Shown here: piece after piece, positions 1 to 64,000 of the stretch | Layout of the letters: each line of letters starts with the position of its first letter | Position numbering within the stretch: the first letter of the stretch is position 1 | Assembly: GCF_014651675.1 (NCBI RefSeq) | Contig: NZ_BMXI01000007.1 | Location: 1 to 64,000 of the forward strand | Origin: Roseibacillus persicicus | GTDB taxonomy: Bacteria; Verrucomicrobiota; Verrucomicrobiia; Verrucomicrobiales; Akkermansiaceae | DNA length: 64,000 bases | Direction: 5' to 3' | The notes under the pieces: model-generated | Database searches by the model: none | Told to the model about the DNA's origin: nothing | Seen by the model: the letters and a program-made list of their open reading frames with translations, nothing else | Program-made: the position numbers and the translations under genes

Positions 1-104
1 CACGCGTCGAAAGCACTCTTCTCTAGGATACCAATCACCCTCCAAATTCGAAACTCTCTTCAACCAAAACTAACCCTCAAACTGGTCCAGAAATCAGTTG
101 CACC

Positions 105-3047
105 TCACGAGGAGTGCAGGATGAGGTAGTTGGTGAAGGGCAAGGCTCCCAAACTGTAAGCAAACTCCAAAACCGGTTGTCCAATACCGTTGAAAGTGAG
201 CGAGAGGTTCTGGGGGGCATTGGCGTCGGGTTTGTCGGGATCGGTTCCGAGGGCAATTTCCAAGCCAAAGGGAGAGCCATCGTGGTCGTGATCCGTGTTC
301 CAAAGGGCTTCGAGGACTGGTTCTTGAAAAGTGAAATCATCGGCTCGAACTTCCGTGGCTCCGATATCCGGCTGGCCATCGTTGATTGCGAAGCCCCGCT
401 GATCAAGAGTTGCGGTGGAAGAGTTTGCCGCATTGATTGCAAGGGAGCCAGGGAGCGGAATCATGGTATGAGTAGGACCTCCATAGTCGCCCAGAGGGGC
501 GAGTAAGGGGTTGCCAATAAACAGGTTTGGGTTGTCCGGAGTGAAAGAACTTTGGCCTGACAAGCTCGAGAATATGTTGTTTCCCGTGACGGTTAGGGTG
601 TTGGAAGTATTGAACTCTCTCAAATCCGGGCCGGATGAGGCGGAGTTTCCCGCGAGAATTGAATTCTGCAAAGTGATTTCGGAATTCTCGCTCGCAATTC
701 CACCGCCTTCGCCTTCTCCTAACGCGATGTTAGAGGCGATGGTGCAATGAGAGGCATTCAACTGGGAATTAGAACAAAAGAAACCGCCGCCCCGGCCGCC
801 TCGGCCAGTTTGGTTTTCAGACAGAGTACAGAGGCTAAGGGTCAAGCCTTCCGAGGAACTTCGAATGCCACCGCCATCGCCACCTACCCCTGAATTGCCA
901 TCTTCGCCTTCGTCTCCGCCGCTGCCACCCATGCCACCTTCGCCGGTGTGATTTCTGGTGATTTGCGAGGAGTCGAGCGTCAGAATGGTTTGAGTGGAGG
1001 CATAGATCCCACCGCCTGGGCCACCGTTGCTACCAGCGCCGCCAAAGCGATTGGAGTCCATGTTGGCATCACCACCATCGCCACCGTTGCCGGTCCGATT
1101 GTTGGTAATTGCGGAAGAATCCAGAGTCAGTTCGCTATGAGGACTCATATAGATTCCACCGCCGCCGTCCTTGTTACTCCTGCCGCCAGAGCCACCTTCA
1201 CCGTAGTCGCCACCGTTGCCACCATTTCCCTTGTGACCCGTTTTGTTGCCGGAAACGCAGGAAGAGGCGAGAGTCAGCTGGCTATCGCTATCGACAAAAA
1301 TTCCGCCACCGGCTCCGCTGTTTCCTCCTCTACCGCCACGATTATAGTTCCCGTTGGAGCCACCATCACCGCCGTGGCCCCCATTTCCTGTTTTATTCTC
1401 CTTAACCGAAGAGGAGTTGAGAACAAGGGTGCTGTTGGGGCGGACAAGAATGCCTCCTCCGTGACCACCATGACCGCCGTAGCCACCATCACCACCGCTA
1501 CCGCCATTGCCTCCATTACCCGTTTGGTTATTGGCAACCGACGTGGAGGACAGGGTTAATTCACTAAAAGAATTTAACAAGATACCGCCACCATCGCCAC
1601 CATCGTGGCCGCCTTCACCGCTGTTCATATCGCCACTACTGCTGTCGTCGCCATCTGCACCATCCTCCGTCCAACCACCGGTCAAGATGAGATTGCGAAG
1701 CTCGACGCTGGATTCGGCCTCAATAGTTAAAACACGTCGGCGTTCGAACTCAGTGGCGTTGGCATCGATTGTGACTTTGTTAGTGATAGCAGATGCATCG
1801 ATCGTGAGCTCGTTTCCTATAGTGAGTTCTTCCGTCAGTAGAATCGAGCCTTGGCTGCCATTAAAGACAGAAGTATCGAAAGTGATTACTGATTCTGGAA
1901 GAGCGAATGCGATGGCTTCTCGCAGGCTGACATTTTCTGTCGAACCGTGGTTCTCATCGTCAGTTGTATTGTCGTCAGTTGTATTGACTACCAAAGACCC
2001 GATTTCAACTGCTCCGATATCAAGGGCACCGTTGGAGAAGCGCGGGGAGCCCCGTTGGTCAGTGCCTCCCGGGTCTGTCTCGCCGCCAGCATCTCGGGCG
2101 GGAGAGTCCATGAGTGGTGGCATGGTGAGGGTGGGGCCACCGTAGTAGTCCTCAGGGGCAAGGGAAGGCTCAGTTGTAATGGATACACTGCCGTTCAAGA
2201 GTCCTGAGTCTGAAATGTTGGAGAGAAGGTTACTGCCGATAGTGCTGGTGGAACCATCGTTGCGAAGATCCGCGCCGATTGGGGCACCGTTGTTCGTGAG
2301 AATCGAATTTTGGAGTGTCAGCTTGCCTTGGCTGGAACCGAGATAGATGAGTCCTCCTCCAGCTACCTCTGCGGAGTTGGTAACAAGGGTGCACGAAGTG
2401 AGGCTGAAATCGGAGCTTCCGCTATATTTAATGGCACCTCCGCTGCCGCCTGCTATGTTTTGGAGGAAGGTGCAGTTAGTGATGTTGGTAAGACCTCCAT
2501 TGCAGTTGATAGCCCCACCGTCTACACTGGCCTGATTGTAACCAAAGAAGCAGCGCTTTAGAGTGAGGTCAGCGCTTTGATTGAAGATCGCACCGCCACC
2601 CGTGGAAGTTTGGCATGAGGTGAACTGGCAGTCTTCGAGCACGAGGTCCCCGGAGTCGCGTATGGCGATAGCTCCTCCTCGTGTATTTCCCGCCATAGTG
2701 GAGGTTCCGGTCCCGTTTTGGAAGGTGATGCGGCGGCAGGTGATGGACCGGTTTCCTGTAACTTCGATGATTCGATTGGTATTGCTCCCGTCCAAAATGA
2801 TTCTTTGCCTCAAAGACGAGGCATCAATGATGAGGTCTTTGTCGAGAAGGTATTGGCTGCTGAGATAGATCTCTTGTCCGCTGAGACTAGGGTCAAAGGT
2901 GATGGTCGCTCCCGCCGCAGCGCTTGTGATGGTATCCCGAAGAGAGCCAGGCCCACTATCATCGCGATTGGTGACAACTTGGGCGTGTAGGGAGCTGAAA
3001 AGTGACAGAACGAGAAAAAGCCTGAGGCTAAAAATTTGAAGTTTCAT
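105..3047 (-). CDS. Secreted Gly-rich right-handed beta-helix protein (choice-of-anchor Q type)
   Basis: Predicted secreted protein of about 980 residues. The ATG at 3047 is chosen because it starts a clear signal peptide (MKLQIFSLRLF..., cleavage near LHA-Q); the longer frame adds 39 residues with no signal character. Two beta-helix blocks each end in a DQRG...DIGA-E motif typical of choice-of-anchor Q domains. The second block carries about six to eight tandem modules of 27-50 residues with the consensus LTLxSSxxxxNxTGxGGxGG...GGGI, so each helix turn has a long Gly-rich loop. The C-terminus has a DHDHDGSP...GTDP calcium-type motif, then stops after LILHSS, where similar verrucomicrobial proteins usually continue for some 40-60 residues. 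Likely cell-surface or extracellular; substrate unknown. No Shine-Dalgarno sequence is obvious. Confidence 0.8.
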   Translation of the reverse strand: MKLQIFSLRLFLVLSLFSSLHAQVVTNRDDSGPGSLRDTITSAAAGATITFDPSLSGQEIYLSSQYLLDKDLIIDASSLRQRIILDGSNTNRIIEVTGNRSITCRRITFQNGTGTSTMAGNTRGGAIAIRDSGDLVLEDCQFTSCQTSTGGGAIFNQSADLTLKRCFFGYNQASVDGGAINCNGGLTNITNCTFLQNIAGGSGGAIKYSGSSDFSLTSCTLVTNSAEVAGGGLIYLGSSQGKLTLQNSILTNNGAPIGADLRNDGSTSTIGSNLLSNISDSGLLNGSVSITTEPSLAPEDYYGGPTLTMPPLMDSPARDAGGETDPGGTDQRGSPRFSNGALDIGAVEIGSLVVNTTDDNTTDDENHGSTENVSLREAIAFALPESVITFDTSVFNGSQGSILLTEELTIGNELTIDASAITNKVTIDANATEFERRRVLTIEAESSVELRNLILTGGWTEDGADGDDSSSGDMNSGEGGHDGGDGGGILLNSFSELTLSSTSVANNQTGNGGNGGSGGDGGYGGHGGHGGGILVRPNSTLVLNSSSVKENKTGNGGHGGDGGSNGNYNRGGRGGNSGAGGGIFVDSDSQLTLASSCVSGNKTGHKGNGGNGGDYGEGGSGGRSNKDGGGGIYMSPHSELTLDSSAITNNRTGNGGDGGDANMDSNRFGGAGSNGGPGGGIYASTQTILTLDSSQITRNHTGEGGMGGSGGDEGEDGNSGVGGDGGGIRSSSEGLTLSLCTLSENQTGRGGRGGGFFCSNSQLNASHCTIASNIALGEGEGGGIASENSEITLQNSILAGNSASSGPDLREFNTSNTLTVTGNNIFSSLSGQSSFTPDNPNLFIGNPLLAPLGDYGGPTHTMIPLPGSLAINAANSSTATLDQRGFAINDGQPDIGATEVRADDFTFQEPVLEALWNTDHDHDGSPFGLEIALGTDPDKPDANAPQNLSLTFNGIGQPVLEFAYSLGALPFTNYLILHSS

Positions 3048-3192
3048 GACGGCGCAAGGGGGGACCAACGCCAAATTAGACTTCTCGACTCTTCTGTAAA
3101 GGTTAGAAGAGATTGGTTTGGAGGTGTTTACTATTGAACGAGTGGCGACAACTACAGGAAACAATTTGTCGGTTTGATACTCTGTCTTGTTC

Positions 3193-4263
3193 CTAGTAGT
3201 CCTCGACGGGAGACTGGGTTCTGGCTTCGATGGTGAAGCATTCTTCGCCGGTGAGCTCTTTCGTCAGGTCCGATAGCTCCCGGTGGCATTTGTCCAGTTT
3301 CTCAATCGAAAAAGCAGGAGGGATGGGGAGTTTGCGGAGGGCTTTTTCCAAGCGGTCTTCGATATCAAACCGCCGATCGCTGGGGAGCTTGCCAAAGGCC
3401 TCGGCGGCGAGGTCCAGGGTATCGAGTTCGTGGCACAGCAAAGGCAGGTCGTTCCCGGCCAGCCAAGCGAGCTCGAAATCGCGGCCTCGGCCATAGCCGT
3501 TGGTGATCGCTCCCATATCGAGGTCGTCGGTTAGAATGAGGCCCTCGTAGCCCAGTTGATTGCGCAAGAGATCGGTGATGATGCGGCGGGAAAGGGATGA
3601 GGGGAGTTCGCTGTCGAGAGCCGGATAGCGGATGTGGGCAATCATGATGGCGTCGAGTTCCGGCGCGAGCGCGGTGTAGGGAAGGAGGTCGGTGGCGAGG
3701 AGTTCGTCCAGAGTGGCTTCCACCACGGGCAGGTCGTGATGGGGATCGACCCGCGCCCGGCCGCCAGCCGGAAAGTGTTTGCCGCAGGAGAGCACGCCAT
3801 TTTTCCGTTGCCAGCGGCTGAAGTTGCCCGCGTGATCGATCACGCTCTGGGAGTCACGACCCCAGCAGCGGCCGCGCAGGGCATTGGAGTCCTCGGGTTG
3901 ATGATCGATGTCGAGGTCGGGGGCAAAGTTCATATTCACCCCCAGCATCTCGAGATGGCGCCCAGCGAGGGCTCCGAACCAAGCCGACTGTTTGTAGCTC
4001 CCTTTTTCGCCAAAGGTGGAGGCGTTGGGGGGCGTGGGACAAAGTCCGGCCGTGCGCCAGACGCGTCCGCCTTCGTTATCGATTCCAATGATAGGACTGT
4101 GTTCGCTCAGCTCCCGTAGCTCGTCGGTCAAGGCCCGGGTCTGGCTGGCGTCGACGATGTTGCGGGTGAAAAGGATGAAGCCGGCAGGCTGCCACTTTGC
4201 GATTCTGTCACGATCGGCGTCGGTCAGAGTGGGGCCTTCGAGGCCGAGAATGAGAGGGAGCAT
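3193..4263 (-). CDS. nagZ: Glycoside hydrolase family 3 beta-N-acetylhexosaminidase (NagZ-like)
   Basis: About 356 residues, the normal length for NagZ, which removes N-acetylglucosamine from cytoplasmic muropeptides during wall recycling. Visible motifs: IGIDNEGGRVWR near 60-70, a KHFP...DPHHDLP segment (162-179) matching the family KHFPGHG...DSH loop, and ILTDDLDMGAI (243-252) with the nucleophilic Asp. The loop reads KHFPAGG rather than KHFPGHG and DPH rather than DSH, so it is a divergent member, but the Asp and His of the loop are kept. The ATG at 4263 is preferred to a TTG six codons upstream because the fold begins at once with LILGLEG. No signal peptide, consistent with a cytoplasmic enzyme. 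Confidence 0.85.
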   Translation of the reverse strand: MLPLILGLEGPTLTDADRDRIAKWQPAGFILFTRNIVDASQTRALTDELRELSEHSPIIGIDNEGGRVWRTAGLCPTPPNASTFGEKGSYKQSAWFGALAGRHLEMLGVNMNFAPDLDIDHQPEDSNALRGRCWGRDSQSVIDHAGNFSRWQRKNGVLSCGKHFPAGGRARVDPHHDLPVVEATLDELLATDLLPYTALAPELDAIMIAHIRYPALDSELPSSLSRRIITDLLRNQLGYEGLILTDDLDMGAITNGYGRGRDFELAWLAGNDLPLLCHELDTLDLAAEAFGKLPSDRRFDIEDRLEKALRKLPIPPAFSIEKLDKCHRELSDLTKELTGEECFTIEARTQSPVEDY

Positions 4264-4407
4264 GGCGGGAATGGGGAGCAAACTAAGGCGCGAAGCAGGG
4301 GAGATAAACGTGGTTTCAAGTCAGTGCCTAAAATCTCGGCAAATGACGACCGGATCGGCGACGTAGATTTTTGCTAGAAAGGCCTTTGTCGCAACGAATA
4401 AGTAGGG

Positions 4408-5649
4408 ATGAAACGACAAGGATGGCTTCTGGCAGGTGGTGGCATACTCCTCTTTGTTGGAGGCGTCACTGTGGGACGAATGGGCCAAGATGGCTCGAGC
4501 GCAGCAGGCTCGAAGCAGGTCACCTCGGCAAGGTCCAATTCTCTCGAAGCGCAAGGCTCTGTTTCCGCCGGAGAAGAAAGCTCTTCTTCCACCCGAAGCT
4601 CGGGCCGAAGCTATTCGGTGAGCGAAATCATGAGTGATGGCAATATGGGCAGTCGTTTCGAAAAGCTGACCGCCAAGCTGGAGCGAACGAACACGGAAGA
4701 CTTTGGGGCGATGCTGGCCGAGATTGCGGAGCAGGGTTTCAATGGGGTGATGCGGGAGGAGCGCCTTCTGATCATTTCGGCCTGGGCCGCGCGCGACCCG
4801 ATTGCGGCGGCGGAGTATCTGAAGGAGCATGACCAGGATGACCGCATGCAGTTTGCGGCGATGGCGACCTGGGCGTCCAATGATCCGGACGCTGCCATTG
4901 CTTGGGCACGGGAAAATCATGAGGGAAAAGGTGCCAACGATTGGTTGGTGGGGGCGATTCAAGGAATCGCGGGCACGGACCCGGACCTCGCGGCCAGTCT
5001 GATTGGCGAATTGCCTCGTAGTCGCGAGCAATGGCATGCCATGGAGTCGACAATGCCTTACGTCCTGGCAAAGGGCGAGGCGGCGGCGAAGGACTGGATT
5101 GAGAGTTTAAGCAGTGGCGACTTGCAAAGCAACGGAGCCGAGTGGATGGCGCGTCGCATGGCGGGTGAAGATCCGGTGGTGGCGGCGGCGTGGATTGATT
5201 CGCTGGGCACGAAAGAAGCCCGCCGAGAGGCGAGTGAGGAAGTGGCCCTGCGCTATGCGCGGACCGATCTGGCTGGGGCGCAGCGTTGGGTGAGTTCTCT
5301 CCCCGAGGACACGCGCACCGAGGCCGCAGAGGGAATTGTCACTCACATGGCGCGGGAAGATCCTCGCGCGGCGGTCGCTTGGCTGGAGAACTTGGGTGAT
5401 GACCCGGACTACGATGGAGCCTGGGTGGACTTGGTCGAGCGGGGATTCAATGCCGAACCGGGGGTGGCCTTGGTGGGAGCGTTGAGGCTTTCCGACGAAG
5501 GATGGCGGGAGAAGTATACCAACAACTATCTTTCCCGCTGGATGAAACAGGACCAAGCCGCAGCGCAAGAGTGGGTCGCGGAATATACCGAGTATCTGCC
5601 CCCGAAAGTGGCGCGCCGCTACGGACCCAAGCCCGCCAGAACCAACTAG
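4408..5649 (+). CDS. Membrane-anchored helical-repeat protein of unknown function
   Basis: 413 residues. The ATG at 4408 follows an AGTAGGG ribosome-binding sequence. Residues 5-23 form an N-terminal membrane anchor or signal peptide, followed by a Ser-rich linker to about residue 70. The rest is alpha-helical and built from degenerate units of roughly 30-40 residues with a core like DPxAAxxWxxxL...R..A...VA..MA..DP (for example DPIAAAEYL, DPDAAIAWA, DPVVAAAWI, DPRAAVAWL). These resemble TPR/HEAT-like solenoids found in many planctomycete and verrucomicrobial proteins, but I do not recognise a named family. It probably lies in the periplasm and could be a protein-binding scaffold; that role is inference only. 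Confidence 0.75.
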   Translation: MKRQGWLLAGGGILLFVGGVTVGRMGQDGSSAAGSKQVTSARSNSLEAQGSVSAGEESSSSTRSSGRSYSVSEIMSDGNMGSRFEKLTAKLERTNTEDFGAMLAEIAEQGFNGVMREERLLIISAWAARDPIAAAEYLKEHDQDDRMQFAAMATWASNDPDAAIAWARENHEGKGANDWLVGAIQGIAGTDPDLAASLIGELPRSREQWHAMESTMPYVLAKGEAAAKDWIESLSSGDLQSNGAEWMARRMAGEDPVVAAAWIDSLGTKEARREASEEVALRYARTDLAGAQRWVSSLPEDTRTEAAEGIVTHMAREDPRAAVAWLENLGDDPDYDGAWVDLVERGFNAEPGVALVGALRLSDEGWREKYTNNYLSRWMKQDQAAAQEWVAEYTEYLPPKVARRYGPKPARTN

Positions 5650-5918
5650 AAACCCGATCGATAGAGCAGGCTTTCTCGGAGTGTGGACAGCTTGCTTCCG
5701 CTTTGCTGAAGCCGCGAAGTGTTCTCAATCCTTCCCAGAGCCGGACAAAGCTTGCTTGTCCGCTCCTAGGTAAGATGTAGAGCTCAGGAACGTAAGGCCG
5801 TTGTGGCAGAAGAATTTCGCGAAATCTCTTCCCGTTAGCTGCGAAGCAAAGAAACGAACTCCGGACAGCCACGATTCCGGATTGATGTTTACCTGAACAA
5901 GTTCAAGGTGGGCCCGTT

Positions 5919-7919
5919 GTGCGTGCTCAGGAGTCACTGGATTTTCTAAAGGAGAAAGAGCGGGAAGGTCTCGCGAAAGTGGGAGTGCGCACCGTGGGTG
6001 AGTTGCTGCAACTCTTTCCCAAGCGTTATGAAGACCGCCGTCAATTCGACGCCTTTCCAGCGCAGGCTGGCGGCGATGCGCTTTGCCTCCGTGGCATTGT
6101 TATCGATTCCGTGCAGAAGCGCTTCGGGGCCAAGAAGGGTTACTACGAAGTGGTGTTGGAGGAGCCTGGGGGAGGAAATGTCTTTGGCGGTGGGTCGTTG
6201 TCTTGCCGGTGGTTCAACATGCCTTTTGTCAGCAAGATGGTGGCGGTGGGGCACGAGGTGATTGTCTATGGCCGGGTGAAGGATGTCGGGGGGCGAATGG
6301 TGATGGAGCATCCCGAATTCGAAATCGTGGAGGGCGGGGATTCGCTTCATGTGGATCGCGTGGTGCCGATTTACCGCGGAGTCAGCGGGCTGCCCCAGCG
6401 GAAGATTCGGGAGTTGATGGCGCGACTGTTAGAAGAGGTCGAACCCGATTCGCTGATGGCGAGTTACGATGTCGATGGGAGTTATCCGCGCTTGGAGGCT
6501 TTTCGTGAAATTCACTTTCCGGATGCCATCGAGCAGACCGAAGCCGCGCGGAGACGGTTTGCGCTGGAGGAGTTTTTCGAGATGCAAGTGAAGGTCCTGT
6601 GGCGACGCATGAGGCATGATGAGCAGGAGGGACGTTCGCAGGGCCGGAAGACGACTTTGCTGAAGGAATTCTATCACTCGCTTCCCTTCGACCTGACCGA
6701 TGCTCAGAAGCGGAGTGTGAAAGAGGTCATCGACGATATGCGCAGTGAGCGGGCGATGAACCGGCTGTTGCAGGGAGATGTGGGCAGCGGAAAGACGTTT
6801 GTCGCGCTGTGTGCGATGCTGATGGCTGTCGACTCCGGCAATCAGGCCGCCCTGATGGCTCCGACTCAAATCTTGGCCGAGCAGCATTGGCTGACGTTTT
6901 GCAAGTGGCTGGAACCTCTGGGGGTGAAGGTGGGTCTTCTCACCGGGGCTCGCGATGAGGAGACTGAGAACGCGGACATCTTGATCGGAACGCATGCTCT
7001 GATTTTTGACCGGGCGGAGTTCGACCGTCTGTCGCTGGTGGTGATCGACGAGCAGCACAAATTCGGCGTGCTCCAGCGGGGGCGCCTGATTCAGCAGGGG
7101 ATCGCGCCCGACGTGCTGGTGATGACCGCGACACCGATTCCGCGCACCTTGACCCTCACCATTTATGGCGACCTCGATGTCTCGGTGCTGGATGAGCGAC
7201 CGGCGGGACGGGGTAAGATCGTCACGGGCGTGAGGGTGAAGCCGAAGGTCAGTGAGGTGACCAAATTTTTAAAAGGAGAACTCGAGACGGGGCGCCAGAT
7301 CTATCTCGTCTTTCCGTTGGTGGAAGAGAGTGATTCGGTGAAGGCGCTGTCTGCGGTTGGGGAGTTTCCCAAGTGGCAAAAGCGGCTCAAGGATTGGGAG
7401 GTGGAGTTGTTGCATGGCAAGATGGCACCTGAAGAAAAGGATGCCGTGATGGCGCGCTTTCGGGCCAACGAAACGCAAGTCCTGGTGGCCACCACTGTGA
7501 TCGAGGTGGGAGTCGATGTGCCGAATGCCAACGTGATGGTGATCTGGAACGCCGAGCGTTTTGGGCTCGCCCAGTTGCACCAATTGCGGGGACGAATCGG
7601 TCGGGGCGAACACAAGAGCTATTGCATCCTGAGCAGCGACGGCAAGAACGGGGTCGAGAAGCTGGAGGTGATGGCAGAGACCAACGATGGTTTCAAGATC
7701 GCGGAAGCCGACCTGATTTTGCGCGGCCCTGGAGAGGTCCTGGGGACGATTCAGAGCGGTCTGGGCGAGCTGCGTTTCGCGGAGTTCCTGGCTGACGTCG
7801 ACATGGTGCGCGAGGCCCGGCGATTGGCTGACGATGTGCTCAAGAATGACCCCCTGTTAGAAGGTCATCCTCTCTTGCGAAAGATTGCCGAAGAAGGCAG
7901 CGCGGTGATGGTGGCCTAG
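5919..7919 (+). CDS. recG: ATP-dependent DNA helicase RecG
   Basis: 666 residues, close to the family norm of about 690. RecG remodels stalled replication forks and branch-migrates Holliday junctions. The N-terminal wedge/OB domain spans about 45-150. Walker A is GDVGSGKT near residue 287, the DEAD-type motif II is VIDEQHKFG near 375, and motif III reads MTATPIPRT. The C-terminal helicase domain contains TTVIEVGVDVPNA and QLRGRIGRGEHKSYC, both highly typical of RecG. The start is a GTG with an AAGGTGG ribosome-binding sequence just upstream. The 269-bp gap before it contains no convincing gene. It converges on the lipoprotein gene downstream. Confidence 0.96.
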   Translation: MRAQESLDFLKEKEREGLAKVGVRTVGELLQLFPKRYEDRRQFDAFPAQAGGDALCLRGIVIDSVQKRFGAKKGYYEVVLEEPGGGNVFGGGSLSCRWFNMPFVSKMVAVGHEVIVYGRVKDVGGRMVMEHPEFEIVEGGDSLHVDRVVPIYRGVSGLPQRKIRELMARLLEEVEPDSLMASYDVDGSYPRLEAFREIHFPDAIEQTEAARRRFALEEFFEMQVKVLWRRMRHDEQEGRSQGRKTTLLKEFYHSLPFDLTDAQKRSVKEVIDDMRSERAMNRLLQGDVGSGKTFVALCAMLMAVDSGNQAALMAPTQILAEQHWLTFCKWLEPLGVKVGLLTGARDEETENADILIGTHALIFDRAEFDRLSLVVIDEQHKFGVLQRGRLIQQGIAPDVLVMTATPIPRTLTLTIYGDLDVSVLDERPAGRGKIVTGVRVKPKVSEVTKFLKGELETGRQIYLVFPLVEESDSVKALSAVGEFPKWQKRLKDWEVELLHGKMAPEEKDAVMARFRANETQVLVATTVIEVGVDVPNANVMVIWNAERFGLAQLHQLRGRIGRGEHKSYCILSSDGKNGVEKLEVMAETNDGFKIAEADLILRGPGEVLGTIQSGLGELRFAEFLADVDMVREARRLADDVLKNDPLLEGHPLLRKIAEEGSAVMVA

Positions 7920-7954
7920 TGGATCACGGAAGGCCTCCGGTAGGGCTCCGGGAA

Positions 7955-8341
7955 CTAGGGTTGCAGCACCAGAGGCTGGTCGGCGGCGTCTGTCTCACTG
8001 GAGTTGTCGATTCCCGTCGGCTTCGGATTGAGCGACGAGGGGGGAGAGGCCAAGTCCTGAGACTTGGGAAGGTCGATGGTCGGATCGCTAAAGATGAAGT
8101 CGCCTGATTTGATGAGCTTTTCCGTTGGATTGGTTTCACCGCTTTGTTCGGAGGTGACATCGATCTCAGGAAGGGATTCCGCGGCCGGACTTGGCTGCGG
8201 TTCAGCCAGGTTCGCCCCAGTAGGCGGAGGGATGGAGCCGGAGATCGGTTGATCTTCTTCGGCTTGTTTTTCGCTACTGAGGGCGCAGGAGGACAAGCCT
8301 GCGAGAGCGATTAGAAAAGGAAGCGTTGTGAGATGTTTCAT
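7955..8341 (-). CDS. Small predicted lipoprotein, unknown function
   Basis: 128 residues starting at ATG 8341. The N-terminus MKHLTTLPFLIALAGLSSC has a hydrophobic stretch ending in a lipobox-like LSSC, so it is probably a lipid-anchored envelope protein. The rest is Pro/Ser/Glu-rich and low in complexity, with no recognised domain. It starts 25 bp after the clpX stop on the same strand and may be cotranscribed with it. The frame is open further upstream through clpX, but that part is a clpX shadow. Confidence 0.65.
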   Translation of the reverse strand: MKHLTTLPFLIALAGLSSCALSSEKQAEEDQPISGSIPPPTGANLAEPQPSPAAESLPEIDVTSEQSGETNPTEKLIKSGDFIFSDPTIDLPKSQDLASPPSSLNPKPTGIDNSSETDAADQPLVLQP

Positions 8342-8366
8342 TCGTTCTAGCAGAAGCGACACTCCC

Positions 8367-9632
8367 CTAAGCTGCCCGTCTTTTTTTCCGAAGAACAGGT
8401 TCCTTTGTGCCCTCGACCACTTCGCGAGTGATGGTGACAGACTCCAGATCATCCCGGGAGGGCACCTCGAACATGACATCGAGCATGATGCGCTCGAAGA
8501 TGCTGCGCAGGGCACGCGCCCCGGTGCCCCGACTAACCGCCTCGTCAGCAAAGGCTTCGAGGGCGTCGGGTGTGATCTTGAGTTTGACGTCGTGCAGGGC
8601 CAACTGCTTGGAGTACTGCTTGACGAGGGCGTTCTTGGGCTCGGTGAGGATACGAACCAGATCTTCGCGACCCAATTTGTTGAGGGCGGAGTGAACGGGA
8701 AGGCGGCCGATGAATTCGGGGATGAGGCCAAAGTGAAGGAGATCTTCGGGCTGCACTTTCTCCAAGATATTCTTCTGTTCGAGGTCCTCGTTTTTCTGTT
8801 CCTGATCGGCGCGGAAACCAAGGAAGTTGCTGCCAAGGCGACGCTTGACGATGTCTTCCATTCCGACAAAGGCACCTCCGCACACAAAGAGAATCTTCTC
8901 GGTGTTGACCTGGATATACTCCTGCTGGGGATGCTTGCGCCCGCCTTGAGGAGGAACATTGCAAACGGACCCTTCGAGGATTTTCAAGAGAGCCTGCTGA
9001 ACCCCTTCGCCGGAGACGTCGCGGGTAATGGAAACGTTTTCGGTCTTGCGGCCAATTTTATCAATCTCGTCGATATAGATGATGCCTTGCTCTGCCTTCT
9101 CGACATCGAAATCAGCGGCTTGGAGAAGTCGCAGAATGATGTTTTCCACATCTTCGCCGACGTAGCCCGCCTCGGTCAGGTTGGTGGAGTCCACGATGCA
9201 GAAGGGCACGTCGAGCAGTCGGGCGAGGGTGCGGGCGAGAAGCGTCTTTCCTGAACCGGTGGGGCCCAGGAGCAGGATGTTGGACTTCTCGACCTCGACG
9301 TTGGCAAACTCGTCGGGGAGTTCCTGATCGTCGCTAAAGAGACGCATGTAGTGATTGTGGACCGCAACCGAGAGGACCTTTTTGGCGTGATTCTGGCCAA
9401 TGACGAATTCGTCCAGCTTCTCCATCAGATTGGCCGGGCTGGGAATCTCGTGGTCGTGAGGGGCGGCAATGCGCTCCCGCTTGTCGCCAGCGAGCTCCTT
9501 GTCAAGAATGGTCGAGCAGACCTCGATGCACTCGTTGCAAATGTAGACACCGGGGCCAGCGATGAGCTTCTTGACCTCCGAGTGGCTCTTGCCACAGAAG
9601 GAACACATGGTGAGATTGGATGCGCGTGCCAT
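8367..9632 (-). CDS. clpX: ATP-dependent Clp protease ATP-binding subunit ClpX
   Basis: 421 residues, the usual ClpX length. It is an AAA+ unfoldase that feeds substrates to ClpP. The N-terminal C4 zinc-binding domain has Cys10, Cys13, Cys32 and Cys35. Walker A GPTGSGKT is at 123-130 and Walker [12 protein letters not shown] follows near 188. The pore loop GYVGEDVEN, the sensor region with [11 protein letters not shown], and a C-terminal GARALRSI sensor-2 motif are present. The gene lies alone, without clpP next to it. Start ATG at 9632; the preceding sequence is AT-rich. Confidence 0.97.
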
Positions 9633-9739
9633 GAAAAATTTTTAAAATAGAAAGCTGAGAAGAATTAGGATGTCCTAAAAATGAGACTTTGTAAATCTCA
9701 TAGACTGTTAGCAATTTGTATGAGTGAAGAGGGCTATCC

Positions 9740-10810
9740 TTATTCCTCCGAATCGGGGTAGGAGCCGAGTAGCTTGACGAGTGAGCAGTGGGTTTCGAGT
9801 TCCTTCAAAGCATCGGCCAGTTTTGGATCTTCGCAATGGCCGGCTAGGTCCACGTAGAAAATATATTCCCAGTCCTTTTGCTTGGAAGGGCGGGATTCAA
9901 TCTTCGACATGTTGATTTCGAAGGCGTTAAAGGCTTTCAAGGCATCGACCAAGGAGCCGGGTTGGTCGCGGACGGCGAAGAGGATGGAGGTTCGATCGTT
10001 GCCGGTGGGCGGACAGGTCTTCTCGGAAACCACGAGAAAGCGCGTGGTGTTGGTGGCGCGGTCTTGGATGGAGGACTCGATGATCTCGAGTTGGTTCAAC
10101 TCGGCGGCAAGGGTTCCGCCCAGCGCCGCGGCGCCCTCGGAAGCTCTCTCAGAGGCAATTTGAGCTGCCCGGGTGGTGGAAGAGACCTCGACCAGGTCGG
10201 CATTGGGAAAATGGCGAAGAATCCAGTTCTTGCACTGTCCGAAGACCTGGGGATGCGAATAGAGAGTCTTGATTTCCTCTCGGGGAATGGAGGCCAGCAG
10301 GTTGTTTTCGATGCGGAGCAGGATTTGCGCGCAGATGCGGAGAGGGGAATCGACGAAGAGGTCGAGGGTGTGGGAGACGGCCCCTTCGGTGGAATTCTCA
10401 ATGGGCACGACGCCATAGGAGGCCTTGCGACGGGCAACTTGGTCGAAGACTTCCGCGAAATTCGCTTGCGGAAGATATTCCACGGAATGGCCGAACTTCT
10501 TGATCGCCGCCTGATGGGTCCAAGTTCCTTCCGGACCGAGGTAGGCAATTTTCATGTCGTCCTCCAAGGCCAGCGCCGCAGACATGATTTCGCGGTAAAT
10601 GGCCCGAATGGAACGCTCGGGAAGGCGGCCTTCGTTCATTGCGACGAGCTTTTTCAGAAGGGCGTCTTCGCGCTCGGGGGCGTAAATCTGAAGGCCATCA
10701 CGCTTCTTTACGACTCCGACTTCATGGACCAAGTCGGCGCGTTGGGAGAGGAGGTCGAGGAGTTGAGAATCGATGGCGTCGATGTGGACGCGAATTTCGT
10801 CAAGGGTCAC
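9740..10810 (-). CDS. pheA: Bifunctional chorismate mutase / prephenate dehydratase (P-protein)
   Basis: 356 residues. Converts chorismate to prephenate and on to phenylpyruvate for phenylalanine synthesis. The AroQ-type chorismate mutase domain is at about 1-88 (DEIRVHIDAIDSQLLDLLSQR start, PEREDALLKKL). The prephenate dehydratase domain begins at MKIAYLGPEGTWTHQAA and includes VPIENSTEGAV and the TTRFLVV motif. The C-terminal ACT domain (about 275-350) has the phenylalanine-sensing ESRPS motif, so feedback inhibition by phenylalanine is expected. GTG start at 10810. It lies 52 bp after scpB on the same strand. Confidence 0.96.
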   Translation of the reverse strand: MTLDEIRVHIDAIDSQLLDLLSQRADLVHEVGVVKKRDGLQIYAPEREDALLKKLVAMNEGRLPERSIRAIYREIMSAALALEDDMKIAYLGPEGTWTHQAAIKKFGHSVEYLPQANFAEVFDQVARRKASYGVVPIENSTEGAVSHTLDLFVDSPLRICAQILLRIENNLLASIPREEIKTLYSHPQVFGQCKNWILRHFPNADLVEVSSTTRAAQIASERASEGAAALGGTLAAELNQLEIIESSIQDRATNTTRFLVVSEKTCPPTGNDRTSILFAVRDQPGSLVDALKAFNAFEINMSKIESRPSKQKDWEYIFYVDLAGHCEDPKLADALKELETHCSLVKLLGSYPDSEE

Positions 10811-10862
10811 GGTGGGAGATTAAGGAGAGATTTTCAGGAAAGGGAACTTCGAATCGTGGGAA

Positions 10863-11714
10863 CTACTCGGAATCGGTCGGAGGGGTGTCTTCTTCCTCTT
10901 CATCGGGCGCGACCTCATCAGGCTTGGCAAAGTCCTCGGCGGGGGCCGCAGGCTTTTCTTCCTCCTCCTCCGCCTGAGGCGTGGGGGACGCGAGGGGCAG
11001 TTGCTTTTCCTCTTTTGGTGCCGGGGCCTCGTCCTCGGGTGCCTCTTCGGCGGCTTCGGGCAATTCCATTCGACGGAGCTCGAGGGCATTGGGCAGCTCG
11101 TCCGGGGACTTGATACCGAAGTGTTCGAAAAAGTAGTCGGTGGTTTCGTAGAGAAGAGGGCGTCCCGGCAAGTCCGCGCGACCTCCGATCTTCACCAGCT
11201 CCAGGTCGAGTAGCTTTTGCAGCATGCCATCGGAGGCTACGCCGCGGACGGCATCGATGGCGGACTTGGTCACCGGCTGACGATAGGCGACTACCGCGAG
11301 GGTTTCCATGGCCGGGCCGGACAGGCGCTTGGGTTTGCGACCAGGGAACAAGTGTTTCACAAAGTCCCCGAACTCCGGGGCGGTATAGATTTTCCAGCCT
11401 TTGGCCCGTTCGAGCGCCCGGAAAGAACGGCCGGTCTCCTCGTAGCTTTCGTTGAGCTTCGCAATGGCTTCGATGACTTCGTCATCAGTGACTTCCGCGA
11501 GCTGTTTGTATTCCGCAGTCAGGCCACCAGTGGGTTCTGCCGGGGATTCTTCGGCAGAGGGCTCGGCGTAGTCCTTGCTGTCTTCCTCGCCCTCGGCCAA
11601 GAGTTCGTCCTCCAATTCGGCGATTCTGGCCCGGATGAGGCGGGCGATCTCGGCGGAGGGCAGAGGATCGTCCGAGGCGATCATCAGAGCCTCAATGATA
11701 GCGGTCAATTCCAT
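10863..11714 (-). CDS. scpB: Segregation and condensation protein ScpB
   Basis: 283 residues, longer than the usual 180-200. ScpB is a winged-helix partner of ScpA/SMC in chromosome condensation. The conserved core appears as ELTAIIEALMIASDDPL at the N-terminus and LSGPAMETLAVVAYRQPVTKSAIDAVRGV plus GRADLPGRPLLYETTDYFFEHFGI in the middle. The extra length comes from an acidic insertion at about 37-70 between the first helices and an acidic, Pro-rich tail of about 65 residues. scpA is not in the window. The gene is divergent from the DksA-like gene. Confidence 0.93.
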   Translation of the reverse strand: MELTAIIEALMIASDDPLPSAEIARLIRARIAELEDELLAEGEEDSKDYAEPSAEESPAEPTGGLTAEYKQLAEVTDDEVIEAIAKLNESYEETGRSFRALERAKGWKIYTAPEFGDFVKHLFPGRKPKRLSGPAMETLAVVAYRQPVTKSAIDAVRGVASDGMLQKLLDLELVKIGGRADLPGRPLLYETTDYFFEHFGIKSPDELPNALELRRMELPEAAEEAPEDEAPAPKEEKQLPLASPTPQAEEEEEKPAAPAEDFAKPDEVAPDEEEEDTPPTDSE

Positions 11715-11907
11715 GGTGCTGATGGGTGTTACGTTGGGCGAATGACGCGTTCAAGCCTAAGTCTCAAAAGGCCTGTGAAAAGGGGTGGGGGACCTGCACC
11801 CTCATTTTCGACTTGCGGAGTTTTGGTTAGGCACGTAATTGACGCCCCTCTTTTCCTTTTTAAGGAGCAAGGGAAATCAGATTACCCTCCTTTGATCACA
11901 AAAAATC

Positions 11908-12516
11908 ATGCCCGCTAAGAAGACGACCAAGAAAGCCGCCGCAAAGAAGGCTCCGAGCAAAGCGAAAGCCGAAAAAGAGGCTTCGGCCGGCGATGCTGTT
12001 AAAGATGAGACCAAGACTGCCAAGGAGGAGACCGCCACTCCAGCCAAGAAGGCTGCCCCCGTCAAGATGACTGCTTTTGTGAAAAAGCAGCAGCAGAAGC
12101 TCCTCGACTTGCGCGATGACCTGATGGAAGCCCTCCACGGGGTTCAGAGCGAGGCCATCAAAGCGGTATCCGAAGGCTCCGATGCCGGGAATGGTCAGCA
12201 TCAGGGTGATGCCGGCAGTGATTCCTATGACCGTGACTTGGCCCTGAGCATGCTGGAAAAAGAGAAAGACGCTCTTCATGAAGTCGAGATGGCCCTCGAG
12301 CGCATTGCCAACGGGACCTATGGAATCTGCGAGATGTCCGGGGAGAAGATTCCGCAGGAACGTTTGGAAGTTTTGCCCTTCGCCCGTCTGACCATGGCTT
12401 GCCGCGAAAAGTGGGAAGCGGACCAGCGCACGCGGGGAGTTCATCCCGGCGAATATGGCTTCGGCGCATTTGCTGAAAGTAGTCGGTCGGTTTCTCTTGA
12501 CGCGTCCGACGATTAG
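11908..12516 (+). CDS. DksA/TraR-family protein with a reduced zinc finger and a Lys/Ala-rich N-terminus
   Basis: 202 residues. DksA-family proteins enter the RNA polymerase secondary channel and mediate the stringent response. Residues 1-53 are a Lys/Ala-rich, histone-H1-like tail. A coiled coil follows (about 55-135) with a Gly/Asp-rich tip (GDAGSDSYDRD) like that of DksA. The C-terminal region has NGTYGICEMSGEKIPQERLE...ARLTMAC, clearly homologous to the DksA zinc finger, but only Cys141 and Cys165 remain of the usual four Cys. That resembles zinc-independent DksA variants. It starts an apparent operon with rpmG (33-bp gap) and rpsR. Confidence 0.85.
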   Translation: MPAKKTTKKAAAKKAPSKAKAEKEASAGDAVKDETKTAKEETATPAKKAAPVKMTAFVKKQQQKLLDLRDDLMEALHGVQSEAIKAVSEGSDAGNGQHQGDAGSDSYDRDLALSMLEKEKDALHEVEMALERIANGTYGICEMSGEKIPQERLEVLPFARLTMACREKWEADQRTRGVHPGEYGFGAFAESSRSVSLDASDD

Positions 12517-12549
12517 GCTAGTCTCCCGCCCCTTTTCCCAATCTGAATC

Positions 12550-12723
12550 ATGCCCCGCGATATTATTATCCTAGAATGCACCGAAGCGAAAGCCGAGGGC
12601 AAGCCAACGTCCCGGTATAACTCTACCCGCAATAAAAAGAGCCTCCGGACTCCAGGTCGTCTCGAGAAGATGAAATACAATCCCTTCTTGCGTCGCCGCA
12701 CCTTGCACCGCGAAATGCGCTAA
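12550..12723 (+). CDS. rpmG: 50S ribosomal protein L33
   Basis: 57 codons. The product starts [14 protein letters not shown] and ends [12 protein letters not shown], with the L33 signature [10 protein letters not shown] and [15 protein letters not shown]. It is the zinc-free type of L33, with a single Cys (residue 10) instead of two CxxC pairs. It sits between the DksA-like gene and rpsR in the same direction. Confidence 0.93.
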
Positions 12724-12741
12724 TCTATAGACTTTAATTTT

Positions 12742-12993
12742 ATGTCAGTTATCTCAGAACCGAAAACCGTCAAACGCCGCATCGCTTTCCGTAAAGCGAA
12801 CCGCCGCATGACTAGCAAGCGCATCGATTTGCCGCTTGAAAAAGTCAGCTACCTCAATCCTGAGGTTCTCGCCAAGTTCACCAGCGAAACCGGAAAGATC
12901 CTTCCTCGTCGTGTGACTGGTGTTTCCGCCAAGATGCATCGCCGCATCACCCGCGAGATCAAGCGCGCTCGTGCTGTCAACTTGCTGCCTTAA
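12742..12993 (+). CDS. rpsR: 30S ribosomal protein S18
   Basis: 83 residues, a basic protein of the small-subunit platform. S18 hallmarks: VSYLNPEVLAKFTSETGKILPRRVTGVSAKMHRRITREIKRARAVNLLP, i.e. the NPE, GKI-PRR-TG and H-RR-T--IKRAR motifs. It is the last gene of the unit, followed directly by a strong terminator. Confidence 0.97.
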   Translation: MSVISEPKTVKRRIAFRKANRRMTSKRIDLPLEKVSYLNPEVLAKFTSETGKILPRRVTGVSAKMHRRITREIKRARAVNLLP

Positions 12994-13019
12994 TCGGCGG
13001 GATAGAGACTTTCGAAAAG

Positions 13020-13052
13020 AGCCTTGGAACATTTGGTTCCCAGGCTTTTTTT
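13020..13052 (+). terminator. Rho-independent terminator after rpsR
   Basis: An 11-bp stem (13020-13030 with 13036-13046, one G-T pair) closes a 5-nt loop and runs into seven T residues. It ends the DksA-like/rpmG/rpsR unit. Confidence 0.9.
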
Positions 13053-13197
13053 CGTGTCTGCGAATCACCGTTGGCGGGGGACTTGGATGTGAGGAAGCAG
13101 GGGCTCCAAAGTGCTGGGCGAGCCTTTCTTGGCCTGGATTTCGAAGGGCAAGCCCTCCAGCGGGCTGCCTTTCTTGTGTCATGAATTCTCTGGCCCC

Positions 13198-13962
13198 CTA
13201 GAGCAGGTTGGGGATGTTTACTCCCGGCTTGGAGCCAACGAGGAGATAGACCTGGTCATCGTCTTGCCAGCCTTTCGTCTCCCGTTCATGGAAGACTAGA
13301 AGCTGCTCCAGGTTGCTGGACGCATCCGGACTGCCCTCGAGAGCTGGTCGTGCGAGCACGAAGAGGTGAACGATCTCGTTGGAGTTGTTTTTGAAGCAGA
13401 TCAGGCTGACCCGATGGCCTTGCCACATGATCTTCTTGCAGCCCATGCCCCGGAAGCGAAAGAGCTTGGGGGGTATTGTCTTCAAGGTCGGGTAGTTTCG
13501 TTCCGCGAGCCAAGCGACCGATTCCGTGTTGGTCGAGAATCCTTCATCGAGGACAAACCGTTGGCTGGCGAAGAAGGCCATCTGTTCGCGAAAAGTCTGC
13601 TCGGTGGGAGCGGGATTGCTGGCAAACTCGACTGGAGGGGGCATCAGAAAGTAGTGAGCAATCCACGCGGAGGAGACCAGAATTGCTGCTGCTGCCGTGA
13701 GAGGGAGGTGGAGTCTTCTTTTCTTCCATTTGCTCTCGCTGCGGTAGGCTCTCAGGAGGTCTTCTTTCGCGGAGGCTGGTGGTTGCGCTCTTCGTAGGCT
13801 TGCGCTGACCTCCTCGTCGAAGGCCAGCTCCTGTTCGAGCCATTGGGATAGCTCGGGGTCAGCCTTTGCCGCCTGAAGACTTGGCGCAATCCGGGGATCG
13901 TCATCGCGATAGATCTCGGGGCGATAGCCAGAAAGGTTGTTACGAATTTCGTCTTTATCCAT
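13198..13962 (-). CDS. Putative transmembrane anti-sigma factor
   Basis: 254 residues. A soluble acidic N-terminal part (1-82) is followed by one membrane segment (about 86-107) and a periplasmic C-terminal domain of about 145 residues containing ...FRGMGCKKIMWQGHRVSLICF. The architecture and the position just downstream of an ECF sigma gene, overlapping it by 8 bp (13955-13962), indicate an anti-sigma factor that would hold the sigma factor at the membrane. No ZAS-type HxxxCxxC motif is visible, so the assignment rests on topology and context. Confidence 0.75.
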   Translation of the reverse strand: MDKDEIRNNLSGYRPEIYRDDDPRIAPSLQAAKADPELSQWLEQELAFDEEVSASLRRAQPPASAKEDLLRAYRSESKWKKRRLHLPLTAAAAILVSSAWIAHYFLMPPPVEFASNPAPTEQTFREQMAFFASQRFVLDEGFSTNTESVAWLAERNYPTLKTIPPKLFRFRGMGCKKIMWQGHRVSLICFKNNSNEIVHLFVLARPALEGSPDASSNLEQLLVFHERETKGWQDDDQVYLLVGSKPGVNIPNLL

Positions 13963-14518
13963 GGGAGTAGGGGGAGGGTTTCAGTTGTTGTCTGAGCTGA
14001 CTTTTTCCTCGGGATAGCCGGGACATGACGGTGCCGATGGGAATCTTGAGAAGAGAAGAAATTTCCTGATAGGTGTAGCCCTGCAGATAGTAGAGAGCCA
14101 GCGCTTCGCGGAACGGGAGGGGGAGTTTGGCCAAGCAACTGAGAACCGCTTGACCATCGCTTTGAGCCGCAGCTGTTTGACCTTCTGACTGCATGCCGGG
14201 GTCGAGTTCTTCGCTTGGGAAGCGGGTGTTCTTCCGACAGATGTCGATGAATTCGTTGCGAAGGACGGAAAAAAGCCAGTGCTTCGCCTTCTTCACGTCT
14301 CTCAGCGCCGAACCCTTTTTCGCAAACTTGAGAAAGGCGCTCTGCGTGAGGTCTACGGCATCGCACTCCTTGCCGGTCAGGCTGAGTGCGAAGCGGTAGA
14401 CGTCGTCATAGCAGTCGGATACGACCTCCTCAAAAGTTGGGTGTTTTTTCGACAAAACGTTGGAGGTCAGAGGTGTCAGCGCGGGCTTTATTCCTCTTTG
14501 AAAATCAGTGAGGGACAT
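13955..14518 (-). CDS. ECF-type RNA polymerase sigma factor
   Basis: 187 residues with sigma-70 region 2 at about 30-100 (DVYRFALSLTG...DLTQSAFLKFAKKG...WLFSVLRNEFIDICRK) and region 4 at about 125-180 (LPLPFREALALYYLQGYTYQEISSLLKIPIGTVMSRLSRGK). Regions 1 and 3 are absent, as in ECF factors. The signal it answers to is unknown. The 3' end overlaps the downstream anti-sigma gene, so translation is probably coupled. Just upstream on the same strand is the spondin-domain PEP-CTERM gene, separated by a GC-rich hairpin. Confidence 0.92.
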   Translation of the reverse strand: MSLTDFQRGIKPALTPLTSNVLSKKHPTFEEVVSDCYDDVYRFALSLTGKECDAVDLTQSAFLKFAKKGSALRDVKKAKHWLFSVLRNEFIDICRKNTRFPSEELDPGMQSEGQTAAAQSDGQAVLSCLAKLPLPFREALALYYLQGYTYQEISSLLKIPIGTVMSRLSRGKSQLRQQLKPSPYSHG

Positions 14519-14528
14519 AAACGAAGAG

Positions 14529-14565
14529 GGCCCCGGCTCCCGCGGATGAAGCGGAGGCCGGGGCT
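14529..14565 (-). terminator. GC-rich hairpin between the PEP-CTERM gene and the sigma gene
   Basis: Arms 14529-14543 and 14551-14565 form a nearly perfect GC-rich stem with a 7-nt loop. It lies between the stop of the PEP-CTERM gene (14587) and the sigma start (14518). The following bases on the minus strand are CTCTTCGTTT, a poor T-tract, so it is a probable but imperfect terminator or partial attenuator. Confidence 0.55.
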
Positions 14566-14586
14566 GGGTGGAGTGGGGAGCAAAGT

Positions 14587-15363
14587 TTAGTGACGTCGAC
14601 GACGGCTGAGTCCCAGAAGGATGCTCAGGCCGGCAAGCAGGCTGGTGGAAGGCTCGGGGATGACTTCGAGGGTGACCCGGGCGATGGGTTCGCCGGTGAA
14701 ATCGAACTGGGTCGAATCGAACCCGAGGTCGGCATTGGCAAAGGCGCCGAAGGGATCCGAGCCGCTCAGTGCGGTGACCACGCCACCCTGGTCCGTACCA
14801 AAGTCAGCGGCTCCGCCTCCGGGGTTCATGATTCCGATAAGAGGGTTGCCGGGTGAGAAATCGAAATCTTCCAGCTCGGTGCCTGCGTCCCATACCGTGG
14901 TGAAGTCAAAAAAGAGGCTCGAACCATTGCTTGCCCCCAGGAGGGATGACACATCGAAGCCATCGCCATTGCCGATGAACCAGTCATTGGAGGGAAGGAG
15001 CATGGAGGCGAAGTGAAACATGTTGTCACCGTCCGCGACCTCGAAAACGGCGGAGCCGCTCGCGCCGGGGGCAAAGATGGGTGGGGAACCGGGCCCGACT
15101 CCCGGGCCGAGAATTGCGCCGCCGCTGCTGGGCATGAAGCCCGCGGGGCTGCCTGTTTCGGCGAGATTTTCCAGTGCGGCGGAAGCCGCGCTGCCGGGGT
15201 CAAAGATGTCGAAGGAACCATTGGAGAAACCGGCGATGCCCGGGGCAAGTCCCACGGGGCCGGTTGTTTGAATGCTCACTCGGATGGAGGTAGCGGCGGT
15301 GGCGGAGCTCGAGATGCTGATGATCCCGGCGAAGGCGATTGGATGTAGTTTGGATGTCTTCAT
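14587..15363 (-). CDS. Spondin_N-like domain protein with PEP-CTERM sorting signal
   Basis: 258 residues. The signal peptide (MKTSKLHPIAFAGIIS..., cleavage after ATA) begins at ATG 15363. The central region has the spondin-N-type pattern FHFASMLLPSNDWFIGNGDG, with the DAGTELEDF and NPGGG segments common to bacterial spondin-like proteins. The C-terminus is a PEP-CTERM signal: IPEPSTSLLAG, a hydrophobic segment, then RRRRH. It should be exported and processed by an exosortase. An in-frame upstream extension over 230 residues is a shadow of cstA and is excluded. Confidence 0.85.
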   Translation of the reverse strand: MKTSKLHPIAFAGIISISSSATAATSIRVSIQTTGPVGLAPGIAGFSNGSFDIFDPGSAASAALENLAETGSPAGFMPSSGGAILGPGVGPGSPPIFAPGASGSAVFEVADGDNMFHFASMLLPSNDWFIGNGDGFDVSSLLGASNGSSLFFDFTTVWDAGTELEDFDFSPGNPLIGIMNPGGGAADFGTDQGGVVTALSGSDPFGAFANADLGFDSTQFDFTGEPIARVTLEVIPEPSTSLLAGLSILLGLSRRRRH

Positions 15364-15395
15364 AAGAAGCTGACCAAACGACGAAGAGATGGCTG

Positions 15396-15416
15396 AAACT
15401 ATTCCCCAAATAGTTT
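15396..15416. repeat. Perfect 8-bp inverted repeat upstream of the PEP-CTERM gene
   Basis: AAACTATT (15396-15403) and AATAGTTT (15409-15416) flank a 5-nt spacer, about 33-53 bp upstream of the PEP-CTERM start at 15363 and 19 bp downstream of the cstA stop. It could be an operator or a weak terminator for cstA; there is no T-tract beyond the stem on the minus strand. Confidence 0.4.
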
Positions 15417-15434
15417 TGCGGCTCGAAAGTGGCT

Positions 15435-17225
15435 CTAACTCACCGGCTTTCGCCAGCGTTTGACCCCTTCCAGAATGATCCAGACTTCGAGGATGACAGT
15501 GGCAATCGCGAATGAGCTGAGGAGGTAGTTGGGAGTTGTGCCCGTCAGCCATGCTCCATCCCCTTGAAACAGATAGAGGCCCATGGCCAGACCGGGGAGG
15601 AGGAGCATCAGGATGGCGGGAGGGATGATGAACCAGAAGGGGGTGTTTTTCTGACGCAACCAAAAGAGAATCACGAGAAAGGCGAGGCCCCCGAGGAGCT
15701 GGTTGGTGGCTCCGAAGAGTGGCCAGAGGAGTAGGCCTCCCTTGCCCAAGTTGGCGAGCTTCCACTCCTGACCAGCCTCGGGAATGGCGGCGATAAGGCC
15801 CGCGACGCCCACAGCGAACACGGTGGCCGCGTGCTTGTTGGTGAGAGGCTTGAGCTTCAGTTGGACCGCGAGTTCCTGGGTGACGTATCTTTGCAGGCGG
15901 CAGGCTGAGTCGAGGGTGGTGGCGGCAAAGGACGCGACAAAGACCCCCATCACGGCAACCGCGAATGTGGCGGGGAGACCGAGCGCCTTCAAGAAATTGG
16001 CGGCACCGTCGACGAAGGCTCCGACCTTGGCCGCGAGGCCGGTCGCGCTCCCCCACGAGGCGTAGCGGGCTTGGTAGGCCTCTTTACCAACGAGCAAATT
16101 GCCAGTGGGGACTTGATTGACCACTTCGGGGATGCCCAATCCGAGCCCGGCAACGCAGGCCAGGATGACAATGGTGGCGAGAAATCCTTCCGTGAGCATG
16201 GAGCCGAAACCCACAAACTGAGCGTCTGCTTCGTTCTTAAGCTGCTTGGAAGAGGTTCCAGAGGAGACGAGGCAGTGAAAGCCTGAGACTGCCCCGCAGG
16301 CAATGGTGATAAACAGGAAGGGGAAGATGAACGGAGCGCCCTCGGGATTGAGGCGGAGCGCGGGAGCCGCAATTTCAAGGCTTTGTTTGCCCGCACCTTG
16401 GTCGAGACCGAAAAGAGCGGCGCAGATGAGACCGAGGAAGATCAGAGCAAGGGTGGATACCAGCTGCAGGGAATTGATGTAGTCCCGGGGTTGCAGCAAA
16501 AGCCAGACCGGCAAAACGGAGGCGATGTAGGAGTAAGCCAGTAGCAACACGACCCAAGTGAAGATGGGCCATCCGGCGAGGGTGGAATTGAAGGAGAGGA
16601 GTAGACCCACGTCCCCGAAAGCTACCGAGAGATACATCAAGGCCAGTGAGACGAGGGAGGGAATAAGGAGGCCGACCCCCTTGCGATGGAGGTAGGAGCC
16701 GATCAAAATGGCGAGCGGGATCTGAATCAGGCAGGGGAAAATCGAGGCGGGAAAGGCCTTGAAAACGGCCGCGATGACCAGCCCGAAAATAGCCAGAACG
16801 ATGGTCAGGGCGAGGAAGAGAATTCCCAGAAAGAGGATGCGCGCTCGACCGGAGAGCACTTTCCCCGCGATGTCTCCCACGGTCTGACCGCGATTGCGGA
16901 GGGAAACCACAAGAGCTCCCAGATCGTGAACGGCACCGATGAAAATCGAGCCAAAAAGAACCCAGAGGAGGGCGGGGACCCAACCCCAGATCACGGCAAG
17001 AGCCGGTCCCACGATTGGACCAGTCCCTGCGATGGAGGTGAAGTGGTGGCCAAAGACCACTGACTTGCTGGTGGGGACATAGTCGCATCCGTCCTCGAAT
17101 TCGACGGAAGGTGGGACGTGGTTGGGGTCGAGCTTGAAGATCTTTTGCGAGAGCCACTTTCCATAGGTGTGATAAGCAATCAAGTAGGCGACAAAGGCCC
17201 CTAGAGCGATGAGAAGAGTGACCAT
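15435..17225 (-). CDS. cstA: Carbon starvation protein CstA family transporter
   Basis: 596 residues with many hydrophobic segments throughout. The family signature is clear at residues 50-80: KSVVFGHHFTSIAGTGPIVGPALAVIWGW, followed by GAVHDLGALVVSLRNRG. CstA proteins import peptides or pyruvate; E. coli BtsT and CstA are pyruvate transporters. The length is shorter than E. coli CstA (about 700) and matches the compact form. ATG start at 17225, divergent from the CPBP protease gene. Confidence 0.93.
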   Translation of the reverse strand: MVTLLIALGAFVAYLIAYHTYGKWLSQKIFKLDPNHVPPSVEFEDGCDYVPTSKSVVFGHHFTSIAGTGPIVGPALAVIWGWVPALLWVLFGSIFIGAVHDLGALVVSLRNRGQTVGDIAGKVLSGRARILFLGILFLALTIVLAIFGLVIAAVFKAFPASIFPCLIQIPLAILIGSYLHRKGVGLLIPSLVSLALMYLSVAFGDVGLLLSFNSTLAGWPIFTWVVLLLAYSYIASVLPVWLLLQPRDYINSLQLVSTLALIFLGLICAALFGLDQGAGKQSLEIAAPALRLNPEGAPFIFPFLFITIACGAVSGFHCLVSSGTSSKQLKNEADAQFVGFGSMLTEGFLATIVILACVAGLGLGIPEVVNQVPTGNLLVGKEAYQARYASWGSATGLAAKVGAFVDGAANFLKALGLPATFAVAVMGVFVASFAATTLDSACRLQRYVTQELAVQLKLKPLTNKHAATVFAVGVAGLIAAIPEAGQEWKLANLGKGGLLLWPLFGATNQLLGGLAFLVILFWLRQKNTPFWFIIPPAILMLLLPGLAMGLYLFQGDGAWLTGTTPNYLLSSFAIATVILEVWIILEGVKRWRKPVS

Positions 17226-17352
17226 GAGTTAAACTAGAGCTGGGAGGATGAGTTGTTCGAGCCCTTTGTCTTTAAATGTCTTTCATCGGGGCAAGTAACA
17301 CTCCAATCGAATTTCGCGAGACAGAAAGCTCTTCCTATGGCAAGGGGGAGGG

Positions 17353-18267
17353 GTGAGCGAAAAGAATTTCGAGGGATTCACACCCTATGACACTCCTACA
17401 AGTGGGCTCAAACCGCCCTCCTTGCCCCAGGATGATGACGAAGGCCGTCCGTGGGGGCCTTGGTGGAGTATTCTGTGGACGGTGGTGGTGATCTGTGTCT
17501 GGCAATTGGCCCAAGTCGGCATGCTGGCGGGCATGGCTTTTCATCACAAAGGGGCGAAGGGGCTCGAAGGAGACGGCTTGAGTGATTTTACCTCCATCGT
17601 GATGGCGGATGGCGATTTGCTGGGTTTGATGAGTTTCGGCTCCGCGTTGGTGGGGTGCTTCATGATTCTTCTGATCGTGCGGGCAAAGGGGGTGAGCTTT
17701 TCCCGCGGATTGGCGCTGCGAAAGCCCAAGAGATGGTGGATGTGGTTGCTCGTCTTTCCCGCTTGGCTAATCGGGATGATTTTGATCGGTCTCATCGTTT
17801 CGCCCTTCCAATCTGAGAAGTCCGTCGCGGACCAGGCTCAGATTGCAGGGATGGTGGAGGGAACGAACTGGCTGATTTTTCTGCTGCTGGGAGTGTCGGT
17901 GGGAGCTCCCTTTTTCGAAGAGTTTTTGTTTCGTGGATTGCTGCACGAGGGCTTGCGACAGTCTTTTCTGGGACCGATTGGTTCCGGGATTCTGACTGCA
18001 GCGTTCTTTTCTGTTCTTCACGCCCAGTATCAGGATCCGGCAGCCTTCTTGATGCTCTTTCTTTTGGGGGGGCTTTTCACTCTGGCGAGGGAGTTGACGG
18101 GGAGTTTGTGGATCGCGATTGTGATGCACGCCATCCAGAATACGGTGGTGACGGGGATGATGTTTTTGGCGCTCAACGGCTACATTCCGGAGGACCAAAT
18201 GCCCGAGGACTTGCGCGAGATTTTCAATAGGCCCGCAGCAGAAGAGGCTTCTATTCCGGCAAACTAG
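17353..18267 (+). CDS. CPBP (CAAX/Abi) family intramembrane metalloprotease
   Basis: 304 residues with about six to seven membrane segments. The diagnostic motifs are EEFLFRGLLHEGLR near residue 188 (EExxxR), FFSVLHAQ and IVMHAIQNTV near 255, supplying the Glu and His residues of the active site. GTG start with an AAGGGGGAGGGG ribosome-binding stretch directly upstream. Substrates of bacterial members are mostly unknown. Its 3' end overlaps the convergent lipoprotein gene by 17 bp. Confidence 0.88.
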   Translation: MSEKNFEGFTPYDTPTSGLKPPSLPQDDDEGRPWGPWWSILWTVVVICVWQLAQVGMLAGMAFHHKGAKGLEGDGLSDFTSIVMADGDLLGLMSFGSALVGCFMILLIVRAKGVSFSRGLALRKPKRWWMWLLVFPAWLIGMILIGLIVSPFQSEKSVADQAQIAGMVEGTNWLIFLLLGVSVGAPFFEEFLFRGLLHEGLRQSFLGPIGSGILTAAFFSVLHAQYQDPAAFLMLFLLGGLFTLARELTGSLWIAIVMHAIQNTVVTGMMFLALNGYIPEDQMPEDLREIFNRPAAEEASIPAN

Positions 18268-18937
18268 CCTTCTCTCCCATCGACGCCCGGGGTGGGAGAC
18301 GGGAGATAAAGGGAAGCTTGATGGCAGGGGGCCAGATCCCAACGCCGGCAGTGAGTCCGATAAAATGAAGCTCGATGCCTTCGGTCATACCGGCGGCAAG
18401 GCCGAAATAGGGCGACTGGACTTCGAGCCCGGTCCCTCCCGCGGTGCGGCCGAGATACCAGCCATAGTCTTTGCCAACCGCATTGTGGTCGAGGTGCCCG
18501 GAAGCCCTTGTCTGGCGGAGTAGCTTTTCCGCAAACGTATTGCTGTTGGGCCCAGGCCAAGCCACATAGCGATTCGCGTCAGGGTAGCTCCGGGCGAATG
18601 ATGCAATCTCGTTCGCGAGCTTTGGACCGTTCTCTTTTTTCTGCGCAACGATGTGGACAGATTCGCCCCATCGGGACGGGGAGTGGAGCTCTTTGTCGGT
18701 GATTTCGTAATGTCGAATTCCGCTGGTCTCGTTGATGATCTCGATTCGGCGCCACGACTGGTCTGGTGTAGGCTGATATTCGATATAGCTGTGAACCGCA
18801 AATTGCGAATACCAGGGCATGTCGTCCGGAATCTGCACCTGCTTGACCACCAAATTGGAAGAGGGGTCAATCCGACTGTGCTGGCAGGAGACCAAGAGAA
18901 GAGCAAGTGATCCAGAAAGCAAAATTCGAAACAGCAT
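18251..18937 (-). CDS. DUF3750-like lipoprotein
   Basis: 228 residues with a lipoprotein signal peptide ending LLLVSC (Cys18). The body contains YVAWPGPNSNTFAEKLLRQ, a pattern I associate with the DUF3750 family, which has no known function. A Trp-Arg-Arg segment (SWRRIEI) near residue 61 also fits. Probably an outer-membrane or periplasmic anchored protein. It overlaps the convergent CPBP gene at its 3' end. Confidence 0.7.
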   Translation of the reverse strand: MLFRILLSGSLALLLVSCQHSRIDPSSNLVVKQVQIPDDMPWYSQFAVHSYIEYQPTPDQSWRRIEIINETSGIRHYEITDKELHSPSRWGESVHIVAQKKENGPKLANEIASFARSYPDANRYVAWPGPNSNTFAEKLLRQTRASGHLDHNAVGKDYGWYLGRTAGGTGLEVQSPYFGLAAGMTEGIELHFIGLTAGVGIWPPAIKLPFISRLPPRASMGEKASLPE

Positions 18938-18986
18938 GAGGAGAGTTTCTCAGGGCTGGTTGGAGTTGTCCATGGGCTTCGTGTGC

Positions 18987-20486
18987 TCAGGACTTGGTCC
19001 AGTCCGGAGCGTCGCTTTGAATGTCACTCCAGAGCGCCTCCATCTTTCCTTTCAAGGTCTCAAACTGCTGGGGGCGGATTTCGTTCAGCGGGTTGTTCTG
19101 AGTCCGGTCGATGGAGAGGTCGAAGAGTTCGAAGCGATCCAGCTTAGCGGCTTTGACCCAGGCAGAGTTGCCTTTCCCCGTGGTCTCGCTATCGAACCAT
19201 CCCACCAGGACCGAGCTTCCATCGCGCATCGACATGCTGGCGAGCTTCCTGGAGTCATAGCCGACCGGGAACATCCAGCAGGCGGGAATCGGGCGCTGGG
19301 AATCCTCGCCACGGAGAGCGGGCAAGGCGTCAATGCCGTCGATTGTCCGGTCCGTGGGCACTTCCACACCTGCTGCTGCGCAAGCGGTCGGAAGCCAATC
19401 GGTTCCATTGACCAATTGAGTCGAGAGGGTGCCTGCTTTCACCTTGCCGGGCCAGCGGACGATCCCGGGGACACGGTGGCCACCTTCGAAGACATAGCGC
19501 TTCATACCGCGCCACGGTCCCGGTGTGCCGAAGCAGCGGTCCCGGATGGGATCTTCCCACAGGTTCTCGGATTCCTCTACGGTGACTGGAGTTTCGGGGC
19601 CGTTGTCGCTGGTGAAAATCACGAGGCTGTTGTCCTCTTGCCCTTGCTTCTCCACAGCTGTCATTAGGCGGCCGAAGGCATCATCAAGTTGGGTCACGGT
19701 GCCGTAATAATACTTTTTATTGGAGTCAATCGCACGGTCCAAGGGGCGGTGAACCTGCCCATAACTGACCTCGGATTCTTTGAGGTCTATCAGCTTGTTC
19801 TCATATCGTTTGGAGTATTTCTCAGGCGGGTGCACGGGGGTGTGGGGTTCGTGCGAGCAGATGAAGAGAAAAAAAGGTTTCTTCTGGTCGGGGCGGTTGT
19901 TCATCCAGCTGATGGCTTCTTCAACGATGGCGTCGCAATACCACTTGCCGGTCTTTTCAACGGGGGTGCCGTTTAGCACGAACTTGCCCGGGTCCTGGGG
20001 GCCGTCAAAGGCGTTGACTGCGGTGCCAAACCAATGATCGAATCCGTGGGCTCCGGGATCGGGTTGTCCCGAGAATTTTCCCAGATGCCACTTTCCCACG
20101 AAGCAAGTGTCATAGCCGTCGTCTTTCAGAAGTTTGGCCAAGGTGATTTCTTGTTTGCGAAGGTGGCTGCCTTCCGGTCCCGCGATGGTGTAAAAACCCG
20201 TACGGTATGGAGTGCGCCCTGTGAGGAGAGATGCTCGTGAAGGAGAGCAGACGGTGCCACCCGAGTGACAGTCGGTTAGGAGAACTCCTTCTTTGGCCAA
20301 AGCGTCCAAATGTGGGGTTTCGATGATAGAATTTCCGTAACAAGCCAGATCTCCGTAGCCGAGGTCGTCAGCGAGAAAGACGATGATGTTGGGTCTCTCT
20401 TCAGCTTGCCCTACAGAAAGGAAAGAAAGAAAAATGGATCCGAGGAGGAATCGGAAAAGCTGGGAGGGAAAGAAACTAGAATTCAC
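18987..20486 (-). CDS. Secreted sulfatase (arylsulfatase, formylglycine type)
   Basis: 499 residues with a signal peptide cleaved near GQA-EE. Type I sulfatase features: metal ligands NIIVFLADDLGYGD (Asp40, Asp41) and the CSPSR signature at 80-84, where Cys80 would become formylglycine, followed by ASLLTGR. Further conserved parts are GKWHLG near 135, FTSDNGPE and the C-terminal ELFDLSIDRTQ. Verrucomicrobia use many such enzymes on sulfated algal polysaccharides; the substrate here cannot be told. GTG start at 20486. No maturase gene is nearby. Confidence 0.93.
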   Translation of the reverse strand: MNSSFFPSQLFRFLLGSIFLSFLSVGQAEERPNIIVFLADDLGYGDLACYGNSIIETPHLDALAKEGVLLTDCHSGGTVCSPSRASLLTGRTPYRTGFYTIAGPEGSHLRKQEITLAKLLKDDGYDTCFVGKWHLGKFSGQPDPGAHGFDHWFGTAVNAFDGPQDPGKFVLNGTPVEKTGKWYCDAIVEEAISWMNNRPDQKKPFFLFICSHEPHTPVHPPEKYSKRYENKLIDLKESEVSYGQVHRPLDRAIDSNKKYYYGTVTQLDDAFGRLMTAVEKQGQEDNSLVIFTSDNGPETPVTVEESENLWEDPIRDRCFGTPGPWRGMKRYVFEGGHRVPGIVRWPGKVKAGTLSTQLVNGTDWLPTACAAAGVEVPTDRTIDGIDALPALRGEDSQRPIPACWMFPVGYDSRKLASMSMRDGSSVLVGWFDSETTGKGNSAWVKAAKLDRFELFDLSIDRTQNNPLNEIRPQQFETLKGKMEALWSDIQSDAPDWTKS

Positions 20487-20623
20487 GATGAAGAAGTTGG
20501 CTGGTCAGATTTGTGCAATGTGAGGTGAACATGCGGTTTCTGCAAGTCTCGGTCAATCTCGGCACAAAAGGGCCTGGACCCCTGCGGGGGGCAAATCGGG
20601 GCGACCATTGCAAGCGCGGACGC

Positions 20624-21379
20624 TTAAGCTTGCGGAGGCAGGCTGAGCAACACGGTGGTGCCGGGGGAGGAGCTTTCAATTTTAATCAAGGCTCCCAATT
20701 TTGCAGCCAAAGAGCCGGCACGAGTGAGGCCAATGCCCATGTGCTCGCGCCCCTTGGTCGAAAAGAATGGAGTGAAGACCTTGGACAAGGTTTCTTCAGA
20801 AATTCCGTCGCCATTGTCGCGGACCTCCAGAATACGGCCGGACTTCGTTTCGCTGTCGGGGAGAAGAGTCACGGTAATCCGAGAGGCGTTACTTGCCTCA
20901 CAGGCATTTTGGACGACCTCGCTGAGAATGATATCGAGCCAGAAAGGGTCGGTGTGGACATCGCCGTCTTCATGACCAAGTTCGATAATGGCTTCGCAGT
21001 TTTGTTCGCCGGCCACTTGCTTGATTCTCATCTCGCGCTCTTGGAGAAAGGATTTGAGTTCGACTTTTTCGAATTGGGGAAGGTCTTTGCTCGCGCAGGC
21101 CATTACTCTGGCGTTGAGTTCGACGGCGTTGCGGGCGCTCTTGGCAATTGTAGTGAGGTTTCGCTCGTGGTCTTCCCGCAGGCTTCCGCTGAGCATGAGG
21201 TCGGCGTAGCCTTGGGTGATTGTCAGGAAGTTGTTGTGTTTGTGCACGAATCCCAGCATCAAATCCTGAACATACTGGGTGCTCGGTCCTTCCGGAAAGT
21301 TCAGGACGTCGGAGGTGATACCTGAAGAAGGATTTTCAGGAGAATTGGAATCCTCGGATTTGGCGAAGAGAGAAAACAT
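20624..21379 (-). CDS. Histidine kinase-type ATPase protein, no sensor domain
   Basis: 251 residues. An H-box-like helix reads GFVHKHNNFLTITQGYADLML, with His46 in the position of the phospho-accepting His of HxxNN-type kinases. The HATPase_c domain follows with the N-box EVVQNACEA, G1 DNGDGIS and G2 MGIGLTRAGSLA. It lacks membrane segments and a sensory domain. It starts 9 bp after the hybrid kinase gene, so the two are surely cotranscribed and may act in one phosphorelay. No separate response-regulator gene is adjacent. Confidence 0.88.
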   Translation of the reverse strand: MFSLFAKSEDSNSPENPSSGITSDVLNFPEGPSTQYVQDLMLGFVHKHNNFLTITQGYADLMLSGSLREDHERNLTTIAKSARNAVELNARVMACASKDLPQFEKVELKSFLQEREMRIKQVAGEQNCEAIIELGHEDGDVHTDPFWLDIILSEVVQNACEASNASRITVTLLPDSETKSGRILEVRDNGDGISEETLSKVFTPFFSTKGREHMGIGLTRAGSLAAKLGALIKIESSSPGTTVLLSLPPQA

Positions 21380-21388
21380 GGCGTGAGA

Positions 21389-23401
21389 TTAAGAAGTGCG
21401 CTCCTGGAGAGCGTTTGTGACGAGTTTGACCAAGGTCGTAAATTCAAAAGGCTTTCCAATCACCAGGTCGAAGACCTCATGCTTTTGTGGGGTCCCCTTG
21501 ACGTTGAGCAGATCACCAGTCAATCCGATGATGACTGGCGAGTCCATTTTGAGGGCTTCCTTGATTTGGGTGGAGGCTTCGAGACCCGTAAGTTTCGGCA
21601 TTCGCACATCCATCAGGACCAAATCCGGATGTTCACGCAAGCAGGTGGCGACTCCTTCCTCGCCGTCACAGGCCTCGATCACGGACAGGCCCTCGCGTTC
21701 CAGGACTTGGCGGACGATGTCGCGGCTGGCGTCATTGTCATCGACCACCAGGACGCACCCCTGTAGAGAGGTCTTCTCCAACGAACGGGTCGGACAGCTA
21801 ACCAAGGGAGTTTCTTCGGTGGCGATGGCAACTGGCAAGGAGAGCGTGAAGGCGCTCCCTTGACCTTCCTCACTTACCAAAGTGATGTCGCCTCCCATTG
21901 CACGGGCGAGTCTCCGTGCGATCGAAAGACCAAGACCGGTTCCGTCGATATTGGAGTTCAAGCGGTGCTTGCCTCTCTCAAAAGGGTAGAACAGACGTTC
22001 ATGCACCTTTTTGGGAATGCCGGGCCCTTCGTCGGAAACCGTGAAGTGGAGCGTGGAAAGCTGGGGATCGTCGTTGGAATCGATGGAGACCTGAAATTTG
22101 ATCTCGCTGCCATTGCCGTATTTGATGGAGTTGGTGACGAGGTTGGTCAGAATTTGTCTGACTTTGGCTCCGTCGGTAAGGACCGTATCCGGCAAATCCG
22201 GGGCAAACGAGGTGAGGAAGGTGGTCTCGGAATCGTTGGAAGGGGGAAAAATGAGAGCCTGGACATCCTGATGAATATCCGCCAGCCGGACGGGGCTGTT
22301 CTCGATATCCAGGTGCTTGAGTTCGATACGAGACATATCGAGAACGTCATTGATGAGGGCCAGCAGGTGGCGTCCATTGCGGTTGATGTTCTCCACCCTC
22401 CCGCGGTCTGTCTCCGAAAGGGCAGTGCTTTGGCCCAATAGCTGCGAATATCCCAGCACCGCATTGAGGGGGCTGCGGAGCTCGTGACTCATGTTCGCCA
22501 AGAAGCGTGTTTTGGCTTGATTGCCTTCTTCAGCCTTTTTCTGCGACCGCCGCAGTTCTTCTTCGACCCGCTGGCGTTGCAACTCGGCACCCGAGCGGGC
22601 GGCAAAGATCTTCAGGAACATCTTCTCGGTATGAGTGGGCTCCGGAATGGGTTTGCTATGGAGCAAGGCCAAGTGGCCAATGGCCTTGCCGTTCTCATCG
22701 AGAATGGGCAGCCCAATGTAGGACTGCGCCTCCATGGCAATTAAGTCCAAATCCATGGGAAATACTTTCTGGAGATTATCAGGAACGAAAGAAACCCCGG
22801 GCTTCTGGTAGGGCAGGATGCATGGGGTATTCAGAAGGCTGTATCTGATGTTCTGAATGTAACCATCCCTGGAATTGTAGAAGGAGATGGAGTGAGCCAT
22901 GGGCTCTTTGCCACTATCGTCCAGACGGGCAATGAGGCCGTAATCCATCCCGAATGTTTTGCAAAAGGCCTCGGTGCAATAGCGAAAGTAGCTTCTCCCG
23001 ACTCGAAATTCCGTGCCCTGAAAGGCCTGCTCCAGCAGGTCGGTGTCATTCTCGGTATAGTTGCGAGCGGTGAAGGTGAGAAGGCGAAGATCGTCCAGGT
23101 CAGTCACCGCCAATTGGAATGACTGCTTGGACCCGCACTCCAAGGTCAGGGTAAGTGATTCAATAATCCGGAGGTCTTCGTTGCGACCTTGTTCCTGGAT
23201 CAGCCGATAGCATTCCTCATGGCCCCAGACCAAGCGATCCCACCACTCGGCTTCGCAATCGTTGTTCGATAGAAAGGCACGAAAAGCTTCGCTGCACTCG
23301 ATGACTCGGTGCGTTTTCTTATCAACAAGTGCTTGCGGGATAGGGGACCTTCGGAAGACCGCATATGTGTCGATGGCAGGGACTGGAGCCTTTCTCGTCA
23401 A
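21389..23401 (-). CDS. Hybrid sensor histidine kinase (GAF-like, HisKA, HATPase, receiver)
   Basis: 670 residues, predicted cytoplasmic with no membrane segments. An N-terminal PAS-like region (about 12-125) precedes a GAF-like domain (about 130-275) with SYIGLPILDENGKAIGHLALL. HisKA follows with FLANMSHELRSPLNAVLGY (His near 304), then HATPase_c motifs TNLVTNSIKYG, DEGPGIP and GTGLGLSIARRL. The C-terminal receiver domain has LVVDDNDASR and MDVRMPKLTG with the phospho-acceptor Asp near 597. The start is a TTG because a stop lies four codons upstream and no ATG or GTG is available. Output is unclear since no DNA-binding domain is present. Confidence 0.92.
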   Translation of the reverse strand: MTRKAPVPAIDTYAVFRRSPIPQALVDKKTHRVIECSEAFRAFLSNNDCEAEWWDRLVWGHEECYRLIQEQGRNEDLRIIESLTLTLECGSKQSFQLAVTDLDDLRLLTFTARNYTENDTDLLEQAFQGTEFRVGRSYFRYCTEAFCKTFGMDYGLIARLDDSGKEPMAHSISFYNSRDGYIQNIRYSLLNTPCILPYQKPGVSFVPDNLQKVFPMDLDLIAMEAQSYIGLPILDENGKAIGHLALLHSKPIPEPTHTEKMFLKIFAARSGAELQRQRVEEELRRSQKKAEEGNQAKTRFLANMSHELRSPLNAVLGYSQLLGQSTALSETDRGRVENINRNGRHLLALINDVLDMSRIELKHLDIENSPVRLADIHQDVQALIFPPSNDSETTFLTSFAPDLPDTVLTDGAKVRQILTNLVTNSIKYGNGSEIKFQVSIDSNDDPQLSTLHFTVSDEGPGIPKKVHERLFYPFERGKHRLNSNIDGTGLGLSIARRLARAMGGDITLVSEEGQGSAFTLSLPVAIATEETPLVSCPTRSLEKTSLQGCVLVVDDNDASRDIVRQVLEREGLSVIEACDGEEGVATCLREHPDLVLMDVRMPKLTGLEASTQIKEALKMDSPVIIGLTGDLLNVKGTPQKHEVFDLVIGKPFEFTTLVKLVTNALQERTS

Positions 23402-23808
23402 AATCAGCCCTTAGTCCTGAGGGAGATATAGCTTTCAAGCAACTAAAAAGAGGATGAGTCGGACCAATGAAACAACCTGAATATCCTTCATCTCTAGGTT
23501 GAGTTAGAGCTATTCTTTTTTGATATACTGGTTTTCTTTGAGTCGAAAAGAGAGGGTCTTGGTTCTAAGTGGTTCGTTTTGAGTGGGTTAAATCTCGGTT
23601 TCGGGAGGAGGGTCAGGCAATCGGCAAGGGATCGTCTGACCTCTAGGGAATGCAAAGTGCATGTTCTTAGCCCGAGGCATAAAGAACGGTTTCTTTGTCA
23701 GTAGATCTCCGTAAAGTCGCCTTGTTCTAGGAACAAAGCGTTCCCGAAGAGCCCCGACGGGGGCTCAAGCTTCGGTTTTCAGAAAATCCGGCGAAGGAAA
23801 ATGCGGGG
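23402..23808. other. Intergenic region between the kinase and carbonic anhydrase genes
   Basis: No credible gene. It holds the upstream region of the hybrid kinase and the 3' flank of the carbonic anhydrase gene. A GAGCCCC...GGGGCTC hairpin near 23750-23766 could terminate the carbonic anhydrase transcript, but it lacks a T-tract. Confidence 0.5.
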
Positions 23809-24426
23809 CTAGACCCCATCGAAGAACTCAACCCGGCCGGTGCTGAGCGAGTATTCGGCACCCACGACGACGAGCCCTTCATTCTCGATCAAATTCTCCA
23901 GCACTGCCGAGCCATGACGGAGATGGTTGGCGGAAGCACGAATGTTGGCTCGGACTGCCTTGGACACCAACTCGGAGGGGTCTTCGTCCCGTCGAAACTC
24001 GAGCAGGGGTTGGACTGCGGGACGGATGCGGTTGACGATGGAGTCGAGATTGGGGGAGCGCTTTTCCGTCGGGCGCTGAAGTTCGTCCAAGGTTGCTTTG
24101 ATTGCACCGCATTGGGAGTGTCCGAGGACCACAACCAGTCGCGTGCCAAATTGGTCTGCGGCGAATTCAACTGACCCCACCCCCGATGGAGCGACAATAT
24201 TGCCCGCAATGCGGATTACGAAGAGGTCGCCCAGATTCTGGTCAAAGATGAGCTCTACCGGAGCACGAGAATCGGAGCAGCCGAGGATGATGGCAAAGGG
24301 AGTTTGGCCTGCGGTCAGGCTAGTCCGCTGTTCGGGGTTGGATTGGGTCACGCGAAGGGGCTCGCCCGCGGCGAATCGCTCGTTTCCTTCTTTCAACAAT
24401 TGGAGGGCTTCTTTTGCAGTAGTCAA
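23809..24426 (-). CDS. Beta-class carbonic anhydrase
   Basis: 205 residues. Interconverts CO2 and bicarbonate. The zinc-binding set is complete: Cys50-Ser-Asp52-Ser-Arg in ILGCSDSRAPVE, then His103 and Cys106 in VLGHSQCGAIKA. RIAGNIVAP is also typical. TTG start at 24426, 19 bp after the stop of the sulfatase gene upstream, so the two probably share a transcript. No signal peptide is seen, so it should be cytoplasmic. Confidence 0.94.
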   Translation of the reverse strand: MTTAKEALQLLKEGNERFAAGEPLRVTQSNPEQRTSLTAGQTPFAIILGCSDSRAPVELIFDQNLGDLFVIRIAGNIVAPSGVGSVEFAADQFGTRLVVVLGHSQCGAIKATLDELQRPTEKRSPNLDSIVNRIRPAVQPLLEFRRDEDPSELVSKAVRANIRASANHLRHGSAVLENLIENEGLVVVGAEYSLSTGRVEFFDGV

Positions 24427-24445
24427 GGTGTGGTCTTTTTTGGGT

Positions 24446-25846
24446 TCAGTGGGTTTCCGGAGTGCGAAACTTGGGATTGAGTTCGGTGGGAACCGGAGCG
24501 TTCGTTTCCTTACGCCAGTTTTCCAACAAGGCGAGAAGCTCTTTTACTTTCTCGGGTTTCGTGTTGGCAAGATTGGTTTGCTCCGAGAGGTCCTCGTCCA
24601 GATTGTAGAGTTCGAGCCCGTTGTCCTCGAAGTATTGATGCAATTTCCAAGGGCCCAAGCGTACCACCGAGCCGGGGCGGGTGCGGAAGAGCGGATCGCG
24701 GGTCTCCTGGTCGTTCTCGCGATAGCCCTCGAGGTAGATGGGGAAGTGCCAGTAGAGAGGGCGTTCGGACAAGGGTTGCCCCTTCGTCAAAAGAGGGAGC
24801 AGATTGTGGCCGTCAAGTAGTTTGGTCTTCGGCAAAGGCGCCCGAGCGGCAGCAACCAAGGTGGGGAAAAGATCGAGATTGGTCATCGGAGTGTCGCTGG
24901 ACTGACCGGCTTTGATTTTCCCTTTCCAAGAAAAGAAGAAAGGTTCTCGGATGCCTCCCTCGTAATAGCTTCCCTTGCCCGAGCGGAGGGGCTCGTTGGA
25001 GGTGACTCCTTCGTGGCCGCCATTGTCGGAAGTGAAGATAATGAGGGTCCGCTCCAGCAGTTGGTGCTCTTTCAAGGTTTCAACCACCCGTCCTACCGCC
25101 ATGTCGAGAGAAGCGATCATGGCTGCATACTCGGCATTGTTATGCTCTGCGGTGCTTTCCTTCGCCGCGAACTTTTTGACAAGGTCCTCGCGTCCCTGAA
25201 TGGGGGTGTGCACGGAGTAGGTGGTGAAGGAGAGAAAGAAGGGACGGTCTTTATTTTCGGAGATGATGCGACAGGCTTCTTCCGCCAAGCGGTCGGTGAG
25301 GTACTCGCCCTTTTTTTTGTTCACCACATTGGGGTAGTTGTAAGGGGAGTGATAGCCCCCTCTACCCGGGGCGCCTCCGTGAAACCCCCCCAGGTTAACC
25401 TCGAAACCGTGGTCCAACGGGTCCTCGCTCAAGTGCCATTTGCCCACATGGGCGGTGAAGTAGCCTGCTGCCTGGAGGACCTCCGGTAGGGTCAGGACCT
25501 CGTCGGCGAGAGTTTTATTATTTGGGGTAGGGATGAGCTTGCGATCCTTGGCTTTCCCGCGGGTGGAGGGACTGACAGTGTAGACGCCATGACGGGGTGT
25601 CCATTGGCCTGACATCGCACAAGCTCGCGAGGGAGCACAGTTGGAGGCGGCGGCGTATCCATTGGTGAAGACCATTCCCGAGGCGGCCAGCTGATCGATG
25701 TTCGGGGTCTCGTAATAGCGTGAGCCTTGGCTGGACAGATCAGTCCACCCCAAGTCGTCGGCGTTGATGTAGACGAGGTTCGGCGGCTTCTCCTCGCCAG
25801 TCAACAGGCTGGCAAAAATGAGGAAGAAAGGGAGGACAGCTTTCAC
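24446..25846 (-). CDS. Secreted sulfatase (formylglycine type)
   Basis: 466 residues from a GTG at 25846. This start is chosen because it opens a clean signal peptide (MKAVLPFFLIFASLLTG); the frame stays open 357 bp upstream, but that part lies antisense to tyrA and is Pro-rich noise. Metal ligands are in LVYINADDLGWTD (Asp30, Asp31) and the modification signature is CAPSR at 70-74. GKWHLSEDP, FTSDNGGHEG and ELYNLDEDLSEQTN follow the usual order. The sulfated substrate is unknown. Followed by the carbonic anhydrase gene. Confidence 0.92.
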   Translation of the reverse strand: MKAVLPFFLIFASLLTGEEKPPNLVYINADDLGWTDLSSQGSRYYETPNIDQLAASGMVFTNGYAAASNCAPSRACAMSGQWTPRHGVYTVSPSTRGKAKDRKLIPTPNNKTLADEVLTLPEVLQAAGYFTAHVGKWHLSEDPLDHGFEVNLGGFHGGAPGRGGYHSPYNYPNVVNKKKGEYLTDRLAEEACRIISENKDRPFFLSFTTYSVHTPIQGREDLVKKFAAKESTAEHNNAEYAAMIASLDMAVGRVVETLKEHQLLERTLIIFTSDNGGHEGVTSNEPLRSGKGSYYEGGIREPFFFSWKGKIKAGQSSDTPMTNLDLFPTLVAAARAPLPKTKLLDGHNLLPLLTKGQPLSERPLYWHFPIYLEGYRENDQETRDPLFRTRPGSVVRLGPWKLHQYFEDNGLELYNLDEDLSEQTNLANTKPEKVKELLALLENWRKETNAPVPTELNPKFRTPETH

Positions 25847-25971
25847 GCGGCCAGTTTTCGGAATTTCCGTCCCCTTGACCAGTCGGTAATGACCCTGTTG
25901 ACACTTAGAGTGCGGCACGCTGTCCTCGATGCTTGCCAAAAGAGTCAACGGCTGCCTTGTATCGGCGGAAC

Positions 25972-26805
25972 ATGGCATTCGAAACGGTAGCGGTTCTAGG
26001 GCCCGGCTTGCTGGGTGGCTCGGTGGGCTTGGCGGTAAAGGAACGGGGATTGGGTGAGGTCCGCTTCTGGGGACGGTCGGAGGAAAAGCTACTTGCGGTG
26101 AGAGAGGCGGGTTTCTTTGCCAGCGTGAATCTGAAGGAAGTTCTCGAGGGGGTCGAGCTGGTGATTCTGGCGACTCCAGTGGAGTTCTATCCAGGATTGG
26201 CACAACAACTTGTCGCGGCAGGAGGAGATTATGTGGTGACCGATGTGGGCAGTGTCAAAGGGGCTGTCGCGGAGGGCGCGGGACGACTATTGGCCGAGGC
26301 TGGAATTGAGTTCGTGGGGAGCCACCCGATGGCGGGCTCGGAGCAGGGTGGATTCGGAGCCGCCAAAGCGGACTTGTTCGCGGGGGCGTGCTGTTTTCTT
26401 TGCCCGGAAGAGGGAAATCTTCGAGCCGGAGAAGTTCAGGGCTTTTGGGAAAGCTTGGGTTGTCAGGTGACTTCCATCCCGGCTCGGGAGCATGACCAAG
26501 TGGTGGCCCGGATCAGCCATTTGCCCCACATCCTCGCCGCTGTGGGAGCTCGCGTGGCCCTCCGCAACGATGGCGAAGGCGATTGCGGAGGAGGCGGACT
26601 GGTCGATACCACCCGGGTCGCGGCGGGGAATCCTGCGATGTGGACCGGCATCCTTCTTGGCAACCGAGAAGCGGTTCTCGCTGAAATCGCGCAGGCTTCC
26701 CGGGACTTGGAAATCTTGCGAGAGCACCTTGCCGACAGCGACGAGAGCGGTTTGCAACATTGGTTGAGCGAAGCCAAAGTCCTGCGCGACCGGCTCAATC
26801 GTTAG
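25972..26805 (+). CDS. tyrA: Prephenate dehydrogenase
   Basis: 277 residues. Oxidises prephenate to hydroxyphenylpyruvate for tyrosine synthesis, complementing the separate pheA. The NAD-binding fold starts VAVLGPGLLGGSVGLAV (GxGxxG). VTDVGSVKG, EFVGSHPMAGSEQGGF and the HD-VVARISHLPHILAAVGA segment are family hallmarks. The ATG at 25972 is preferred over an upstream in-frame start at 25933 since the fold begins at residue 4. Divergent from the sulfatase gene, sharing a 125-bp promoter region. Confidence 0.95.
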   Translation: MAFETVAVLGPGLLGGSVGLAVKERGLGEVRFWGRSEEKLLAVREAGFFASVNLKEVLEGVELVILATPVEFYPGLAQQLVAAGGDYVVTDVGSVKGAVAEGAGRLLAEAGIEFVGSHPMAGSEQGGFGAAKADLFAGACCFLCPEEGNLRAGEVQGFWESLGCQVTSIPAREHDQVVARISHLPHILAAVGARVALRNDGEGDCGGGGLVDTTRVAAGNPAMWTGILLGNREAVLAEIAQASRDLEILREHLADSDESGLQHWLSEAKVLRDRLNR

Positions 26806-26867
26806 AGTCACTTGTATGCAGCGCTTGGGGGTGGTCATTGCGGCCGGCATCGTGGCACAGTCCCAAC

Positions 26868-27365
26868 ATGAAAGTTGTTCCCCCAAGCGACGGCTCCGAG
26901 GATGCCAAGGAAAATTCCCCATTGGTCATCCCCGAGGTCGAGCCCATGCTCTATGGCGAGGTCTTTCATCAGGCGGACTGGCTGGTTACACAACGCCCAT
27001 GGGAGCGCTTGGAGAGCCGGTTCGTCTTCGAGCATTGGGACTCCTCTGATACGCGTTGGAAGGCTTCGTTGGATAGCTCGCCGGGGCTGGCGACCTTTCG
27101 GATGACGCGGGTTGGAGAGGAGGCGGCCTCGGGTAGCGAGCGCTTGGAGCTGCGTCTGATGGGCAGCGATTTCCTGCAAGGCTATGATTACGAACTCAAT
27201 GTTCGCTACGCTCCCGAGAGGTGGGATGAGGAGGATTGGGACGTGATTGTCTTGCGCGCCTGCGACTCGGTGGGAGGACAACTCCATCCCGGAGGGCCGG
27301 ATGTGGCAAGGCTTCGGGATGCCCTCCGCATTCTAAGGGAGAAAATGGATGGAGAGATTGTGTGA
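26868..27365 (+). CDS. Hypothetical soluble protein
   Basis: 165 residues from ATG 26868; an upstream extension into the tyrA end is unlikely. No recognised family. It is acidic, without signal peptide or membrane segment, and Trp-rich in the middle (DWLVTQRPWERLESRFVFEHW). Its stop codon overlaps the ATG of the next gene by one base (TGATG), showing translational coupling with the pRiA4b-like gene. Confidence 0.7.
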   Translation: MKVVPPSDGSEDAKENSPLVIPEVEPMLYGEVFHQADWLVTQRPWERLESRFVFEHWDSSDTRWKASLDSSPGLATFRMTRVGEEAASGSERLELRLMGSDFLQGYDYELNVRYAPERWDEEDWDVIVLRACDSVGGQLHPGGPDVARLRDALRILREKMDGEIV

Positions 27366-28120
27366 TGAGTCCGACTTCAGATTCAGACCCCCCCGAGGAT
27401 GTCGGGGAGATTTCGCCGGAGGACCTGGCCCGACTCAATCAGATTTTGGCCCAAGGGCCCGGTGCCGATGCGAGTGACGAAGAGATTGATAAGCTCATTG
27501 AACAGGTACGGGCCATTCCGGGAGGAGCGGCTATGTGGGATTCTTTGCAGCAGCAGCTGGCAGCAGGGGAAGGGCCTCTCTTGGATGAGGTCAATGCCCA
27601 TCGTTCGGCCGATTTGGAAAAAGCTTCGGATTTGCCGGACCTCGGGCTCTACCGCACGCCGGAAAGCATCTTTCACCTAGTCTACACCATCCATCCTCAG
27701 AGCAAAGAGATCGCTTGGCGTCGGATTTCTTTGCCCCTGGATGCTTGCTTCTACGACCTCCATTATGCGGTGCAGGACGTTTTCGAGCAGGTGAACCCAA
27801 GCCCCCACTGGTTCGAATATCGGGTGGGCGATCAAGTGGAAATGGTGATAGGCCAGAGTGGGGGCGAGGACGATTACTGCGAATTCCAAAATCGTCCCGC
27901 CGACTTCTTCGACGAAGGTGCGAAGGAAATCTTTTACCGACAGGAAGGGGCTGGAGCAGGGGGCTATCGAATCGTATTCGAGAAAGTCATCGAGCCCACG
28001 GGGATCAAGCTTTCCGAACGCAGCCTTCCGCAGTTCATCGAGGGGCAGGACCTCTCGTCGGGTTCCTCTATCCAGTTCCGAATCCCTACCGAAAAAATCT
28101 CTGCTACCGGAGCGGACTAA
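27365..28120 (+). CDS. pRiA4b ORF-3-like domain protein
   Basis: 251 residues. After an acidic N-terminal part (1-95) comes ESIFHLVYTIHPQSKEIAWRRISLPLDACFYDLHYAVQDVF...HWFEYRVG, which matches the plan of the plasmid pRiA4b ORF-3 family (WRRI, LHxxxQ, H-FEY). The family is widespread, of unknown function and sometimes found near mobile elements; none is seen here. The start overlaps the stop of the upstream hypothetical gene. The last 4 bp overlap the convergent adaptor gene. Confidence 0.72.
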   Translation: MSPTSDSDPPEDVGEISPEDLARLNQILAQGPGADASDEEIDKLIEQVRAIPGGAAMWDSLQQQLAAGEGPLLDEVNAHRSADLEKASDLPDLGLYRTPESIFHLVYTIHPQSKEIAWRRISLPLDACFYDLHYAVQDVFEQVNPSPHWFEYRVGDQVEMVIGQSGGEDDYCEFQNRPADFFDEGAKEIFYRQEGAGAGGYRIVFEKVIEPTGIKLSERSLPQFIEGQDLSSGSSIQFRIPTEKISATGAD

Positions 28121-29352
28121 GCTTCGGTCGTGCTGGTATCCTCGGGTCCCTTGGCTGCTTCCACAGGAGGTTCGTCGGATTCGGGTTCGATGATTTCGAT
28201 CAACGCCCCATTGGCTGCGTGCGGGATCCGGCTGGCGACGATGGAATGATTTTCGGGGAGCTCATGCGTGACCACAAAGTTCTCGGAATCAGTCCAGAAA
28301 GGTTCGATATCGAAGCGCAGAAGTTTGAAGGTTTCGTTGTCTACGAGCAGGGTTTCGAAAGCACCTCGCAAGGTCTCCCGGGGAATAACAAAGACATCCT
28401 CCAGCAAATTGCCCTGAACTTCCGCCAGCACGGGTTGCCCAATCCGGAGCGGTGGCAGACCCGATTGCAGGCCGTAGGGATCGGGGATTCGGGCAATGAG
28501 GAAAAGCTCGCGGGAGGTGTCGTCGATGACCCCCTCGCTGCGAATCAGCTGGGCCGTCCAAGTTTGCTCATCGCCTTCCAGGTGGTCGGTTAATCCGTCC
28601 CGGATAATGGCAGGAGTCGCGGCGAGGGTGGTTTGGCTTTGGAAAGGAGTGTAAGGAAGGTCTTTTGGAGAGACGGGTAGGCGGACCTCGGCGTAGTCGG
28701 TGGCGAAGATGACGCCGAGTTGGGTATTGGTGCCTACGGATTGGCCCGGGCCGACCAGGCGCTCCCGCACGCATCCGTCGAAGGGCGCTACAATCTTGGT
28801 GTAGAGTTTGTTTCGTCTGGCTTCGGCCAGCTGGGCTTGGGCGGTCTTCAAGTTGGCATGGGCCTCTCGCAGTTGCGGAATACGCAAGACAAGGTCGTTG
28901 GCTTTCTCGGTATAGCCCAAGTCTTTCCAGTTCAATTCAGCCTGCTTGGCGCGGGCCTCCTCTTGGGCCAGAGCGGCTTCCGCGCGCGCTACTTGAGCCT
29001 CTGCGGAGATGATTTGCGACTCGCTGTCGGTGGGGTCGAGCGAGACCAGGATATCACCTCGCTTGAAAAACGCACCGACCTGAAAGTTGGGGTGCAGGGA
29101 CTCGATTCGTCCGGAAATGCGTGGAGTCAGTTGGGTTTCGGTCTTGGCCTGAACGACCCCACGCGTGCGAATCATGATTTGATAATCCTGACGCTCCAAC
29201 GGAATCACTTCCGCTCTTTGGACGGGGCGTTCGCTACGGGCGGGAGCCAGGTTTTCTTCGGGGGCCTTCCATTTGTGCATTGCGAGCCAACCCACGGCGA
29301 AACCGAGGGCCAAAATTGGCAATGGGAGGATGATACGGAGCAGAAGACGCAT
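28117..29352 (-). CDS. HlyD/RND-type periplasmic adaptor (membrane fusion protein)
   Basis: 411 residues with an N-terminal membrane anchor (about 5-25). The adaptor core shows LTPRISGRIESLHPNFQVGAFFKRGDILVSLDP (first lipoyl half), a coiled-coil hairpin (about 115-180) rich in Ala/Glu/Gln, and TKIVAPFDGCVRERLVGPGQSV (second lipoyl half). It would link an inner-membrane efflux pump to an outer-membrane channel. No pump or TolC-like gene is adjacent in the window, so it is an orphan here. Confidence 0.88.
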   Translation of the reverse strand: MRLLLRIILPLPILALGFAVGWLAMHKWKAPEENLAPARSERPVQRAEVIPLERQDYQIMIRTRGVVQAKTETQLTPRISGRIESLHPNFQVGAFFKRGDILVSLDPTDSESQIISAEAQVARAEAALAQEEARAKQAELNWKDLGYTEKANDLVLRIPQLREAHANLKTAQAQLAEARRNKLYTKIVAPFDGCVRERLVGPGQSVGTNTQLGVIFATDYAEVRLPVSPKDLPYTPFQSQTTLAATPAIIRDGLTDHLEGDEQTWTAQLIRSEGVIDDTSRELFLIARIPDPYGLQSGLPPLRIGQPVLAEVQGNLLEDVFVIPRETLRGAFETLLVDNETFKLLRFDIEPFWTDSENFVVTHELPENHSIVASRIPHAANGALIEIIEPESDEPPVEAAKGPEDTSTTEA

Positions 29353-29515
29353 TGTTGTGGATACCTTACGGTTGGGTCGATGCCATTTCCATCGTAAGAA
29401 CTGTGTTTTTTTCAGAAAAGTTGGTCACAATGTGTAGTTTTCCGCCAAATAACCTTCTTTTCTGTAATTCACACTCCTGACTTTGCAATTCTCACGAACC
29501 GTCTTCTATCAATCC

Positions 29516-30139
29516 ATGCCCGATGATGCCTATGAGCAGAATGCCCGAAAACGAGGATTTCGATTTGTAATCGGAATCGATGAGGCTGGAAGAGGTCCGT
29601 TGGCAGGTCCGGTCTCCGTTGCGGCAGTGCGACTTGGCAGCGATGCGGTGTTCGAGGGATTGAATGACTCCAAGAAACTGAGTGAAAAGAAACGGGAGCT
29701 CATTTTCGCTGAAATCATGAATTGCGAAGCGGTTGAATGGTCTCACTCCTTTGCCGAAACGAAGGAGATCGATGAAATCAATATTCTGCGTGCAACCGAA
29801 GCAGCGATGGCACGAACCGCAACACAGTTGTCGGAGGCTGACTACGCACTAATAGATGGTCGCCCGGTGAAGGGCTTCCCGATTGCCTCCGAAGGTATTG
29901 TCAAGGGGGACAGCAAGAGCTTGTCCATTGCTGCTGCCAGTGTGATAGCCAAGGTGTTGCGAGATCGCCGGATGGTGGAATGGGACGCCGAATATCCCGA
30001 ATATGGATTTGCCAAGCACAAGGGATATGGCACCAAGGTGCATCTTGAAGCTCTCCGAAAGTATGGACCCTGTCCGATCCATCGTCGCTCGTTTGCACCC
30101 GTTGCTGAAGCGGAGCGTGTCTTTGGGCAGAGGGGATAG
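29516..30139 (+). CDS. rnhB: Ribonuclease HII
   Basis: 207 residues. Removes ribonucleotides from DNA/RNA hybrids. The signature GIDEAGRGPLAGPV carries catalytic Asp22 and Glu23, followed by LNDSKKLSEKKRE, ALIDGRPV (third Asp) and KGDSKSLSIAAASVIAKVLRDR. The ATG at 29516 is preferred to an upstream TTG because the family fold begins just after it. The C-terminal motif KHKGYGTKVHLEALRKYGPCPIHRRSF is typical. The yraN-like gene overlaps its end. Confidence 0.96.
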   Translation: MPDDAYEQNARKRGFRFVIGIDEAGRGPLAGPVSVAAVRLGSDAVFEGLNDSKKLSEKKRELIFAEIMNCEAVEWSHSFAETKEIDEINILRATEAAMARTATQLSEADYALIDGRPVKGFPIASEGIVKGDSKSLSIAAASVIAKVLRDRRMVEWDAEYPEYGFAKHKGYGTKVHLEALRKYGPCPIHRRSFAPVAEAERVFGQRG

Positions 30140-30500
30140 CCGACTCAAGCCGCAGGCAATCGGCGAACTCGGGGAACGCATTGCCCGCGAATGGCTTTGG
30201 GCGAGGGGCTGCAAGGTGCTCTACCGCAACTTCCGGGCTCCGCGGGGAGGAGAGGTTGATATTGTCGCCCGAGATGGCCGCATGCTTTGTTTTATCGAAG
30301 TCAAAACCCGCACCCGCCGCAGCGGCGGACGACCCGCCGATGCGGTTGACCGCGCCAAACAAGAGCTAATCGAACGGGGAGCCCGCGAATGGCTCCGCCT
30401 TCTGAAACGGAACGATATTCCGTGCCGCTACGACATCATTGAGGTTTTACTTATCGAGGGAGAAAGACCCGAGGTGACCCATTTGCGAAACGCTTTTTGA
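30123..30500 (+). CDS. YraN/UPF0102 family nuclease-like protein
   Basis: About 125 residues if started at the TTG 30123, which has GGAG six bases upstream and gives the usual family length. An ATG at 30063 would add 20 residues and overlap rnhB by 77 bp, so it is less likely. The family pattern is clear: IGELGERIAREWLWARGCKVLYRNFR, RGGEVDIVARDGRMLCFIEVKTRT, with Asp and Glu of a PD-(D/E)xK-like fold. Function of the family is unsettled. rnhB-yraN adjacency is common in bacteria. Confidence 0.88.
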   Translation: MGRGDSRLKPQAIGELGERIAREWLWARGCKVLYRNFRAPRGGEVDIVARDGRMLCFIEVKTRTRRSGGRPADAVDRAKQELIERGAREWLRLLKRNDIPCRYDIIEVLLIEGERPEVTHLRNAF

Positions 30501-30533
30501 TATGCCGTTCGCCTGAGTCGCCGGTCCATCAGC

Positions 30534-33500
30534 CTAGGGTCTCAACTCCAGACGATAGAACTTCGCAGGGTCCGGACTGGCGGGGATGTCGAGCTGGAGT
30601 TGGCTTTGTCCCGGAGTGGGATTGATTCCCGGATTAAGCGGAGTCCAGCTATCCAAGTCCGTGCTTTGTAAAATGCGATAGCGAGTTGAAGGAACGGGGT
30701 CGGAGATGGTGAAGTTGGAGGGCTGGTTGCCGGGGGCCAGAGTCACCTCTGCGGTAAAGAAGTCGGACGAATCCGTAGGGTCCGTACGGGCTAGAAACTC
30801 ACAAAGATTGTTGCAACCATCGCCATCGGGGTCAGCCAGAGGCAAGGCGTCGGGATTGCCAGCGCCGAAGTAATCGAGCTGCCAGGCGTTGGAGATCTCA
30901 TCATCGTTATAGAGTTGGAGGACAGGTTGTTCGATGGTGTAGATGACGGAGTAAAAGCCGGTCTCCAATCCCTCGGCTTCAGGATCGCGGATGGTGTCCA
31001 GCGTTGCAACAAATGCGGTGCTGTCGATCCCTTCCAGACTGATAGATGCTTCGAGAGTATCGGGGTCGAAGGTTTCGTCGATGATGGGTTGGCCCTCGTT
31101 TTCTTCAGCAAAGATCCTGAGTCGATAGGCGATGGCTTGCACGCCCCGGCTCCATCGGAATTGAACGGATGCATCTTCAGGGAGGACCTCGCTGGGATTG
31201 GGGGCGAAGAATGATGCGTTGAGGGATGGGATGAGAGCATAGCTTTCGGAGAAACTTCCTTCTTCTCCCCCCAGGCTTTCCACGGTGGCCCAGATGGGAA
31301 GAGGGCGATTTTCGGAATCGGTCTGGACTTCCATCTCGGCGAGAATGAGGTCCATGGGCTGACTGATTTCTCTCTCATTGAGAGGGTCGGATTCGAAGAG
31401 ATCGTTGCCTCCGCGATTGGTTCCAATTTTAAGAACGTAAGCCTCCGCCGGTAACTGTCCGGGAGAAATTTGGAAGGTCTCCCGAGAAAAGATGGGACGA
31501 TCCGGGAGGGGGGAGCGAAGACCTGCGGCCACACTTTCAGCAGCCCGTCGGCGGTGGAGCTCATATTCCCAGACTCCATCGCGCAGAGTTCCCAAGGTGA
31601 TGTAGAGATTCCGACCGTCTTGCGGCAAGGAATTGACTGTGAAGCTGAGCTCCTCGGGACTCAGTTGTTCGAAGGCAATGGCGGGCGGACTATTTTTGAG
31701 TCCTTTGCCTTGTGATTTTCCAAGTGGCTCCAGCCCGATGGGAACGATGTCACCCGTGCCGGGGTAAGAGCCTACAGCGATGGAGTAGGCCTGAACCGGT
31801 CCCGCAGCGGCCGCATCGGGAGCAGACCAGGCGAAGGTCGCGCCATTCGAGGGAACGGCCTGATTGGGCGAAGGGGAAGTGAGCGCGGCATTGCGCTTGA
31901 CGGTTGCAAAGCGGTATTCCTCGCTCCTACGGGTTCCGTCGGGGAAGGTCGTAGTGAGAGCGGCAAAGACTTCGCGTCCATCTTGTGGAATCTGGCGGGC
32001 GGTGATGGTGTCGCCCTTACCCTCCCGGAGCTGAGGTCCCATGATGTCTGCTGCGCCTCGAACGGTGCCGAGCGTCAGAGTGGAGGACACCGCTTCGTTG
32101 ATCTGCGTGAGAGTAAAGGTCGGCGTGGGGGTTGAGAGAACCAAGTCTTCGGTGGGGAATTTGATCCCTCCTGTGAGAGCGGGGATGTTCACTTCATACT
32201 CGAGCTCAGGAATTCCCAGGATGTCGGCAAATTGTTCGTCAAGAATCGCGGTGATCACGGCATTTCGTCCATCGCGAGGAGCATTGCGCAGGGCGTCGTC
32301 CAGCTCTTGAAGCCGTCCGAGACTATCCCTAACCAAGGAGTCGTCGGTGGGGCAATCGGTGGTGACTGGTGGGAAGAGGCAGATGGGGCGAAGGTTGTTG
32401 ACGGGCCCTGAGGAACCCACGGGGTCGGGGAGGTCAGGCGAACCAATCCCATGGTTACGCGCCAGGCAAATGCTCGCCTTGAGGGCCTGCCGTTCGGCGA
32501 GGACTTGCCCCGGGGTCTTGAGAGTGGCTCCGGTCTGTGGGTCATCCATCGGGGGGCTGTAGTATCCAAAGTAGAAACGAACTGGCTGCTCGGTAATGAG
32601 AAGGGCCAAATCGACAGTTTCCACAGGGCGATTCAGCAAGGCCGATAGCTCGCTCAAGACTTGCTCGGCTCTGGCCTGAAGCTCGTTTTGGCTTCCGTCG
32701 GCGGGCACGACCAGCGTTTGTGAAGCGCCGTTGTTCTGGTGATTGGTTTCCTCAAAGCTTTGTCTGGCATTGAGAATAACCTCGAATGTGCGGGGAGCCC
32801 GGCTCAGGAAGTAGCGGAGCACTTCATCCTTGCTCGCATACTCCTCGAAGCCTTCATACGGACCGCTTTCGCACTCGTAGAGAAAGTCGCTCGCTACCGG
32901 AAGAAGGGGAATCTCGAACGAACGGGAGAACTGAACGACATCGTTGATGTCCATTGCTGGTAGCGGTGAGGGCGGGAAAGTGTTGCCTGGAAGTCCTTCC
33001 ATCAGAAAGAAGACCTCAGCCCCTTCCGCAATGCTGAGGTTCCCTCGATTCACGAGAGAAACCGTTACGTTGAGGGTGGAGGTGGAAGGGTCAAAGTCAT
33101 AGGTCGGGAAGCCCGGCTCGAAAGCCAAGTCCGCGAGGGGATGAGCGGCGGGGTAGAGGCCTTCTTCCTGCGCAATCGCAGCCAGTTCCGCATTGGTCAG
33201 TTTGCTTTCCAGCGCGTCAAGAATAGCCGGTTGATAGGTGTAGCGGTGCCCGTCTTGGTTGGGGTGGTAGGCATTGGAAATAATATTGGGGCCAGCTTGA
33301 TTGGCCGCAGTGGTGAGAGTGTTGAAGTGAGTGCCGCTGTAGCAAACCCCGGTGCGGGCCGGGAGGAAGTTATTGGTTTTGACAAAGCACCACTCGCTCG
33401 ATTCGGCGGCGTCGACTGCAGCCACAAAGTCTTGAAGGTGATGGTTCATTCCACCGAAGGAAGGTCGAGTGTCATCGGCAGCCGGGGCGAGTTCGAAGGA

Positions 33501-34958
33501 GGCTTCCCGCGTTTCTTCCTCAGTAAAGATGACGGGAATGCTCTTGATGCCCGCGATGTTGAAGGTGAGTGGTTCGGGATCCCTGATGAAGGATAGGCCG
33601 GGGAGAGAGAAGAGATCGATCTCGATGACCGTGGCGTCCGATTGCAGTTGGAGGAGGGGGGGATTTTCCCAGAAGCTGGTGCAGTCTTTAAGTGGGAAAG
33701 GATAGCTCGTCACAAAGACGCGTCCGACCGGGACTTGCCTGTGGCCGTTCCTGAGATCTCGCGATATGGCTCGACCCAATTGATTATACTCATTCTCGAG
33801 CCGGTTGACATACCAGTTGAAGCTTCGATAGCGGTTCCCTGAAATCGCGACGGCCTTGTAGGCGTCGGTAAAGGTAGCGTCTTCGTAGACCGCGATTAGG
33901 ACATTGGCGACTACCGAGCTGATCGCACAGCTAGTGTAATTGCTGATGGCAAAAGCAATTGCCGGAGGGGTGAAGGCCCCCGCTGCCGCAGTCGCCACCC
34001 CGAGCGCGATGCACCCGGGATCGAGCAGACCATCGAGCGCGGCGGCTCCGATCTTTTCCAAATTGAGGCCGAGGTAATTGGTGAGAATGGCTTCGAATCC
34101 CAAGTCATTTCCACCGCAAGATAGAATAACAGCGTCCAGTGACGAGTAATCGCGTTCGGTTAGCCATTCCGAAAGTTTATCTCCCTGCGGGAAGGTCACT
34201 GCACGGCCGAAGTCGACCGCATCGGGCTCGGGATCAATGCGGTCAAATTGAGAAACGGAAGAGTAAATGTCTTTCGCAATCGCACCCGAGGAAGAAAGGT
34301 TCACGTAGTCGTAGGCGAGATTGGGGCGGGCGTCGAAGAAGGATTGAACGGCGAGTTCTTGTCCGCTGATCGCCGAGCGGTGACCCCTCTTCCCCTCGTT
34401 GTGGTAAAGCCAATGGTCACCCAAAGCGGGGTCGAAATTGGGGGCACCCTCACCCGAACCATACGAATCACCTAAAATGGCCAGGATGATGCGCCGGGGC
34501 ATGGTGAAGGTGTGGATGTCGCCCTCCGCACTCTTGGCAATGCCTTCCTCAGAATATTCAATGACCCATCGATAGTGGACTTCGTCGCCAGGCTGGTAGG
34601 TCTCGGTGGGCTTGTCGGGCAAAGCGGAATCCTTTGGCTGGTTCCAGCTCATAATGTATTCGCCACGAATTTGACGCGGTCCAAGAGTCTGAAAGAGGAT
34701 CGAGCTGGTGCGTGGACTCCCGCTGGCAAAGTCGTCGAAATCGTTGCTGTGCTCCAAAAATACCTTGGTGACGGTCCAGGTGGGGGGAGGGTTCGAAATG
34801 AAGGAGAGCTTTCTCTCTCCCACTCGAACGACAGGATAGTTGGGATCAGTGAAGTCCGAAATATGGAGCTGAAACTGGTCTTTGGGATAGCTCGGCAACG
34901 CGAAAACGGATGGCGTAAAAAGGGCGACGGCAAAGGTGACAATTAGGATCCGGATCAT
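30534..34958 (-). CDS. Large secreted SGNH/GDSL hydrolase multidomain protein
   Basis: 1474 residues from ATG 34958, where a signal peptide starts (MIRILIVTFAVALFTPSVFA); 97 upstream residues of open frame are excluded. The SGNH domain (about 155-590) has block I ILGDSYGSGE (Ser165), block III SCGGNDLGF (281-285) and a late YHPNQDGH (564-571) supplying the catalytic Asp/His. A CARDB-like Ig domain (about 625-760) and further Ig-like modules follow. The C-terminus has DPDGDGCNNLCEFLARTDPTD and a final FYRLELRP stretch typical of verrucomicrobial exported proteins. Probably an extracellular esterase or lipase; substrate unknown. Confidence 0.87.
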   Translation of the reverse strand: MIRILIVTFAVALFTPSVFALPSYPKDQFQLHISDFTDPNYPVVRVGERKLSFISNPPPTWTVTKVFLEHSNDFDDFASGSPRTSSILFQTLGPRQIRGEYIMSWNQPKDSALPDKPTETYQPGDEVHYRWVIEYSEEGIAKSAEGDIHTFTMPRRIILAILGDSYGSGEGAPNFDPALGDHWLYHNEGKRGHRSAISGQELAVQSFFDARPNLAYDYVNLSSSGAIAKDIYSSVSQFDRIDPEPDAVDFGRAVTFPQGDKLSEWLTERDYSSLDAVILSCGGNDLGFEAILTNYLGLNLEKIGAAALDGLLDPGCIALGVATAAAGAFTPPAIAFAISNYTSCAISSVVANVLIAVYEDATFTDAYKAVAISGNRYRSFNWYVNRLENEYNQLGRAISRDLRNGHRQVPVGRVFVTSYPFPLKDCTSFWENPPLLQLQSDATVIEIDLFSLPGLSFIRDPEPLTFNIAGIKSIPVIFTEEETREASFELAPAADDTRPSFGGMNHHLQDFVAAVDAAESSEWCFVKTNNFLPARTGVCYSGTHFNTLTTAANQAGPNIISNAYHPNQDGHRYTYQPAILDALESKLTNAELAAIAQEEGLYPAAHPLADLAFEPGFPTYDFDPSTSTLNVTVSLVNRGNLSIAEGAEVFFLMEGLPGNTFPPSPLPAMDINDVVQFSRSFEIPLLPVASDFLYECESGPYEGFEEYASKDEVLRYFLSRAPRTFEVILNARQSFEETNHQNNGASQTLVVPADGSQNELQARAEQVLSELSALLNRPVETVDLALLITEQPVRFYFGYYSPPMDDPQTGATLKTPGQVLAERQALKASICLARNHGIGSPDLPDPVGSSGPVNNLRPICLFPPVTTDCPTDDSLVRDSLGRLQELDDALRNAPRDGRNAVITAILDEQFADILGIPELEYEVNIPALTGGIKFPTEDLVLSTPTPTFTLTQINEAVSSTLTLGTVRGAADIMGPQLREGKGDTITARQIPQDGREVFAALTTTFPDGTRRSEEYRFATVKRNAALTSPSPNQAVPSNGATFAWSAPDAAAAGPVQAYSIAVGSYPGTGDIVPIGLEPLGKSQGKGLKNSPPAIAFEQLSPEELSFTVNSLPQDGRNLYITLGTLRDGVWEYELHRRRAAESVAAGLRSPLPDRPIFSRETFQISPGQLPAEAYVLKIGTNRGGNDLFESDPLNEREISQPMDLILAEMEVQTDSENRPLPIWATVESLGGEEGSFSESYALIPSLNASFFAPNPSEVLPEDASVQFRWSRGVQAIAYRLRIFAEENEGQPIIDETFDPDTLEASISLEGIDSTAFVATLDTIRDPEAEGLETGFYSVIYTIEQPVLQLYNDDEISNAWQLDYFGAGNPDALPLADPDGDGCNNLCEFLARTDPTDSSDFFTAEVTLAPGNQPSNFTISDPVPSTRYRILQSTDLDSWTPLNPGINPTPGQSQLQLDIPASPDPAKFYRLELRP

Positions 34959-35371
34959 GTGTGTTGGGTTTGGGTTAAGCGAATTTTTATGAGGATAGAA
35001 GGAAGCTCGGATTTTCCAAGAGGACTCCGCGTTCTCATGGATGCTGGGCACCGGCTCTCCAACCGCAAAGGACGAGGCGGGTTTTCTATCCGTGTGAAAA
35101 ATCTTCCGGACGGCTGGAATTGCGAATCTGCTCAGAGGCGAAGGCCATGGGCAACTCAGCGAGCTCCGGGTCATTGACCAGAGGTTGAAATGTCGGCCGC
35201 AAGTGGATACGACCGCGTTGCATTTCCTTTCCAAGCGATTTGAATACACTTCTCGTCACCGTAGCCGGACGGATTCGATTCCTCCCCGCAGGCCAAGACC
35301 GGCGGGGAAGAGATGATCAAGACGAATGACTCTGGCTGAAGAGTTTTTCGCTTTTTAAGGGTTTCGGATTG
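34959..35371. other. Intergenic region, no feature recognised
   Basis: Upstream of the SGNH hydrolase and downstream of a PEP-CTERM gene on the same strand. I see no gene, tRNA or strong terminator in it. It must contain the hydrolase promoter. Confidence 0.5.
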
Positions 35372-36244
35372 TTAGGAAAGACGTCGTCGCCATCCAGCCA
35401 CTAGAAGAACGGAAGAGGCGAAAGCGAGAAGCCCAGTCGAAGGCTCGGGAATGGCGATGATACCGTAGTTGGTTCCGGAGGCACTGGTGATGGTGCCGTC
35501 GGGCAATAAAACCCCGTTTTCGTCCCGTAGTTCAACCCCGCCCAAGACCAGGGTGTTGTCGAAGTCTGCCGTGCCCATGATGGTGGATCCGTCTTCGTGA
35601 TAGCCGGTGTAGACTTGGAAATAAGACTGGAGGGTGACCCTGATTTCTTGGGCGAATGCGCCATGAACATAGGCATCCGAGACGAGTTGAACGTCATAGT
35701 TGCCTGGGTTGAAAAAGCTCCAACGTTGCACTGGAACGTTAGCGTGTTGAATGGTGACAATGTTAAATGCTTCTTCCCCGAAGATGGAGCCGGACAGGTT
35801 GAGTAAATATCGTGAGTTGTAGTTCACCGCAGTGCCCCCGTAGCTGAGGGTATCGGTGAAGCTCGCGTAGGAATAGGCGTTGAAAAAGTTTTCGACTCCT
35901 TGAGGGTCGCCTTCCTCCGGAAAGTAAGGTTCGAAGTAGGTGTCAGTTAGTTCGCCGCTGGCATAGGTTCGCAGGCCTAGGTAGGAGGCGGAAGCGCTTG
36001 CTTGGGCCGAAAACGTCATCGGCCCGAACTCGCCTGATCCGTTGACGCTCAGAGGGGCTCCGACATCCGAATACCCGTAGCCTCCCGGTAGGATGGCTGT
36101 GAGGGGTGGGTTGACGAAGTCGATCTCATTGTGTCCAGCCTCAATGATGGACCATGTTTCCAGGCTGCTCTGGGAGTAGAGGAAAGAGGCACTGGCAGTG
36201 AACGCTGCCAGATAAGTGAATCTCATGAACGGGCTCAGTTTCAT
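35372..36244 (-). CDS. PEP-CTERM sorting-domain protein, unknown function
   Basis: 290 residues with an N-terminal signal peptide (about 1-24, ending LYSQ-SS). The central part is beta-rich with many Tyr, Ser and Asn residues and matches no family I know. The C-terminus is a clear PEP-CTERM: IPEPSTGLLAFASSVLLVAGWRRR. Expected to be processed by an exosortase and deposited on the surface or in exopolysaccharide. Confidence 0.83.
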   Translation of the reverse strand: MKLSPFMRFTYLAAFTASASFLYSQSSLETWSIIEAGHNEIDFVNPPLTAILPGGYGYSDVGAPLSVNGSGEFGPMTFSAQASASASYLGLRTYASGELTDTYFEPYFPEEGDPQGVENFFNAYSYASFTDTLSYGGTAVNYNSRYLLNLSGSIFGEEAFNIVTIQHANVPVQRWSFFNPGNYDVQLVSDAYVHGAFAQEIRVTLQSYFQVYTGYHEDGSTIMGTADFDNTLVLGGVELRDENGVLLPDGTITSASGTNYGIIAIPEPSTGLLAFASSVLLVAGWRRRLS

Positions 36245-36428
36245 AACCCCCGAAAGATATCTTAAAAGCGCGTATTTCGTCTTTCTCTGTTTTCCTAGTT
36301 AGGTTTTTATTGAGGTAATCTGCTTATAGAGAGTGGTTTGCGTGGGTTTTGAGTCAATGGCTTGGAGAGGCTTTATGTTTAACTCTTCTTTTCCAATATG
36401 CTGATTCTTCGTTTCTCGGAGCTCCGCC

Positions 36429-38414
36429 TCATTCCAGTGCCGATTTGCGTATTGTGTCCAAGGTGAAGGGAAGCATGAGCTCCGTTGCAAATTCGACTGG
36501 CTCGGGATCGGTGACCAATTGGCGTAGGATTTGAGCGGCCACGGGATACCATTTGGCTGCATCGCCTTGCCAGGAAACCTGGATTCTCTTGTTCGCGGAA
36601 TCATTGCCTGCTTTGAGAAAGCCAAGTTCCTCTTGCAGCAGGCTTTCGAAGAGTTCGTGCGAGACCCGGCCATGGTTTACCTCGGCCCAGAGCTCCCAAC
36701 GCGAGCGCTCAGTCGTTGCGAGGTCGTCCATCACACGGACAAAGACAGGTTCTCCCGCGCTGGTCTTCATTGTGGCGGGCAGGGCGACACAACCGTTGCC
36801 GCAAAGCCAGTCGCAGATGTATTGCAGCGCTTGGAAGATGTTGTAGCGCACTTCCTCGGGATCATCATTGGCGATGACATCGGAGACCTCAATGGTAGCG
36901 GCCAGCACACTGCGGCAATAGCGCGGGTCAGATGAGTCGAGACCCTCCGCGTCAGGGGAGAATACGAATTTCAACAGACTGCGGGCCTCCCCCTCGTCGG
37001 TGACCAAAGCGCGCACCAGTTTCTCCACGCTCTCAGGCCCTCTTCGCCAGGCTTCTACCAGCGCGAGCCCGATGCGGACGAAGGCCGGGTGTGCGACCCA
37101 AAATCCGTTGAGCCCCCGTTTCAACTGGGTAGTGACATCGCGAATATAACCCACCATGCTCACCTGATAGGAGAGGGGATTGCCTTCCTCGTAGAGCACT
37201 CCATACATCCCTCCGATGCGAATGGCGCCGATGGGAGCGAGGGCTTCGACGAGGATTTTGTGAGACTCGCGAATGTGGTTGATTACGATGTTGGGGTCGG
37301 CTTTGACCGGAATTCGGTAGTTGGGATCGTGGCGAAAGAGCCGTGCCACCGAGGCGAGGAAATCGTGCCAACCCAAGCTGCCACCCAAGAAGTGAGGGTG
37401 CAACACGGCAGCCATTTCTCGTATTCGAAAGATGGCGCGAGGATTTTCAAAGACGATGAAGAGCTTGATGGTTCCGAACTCATATCCTGATGCCATTGCG
37501 ACCATGTGCCTCTCCGCGCAGTCAATGAGATGCTTCAGGTAGGCGGCCTCTTCTTCATTCTCCAATTTGGGAACATAGAAGACCAAGGCTTCCGGGCGTG
37601 AACGATTGTGCCAGAGATGCAGCGCGAAATCGACGAGGTGGAGCGGGAGAGGATTACCGTCTAACAGATGGTTTCCATCGGGCAAGGCGAGCCCTGGAAT
37701 TCTTTTGATGGGTTTGGAAAGTCCTTGGTCGTCGAGCTGATAGACTTTGCCGTTTTTCGGATCCTCGAACCGTAAAGTCCCGTCGAAGCAGCCCATCAGG
37801 TTTTCACAGGCTTGGAGAAAGTTGGCCATGATGGGGGTCTTGGAGTCTTCATTGTCCGCCCCCCAGCGCGGCACTTGTCCGGCCGCTTCTGCGAGTTCCG
37901 TGACAATGGCGGGTTCGTCAGAGCCTACCCGATTGAAAGCGTTCATTGCGTTGATCGACATCTTGGCAGTATCGGGAGGGCCAAAGAGGGTGACTTGATC
38001 GCCGCGAAGGAATTCAGGGATGTCGATTTCTTTTAAATCCTGAGCATTGTTCGGCAGCGGGCCGACCACGATTCGTCCCGCGTCATCCTTCTTTCCAATT
38101 ACGGTTTGGTAATCAGGGGAAGAGTATGGGGTGCCCTGGTTTTTCTCGACGCAGGCGAGGGTCTCGCGATCGATGAAGGCCCGGTCGGCAATGCGATTTT
38201 CAAGGACGGTATTCAGTTCGGCCCTTACTTCTTGATAGAGTTCACAGACGAACTGCAAGGCTTCGTCAGTTTCGATGCGGGGGAACTTTCCTCGCAAGCC
38301 TGGCGCGATTCGCAATCCCTCAACCGCTTGGACCTGCTCTCGCTCTTGCCACAGTTCAGCAAGCAAGTCGGCGGATAGAAAGGAACGGTAGGCGGGGATG
38401 TGAGGAGGCTTCAT
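36429..38414 (-). CDS. Divergent malate synthase-like protein
   Basis: 661 residues, soluble, with no signal peptide. Several segments match malate synthase A in order: LVDFALHLWHN (260-270), TIKLFIVFENPRAIFRIREM with Glu323, LGWHDFLASV with Asp351 (metal-binding positions), IRIGGMYGV (399-405), GFWVAHPAFV (437-446) and VMDDLATTERSR (561-572), like the family MEDAATAEISR where the Asp is the catalytic base. The RPRGWH segment appears as KRIPGLAL, and about 15 residues are inserted before the MDD motif. It is longer than malate synthase A (about 530), with an extended N-terminus. It may make malate from glyoxylate and acetyl-CoA or use other substrates; isocitrate lyase is not in the window. 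Confidence 0.7.
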   Translation of the reverse strand: MKPPHIPAYRSFLSADLLAELWQEREQVQAVEGLRIAPGLRGKFPRIETDEALQFVCELYQEVRAELNTVLENRIADRAFIDRETLACVEKNQGTPYSSPDYQTVIGKKDDAGRIVVGPLPNNAQDLKEIDIPEFLRGDQVTLFGPPDTAKMSINAMNAFNRVGSDEPAIVTELAEAAGQVPRWGADNEDSKTPIMANFLQACENLMGCFDGTLRFEDPKNGKVYQLDDQGLSKPIKRIPGLALPDGNHLLDGNPLPLHLVDFALHLWHNRSRPEALVFYVPKLENEEEAAYLKHLIDCAERHMVAMASGYEFGTIKLFIVFENPRAIFRIREMAAVLHPHFLGGSLGWHDFLASVARLFRHDPNYRIPVKADPNIVINHIRESHKILVEALAPIGAIRIGGMYGVLYEEGNPLSYQVSMVGYIRDVTTQLKRGLNGFWVAHPAFVRIGLALVEAWRRGPESVEKLVRALVTDEGEARSLLKFVFSPDAEGLDSSDPRYCRSVLAATIEVSDVIANDDPEEVRYNIFQALQYICDWLCGNGCVALPATMKTSAGEPVFVRVMDDLATTERSRWELWAEVNHGRVSHELFESLLQEELGFLKAGNDSANKRIQVSWQGDAAKWYPVAAQILRQLVTDPEPVEFATELMLPFTLDTIRKSALE

Positions 38415-38537
38415 CGGCAGGAGATCTTGCCGCGAGTTAAGCAGGTTCTCTTGCGGGTCACCATCGCAAAGCGTATGGGAAAGCGGGCTCGTTCCTCGCG
38501 AATTGAAGCCGTCTACCCATCCTCATGTCCTGTGACT

Positions 38538-39533
38538 CTAGCTGGGCGGGGCCGGCGATTGAATCAGAAGGCAGCCTTCCAGAATCGGCTGGAGCACATG
38601 GAGGAAGGCATCGGTCTCGTCTTCAAGACGCTCTCCAAAGCGGTCTTCGGCCTGACGAAGAACGTAATCGAGGTCCGCGCGAACCAAGGCATTGGACCGT
38701 CCCCGCACAAGGGCGACGAGCAAGGTGTGCTTGCCCTGTCGAATGATAGCGACCTGGTCGTCGGCATAATCAAAGGCCTTGCGCAGGTTGCCTTCGTCGT
38801 CGGTGAGGCGACGGACGAGTTTTTTAACGGTTCCTTCAACTCGTTTCTCCGAGGCATGCCGTGCCGGATCGTGGGAAGCGAAGGAAACCAGCGAATAGTC
38901 CTCTCGGCGCAGAAGGTAGGCCTCCTCCACCTGATAGCGTCGGGTCGAACGAAAGACGACCTCGTCGTAGCTGCGGCTGGTCATGAGGGCCTTCAGGCGC
39001 CAACCGAGCCTGTCGACGGTGCCGGTAGAGCGGAACTGGACAGCGGCGTCGATCTGTTCGGCGATGGCACGACGCACCGTGCTGCGAAGCATGGGTTCGA
39101 GATAGGTGTGCAAGCCTTTGTCGGGGGCGTAGAGCACTCTTTCGAGGGAAGACTCAACCACAGGTTCCAAGGCTCGGCGGAGATCATCGTCAGTTGCGGG
39201 GGGAGTGTCGTCGTCGTCCATGGCGGCGGAGATGACCGAGGCCATGGGGGTGGGCATGGGCGCGGTTGGGGTCTGCTTGCGGGAGGGGGAAGGGGGGGCT
39301 GTAGATGCCCGGGGTGGGGCTGGAAGAGGCTTTTTGACGGTAGGGGGAGAGGCTGGTGCGGGGGGCTTTGTGCTCTCCATCGGAAAGGAGGGGAAGTTCC
39401 GGGCCTTGGTCTCGCTGTTCTCCTGTTTGGCAAAGTCGTGATGGGGAAGAGCGGCCATCAGGCTTTCCATCGAGGGCAAACGTGGGGGAGTCTCGAAGGG
39501 CTTGAGCTCGGGAAAAGGACTCTGGGTCGTCAT
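38538..39533 (-). CDS. Proline-rich N-terminus plus conserved C-terminal domain, unknown function
   Basis: 331 residues, soluble. Residues 1-105 are Pro/Ser/Thr-rich and disordered-looking. Residues about 115-320 form a folded part: RALEPVVESSLERVL, EPMLRSTVRRAIAEQ, GWRLKALMTSRSYDEVVFRSTRRYQVEEAYLLRRED, then a segment with ADDQVAIIRQGKHTLLVALVRG. The order of these segments recalls a conserved region of cyanobacterial proteins that carry a C-terminal OmpA domain; this is from memory. It lies 24 bp downstream of the coiled-coil gene on the same strand, so the two are likely an operon. Confidence 0.72.
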   Translation of the reverse strand: MTTQSPFPELKPFETPPRLPSMESLMAALPHHDFAKQENSETKARNFPSFPMESTKPPAPASPPTVKKPLPAPPRASTAPPSPSRKQTPTAPMPTPMASVISAAMDDDDTPPATDDDLRRALEPVVESSLERVLYAPDKGLHTYLEPMLRSTVRRAIAEQIDAAVQFRSTGTVDRLGWRLKALMTSRSYDEVVFRSTRRYQVEEAYLLRREDYSLVSFASHDPARHASEKRVEGTVKKLVRRLTDDEGNLRKAFDYADDQVAIIRQGKHTLLVALVRGRSNALVRADLDYVLRQAEDRFGERLEDETDAFLHVLQPILEGCLLIQSPAPPS

Positions 39534-39557
39534 TCGGGTAACGTTTGTGGGATTCGA

Positions 39558-40124
39558 CTAGAGAAGATATCCCTCCGGGGTCTCGAAGTCGCCATCGTCC
39601 TCCATTGCGGCCGCTGCCAGACGGGCAAAGCGGCTCGATAGGTCCTGCCGGTCAGCCTTGATGTCGCGGATGCTCTGGAGGTCTCGGTCCATCTGGTTTT
39701 TCCACTGGAGAATCTCGTTCTGCAGGTGGTGTAGAATTTCGCGAGTGCGCGCATCGATGAGGGCCGTCATCTCCGAGGCGACCTTTTCCATCCGGTCGCT
39801 GATTTGCTCTTCCAGCGCTTGCTGGTTGAGTGGAAGCCCATTGGTGCGGGAGAGCTTCTGAGCCAGTTGGGCGATTTGCTGCTGGCGGGCCGCAGACTCC
39901 TTTTGAATCCTGATCTTCAGCTCTTGGGTATCGCGCAGGAGCGTCTGCTGCGCCGTGGCCAGCCGATTGTCCATCGCGGGTTCGCGGCGGAAAGAGGTCG
40001 TGGTATTCGGCCGGGTTGTTTCGAGTTCAGCCAGCCGGCGCTCGATTCGGCCCATCTCGCGACCAACGAGGATTTCACGAATGCGCTCAACCTGTTGAGA
40101 CGGATTAAATTTAGTTTCGGGCAT
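39558..40124 (-). CDS. Coiled-coil protein, unknown function
   Basis: 188 residues from ATG 40124; the frame is open 129 bp further upstream but that stretch lacks coding character. It begins with VERIREILVGREMGRIERRLAELE, followed by an almost continuous coiled coil to about residue 165. The LREhLhG-E----L--RL-ELE pattern resembles the N-terminal part of the same cyanobacterial proteins that match the downstream gene. No membrane segment. Partner of the Pro-rich protein is the simplest reading. Confidence 0.72.
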   Translation of the reverse strand: MPETKFNPSQQVERIREILVGREMGRIERRLAELETTRPNTTTSFRREPAMDNRLATAQQTLLRDTQELKIRIQKESAARQQQIAQLAQKLSRTNGLPLNQQALEEQISDRMEKVASEMTALIDARTREILHHLQNEILQWKNQMDRDLQSIRDIKADRQDLSSRFARLAAAAMEDDGDFETPEGYLL

Positions 40125-40431
40125 GGAGGTAGTCTTACAAAGGGAAGCTTTCTCGACGCCAAAAGGTGAACGGGCGCATAGAGAGAAAACCGAGTTGGGA
40201 AAATAGGGTGGCAAGGGCCTATCAATCCACGAAAAAAGGTCTCCTTCGCACATGTGAATTATCTGGAAATAATTATTGCTAGAAAATCATTATAAAATTT
40301 CCGAATTGAGGTTGGCCTTTTTCCGAGGATGGGCGAGCGATTCTTGGGGGTTCGTTCCCCAAAAAAAGTGGCTCCGCAGATGCGGAGCCACTTTCATGAA
40401 ACCCAATATAATTCCGGCGGCCTCGACATGT
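40125..40431. other. Intergenic region with a terminator
   Basis: Contains the AT-rich upstream region of the coiled-coil gene (about 40125-40320) and the terminator of the interrupted LamG gene (listed separately). No further gene seen. Confidence 0.5.
40361..40394 (-). terminator. Rho-independent terminator of the LamG/DNRLRE gene
   Basis: A perfect 14-bp inverted repeat (40365-40378 with 40381-40394) around a 2-nt centre, followed on the minus strand by a run of seven T (40361-40367). It lies about 40 bp beyond the stop at 40432. Confidence 0.92.
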
Positions 40432-43251
40432 TCAGGCGCAGGCTGTTGGGATTTTATTCTTCAATAATGCAAAGAACTGGCGGCTGTTTGCTGTCGTAGC
40501 GCCTGCCACCGTGTAGCTGGTTGTTGCTCCACCATTGGCAATTGCGGTGGCCCCGGGGACGGTTGCCCATTCGCTTACCGGCGTCGCCAGGTCGGTGCTG
40601 GAGACGACCTTGAAGGTCGGGGCCAGACCGCTGGAAACCCAAGTGATGGTGAAGTCCGACGGATTGGGGGAGTCGGTTTCGGTGCTGATGATCGTGATTT
40701 CATCCGAGGAAACCGCTTCTACCAACGAGAGGACCGGAATGCCGGCTCGTCCCGCATCGGCGATGAGCTGGACGTCTTCTTCGCTCAGCGCAGTCGCGAA
40801 CACAGCGAGGTCATCGAGTTGGGCATCGAGCTCGCGATTCGACGCAACCGGGTCGTCTCCGATGTTCCAGAGTTGACCAGTGGCGGTGTAGACTTTGGCA
40901 ATTGCAGGATGGGTCGTTTGGTCGATGACTGGTCCCGCAAGCTGTCCGTCCACGTAATATTTACCGGTCATATTGGTTCCGTCAGACTCCCAGCTCATCG
41001 CGATGTGGATCCACTGGCCTACAACAGAAGTTCCGTTGGCCGAGTCGAGACCCACACTGGTGCCGCCCGGATCATGGTCAAAGCGGAAGTCGAAGGCCGT
41101 GCCATTGACATTCAGTCCCCAGTTTTCGTCCCGAGTTTGGAAAATCCCATCGTATCCGGGTGCATTGTCCATATTCACCCAGGCCATCAGAGTGAAGGCT
41201 GTGGCCGGTGTTCCTCCCGGGCCAGCAGTTCCGAGCGCATCCGCGACTTGCATGGAAGTGTTGCCAGTCAGGTCCAGTGAGGACGCTCCAATCAGAGGGT
41301 TGTTGGTCACCCAGCCCACGGCATTCTGGTTGGTTGTCGCGTTCTCCGGGGTGCCGAGGGGAGCGGTGTCGGCTGCAGTGGTGCCAATTCCTTCGTCGAA
41401 GCTGTAGTAGGAGACCAGATCTCCAATGACAGTGGGAAGGACTACCGAGTTGGCATCGCTTGGGTCGGTTCCATCCGCGATTTCCCGTGGGTCGGACACG
41501 CCATCGTTATCACTGTCCCGCTTGATAGGATCGGAAAGGAAAGCACTACCGATGCTAGCGTTGAGCTCATCACCATCCGTAAGGCCGTCTTTATCGGAAT
41601 CGGGGTCAGCGGGATCGGTTCCCGCATCTATTTCCGCACCGTCCAGAAGATCGTCGTCATCCGAGTCGGGATTGCGGGGATCGGTCAGGTAGTTGTCGAT
41701 CTCCTCGCCGTTGTTGAGGCCATCATTGTCCAGGTCGCCCAGAGGACCATGAGGACCGTCGTCCGCACCGGGGCTGCTCTCGCCCACGGATCCGTCTGCT
41801 GTAGGGTCGAGACCTTTTTCGATTTCAAGGGCGTCGGGGAATCCGTCTCCGTCCGAGTCATCTGAATTGGGGTCGGTCGGACTTCCTGGTCCGCCAGTTT
41901 CCACTCCGGCATTCCAGATGTTGAAGGTTCCCAGCACCTCGTCGTGGTCGGAGAATCCGTCGCCATCAGAGTCGGGGGCGTTGGGGTCGGTCGGGTCATT
42001 GAAATAAGCGGAGTTTTCTGAACCGCTCAGTTCTTCACCGTCCGTCAGGCCATCGTCATCGCTATCGGGGTCAGTCGGGTCAGTCGGGTCGTATCCCAGG
42101 ATGCCGTCATGCTCGTCGATGTTGCTGGCTCCGTCGCCGTCCAAATCGCCATCGGCTCCATTGGGACCATCTTTCGCGCCCGGGCTGGATTCACCAACTG
42201 TGCCGTCGTCAGAGGGATCAAGGCCATTGTTGAGCTCGTATTTATCGGCCATAAAGTCTCCATCGGTATCCTCCAAATTGGGATCGGTGAAGATGCTGCT
42301 GCCAATTGTGGTGTCGATCTCGTCCTTGTCGGAAAGACCGTCTCCATCAGTATCATAGAGATCGGGGTCCGTCCCAGTGTTGGAAGGGCTGATATACACT
42401 TCGGTATTGGTTTCCGCCGAATCCAAAAGGCCGTCATAGTCGCGGTCGCCGGGAGCGGGCTCGAAGTTGAGAGTGAGCTCGGCGGCATTTCCGTCCCCTT
42501 CGAGGGAGTCAAAGGAGAGTTGGCTCGTGCCTGCAGACTGAATAATCAAACCTGCGTTCTCCGGGCCATCCTCAATCCACTGAGGTAAAATGGCCTGCAG
42601 GGCGGCGGTGTCGAGAGTAATGACGAGGGCATCGTCTTCGCCCACCACTGCGGTGAACGTTCCGGTCCCGAGGCTTTCCCCGGTATCTGTTCCAAATGCA
42701 AAAAGGAGAGGGGAGGGAAGTGCGCCGGAAGGAGTCGCTCCGCCGCCTTGGCTAAACCACTGTATGCCATCCGTTCCGCCGAAGGCTGTGGGAGCCGCCT
42801 TGTAGAGAAGGCTGACAGAACCAGCTTGGGCCGATTATCCTCCGTCGCTGCCGCCCTTGGTTCCCTGCACCCAACCTGCGTTCTCTGCAACGAGAGGGAA
42901 AATGCTGAGCTCTTGGACCGCAGCACCATTGCTCTCATCCTTGGATGTTTTTTCGTAGAGAGTGAAGGTCGCGGAATTCAAGGTCGCGCCTGAAAGAATG
43001 GCTCCAGTGTATTGGCTGACATCGAATCGGAACAATCCGTGGCGAGGAGCGCTGGCGCCGTTGCCGCCAATAATAACTTCGTTCCGGCCTCCAAAGTTGT
43101 CTTCGGCCTCTCCCAAGTCGGCTTGGGTTGGGGTGATCCTGTTCGTGAGCAGGGTTGTGTCGGCTATCGCGGTCAGTGTTTGACTGTTCGTCGTTTGACT
43201 CAGAGCGGCAAAGGCTCCTAGGCTCGACATGATTCTGATGTGGTAATTCAT
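40432..43251 (-). pseudogene. DNRLRE / calcium-repeat / LamG secreted protein interrupted by one in-frame TAA
   Basis: Reading from ATG 43251 gives a signal peptide (MNYHIRIMSSLGAFAALS...) and a DNRLRE-like domain (GLFRFDVSQY, LNSATFTLYEK, WVQGTKGGSDGG), then a TAA at 42835-42837. The same frame continues without a break, SAQAGSVSLLYKAAPTAFGG..., completing the domain, and runs for over 800 more codons to 40432. That part has at least seven DxDxDG calcium-type repeats (about 75-400 after GTG 42648) and a LamG domain. No frameshift is needed, so the gene differs from an intact 939-codon frame by one codon. The change could be a real nonsense mutation (for example CAA to TAA), a sequencing error or suppression. 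A GTG at 42648 could restart translation but has no signal peptide. Confidence 0.8.
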
Positions 43252-43979
43252 GGTGTAAGTGACTAGTTCGTGGATCAGAGCGGCCTCCTGCTTTTCGGCG
43301 GAAACTGTGAATTGACTGATGTCAGTCACTTCTTGCGCTCTAACTCAGTCTGCTAACTGCCTTGTGGTCCCTTCATCTGACCGAAAATTTTGCTGCTGAC
43401 TCAAGCTTGAGGCAGAAAGGAAAGAAGAGGGAAATGCCGGCCAAGCTCACTTGAGAGAGAGGGGGGGATTTGGGGGGATTGCGGAGTATTTATTTTCAGG
43501 GGGTTAGCTCGGGTGAAAGAGCTTTTCCATGCCCGACCGGAGCGAAGAGAAGCCGAAAAATTGGGAAAAGTGGTCTGCGAACATTTAAAATTTTCGGGGC
43601 AAAGTGATTTCTTCGAAGAAAGAAAAGGCGCAGGATGTTTTCGAAACCACTGCCAAAAGATGAGAAAAAAGGGGACGAAGTGTCATCAAAACAGGGCTTT
43701 AGCCCGCCGAAATCTCTCTCGCTAAGGATTCTCGGAAAACGGTGTCTTTGCAACTGGTTGATAATGAGTAATCAATTCGGACCGGCTGTTTTCTGAACTC
43801 CCGTGAAAGGCTGGGAAAAACTTTTTCTAGGAATACTGAATTAGATTTTGACAGCGCTAAAGCTATTGCTAACTTCCCGCCCGCTTTTCGCGGGGCGGAG
43901 CTCACTTTAATCTATTGCAAGTTTCTATTGCAATTTGGTCGAAACTGAGTCAAAGCCGCTCGTCAGGCGACCGGACAAC
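43252..43979. other. Long intergenic region before the tRNA-Thr/tuf unit
   Basis: About 730 bp with no gene I can support; small open frames lack ribosome-binding sites and coding character. It holds the upstream region of the interrupted LamG gene, a G-rich stretch near 43450-43500 and, at its right end, a promoter-like sequence and GC-rich dyad (near 43880-43900) leading into tRNA-Thr. Confidence 0.5.
43848..43875 (+). promoter_or_regulatory. Probable sigma-70 promoter for tRNA-Thr/tuf
   Basis: A perfect TTGACA (43848-43853), 16-bp spacer ending in an extended -10 TGc, then TAACTT (43870-43875). It lies about 100 bp upstream of tRNA-Thr. The -35 is consensus; the -10 matches weakly. Confidence 0.55.
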
Positions 43980-44054
43980 GCTTATGTAGCTCAGGGGTAG
44001 AGCACATCCTTGGTAAGGATGAGGTCGTGGGTTCAATTCCCACCATAAGCTCCA
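43980..44054 (+). tRNA. tRNA-Thr(GGT)
   Basis: A 7-bp acceptor stem (GCTTATG with CATAAGC), D-loop AGCTCAGGGGTAGAGC, anticodon loop TTGGTAA giving anticodon GGT, T-loop GGTTCAATTCC, discriminator T and encoded CCA. It is followed 36 bp later by tuf; a Thr-GGU tRNA before a tuf gene is also seen in E. coli. Confidence 0.95.
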
Positions 44055-44090
44055 GGTCCCGGGAGAAAAATCCGCAAATAACTAAAGGAA

Positions 44091-45275
44091 ATGGCGAAAG
44101 AACAATTCGAAAGGAACAAGCCCCACGTGAACATTGGCACGATTGGGCACGTTGATCATGGTAAAACAACTTTGACCGCAGCTATCACAACTGTCCTTGC
44201 TGAGGCTGGCGGCGGTGAGGCAAAAGCATACGATCAGATCGATGCTGCTCCGGAAGAGAAAGCTCGCGGAATTACTATTTCGACCGCTCACGTTGAGTAC
44301 GAAACTGCAAATCGTCACTACGCTCACGTTGATTGTCCCGGTCACGCTGACTACGTTAAGAACATGATTACCGGTGCTGCCCAGATGGACGGCGGTATTC
44401 TTGTTGTTTCCGCAGCAGACGGCCCAATGCCACAGACTCGTGAGCACATCCTTCTTGCTCGTCAGGTTGGCGTTCCTGCTCTTGTGGTTTTCTTGAACAA
44501 GACTGACCAGGTTGATGATGAAGAGCTTCTCGAGCTCGTTGAGATGGAAGTTCGCGAACTTCTCAGCATGTATGAATTCCCTGGTGATGACATCCCAATT
44601 GTAAAGGGTTCCGCTCTCAAGGCGCTCGAAGGTGACGCGACTCACAAAGAGGCAATCCTCAAGCTGATGGAAGCTGTTGACTCTTACGTTCCAGAGCCAG
44701 AGCGTCCAATTGACCAGGACTTCCTCATGCCGATTGAGGACGTGTTCTCGATTGAAGGACGTGGAACAGTTGCTACTGGCCGTGTTGAGCGTGGAATTAT
44801 CAAGAAGATGTCCGAAGTGGAGATCGTTGGTATCCGTGACACCCAGAAGACTACTATTACTGACATCGAGATGTTCCGTAAGCTTCTTGACGAAGGTCGT
44901 GCTGGTGACAACGTGGGTCTCCTCGTTCGTGGTCTTAAAAAAGACGACCTTGAGCGTGGCCAGGTTATCGTGAAGCCCGGCTCTGTAACTCCTCACAAGA
45001 AGTTCAAGGCTGAGATCTACGTTCTTTCCAAGGATGAAGGCGGACGTCACACTCCTTTCTTCTCCAACTATCGCCCTCAGTTCTACTTCCGCACAACTGA
45101 CGTGACCGGCAGCATCAAGCTTCCTGATGGAGTTGAGATGGTTATGCCTGGTGACAACGTCGAATTGGAAGTTGAGCTCATTCAGCCAATTGCAATGGAG
45201 AAGACCATGCGTTTCGCGATTCGCGAAGGTGGTCGCACCGTTGGAGCGGGCCGCGTTGGTGATATCCTCGACTAA
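44091..45275 (+). CDS. tuf: Translation elongation factor Tu
   Basis: 394 residues, the standard length. Delivers aminoacyl-tRNA to the ribosome as a GTPase. G1 GHVDHGKT, the switch region RGITI, G3 DCPGHADY and G4 NKTD are all present, and the C-terminus ends [19 protein letters not shown] just before the ATG acts as a ribosome-binding site. Codon use is strongly biased (Pro, Thr and Val codons ending in T or C), as for a highly expressed gene. Confidence 0.99.
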
Positions 45276-45323
45276 TTTCTAAATTATCTGGACGAGCAAT
45301 CGTTCGGATGGCAATGACTTTGC

Positions 45324-45353
45324 GGGGCATTCCGGGTAATACTGGAATGCCCC
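45324..45353 (+). promoter_or_regulatory. Perfect hairpin between tuf and tRNA-Trp
   Basis: A 10-bp perfect stem (45324-45333 with 45344-45353) and 10-nt loop, 14 bases before tRNA-Trp. No T-tract follows, so a processing site or partial attenuator fits better than a terminator. Confidence 0.6.
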
Positions 45354-45366
45354 AAGTCGCCTCAAC

Positions 45367-45442
45367 AGGACAGTAGCTCAATTGGTAGAGCATCGGTTTC
45401 CAAAACCGAGGGTTGCAGGTTCGAGTCCTGTCTGTCCTGCCA
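45367..45442 (+). tRNA. tRNA-Trp(CCA)
   Basis: Acceptor stem AGGACAG with CTGTCCT, D-arm AGCTCAATTGGTAGAGC, anticodon loop TTCCAAA giving CCA, T-arm GGTTCGAGTCC, discriminator G and encoded CCA. It lies between tuf and secE, a common position for tRNA-Trp in bacteria. Confidence 0.96.
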
Positions 45443-45470
45443 TTTTTCCCAATATTCTCGGCACACACCT

Positions 45471-45698
45471 ATGCGCAAAGCGTTCACATTCATCAACGAA
45501 GTCAAAGGAGAACTCCGTAAGGCTGCATGGCCTTGGGACCCGGATCCAAAGGTCAAGGGTTTCAAAAAGTTCAAGGAATTGATTGATTCTACCGTGGTGG
45601 TGATTATAGCGATGCTCCTTCTCGCAGGGTTTGTCGCCTTTTGGGACTTTATCCACCGCAATGTGGTGGATTTCCTCACCGGACTCGGTGTGGGATAG
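45471..45698 (+). CDS. secE: Preprotein translocase subunit SecE
   Basis: 75 residues, the short single-span SecE type. It stabilises SecY in the Sec channel. An amphipathic N-terminal region (FINEVKGELRKAAWP, with the conserved E-KK-WP-like pattern) precedes one membrane segment at about 41-62 (STVVVIIAMLLLAGFVAFWDF). Located in the canonical secE-nusG-rplK order, directly after tRNA-Trp. Confidence 0.95.
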   Translation: MRKAFTFINEVKGELRKAAWPWDPDPKVKGFKKFKELIDSTVVVIIAMLLLAGFVAFWDFIHRNVVDFLTGLGVG

Positions 45699-45747
45699 GG
45701 GAGAGGATTCTCCCTCATTTTTAATTTTATAAGATTTCGATACGAAG

Positions 45748-46317
45748 ATGCCGAATATTCCCAAGGGTAAAGACCAGTGGTATGTGGTGCACGTGCTCTC
45801 CGGACAGGAGAACAGTGTGGCCAAGCGGATTCGCCGTGAGGTGGAGCGCGAGGAGTTGGGTGACTACATCTTTGAGGTGTTGGTTCCTACCGAGATGGTT
45901 GAAGAAAACCGGAAGGGGAAGAAAGTCGAGATGAAGAAGAAGTTCTTCCCCGGCTACATCATCGTGAATATGTATCTCTTTGATGAGAATAAGGATCTGG
46001 TGGACCAGTCCTGGTATTTCGTCAAGGAGATGGACGGTGTTATCGGCTTTGCTGGAACCAAGGACAAGCCGATTCCAATGCGGCCACGGGAAGTGGAGAG
46101 CATGTTAGCCCAGATTAAAGAGCGCGAGGAGTCTGTAAGGCCCTCAATCTCCTTTGAGGTCGGGGATACCGTGCTGGTTGCAGATGGACCGTTCGAAAGT
46201 CAAAACGGAGTGGTCGAAGAGATTGACCACGAGCGCGGTAAACTCAGGGTTTCCGTAACAATTTTTGGTCGTTCAACTCCGGTTGAGTTGGAGACCTGGC
46301 AGGTGGAAAGCGCCTAA
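45748..46317 (+). CDS. nusG: Transcription termination/antitermination factor NusG
   Basis: 189 residues. The NGN domain starts WYVVHVLSGQENSVAKRI and includes KKFFPGYIIVNM. The KOW domain is near the C-terminus: FEVGDTVLVADGPFESQNGVVEEIDHERGKLRVSVTIFGRSTPVELE. It binds RNA polymerase and couples transcription to Rho or the ribosome. Fits between secE and rplK. Confidence 0.97.
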   Translation: MPNIPKGKDQWYVVHVLSGQENSVAKRIRREVEREELGDYIFEVLVPTEMVEENRKGKKVEMKKKFFPGYIIVNMYLFDENKDLVDQSWYFVKEMDGVIGFAGTKDKPIPMRPREVESMLAQIKEREESVRPSISFEVGDTVLVADGPFESQNGVVEEIDHERGKLRVSVTIFGRSTPVELETWQVESA

Positions 46318-46339
46318 TTCATAATCAAGCAACACTCAG

Positions 46340-46768
46340 ATGGCTAAGGAAGTTAAGAAAATATTGAAGCTGCAGATTAACGCAGGACAGGCGAATCCCT
46401 CTCCTCCGGTTGGTCCAGCGCTCGGTCAGGCAGGCGTGAACATCATGCAGTTCTGTAAGGATTTCAATGCCGCGACCCAGAGTCAGGCAGGGGACCTCTT
46501 GCCCACCGTCATTACGGTGTTCAAGGACAGCTCGTTCACTTTCGTTACCAAGCAACCGCCTGCAGCGGTGCTCTTGAAGAAAGCTGCTGGAATCGCTTCC
46601 GGATCTGCTGTTCCTCAGACTGACAAGGTGGGCAAGCTCTCCAAGGAGAAGCTCATGGAAGTGGTCAAAGTGAAGCTCCCTGACCTCAACACCAACGATC
46701 CCGAGCAGGCTTGTCGCATCCTTGCCGGCACCGCCCGTCAAATGGGCCTCGAAATCGAGGGTATGTAA
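46340..46768 (+). CDS. rplK: 50S ribosomal protein L11
   Basis: 142 residues. Characteristic segments: [48 protein letters not shown] and the C-terminal [16 protein letters not shown]. Forms the GTPase-associated stalk base with L10/L12. It lies 22 bp after nusG. Confidence 0.98.
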
Positions 46769-46861
46769 GCAATCTCGAGTCTGAATTCTTCAGGCTCACT
46801 GAAAAACAAGTAGGAGAGTCCCGCAATCAGGCAGGGCTCGTCCGCACTACAAACCAATACA

Positions 46862-47563
46862 ATGGCAAACAAAAAAAGTAAGCGTTACCTCAAGGCTGTC
46901 GAGCAGATCGAAGCCGGAAAAGGTTACCCCCTCACGGAGGCTGTCAGCCTTCTCAAGAAACTTCCCGCTCCCAAGTTCGATGGCACCGTCACGGTCTCCT
47001 TCAAGCTGGGGGTCGACCCTCGTAAAAGTGACCAAATGGTCCGGGGCAGTGTCTCCTTGCCCCACGGCACTGGTAAGACTGTCCGCGTGATTGTGTTCGC
47101 AACCGGCGATGCCGCCAAGGCCGCTCAAGAAGCAGGCGCTGACGAAGTGGGCATGGACGACCTCATCAAGAAGGTGCAGGACGGATTCCTCGATTTCGAC
47201 GCCGCTATCGCCACTCCTGATGCGATGAAAGAAGTGCGTAAGATTGCCCGGGTTCTCGGACCACGCGGCCTCATGCCAAACCCCAAGACTGGAACTGTCA
47301 CCGATGATACTGCGAAAGCAATCAACGCGGTGAAAGCTGGTAAGATTGACTACAAGGTAGACAAAAACGGTTGCGTCGCTGCTGCCGTGGGCAAAGTTTC
47401 TTTCGATGAGGCTAAGTTGGTTGAAAACGCCGCAGCTCTCATTGAAAGCTTGGTCAAGGCCAAGCCTGCTTCCGCCAAAGGGGACTACATTCAGTCCGCA
47501 ACTCTTGCTTCCTCCATGTTGCCCGGTCTTCCGTTGGAAGCCTCTCTCTACGCAATCAACTAA
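46862..47563 (+). CDS. rplA: 50S ribosomal protein L1
   Basis: 233 residues. Contains [63 protein letters not shown] and the C-terminal [18 protein letters not shown] typical of L1. The 93-bp gap after rplK holds a hairpin (46816-46839, 9 bp with one mismatch) that could be a regulatory or processing structure. Confidence 0.98.
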
Positions 47564-47581
47564 TTCCGAGAACACCCGATC

Positions 47582-48094
47582 ATGAACCCAGATAAGAAAA
47601 TCATCGTCGACGAGCTTCTCGAAAGAGTAAATGGCTCTCCCTTCCTTCTTGTAGTGGACTACAACGGCATGACCGTGCCCGAGTTCAGTGAGCTTCGCAA
47701 CCGCCTCTCAGAGGTCGGTGCCGAGTGCCACGTTGGCAAAAACCGCTTCATGCGCATTGCGATTGAAGAAGCCGGTCTTCCGAGTCTTGGTGACGACCTT
47801 CGTGGTCAGACCGCTTTCGTGACTGGTGCTGACGACGTTTGCGGTGCCGCCAAAGTCATTAAGAACTTCGCCAAGGAGTTCAAGAAGCCCGAGGTCAAAG
47901 TCGGTCTTTTGGACGGGGCTGTTGTCGATACCGCTCAGATCGATGCTTTGGCAGACCTTCCATCTCGCGAAGTTCTCCTCGCCAAGCTCCTTTCGGTCAT
48001 CAATGCGCCTGCTTCCAAGTTGGTCCGGACCATCAACGAGCCAGGTTCCGCGCTTGCACGCGTCATCAAGGCCAAGTATCCAGACGGCGAGTAA
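47582..48094 (+). CDS. rplJ: 50S ribosomal protein L10
   Basis: 170 residues. L10 is the base on which L12 dimers assemble. Visible features: FLLVVDYNGMTVPEFSELRNRL, VGKNRFMRIAIEEAGL and the L12-binding C-terminal helix (LVRTINEPGSALARVIKAKY). Eighteen bp after rplA. Unusually, rplL is not next: a terminator follows and rplL lies about 9.8 kb away. Confidence 0.97.
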   Translation: MNPDKKIIVDELLERVNGSPFLLVVDYNGMTVPEFSELRNRLSEVGAECHVGKNRFMRIAIEEAGLPSLGDDLRGQTAFVTGADDVCGAAKVIKNFAKEFKKPEVKVGLLDGAVVDTAQIDALADLPSREVLLAKLLSVINAPASKLVRTINEPGSALARVIKAKYPDGE

Positions 48095-48121
48095 GCTCGA
48101 ACTTTTTTCCAGATTTACAGA

Positions 48122-48151
48122 ATGCCCGCCCTGAACCGGCGGGCATTTTTT
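48122..48151 (+). terminator. Rho-independent terminator after rplJ
   Basis: A perfect 9-bp stem (48122-48130 with 48138-48146), 7-nt loop and a run of six T. It ends the secE-nusG-rplKAJ transcript before the inserted genes. Confidence 0.93.
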
Positions 48152-48317
48152 GTGTTTAGAGGTCCCTGTTTCCAGGGCCTCCAGCTAAGTGGGCTGATTT
48201 TTTGTAAGATGATTTGCACCGCGAGGTCTCCGTTGGACATACCCTTTCATGGTACCCAAATCTGATCCTTCGTCGAAAAGTTGGATGAGATGAGAAGTCC
48301 CAAAAAAACAAAAAACC

Positions 48318-50762
48318 ATGAAAGTAATCAAGTTATGCGCCTTGTTGTCCATTGCCGCTGCCTGTTCCTCGCAGGCTCAAGTAACGGTGTCCTATAGTAA
48401 TTTTAATTTCCGGGGCGGCACAGGCAACGGGGGCTTCGGTATTTTCGGAACCTCCTCGGATGGAAGCGTTGTGACCCAAGACGGAAATCCCTATCCAACC
48501 GGCCAGTACACGCCTGTTACCGATTTTCAGTTTCGATGGGACGGTCTGACTCTCGACACGGCTGGTACCGGTGATGATCATATTGATTTCACATTGAGAA
48601 TCACCTCCAATGGAGCTGCCGCCGGCAATGTGCAGTTGGGCGGAGAGGGAATCGGAGTAGCCGGAGGGGTTGGTACTCGCATCGATGAAGATGACCCGGC
48701 AACGACCGATGTCGACGAGTCGGAATCATTACTGATCGAGGTGGTCGATGTGAGCGTGAGTGAAGGTACTCTTGGGACGGTAACGTTCGATGGTTTCACT
48801 GCGGCAGCGGCGTTTGCGGCTGCTGCCGGCGGGGGAGCACCCGGCCTTCAGTTTGATGTGGAAGCTGATGTCAATGGGACCACGGGTTCTTTGAGCCGTA
48901 GCGGAGCAGGGTATCTGTTTGGACAACTTGCTCCTGCCTGGGGTGGTGCTGCAAGCCCGAGTGTCACGGTGGACAACCCTGTCTACAATGCCTTGGGACA
49001 AGACACTGCGACAGGGATGAGGATTTTCTTTCGACAATCTTCATTTTCCTTCACTTTCACGGAAGCTGCAGGCGCTCCCAGCATTTTTGAGTTTAGCTTG
49101 GCGGAAGGGGGATTTGGCACCTTCAATGAGACCCAAGGAAGTTATTTCACCTCAGGGACTCCCGAGAACGAAGCGGATGGTGTTTACGACCAAGACTCAT
49201 TGCAGTTTTTCTTTGACTTGGAGAATGCGACCGAGGCTACGTTGAAAAGGGACGGAGTGGTTGAGCAAACCCTTAGCAATCCTACAACCGGCTTGATTAC
49301 TCCAGCCACGCAACCAGCCGGGGTGTATGAGTATACTCTCGAGGTTACCAACGGCACCGACACCGCGGTGAGCCAGCCGATAACGGTCTATATTGAACAG
49401 CCGATGGTGGTTAGCGAATTTTCAACTCGCTCCAATGCCGGTCAGATTGGGGTGGGCGGCAAGCTCCCTCTTTTCATTTCTGCCGAAGGGGACTTTGATT
49501 TCAATGATGTCACCAATGGCTTGTTCCTTTCCTTCACCGACCAAGCCGAGACTCTCACCGAAGCTGGTGCCGGGGGCTCCAACGGGGACGGCGAACTCAC
49601 TCTGGACTATCGTAACAACACCTTGTTTTTCTCAGAGAATCTGGCCCTCACTAGTCAAACTGGGCGCTTGGACGTTCCTGTGGCTAGTATCGTGGCGGCA
49701 CTTGAGGCTGCAAACAGCCCTCTGACCTTCCCGTTCGACGCGAGGGCCAAGCTGAGCGCGGTCAATCCGGCTGGAACCACCACCGTGGATATCGATTTCA
49801 CCATTTTGGATTCGCAAATTGTTGTCGAGTTGGATGCCGAGACTTTTGTCGTCGATAGCGGCGTTCTCGAAAACCAATATATCAGCCCTTTTGTGCAGGC
49901 TCTCGAAGTTGCCAACGGTGATGTCGTTGATATCGCTGGGAATGGGAGCGTGACCTTCAATTCCGGCCTCGGTGGGGTCATCACTCTAGCAGAGTCGTTT
50001 CAAGGATTCACCTCTTTCCAAGAGGGTTACCGATTCCAAGATGTAACCCATAGTTTGTGGATAGACGTTCCAGAAACTCCGGAAGGTGGCGGATTGATTA
50101 TCAAGTGGGGCAATGATGCCGTCGGAACTTCGATTGGTATCGATTCCGGAAATTTGACCGCAATCACGGTAAATAACGCGAATGCCAGTCAAGTCAGTGC
50201 CCCCATCGATGCCGGATGGCACCACATTGCGGTCACGATTGACATCGGCGGCACCGAACCAAACTCTGTAATCGCGCTCTATCTCGATGGAATTTTGGTT
50301 GATACCGGAGACTCGCCTGCGGAGGTTTTGACGAGCTGGGCCAGTTCTTTGACTGGGGCTCTTTATTCCAATATTGGAGGGGGCGGCTATGCCGGTCAGA
50401 GTGCGGGACTCTTCGATGGAGGAGGATTCTCGAATGCTACTTCAGGGGTGATTCGGATGTATAATGGAATTCTTGATGCCGCTACCATTGAAGCTCTAGC
50501 GGCCGAGTTTATCGACAACAGTGCACCCATCGCCATCGATTCCATTGAATTCAATGGCAGTGACTTGGATATTGTTGCCAGCGGACTGGTGGTGGATACC
50601 GAGTATTATCTGGTCCAAGATACCGATTTGGCGGGGGACTTCTCGACCTTGATTGACACGGTTATTGCTACTTCGGCGGTTGAGACTTTCACCGACGTTG
50701 ATCCAACTGCAGTAGATCCCAAGTCATTCTATCGGGTGACCTCAGTGCCACCGGTCGAGTAA
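48318..50762 (+). CDS. Secreted LamG-containing protein between rplJ and rplL
   Basis: 814 residues with a signal peptide (MKVIKLCALLSIAAACSSQAQ). Residues about 20-270 form a beta-rich domain clearly related to the whole mature part of the nearby PEP-CTERM protein (51056-51748): shared patterns are D-IDFTLR--S, GEGIGV, V-FDGFT and DVNGTT. Ig-like regions follow, then a LamG-like domain at about 555-735 (GWHHIAVTIDIG, IALYLDGILVDTG, GVIRMYNGILDAATI). The C-terminus has the SFYRVTS ending common in verrucomicrobial exported proteins. Function unknown; probably extracellular carbohydrate or surface binding. Confidence 0.82.
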   Translation: MKVIKLCALLSIAAACSSQAQVTVSYSNFNFRGGTGNGGFGIFGTSSDGSVVTQDGNPYPTGQYTPVTDFQFRWDGLTLDTAGTGDDHIDFTLRITSNGAAAGNVQLGGEGIGVAGGVGTRIDEDDPATTDVDESESLLIEVVDVSVSEGTLGTVTFDGFTAAAAFAAAAGGGAPGLQFDVEADVNGTTGSLSRSGAGYLFGQLAPAWGGAASPSVTVDNPVYNALGQDTATGMRIFFRQSSFSFTFTEAAGAPSIFEFSLAEGGFGTFNETQGSYFTSGTPENEADGVYDQDSLQFFFDLENATEATLKRDGVVEQTLSNPTTGLITPATQPAGVYEYTLEVTNGTDTAVSQPITVYIEQPMVVSEFSTRSNAGQIGVGGKLPLFISAEGDFDFNDVTNGLFLSFTDQAETLTEAGAGGSNGDGELTLDYRNNTLFFSENLALTSQTGRLDVPVASIVAALEAANSPLTFPFDARAKLSAVNPAGTTTVDIDFTILDSQIVVELDAETFVVDSGVLENQYISPFVQALEVANGDVVDIAGNGSVTFNSGLGGVITLAESFQGFTSFQEGYRFQDVTHSLWIDVPETPEGGGLIIKWGNDAVGTSIGIDSGNLTAITVNNANASQVSAPIDAGWHHIAVTIDIGGTEPNSVIALYLDGILVDTGDSPAEVLTSWASSLTGALYSNIGGGGYAGQSAGLFDGGGFSNATSGVIRMYNGILDAATIEALAAEFIDNSAPIAIDSIEFNGSDLDIVASGLVVDTEYYLVQDTDLAGDFSTLIDTVIATSAVETFTDVDPTAVDPKSFYRVTSVPPVE

Positions 50763-50785
50763 AGGAACAAATTGGCGAATCATTT

Positions 50786-50843
50786 TTCAGCCTCTTCCTT
50801 GCCCCGTGATCGCGGGGTTTTAGGGAGAGGCTGAAATTGTTTT
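50786..50843 (+). terminator. Terminator-like hairpin after the LamG gene
   Basis: An 11-bp perfect outer stem (50786-50796 with 50827-50837) encloses a smaller CCCCG/CGGGG stem (50803-50818). A short T-rich stretch (TTGTTTT) follows. It lies 23 bp after the stop. Confidence 0.75.
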
Positions 50844-50999
50844 CATCTCCAAGGCTTTGACTACGGCGGTAGGGTCAGGGACTGCAAACTTTTTGTTCGT
50901 TGAGAGAACCATGAGCTAGTCGTCTGATGGAGAAACCCCGCGGAATGGATCAAATTTTGCGTTGAGCAGGGAAAAAGCTAGTCTTTGCCATAATTGGCC

Positions 51000-51030
51000 A
51001 AAAAAAGCGCAAGCCGCGAGACTTGCGCTT
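51000..51030 (-). terminator. Rho-independent terminator of the PEP-CTERM gene
   Basis: A perfect 9-bp stem (51005-51013 with 51022-51030), 8-nt loop and a seven-T run on the minus strand, 25 bp after the stop at 51056. Confidence 0.92.
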
Positions 51031-51055
51031 CTTGAATATCTGAATGTTCGTTCGA

Positions 51056-51748
51056 TTACTTGCGACGACGGAAAGCGAGGAAGCCTCCAGCCAATCCAAG
51101 CAGGGCCACCGAAGATGGTTCGGGGACGGGGACGGTGCTGAATTGCAAGTCGTATGCGCGCGCTACAATAGAAGCACCATCGCCGCCAGAATTGTCGAAC
51201 AAAATGGTAGCTGTCGGAGCGAAAGAGGCGCTAGCAGTTACGAATTGGAAGCCTCCGCCGGTTGTGGCCAAATTAACAGTGGTGCCATTGATATCCACAT
51301 TTCTGGTGAAAACACCGTTGCCGCCCATTCCGGCCGTTCCCTCGGTAAAGCCATCAAAGACGATGGCGTCACCTGAATCTGTGGTGGTACCGGAGAGTCC
51401 AACCACAGAGATCGTCACATTGTTGAGGTTGCCGAACCCAGTATCAATTCCTTGGCCCCAGGCTCTTTGGCTAGCTCCTCCTCCGGAAGCTCGAACTGTA
51501 AAGTTGACAGTGTCGTTGGCCGAGCCGTCACCATCCAAATCCAAGTTTGTATAGCTAATAACCCAATCCAAGGGGTCGGCAGTCGCGTTTCCGGGGCCCG
51601 GGCTCAGCGTCGCGTCATCGTGCCCAAAGAGACCCGTCCCGCGCAAGTCGAGGTTGTCTATCGTTATCGTGGCAGCTTGAGCAACAGCGCCCGTCGCTAG
51701 CAGCGAGGTCGCCATTAAACTACCTAGGTTTTTTGTTCTTATGTTCAT
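51056..51748 (-). CDS. PEP-CTERM protein sharing a domain with the neighbouring LamG protein
   Basis: 230 residues with a signal peptide (MNIRTKNLGSLMATSLLATGAVAQA). The mature part (about 27-205) resembles the N-terminal domain of the adjacent 814-residue protein: DTVNFTVRASGG, GQGID, VFDGFTEG, NVDINGTTVNL. The C-terminus is a PEP-CTERM signal VPEPSSVALLGLAGGFLAFRRRK. It runs opposite to the surrounding ribosomal genes and has its own terminator. Likely a surface or exopolysaccharide-associated protein of unknown function. Confidence 0.88.
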   Translation of the reverse strand: MNIRTKNLGSLMATSLLATGAVAQAATITIDNLDLRGTGLFGHDDATLSPGPGNATADPLDWVISYTNLDLDGDGSANDTVNFTVRASGGGASQRAWGQGIDTGFGNLNNVTISVVGLSGTTTDSGDAIVFDGFTEGTAGMGGNGVFTRNVDINGTTVNLATTGGGFQFVTASASFAPTATILFDNSGGDGASIVARAYDLQFSTVPVPEPSSVALLGLAGGFLAFRRRK

Positions 51749-52114
51749 GGTTTAATTGCAGTTCATTTTTTTGATGTTGGAACAGTCCAACCTTATAAAT
51801 GTGCGTGAATCTTAAAAGGTTAGCAGGAATCGTAAAAAAAGAGAAATTTTGTTCAAGGGGGGAGAATTGCGCTGGGTTCGTGCTGTTAAGAGCGAAAGAC
51901 TTCAGGGGACATAGACCTCAAACGTCTGTGGCGCAGTCAAGAGCGACAGCTTGCCGAGGTGAGGGGGCTGTTCTCGCTAGGAGTGCTTTAGTGAAGAGGA
52001 GGTAGGCTCATCTTTTGTCTCAGCCGCTTGTTCCGGTGAGCTCTGCAAGCCAAGCATCAGGATGTTCACGAATTATTTTTGTAACCATTTCCCGAGCTTT
52101 ACGATAAGAGAGAT
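51749..52114. other. Divergent intergenic region between the PEP-CTERM and PI-PLC genes
   Basis: No gene seen. A 6-bp inverted repeat GTTGGA/TCCAAC (51776-51791, 4-nt loop) lies about 30 bp upstream of the PEP-CTERM start and could be an operator. The rest should hold the PI-PLC gene promoter, which I could not place. Confidence 0.45.
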
Positions 52115-55100
52115 ATGACGATGGTTTTCCGAGCTACTTTTCACTTTGGTTTCTTTTTATTATGCTGCTGCCTGCAGGCCGAGGCGGTGGACTACAAGCG
52201 CTGGATGACGGACAACGTGTCGACCATCGGGGCATACAAGCTGAGGGATCTCGTGATTCCGGGGACGCACGATTCCGGCTCTTACGATCCGCTCAGTCCC
52301 GTGGATTTCGGTGATGCGCGGTGGGACGAATTCTCTGTCGGCGACCACTTTCCGCCGGATGATTATGACAATCCTTGGAAGAGAGCATTGGCGATTACAG
52401 ACGAGCTCTACGAGCCTTGGTCGCAGAATCACAATAAGACGATTCTCCAGCAGATGAACGAAGGGGTCCGATCCATAGACCTGCGGGTGGCGGTGAATGC
52501 CGATGGGGTGATGTATTTCGCGCATGGCCTCTACAACGATACGATTGAAAAGTGTCTCGATGATGCCGAGACCTTTCATGACCAGAATCCGAATGAGATC
52601 ATTATGATCTACTTTCAGAAGTTCTACGACACGTGGATCGATGAGAACCAGGATAGCTCTACTGATTATGAGGACGGCATGCGGGCTTCGAAGCACGAGG
52701 AGTTGGTAGCGATGATCAACGCTCGATTTGCGGGGGACATTGCCTCCTATGAGAATTTTACTCCTTCGAGCACGGTGAGTGATTTGATTAATGCTGGAAA
52801 AACGGTGATCATCTCTTATCAGGTGAGTGAGGCTGATTATTGGGATATTTCCACTTTTGATGGTGATGCCTATAAAACTTCGGATCCAGAGTGGGAGCGC
52901 CCTGTCGAGTTTTGGCCCGGTTATCAGGGGTATGGTCGGAGTGGAGGGGATCAGGACTCCCATCATCGGAGTGTTTACTACGACGGTTTGATTGAGAAGA
53001 TGCTGCCGTCGGATTCGTCGGCCGACTATTACTCGGATGAGGATGCGTTGTTCACTTTTGGAAACGTGACTCATAACAATACTCTGATCGCAAACGGGAC
53101 CTTGGGATTCGGAAGCTATCCAAGAAGTATTCGTGGAGTGGCGGAGGATGCGAATCCGGTTTTGATGCACTGGCTGGTGACCGAGTTGGCAGTTCCTCCT
53201 CCTGCGGGAGCGAATTATCGTTATAAGGGGCGTCCCAATGTGATTGGGATCGATTTTCAAGAGTATGGAGACATTGTGGACGTTTGTCTCGAATTGAACG
53301 GAATCAGCACTGGTAGCGGTGTGCTGGCGAAGTATGCGACTGAACCGGAGTCGGATTGGAATGAAGGGTGGCAGTCTGGTCCGGAGATTGCCTTGGAGTG
53401 GGTCGAGGGGGCTTTGAGTGATACGGGCGATTGGTTCGAGGATGCGGGGGATCAGATTGCGGACTGGTTCGTAGGGGCGGGGAATGATTTTGTAGATTTC
53501 TTTGATGATTTGTTCAGCAGTTCGGACCCAGCCCCGCCCACGTTGCGATCAAACTTTGTGACCGCTAAGAACGGAACCGCTCCGACGGGTCAAATACCGA
53601 CAGGGATCCGGCACTACCAGATTGAAGTGGAATGGATCGATGGGGGAAGCACTCCGATAATTCCCCTAGTGACCGCGCAAATTTATTTTCCTGATTTTAC
53701 CAAGATTCCTAGTAACCCTTCCATCGATGACCTGAGTTGGACGCGTGAGAATCCAATTGGAAACCTGAATCAAGGGGCAAACCATTTTCTGTTTGATGCC
53801 GAATGGCCTTGGTGGGGGCAGTGGGAGGCGAGTTCGGTGGGAACGAAAGACTTTTATATTTCGGAAGAATACTTTCCTCATTCTGTGTTGCCGGTTCTCT
53901 ATTTTTCGTCGGAGTATATTTCCGGCGGGAAGTCATGGACGGCTTGGAGTTATCAGTTCATGACTTTGCCGGAGGAAATTGGTTCTTGTTGGGAAGGGTA
54001 TAGCCAGAGTCTCGCGAACGGGGCGCGGATGAAGTATTGTGTGACTCGCATTCGGGCGGGAGAGCCGAAGGAAGTTCCCAATGTCGTCTGGGAACCTGCT
54101 CTTTGCTACACGGGGGAGCCACTAGGCGGGGGAGTTAGAGGAGTATTGAATGCGAGGACGGAGCCCTTTGTCCCCGGGACCTTTGATTACGCGCAAGTTG
54201 AATCGTCCACGGTGTTGCCTGATGGGGACTATGAGTTACTGGTGCGCTTTGTTCCAGATGACACTGAGCGCTATGCGACGGTTTCCGAGACCGTTGAAAT
54301 ATCGATTGGGCCCAAGCCGCTGCTTGTTCCTGTTATCGAGTGGTTTCCTAGTACAAAGATTTATAATTTGGCAGGTTGGCCCTACGGGGATGCCCAAGCG
54401 AAGGTGAATGGGAACACTATTCCGGGGACCTGGAGCTATACTCCGAAGTTGGGGGAGTATCCTGCTTCCGCTTTAGATGGCTTCTCGCCCTTAGCTTTCC
54501 GCGTTGCGGTTTTCACGCCTGATGATCCGACGACTTATGCTTCTGCTTCTGCTATTGCAGAATATAAAATGAAATTGGAGCAGTTGCCCTTTCATGGAGA
54601 GCCTGTTTCGTTGCCAGGAATCATCGAAACTGGAGAGCATGATACGGGAGGCTGGCTGATTGCCTATAGTAAGCGCTATGGATTCTCTGGGACTGACGAA
54701 GTGGTTCAAAATTTTGGGAACGGTGACTGGATTGAGTATACGGTCGAGGCGGAGCATCCAGGCCACTTCGATATCAAGGTTCTAGCGGGCTCGACCGCCT
54801 CGGAATCGCCGACGTTCCAGATTACGCGGGATGAGGGTCAGGTAGTGCTGGCAAACAATCAGTCGGTCAAAGTTTCCCACAACGCGGCTTGGAACGAGGT
54901 TGTGATGAAGGATGTATTTCTTCCAGCAGGAGTGCACGTGTTGCGATTTGAGAATACGAGTCAGGGTGCCGAGTATCTGAGTTTTGATTTTCAAAATCTG
55001 GAGTTTGCTCAGACCAGTTATTCTAACAGCGACGTCACTGCTCCTGGGGATTTGAGTGTTGCGAGTTCGAGTAACTCTCCCAGTGGAGAAGAAGTTGCGA

Positions 55101-57544
55101 ATGCAATCGATAACGATATTGAGACCAAGTATCTCAATTTTGACGGAGAAGGTTCGGGCTTCACGGTGACACCTGAGCACGCATGGACTAAGGTGGCTGG
55201 GATTGCGCTGACCTCTGCAAACGATTCGCCCAATCGGGATCCCAAGCGGGTGGTCGTGGAAGGAACGGCAGATGGAACAAACTTCGTCACTCTGGTGGAT
55301 GCTGTCGTGCCCGCGTTTACCGAGCGGTTTCAGCGGCAGGAAATTAGGATTGTGAACGCCGTGTCCTATCAGAGTTATCGCATTACATTTCCTGAGATTG
55401 TAGACCCTTCGGTCGAAAACTACATGCAGATTGCAGAAGTGGAGCTGATTGGAGTGCCGAGCGATCCGGGTCCATTGTTGGAAATCGAAGGGCAGAGTTT
55501 CGATTTTGGAGGGGTGCCAGCCACCTACTTTTACCTTCAAGCTGATACTACAATCCTCCCCGTTACCGGCGAGTTCTGGTTGGTGAATCGGGGGGAAAGC
55601 GATGCCACGGTGAGTGCCATCAACCAGACCTTTGGTTCGGTGAATTGGTCTGGAGGGGTGATTGCTCCGGGGGAGAGGCAGAAGGTGCAAATTACCTACG
55701 ACGATCCCGCAGACCTGAGGTTTTTCTACGTGATTGAGGTGGTGTCGGATAGTATTCAAGCGGTGCCGGAAGTGCGAGTGAGCAGTCCGGAAGGGGTGGT
55801 CACCGCTTCGACAGATTTCGACGACCTCATTGAGGAGGTTGATGATGGAGAAGTGATTCGCTTCAGCCAAGAGTTGAATGGTAAAGTGAAGCGTTTGAGT
55901 CAAGTTTGGCTGGAGAAGGAGATTACGCTCGATGCTTCCAATCTTTCGGAAGGAGTTACTCTCGAAGTGACGGGGGAGGGTCGCGCTTTCATGGTGAGGC
56001 CTAACGGAGGTCTGACTTTGCGAGGTCTGAACCTGACTGGAGGAAATGTGGAATCCGGCTGGGGAGGTGCAGTGATGGCCAATGGGCCGGTCTTGATTGA
56101 GAACTGTGCCATCTTTGGAAATGAGGCGCAGTATGGAGGCGGAGTTGCCTGTGACACCGGTGGGTCTCTTACGATGAGGAATGTGACCTTGTTCCGAAAC
56201 CGGTCCACTGTTTCTGGAGGAGCCGTTTTTCACGCCAATGGTTCGGTGGAGGCTCCTGTTCTGTTGGAGAACTGCACCATCAGTGGGAACTGGGCGGGTA
56301 CCAACGGGGGAGGGATTGATCCCAATGAAATTGCTCAGAACACGACCTTGGTGAATTGTATCGTGTCGGGGAATTTCGCGAACTCGGGCGCCAATATTTA
56401 TGGAGCAGCTGACCTACAAGAAAGTAACCTGGTGGATGGTGAAGCCGGGTTGTCGATTCCTGGGTTTTATGGCGGAAGCACCGCTACGATACCCTTGCAT
56501 GCGGGCTCTCCAGCGATTGATGCAGCGGTCTCGGGCGTGATTCCTGAATTCGACCAAAGTGGTCTTGCGAGAGTCGGTGTTCCTGACTTGGGGGCTGCAG
56601 AGTATCAGCCCTTGGATATTGTGAGTATCGCGAAGGCTTCCAGTTACACCCCGAGCGAGCCCATGATGGAGGTGACTTTGAAGACGGTTCCTAACTCGCA
56701 GTATCAGTTGGAGACCAGTGCGGATTTGGAGAACTTTTCGGTGTTGGAGGACAGTGTCGCTCTTGCTGACGGCGACCTCACGATGTGGGAGGTGGAGTTA
56801 CCGGTTGATAGTGGATTCGTGCGAGCTCGCCAATTTTCCGGTCTCTCCCAAGGTCTTCGTGCCTATTGGAATTTCGAAGGGAATGGCAACAATTCCGTTC
56901 TTGCATCGGGAGATGTCGCCAATGACCTTCCTCTCAATGGAGTGGCCCAGGGGGATGTGAGCTACTTTGACAACGGGTTGGGTGGGCAAGCTGCGCTCTT
57001 CGATGGGAATGGTGATCACTTCCAAGTGGATGGAGAAATCGTGGAAGACGCGCCAGACAGCTCGTTCACGATTTCTTCATGGTTCCGTTCGGATGTGTTG
57101 CCGACAGGATCTGAGGTTCAGTTTGTTTATGAGACTTCAATCAATCAGTCGATGTCGCTGAGCTTGAGAGAGGGAATTTATGCTGGCAGCACTGACACCG
57201 AGTTAACTCTGCTACAATTCCGATCTCATGATGGAACGACGGTGACTTTGCAGAAGACTCTCTATGATCATTATTTTGATGGGAAGTGGATGCACGCGGC
57301 AGTGACCTTCGATGCGGATAGCGATACCTTCCTGCTCTATCTGAATGGTGAGCAGGTGAGCTCTCAGTCGGAGGTCGGAAATATCACCGATTTTGCCAAC
57401 TTCCGCATTGGTTCTTCGAGAACGGCGGATTGGGGCTGGTTCAAGGGCGCAATTGATGAGGTGGGGGTGTGGGATCGAGCCTTTACCCAAGTCGAAGTCA
57501 GTTTGCTCTACAACGGGGGAATCGTCACTTCGGTGTTGGACTAG
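52115..57544 (+). CDS. Giant secreted PI-PLC X-domain mosaic protein
   Basis: 1809 residues. The hydrophobic N-terminus (about 5-24) ends LLCCCLQAEA, cleavable by signal peptidase I or possibly a lipoprotein signal. The PI-PLC X-like domain (about 28-400) has LVIPGTHDSGSY (His52), RSIDLRV (Asp122, Arg124) and FAHGLY (His137), matching the two catalytic His and the Arg of bacterial phosphatidylinositol phospholipases. Downstream, by position: two Ig/MBG-like repeats (655-820), a CBM6-like module (825-965), a discoidin-like module (968-1115), an Ig-like module (1123-1225), a beta-helix with GVPDLGAAEY (1228-1510) and a LamG domain (1578-1800). Likely cleaves an inositol- or glycerophospho-linked substrate while bound to a glycan; inference. 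AGAGAG precedes the ATG. Confidence 0.83.
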   Translation: MTMVFRATFHFGFFLLCCCLQAEAVDYKRWMTDNVSTIGAYKLRDLVIPGTHDSGSYDPLSPVDFGDARWDEFSVGDHFPPDDYDNPWKRALAITDELYEPWSQNHNKTILQQMNEGVRSIDLRVAVNADGVMYFAHGLYNDTIEKCLDDAETFHDQNPNEIIMIYFQKFYDTWIDENQDSSTDYEDGMRASKHEELVAMINARFAGDIASYENFTPSSTVSDLINAGKTVIISYQVSEADYWDISTFDGDAYKTSDPEWERPVEFWPGYQGYGRSGGDQDSHHRSVYYDGLIEKMLPSDSSADYYSDEDALFTFGNVTHNNTLIANGTLGFGSYPRSIRGVAEDANPVLMHWLVTELAVPPPAGANYRYKGRPNVIGIDFQEYGDIVDVCLELNGISTGSGVLAKYATEPESDWNEGWQSGPEIALEWVEGALSDTGDWFEDAGDQIADWFVGAGNDFVDFFDDLFSSSDPAPPTLRSNFVTAKNGTAPTGQIPTGIRHYQIEVEWIDGGSTPIIPLVTAQIYFPDFTKIPSNPSIDDLSWTRENPIGNLNQGANHFLFDAEWPWWGQWEASSVGTKDFYISEEYFPHSVLPVLYFSSEYISGGKSWTAWSYQFMTLPEEIGSCWEGYSQSLANGARMKYCVTRIRAGEPKEVPNVVWEPALCYTGEPLGGGVRGVLNARTEPFVPGTFDYAQVESSTVLPDGDYELLVRFVPDDTERYATVSETVEISIGPKPLLVPVIEWFPSTKIYNLAGWPYGDAQAKVNGNTIPGTWSYTPKLGEYPASALDGFSPLAFRVAVFTPDDPTTYASASAIAEYKMKLEQLPFHGEPVSLPGIIETGEHDTGGWLIAYSKRYGFSGTDEVVQNFGNGDWIEYTVEAEHPGHFDIKVLAGSTASESPTFQITRDEGQVVLANNQSVKVSHNAAWNEVVMKDVFLPAGVHVLRFENTSQGAEYLSFDFQNLEFAQTSYSNSDVTAPGDLSVASSSNSPSGEEVANAIDNDIETKYLNFDGEGSGFTVTPEHAWTKVAGIALTSANDSPNRDPKRVVVEGTADGTNFVTLVDAVVPAFTERFQRQEIRIVNAVSYQSYRITFPEIVDPSVENYMQIAEVELIGVPSDPGPLLEIEGQSFDFGGVPATYFYLQADTTILPVTGEFWLVNRGESDATVSAINQTFGSVNWSGGVIAPGERQKVQITYDDPADLRFFYVIEVVSDSIQAVPEVRVSSPEGVVTASTDFDDLIEEVDDGEVIRFSQELNGKVKRLSQVWLEKEITLDASNLSEGVTLEVTGEGRAFMVRPNGGLTLRGLNLTGGNVESGWGGAVMANGPVLIENCAIFGNEAQYGGGVACDTGGSLTMRNVTLFRNRSTVSGGAVFHANGSVEAPVLLENCTISGNWAGTNGGGIDPNEIAQNTTLVNCIVSGNFANSGANIYGAADLQESNLVDGEAGLSIPGFYGGSTATIPLHAGSPAIDAAVSGVIPEFDQSGLARVGVPDLGAAEYQPLDIVSIAKASSYTPSEPMMEVTLKTVPNSQYQLETSADLENFSVLEDSVALADGDLTMWEVELPVDSGFVRARQFSGLSQGLRAYWNFEGNGNNSVLASGDVANDLPLNGVAQGDVSYFDNGLGGQAALFDGNGDHFQVDGEIVEDAPDSSFTISSWFRSDVLPTGSEVQFVYETSINQSMSLSLREGIYAGSTDTELTLLQFRSHDGTTVTLQKTLYDHYFDGKWMHAAVTFDADSDTFLLYLNGEQVSSQSEVGNITDFANFRIGSSRTADWGWFKGAIDEVGVWDRAFTQVEVSLLYNGGIVTSVLD

Positions 57545-57747
57545 GAAGTCTTGCCTGGTGTCATTCGCTATCCGCTTAGGGGGGGAGTTCGATCGGGTGA
57601 GGGGTCGTAAAAAGAGGAAGATTGTCGAGATTTTCAGAAATTTTCGTAGCATTCTTGAAAAAAGACTTGAATGGTTGGTCCATATGGTCGAGACACCTCG
57701 CCCCTTGCTCTCTTTCTTCGAAGGAGATGGGGCTGGGCGGGTTACAG

Positions 57748-57776
57748 TTGAGAGAGAGAATTTACGAATTTAGAAC
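57748..57776 (+). promoter_or_regulatory. Probable sigma-70 promoter of rplL-rpoBC
   Basis: TTGAGA (57748-57753), exactly 17 bp, then TAGAAC (57771-57776). The -35 matches consensus at five of six bases and the -10 at four of six. Transcription would start near 57782, right at the first leader hairpin, about 120 nt before rplL. Confidence 0.65.
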
Positions 57777-57780
57777 AGAT

Positions 57781-57875
57781 GCTGCGGGTTTTCGCATTCC
57801 GCAGCTGTCAAGGGAATGGTCCCTAGTCGGGGCTCACGGCTGTGAGAACTGAAATGGACCGGAGGCTTCCGGTCC
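57781..57875 (+). promoter_or_regulatory. Structured 5' leader of rplL with four consecutive hairpins
   Basis: Four perfect stems in a row: 57781-57787/57799-57805 (7 bp), 57811-57815/57820-57824 (5 bp, loop ATGG), 57833-57837/57842-57846 (5 bp) and 57856-57863/57868-57875 (8 bp, loop GGCT). They fill the predicted untranslated leader up to 29 bases before the rplL ATG, with no T-tract after any of them. A ribosomal-protein leader that senses free L10-L12 is the obvious hypothesis; not proven. Confidence 0.7.
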
Positions 57876-57904
57876 GCGACGACACCAACCGAAAAAATAA
57901 AAAA

Positions 57905-58279
57905 ATGGCTGATATTAATAGCATTGCAGAAGAATTGGGCAAGTTGACCGTACTTGAAGCGGCAGAACTTGTGAAGAAGCTTGAAGAAGAGTGGGGCGTA
58001 TCCGCAGCGGCACCCGTGGCTGCTGCTGCTGGTCCTGCTGCTGAAGCTGCACCTGTGGAAGAGAAGACTGATTTTGACGTCTTTCTTGCTGAAGCTGGTG
58101 GCAACAAGATTGCTGTCATTAAGGCAGTTCGCGGAGTTGTTTCCGGTCTTGGTCTCGCTGAAGCTAAGAAGCTTGTTGAAAGCGCTCCAGTTGTTCTCGC
58201 TGAGGGAATGGCCAAGGATGCCGCTGAAGAAGCAAAGAAAGCTCTCGAAGAGGCTGGCGCCAAAGTCGAACTCAAGTAA
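57905..58279 (+). CDS. rplL: 50S ribosomal protein L7/L12
   Basis: 124 residues. The N-terminal dimerisation part ([27 protein letters not shown]) is joined by an Ala/Pro-rich hinge (about 35-50) to the factor-binding domain ([40 protein letters not shown]...PVVLAEGM). The ATG at 57905 begins [11 protein letters not shown]; an upstream in-frame alternative is rejected as it adds leader sequence. It is separated from rplJ, with its own promoter and leader. Confidence 0.97.
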
Positions 58280-58297
58280 TCACCGGATTTCTTTTGA

Positions 58298-58403
58298 TCC
58301 GAGGGGGCTTCGTGCCTCCTCGGACTTTTCGGCTTCTGGTATCAGCGATGCTTTTCCTGCTAGCAAATCCAGATACCAGAAGCCGGACTAGTCCGAAATT
58401 TTT
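58298..58403 (+). terminator. Two successive hairpins between rplL and rpoB (attenuator or processing site)
   Basis: Hairpin 1: 58298-58308 with 58314-58324, 11 bp with one G-T, followed by CTTTTC. Hairpin 2: a perfect 13-bp stem 58331-58343 with 58372-58384, extended by CGGACT/AGTCCG (58321-58326 with 58390-58395), then TTTTT at 58399-58403. The outer part of hairpin 2 uses bases of hairpin 1, so the two partly exclude each other. E. coli has an attenuator and an RNase III site at the same place. Confidence 0.75.
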
Positions 58404-58486
58404 AACATAGGGAGCCCGTATCCCGCCCATATCCAACCAGCCCGCGGTTCGCTTGCGCCACCGCCCAACTAATAATACTACCTAAG

Positions 58487-62365
<3,879 letters not shown>

Positions 62366-62386
62366 CCTCCCCGAATAACTACCTAA

Positions 62387-64000
<1,614 letters not shown>

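What the first reader, a model, noticed from the sequence alone, without database searches (positions are those of the whole stretch)
48095..57904. rplJ and rplL are split by a 9.8-kb block of secreted-protein genes
In most bacteria L10 and L12 genes are adjacent and co-translated, giving a controlled 1:4 ratio. Here rplJ ends in a perfect terminator (48122-48151), then come an 814-residue LamG protein, an oppositely oriented PEP-CTERM protein and an 1809-residue PI-PLC mosaic before rplL-rpoB-rpoC resumes. Gene order on both sides is otherwise canonical, so an ancestral cluster was opened exactly at the rplJ/rplL junction without visible mobile-element remains. The inserted genes are probably expressed separately, since each large gene is bounded by non-coding DNA and two have terminators.
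Basis: partly seen in the sequence, partly recalled or inferred. Interest (0 to 1): 0.72.

Follow-up and report, generated by a model that had tools for sequence, protein, structure and literature searches.

The report
rplL split off with its leader
In a small group of Verrucomicrobia the genes for two partner ribosomal proteins, normally side by side, have been pulled apart, and the second gene kept a conserved RNA structure in front of it that probably controls it, so the split is a natural test of how cells balance these proteins.

Summary
In detail: rplJ and rplL, each single-copy, lie 9,810 bp apart. In 131 of 131 other sampled genomes of the order with both genes on one contig the gap is 140-347 bp. 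It is neither a misassembly nor a one-off insertion. The two nearest relatives (Roseibacillus ishigakijimensis and a Roseibacillus MAG, outside that sample) also have the genes apart, each with different neighbours. The three group together; their unsplit sister has the normal pair. So the operon most likely broke once, just after the rplJ stop codon, and G000's secreted-protein genes are local filling.

It matches no Rfam family. After the split it stayed with rplL, and the three genomes share a new upstream block (57645-57740, candidate promoter). Best reading: operon fission, with rplL an independent unit carrying its own leader. Its hairpin-UNAAA layout resembles L10(L12)4 target RNAs, but binding is inferred and no kink-turn was seen.

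The parts
46862..47563 (+). rplA (L1); only 18 bp before rplJ, so there is no room for an L10 leader upstream of rplJ
   Evidence: rplA-rplJ gaps 11-50 bp between match ends in 58 verrucomicrobial loci
47582..48094 (+). rplJ (ribosomal protein L10), last gene of the left unit
   Evidence: single match
48119..48149 (+). intrinsic terminator after rplJ (12-pair stem running into T6); hairpin plus T run also after rplJ in G153 and G159
48318..50762 (+). 814-aa LamG_3 protein; local filling in G000
   Evidence: no full-length match in 97 genomes of the family, at most 10 candidates scored per genome; partial matches in G120 only
51056..51748 (-). 230-aa PEP-CTERM protein; local filling in G000
   Evidence: relatives not searched
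52115..57544 (+). 1809-aa mosaic: PI-PLC-like N-terminus, CBM6/F5-F8-like (below Pfam cut-offs), choice-of-anchor Q, C-terminal LamG_3
   Evidence: no full-length match in 97 genomes of the family (at most 4 candidates scored per genome), partial matches in 31 of 97 including three more in G000
57645..57740 (+). block shared by the three split genomes and absent from unsplit G088: AAAAAAGACTTGA-N21-GACAYYTCG..CCTYGCT; candidate new promoter of rplL (TTGAWY, 17 nt, RAGACA; hexamers are my reading)
   Evidence: exact pattern at 57659-57695; once in each of G000, G153, G159, none in G088, none for the reversed pattern in these four genomes; alignment
57781..57805 (+). hairpin preceded by GAACAGATG, as in the rplJ-rplL gap of relatives soon after the rplJ stop; places the break just after rplJ
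57813..57891 (+). conserved structured RNA (rplL leader): GGU..., GUCGG, hairpin 1, CUNAAA, hairpin 2, CGAC..ACC
   Evidence: R1 55.6 bits, E 1.7e-10 (G000 is one of the 39 training sequences); alignment and covariation
57905..58279 (+). rplL (ribosomal protein L7/L12), first gene of the right unit
   Evidence: single match
58487..62365 (+). rpoB, downstream gene of the right unit
   Evidence: 92-97% identical in G153, G159 and G088

Best explanation
Operon fission. In the ancestor of a Roseibacillus clade of Akkermansiaceae (order Verrucomicrobiales), the nusG-rplK-rplA-rplJ | rplL-rpoB cluster was broken immediately after the rplJ stop codon. The left unit has an intrinsic terminator after rplJ. 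The right unit kept the whole original intergenic region, including a hairpin and a conserved structured leader RNA, and gained a new upstream block that probably holds its promoter. The space between then diverged: G000 holds three secreted-protein genes, the sisters hold other genes, and in one of them rplL lies behind a 5S rRNA gene. Shown: the split, its sharing, the retained RNA and the common new block. Supported: a single event. Inferred: promoter function, and regulation of rplL by the leader, most likely by L10(L12)4 (about 0.5), so that L12 output no longer depends on linkage to rplJ.
For: Gap 140-347 bp in 131 of 131 other sampled genomes with both genes on one contig, and 9.8 kb in G000. 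In G153 (R. ishigakijimensis KCTC 12986) and G159 (MAG), rplJ and rplL lie on different contigs: 9.2 kb and 3.5 kb without rplL follow rplJ to the contig end, and 2.5 kb and 0.5 kb precede rplL. The bipartition of the three split genomes against unsplit G088 and the rest has UFBoot 100 for NusG-L11-L1-L10 (18 taxa) and 74 for L12-RpoB (10 taxa). The shared upstream pattern occurs once per split genome, 0 in G088, 0 reversed. Leader RNA: 93.7% of cells paired, covariation 0.530 against 0.185 in shuffles, 0/500. It is found in 37 of 37 sampled genomes of the order, 15 of them in the model's training set, in 58 of 58 named verrucomicrobial loci that hold both genes, some of them training genomes, and before rplL in both split sisters, which were not in the training set. 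The layout passes a strict scan in 11 of 39 other rplL-upstream regions against 1 in 780 shuffled. rplA-rplJ gaps are only 11-50 bp against 412 in E. coli.
Against: In G153 and G159 contigs end before the two genes can be linked, so their real distance is unknown, and only three split genomes are known. UFBoot for the split clade is only 74 on the rplL side. No expression data: the promoter hexamers are a reading by eye and the sigma-70 scan did not flag them; a looser pattern also hits three unsplit loci, L157, L159 and L171, on the other strand before rplJ. The count of pairs with double changes alone (14 of 21) is not beyond shuffles (59/500). L10 binding is untested: Rfam L10_leader does not match, though at E<=0.1 that scan also did not report it at the E. 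coli leader, so this negative is weak. R1 does not find the E. coli L10 leader or 23S site; tandem G-A pairs of a k-turn were not seen. In G000, G153 and G088 the joiner is UGAAA, not UUAAA, and the G000 element fails the strict layout scan. The 9.8 kb in one orientation in G000 would also fit a simple insertion as first step.
Confidence: 0.85

Rival explanations
1. A single recent insertion of a 9.8-kb island of secreted-protein genes into an intact operon, private to this genome.
For: Co-orientation and short distance of rplJ and rplL in G000; no full-length match of the two large proteins among the candidates scored in 97 genomes of the family.
Against: Two sister genomes are split with different contents and share the new upstream block and a terminator after rplJ.
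Confidence: 0.1
2. Assembly error joining unrelated sequence between rplJ and rplL.
For: G000 is a 92-contig draft.
Against: The locus lies inside a 258-kb contig; rplJ followed by a terminator and no rplL is assembled independently in R. ishigakijimensis and in a MAG.
Confidence: 0.02
3. The conserved RNA before rplL is not an L10(L12)4 target but a processing, stability or translation-initiation element (for example an RNase III site or a standby structure), or binds another ligand.
For: No Rfam L10_leader match, no k-turn signature, an A-rich start region without an evident Shine-Dalgarno sequence.
Against: Position directly before rplL throughout the sampled order, the hairpin-UNAAA layout like the E. 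coli L10 leader and the 23S GTPase centre, and lack of room for a leader before rplJ.
Confidence: 0.45

Closest known systems
L10 leader (Rfam RF00557) of E. coli and B. subtilis rplJL operons
   Same: A stem holding a hairpin followed by UUAA in an r-protein mRNA leader; in B. subtilis a k-turn and an unpaired UAA belong to the L10(L12)4 target (passages of PMC4538822). E. coli sequence read.
   Different: Sits before rplL, not rplJ; has a second hairpin after the UNAAA joiner; no sheared G-A pairs seen; no RF00557 match.
23S rRNA GTPase-associated centre, H42-H43-H44
   Same: Stem, hairpin, AUUUAAAG joiner, hairpin, stem, in that order (E. coli sequence; helix names and boundaries recalled).
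   Different: No match to the R1 model at that place; hairpin sequences unlike; verrucomicrobial 23S could not be compared (one search found nothing).
[quoted passage not shown]
   Same: Gene insertion followed in some descendants by full separation; nrdHEF between rplL and rsmC is described (passages).
   Different: Here the break lies inside the rplJ|rplL pair; the passages seen describe relocation of rplJL as a pair in H. influenzae, not its division.
Ribosomal leader candidates of PMC7247131
   Same: Covarying RNAs upstream of r-protein genes, with the ligand inferred from the gene.
   Different: A term search of the main text found no L10, L12, rplJ or Verrucomicrobi; its one 'rpll' hit stands in a gene list beside S6:S18 and may mean rplI. 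Its supplements were not searched.

Membership tests
L10 leader (RF00557) | Match to the covariance model at the gathering score | tested here: not met
   Not listed in 13 relatives at E<=5, nor in window 57640-57904 at E<=10; none over the cut-off in the genome, where the best of 4 weak matches is 22.7 bits. Weak negative: over the cut-off in only 3 of 14 control genomes and not reported at the E. coli leader at E<=0.1
L10 leader (RF00557) | Located upstream of rplJ | tested here: not met
   rplA-rplJ gap 18 bp here, 11-50 bp in 58 loci; the element is upstream of rplL
L10 leader (RF00557) | Hairpin followed by an unpaired UAA within a stem | tested here: inconclusive
   UUAAA in many relatives, but UGAAA in G000, G153 and G088; layout scan 11 of 39 outside the order, G000 itself not
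L10 leader (RF00557) | Kink-turn | tested here: not met
   The 3-nt bulge UCC is followed by covarying Watson-Crick/GU pairs, no tandem G-A (columns 14-75 and 15-74); k-turn rule recalled, sequence reading only
L10 leader (RF00557) | Bound by L10(L12)4 and repressing its own mRNA | not testable with these tools
   needs binding and reporter assays
Cis-acting structured r-protein leader RNA (broad kind) | Covarying structure conserved directly upstream of one r-protein gene | tested here: met
Operon fission or insertion in the rpoBC cluster | Ancestral adjacency, derived separation, vertical inheritance of both halves | tested here: met
   (split clade 100 on the rplJ side, 74 on the rplL side; wider genus clade 100 on both)

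The most novel reading that the evidence does not exclude
Verrucomicrobiae moved the L10(L12)4 target from before rplJ to before rplL and built it as a fuller mimic of the 23S GTPase centre (stem, H43-like hairpin, UNAAA joiner, H44-like hairpin). It tunes L12 alone, so the L12 excess is set at rplL. That made rplL a portable self-regulated unit, and the Roseibacillus split is the natural proof that operon linkage of L10 and L12 is dispensable.
Probability: 0.35. Interest if true: 0.75.

Novelty: new variant of a known kind. Interest (0 to 1): 0.55.

Why it matters
[quoted passage not shown] Here linkage is lost in one clade and kept in its sister, while a conserved RNA before rplL, which matches no Rfam family and was not found in the paper searches, persists in both. 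That makes the relative roles of co-transcription and of an rplL-specific leader directly testable, and adds a candidate r-protein leader for a bacterial order, with similar layouts in its class.

Tried and rejected
Private insertion: dropped when the two nearest Roseibacillus genomes proved split with other contents. Misassembly: dropped for the same reason. Second rplJ-rplL pair: none. L10_leader of Rfam: no match. Other Rfam matches near the locus (mir-29, SNORD112, Atu_C9, sR3 and the like) are below their gathering scores and judged chance. Sigma-70 scan: 5 promoter-like sites against 7.6 in shuffles, none at the rplL block. R1 against the E. coli rplJ leader and 23S rRNA: best 12.2 bits, inside rplK. 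Verrucomicrobial 23S rRNA for a mimicry test: 0 of 7 genomes matched even with 2 mismatches, which I cannot explain. A second covariance model for other orders was not built: alignment A6 is poor at the 5' stem, so a strict layout scan with shuffles was used instead. Its settings were chosen after seeing the sequences, so it supports but is not blind; 28 of 39 regions fail it, and several of those show the layout by eye only. The first iqtree run failed on a thread setting and was repeated. The support values that one search printed after re-rooting were shifted to wrong nodes; one search read them from the unrooted trees and those are used here (100 and 74, not 91 and 98; odds left as they were). 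First alignment A1 was trimmed wrongly for G000 and G088 and replaced by A2. A2 holds 39 of the 48 genomes extracted.
Full report
What is there. The window's genome (G000, 5.28 Mb, 92 contigs; the window is in a 258-kb contig) has one rplJ and one rplL, 9,810 bp apart, with an 814-aa LamG_3 protein, a reverse-strand PEP-CTERM protein and an 1809-aa PI-PLC-like/LamG mosaic between them.

How unusual it is. Of 141 genomes sampled in the order, 134 have both genes and 132 have both on one contig, giving 133 pairs (one genome has two). All pairs but G000's are 140-347 bp apart, median 193 (three weak partial extra rplL matches were left out). In 68 loci found by the L10 protein in named genomes, 59 hold both genes 97-447 bp apart. 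Of the other nine, seven end within 260 bp of rplJ and two, both Roseibacillus, do not show rplL within 3 kb.

The split is shared. Those two are G159 (an uncultured Roseibacillus MAG) and G153 (R. ishigakijimensis KCTC 12986); neither was in the 141-genome sample. In both, rplJ is followed by a hairpin with a T run and by other genes, with no rplL to the contig end: 3.5 kb with a PAS/SpoIIE protein, and 9.2 kb with a glycosyltransferase and an amine oxidase. rplL, single in each genome, lies on another contig. Upstream of it G153 has a weakly thioredoxin-like gene (2.5 kb to the contig end), and G159 has a 5S rRNA gene (0.5 kb to the contig end; Rfam 71.3 bits). None of these genes is among the three in G000. 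In trees of NusG-L11-L1-L10 (18 taxa) and of L12-RpoB (10 taxa), the three split genomes are separated from unsplit G088 and the rest with UFBoot 100 and 74, and the four together from the rest with 100 in both. One ancestral split is the simplest reading, with both halves vertically inherited; the rplL-side support is modest.

Where the break is. Relatives have, soon after the rplJ stop, a hairpin with GAAC..GATG and then the leader RNA. In G000 that region precedes rplL (from about 57771 to 57904), so the break lies close behind the rplJ stop codon. Upstream of it the three split genomes share a block (57645-57740) with the pattern AAAAAGACTTGA-N(18-26)-GACA. The pattern occurs exactly once in each of the three genomes, not in G088, and not at all when read backwards. 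A looser form also matches three unsplit loci, on the other strand before rplJ, judged chance. I read the block as a new promoter; its hexamers are unproven and the sigma-70 scan does not flag them.

The leader RNA. Alignment of 39 rplL-upstream sequences gives 21 pairs with 93.7% of cells paired, 155 cells changed on both sides against 43.9 in shuffles, and covariation 0.530 against 0.185 (0 of 500) and at most 0.185 when slid. The number of pairs with a double change (14) is not by itself beyond shuffles (12.4, 59 of 500). Model R1 finds one match per genome in 43 of 288 genomes of the phylum: 37 of 37 of the order (15 of them training genomes; membership checked), five of the same class and one weak match elsewhere (E 0.09, not tied to rplL). 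The five each lie 10-18 bp upstream of rplL. In named loci it is present in all 58 verrucomicrobial loci with both genes, some of them training genomes, and, cut off, in three more. It is also before rplL in both split sisters. Rfam release 15 has no match to it.

Beyond the order. I chose 40 genomes outside the order; 39 of the regions fetched lie upstream of rplL, and 37 of these show rplJ just upstream. Unfiltered R1 refinds the five class genomes and, weakly (E 0.004-0.08), five more at the right place (L207, L227, L237, L206, L228); L209 (E 0.95) is also in place, L216 (E 0.37) is not. A strict scan for stem, hairpin, UNAA, hairpin, stem finds 11 of 39 against 1 in 780 shuffled regions. 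Two of the 11 are R1 positives, and all 11 are among the 26 regions of the same class, none among the 13 of other classes (my count). G000's own element and the E. coli sequences fail this strict scan. Several regions from other classes have short gaps with no such element (L231-L236, by eye).

What it probably does. L10(L12)4 recognises a kink-turn and an unpaired UAA in the B. subtilis leader and in 23S rRNA (passages of PMC4538822). In E. coli the target lies before rplJ, where the gap is 412 bp, and a stem with a hairpin followed by UUAAU is found there (its equation with the L10 site is recalled). In Verrucomicrobia the gap before rplJ is only 11-50 bp, whereas the gap before rplL holds a stem with a hairpin followed by UNAAA. 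The second hairpin after the joiner recalls the order of helices in the 23S GTPase centre (helix names recalled). This supports, but does not show, an L10(L12)4 target moved to rplL. Against it: no RF00557 match (a weak negative, since at E<=0.1 the E. coli leader was not reported either), no k-turn G-A pairs, UGAAA rather than UUAAA in G000, G153 and G088, and no R1 match at the E. coli sites.

What is known. Insertions and later disconnection in this cluster are described for Gammaproteobacteria and Bacilli (PMC8046335, passages); the passages I saw describe no split between rplJ and rplL. Searches for papers on Verrucomicrobi + rplJ + rplL (0), for rplL or L12 leader phrases (3: one then read in passages, two seen in the listing only) and for rplL + intergenic + structured RNA + Akkermansia (4 by listing; one of them searched by term) gave no description of this RNA. 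Subscription journals and preprints are not covered.

Verdict. The split is a new case of a known kind. The leader is a candidate r-protein leader without an Rfam family, and it is the more interesting half.

Noticed in passing
58300-58400; L003 1934-2000; L012 1890-1954: Long hairpins also fill the rplL-rpoB gap (G000: GGCTTCTGGTATC...GATACCAGAAGCC by eye; in G088 a strong fold matched by chance to mir-29). They recall the attenuator and RNase III region before rpoB in E. coli (recalled).
   Followed up: no
L191 10982-11080 (G159): In the Roseibacillus MAG, rplL lies directly behind a 5S rRNA gene (Rfam) and a terminator-like hairpin, so rplL-rpoB now follows an rRNA gene.
   Followed up: partly
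L198-L201, L207, L210, L212-L214, L229, L237: Other families of the class show rplJ-rplL leader variants by eye (for example CCACCTAG-hairpin-hairpin-CTAGGTGG), suggesting class-wide diversification of this RNA.
   Followed up: partly
L203-L205, L224, L225; also L216: Genomes of other classes of the phylum carry another recurrent rplJ-rplL motif: GTGTCGTAAAA in the first five, and GGTTGCACAA or GGTTACACAA before rplL in all six, unlike R1.
   Followed up: no
G000:C10:55366-57033, G000:C2:158930-160849, G000:C5:191358-192017: Three further loci of the genome share C-terminal parts (within residues 1165-1805) of the 1809-aa protein at 35-45% identity: a family of large secreted mosaics.
   Followed up: no
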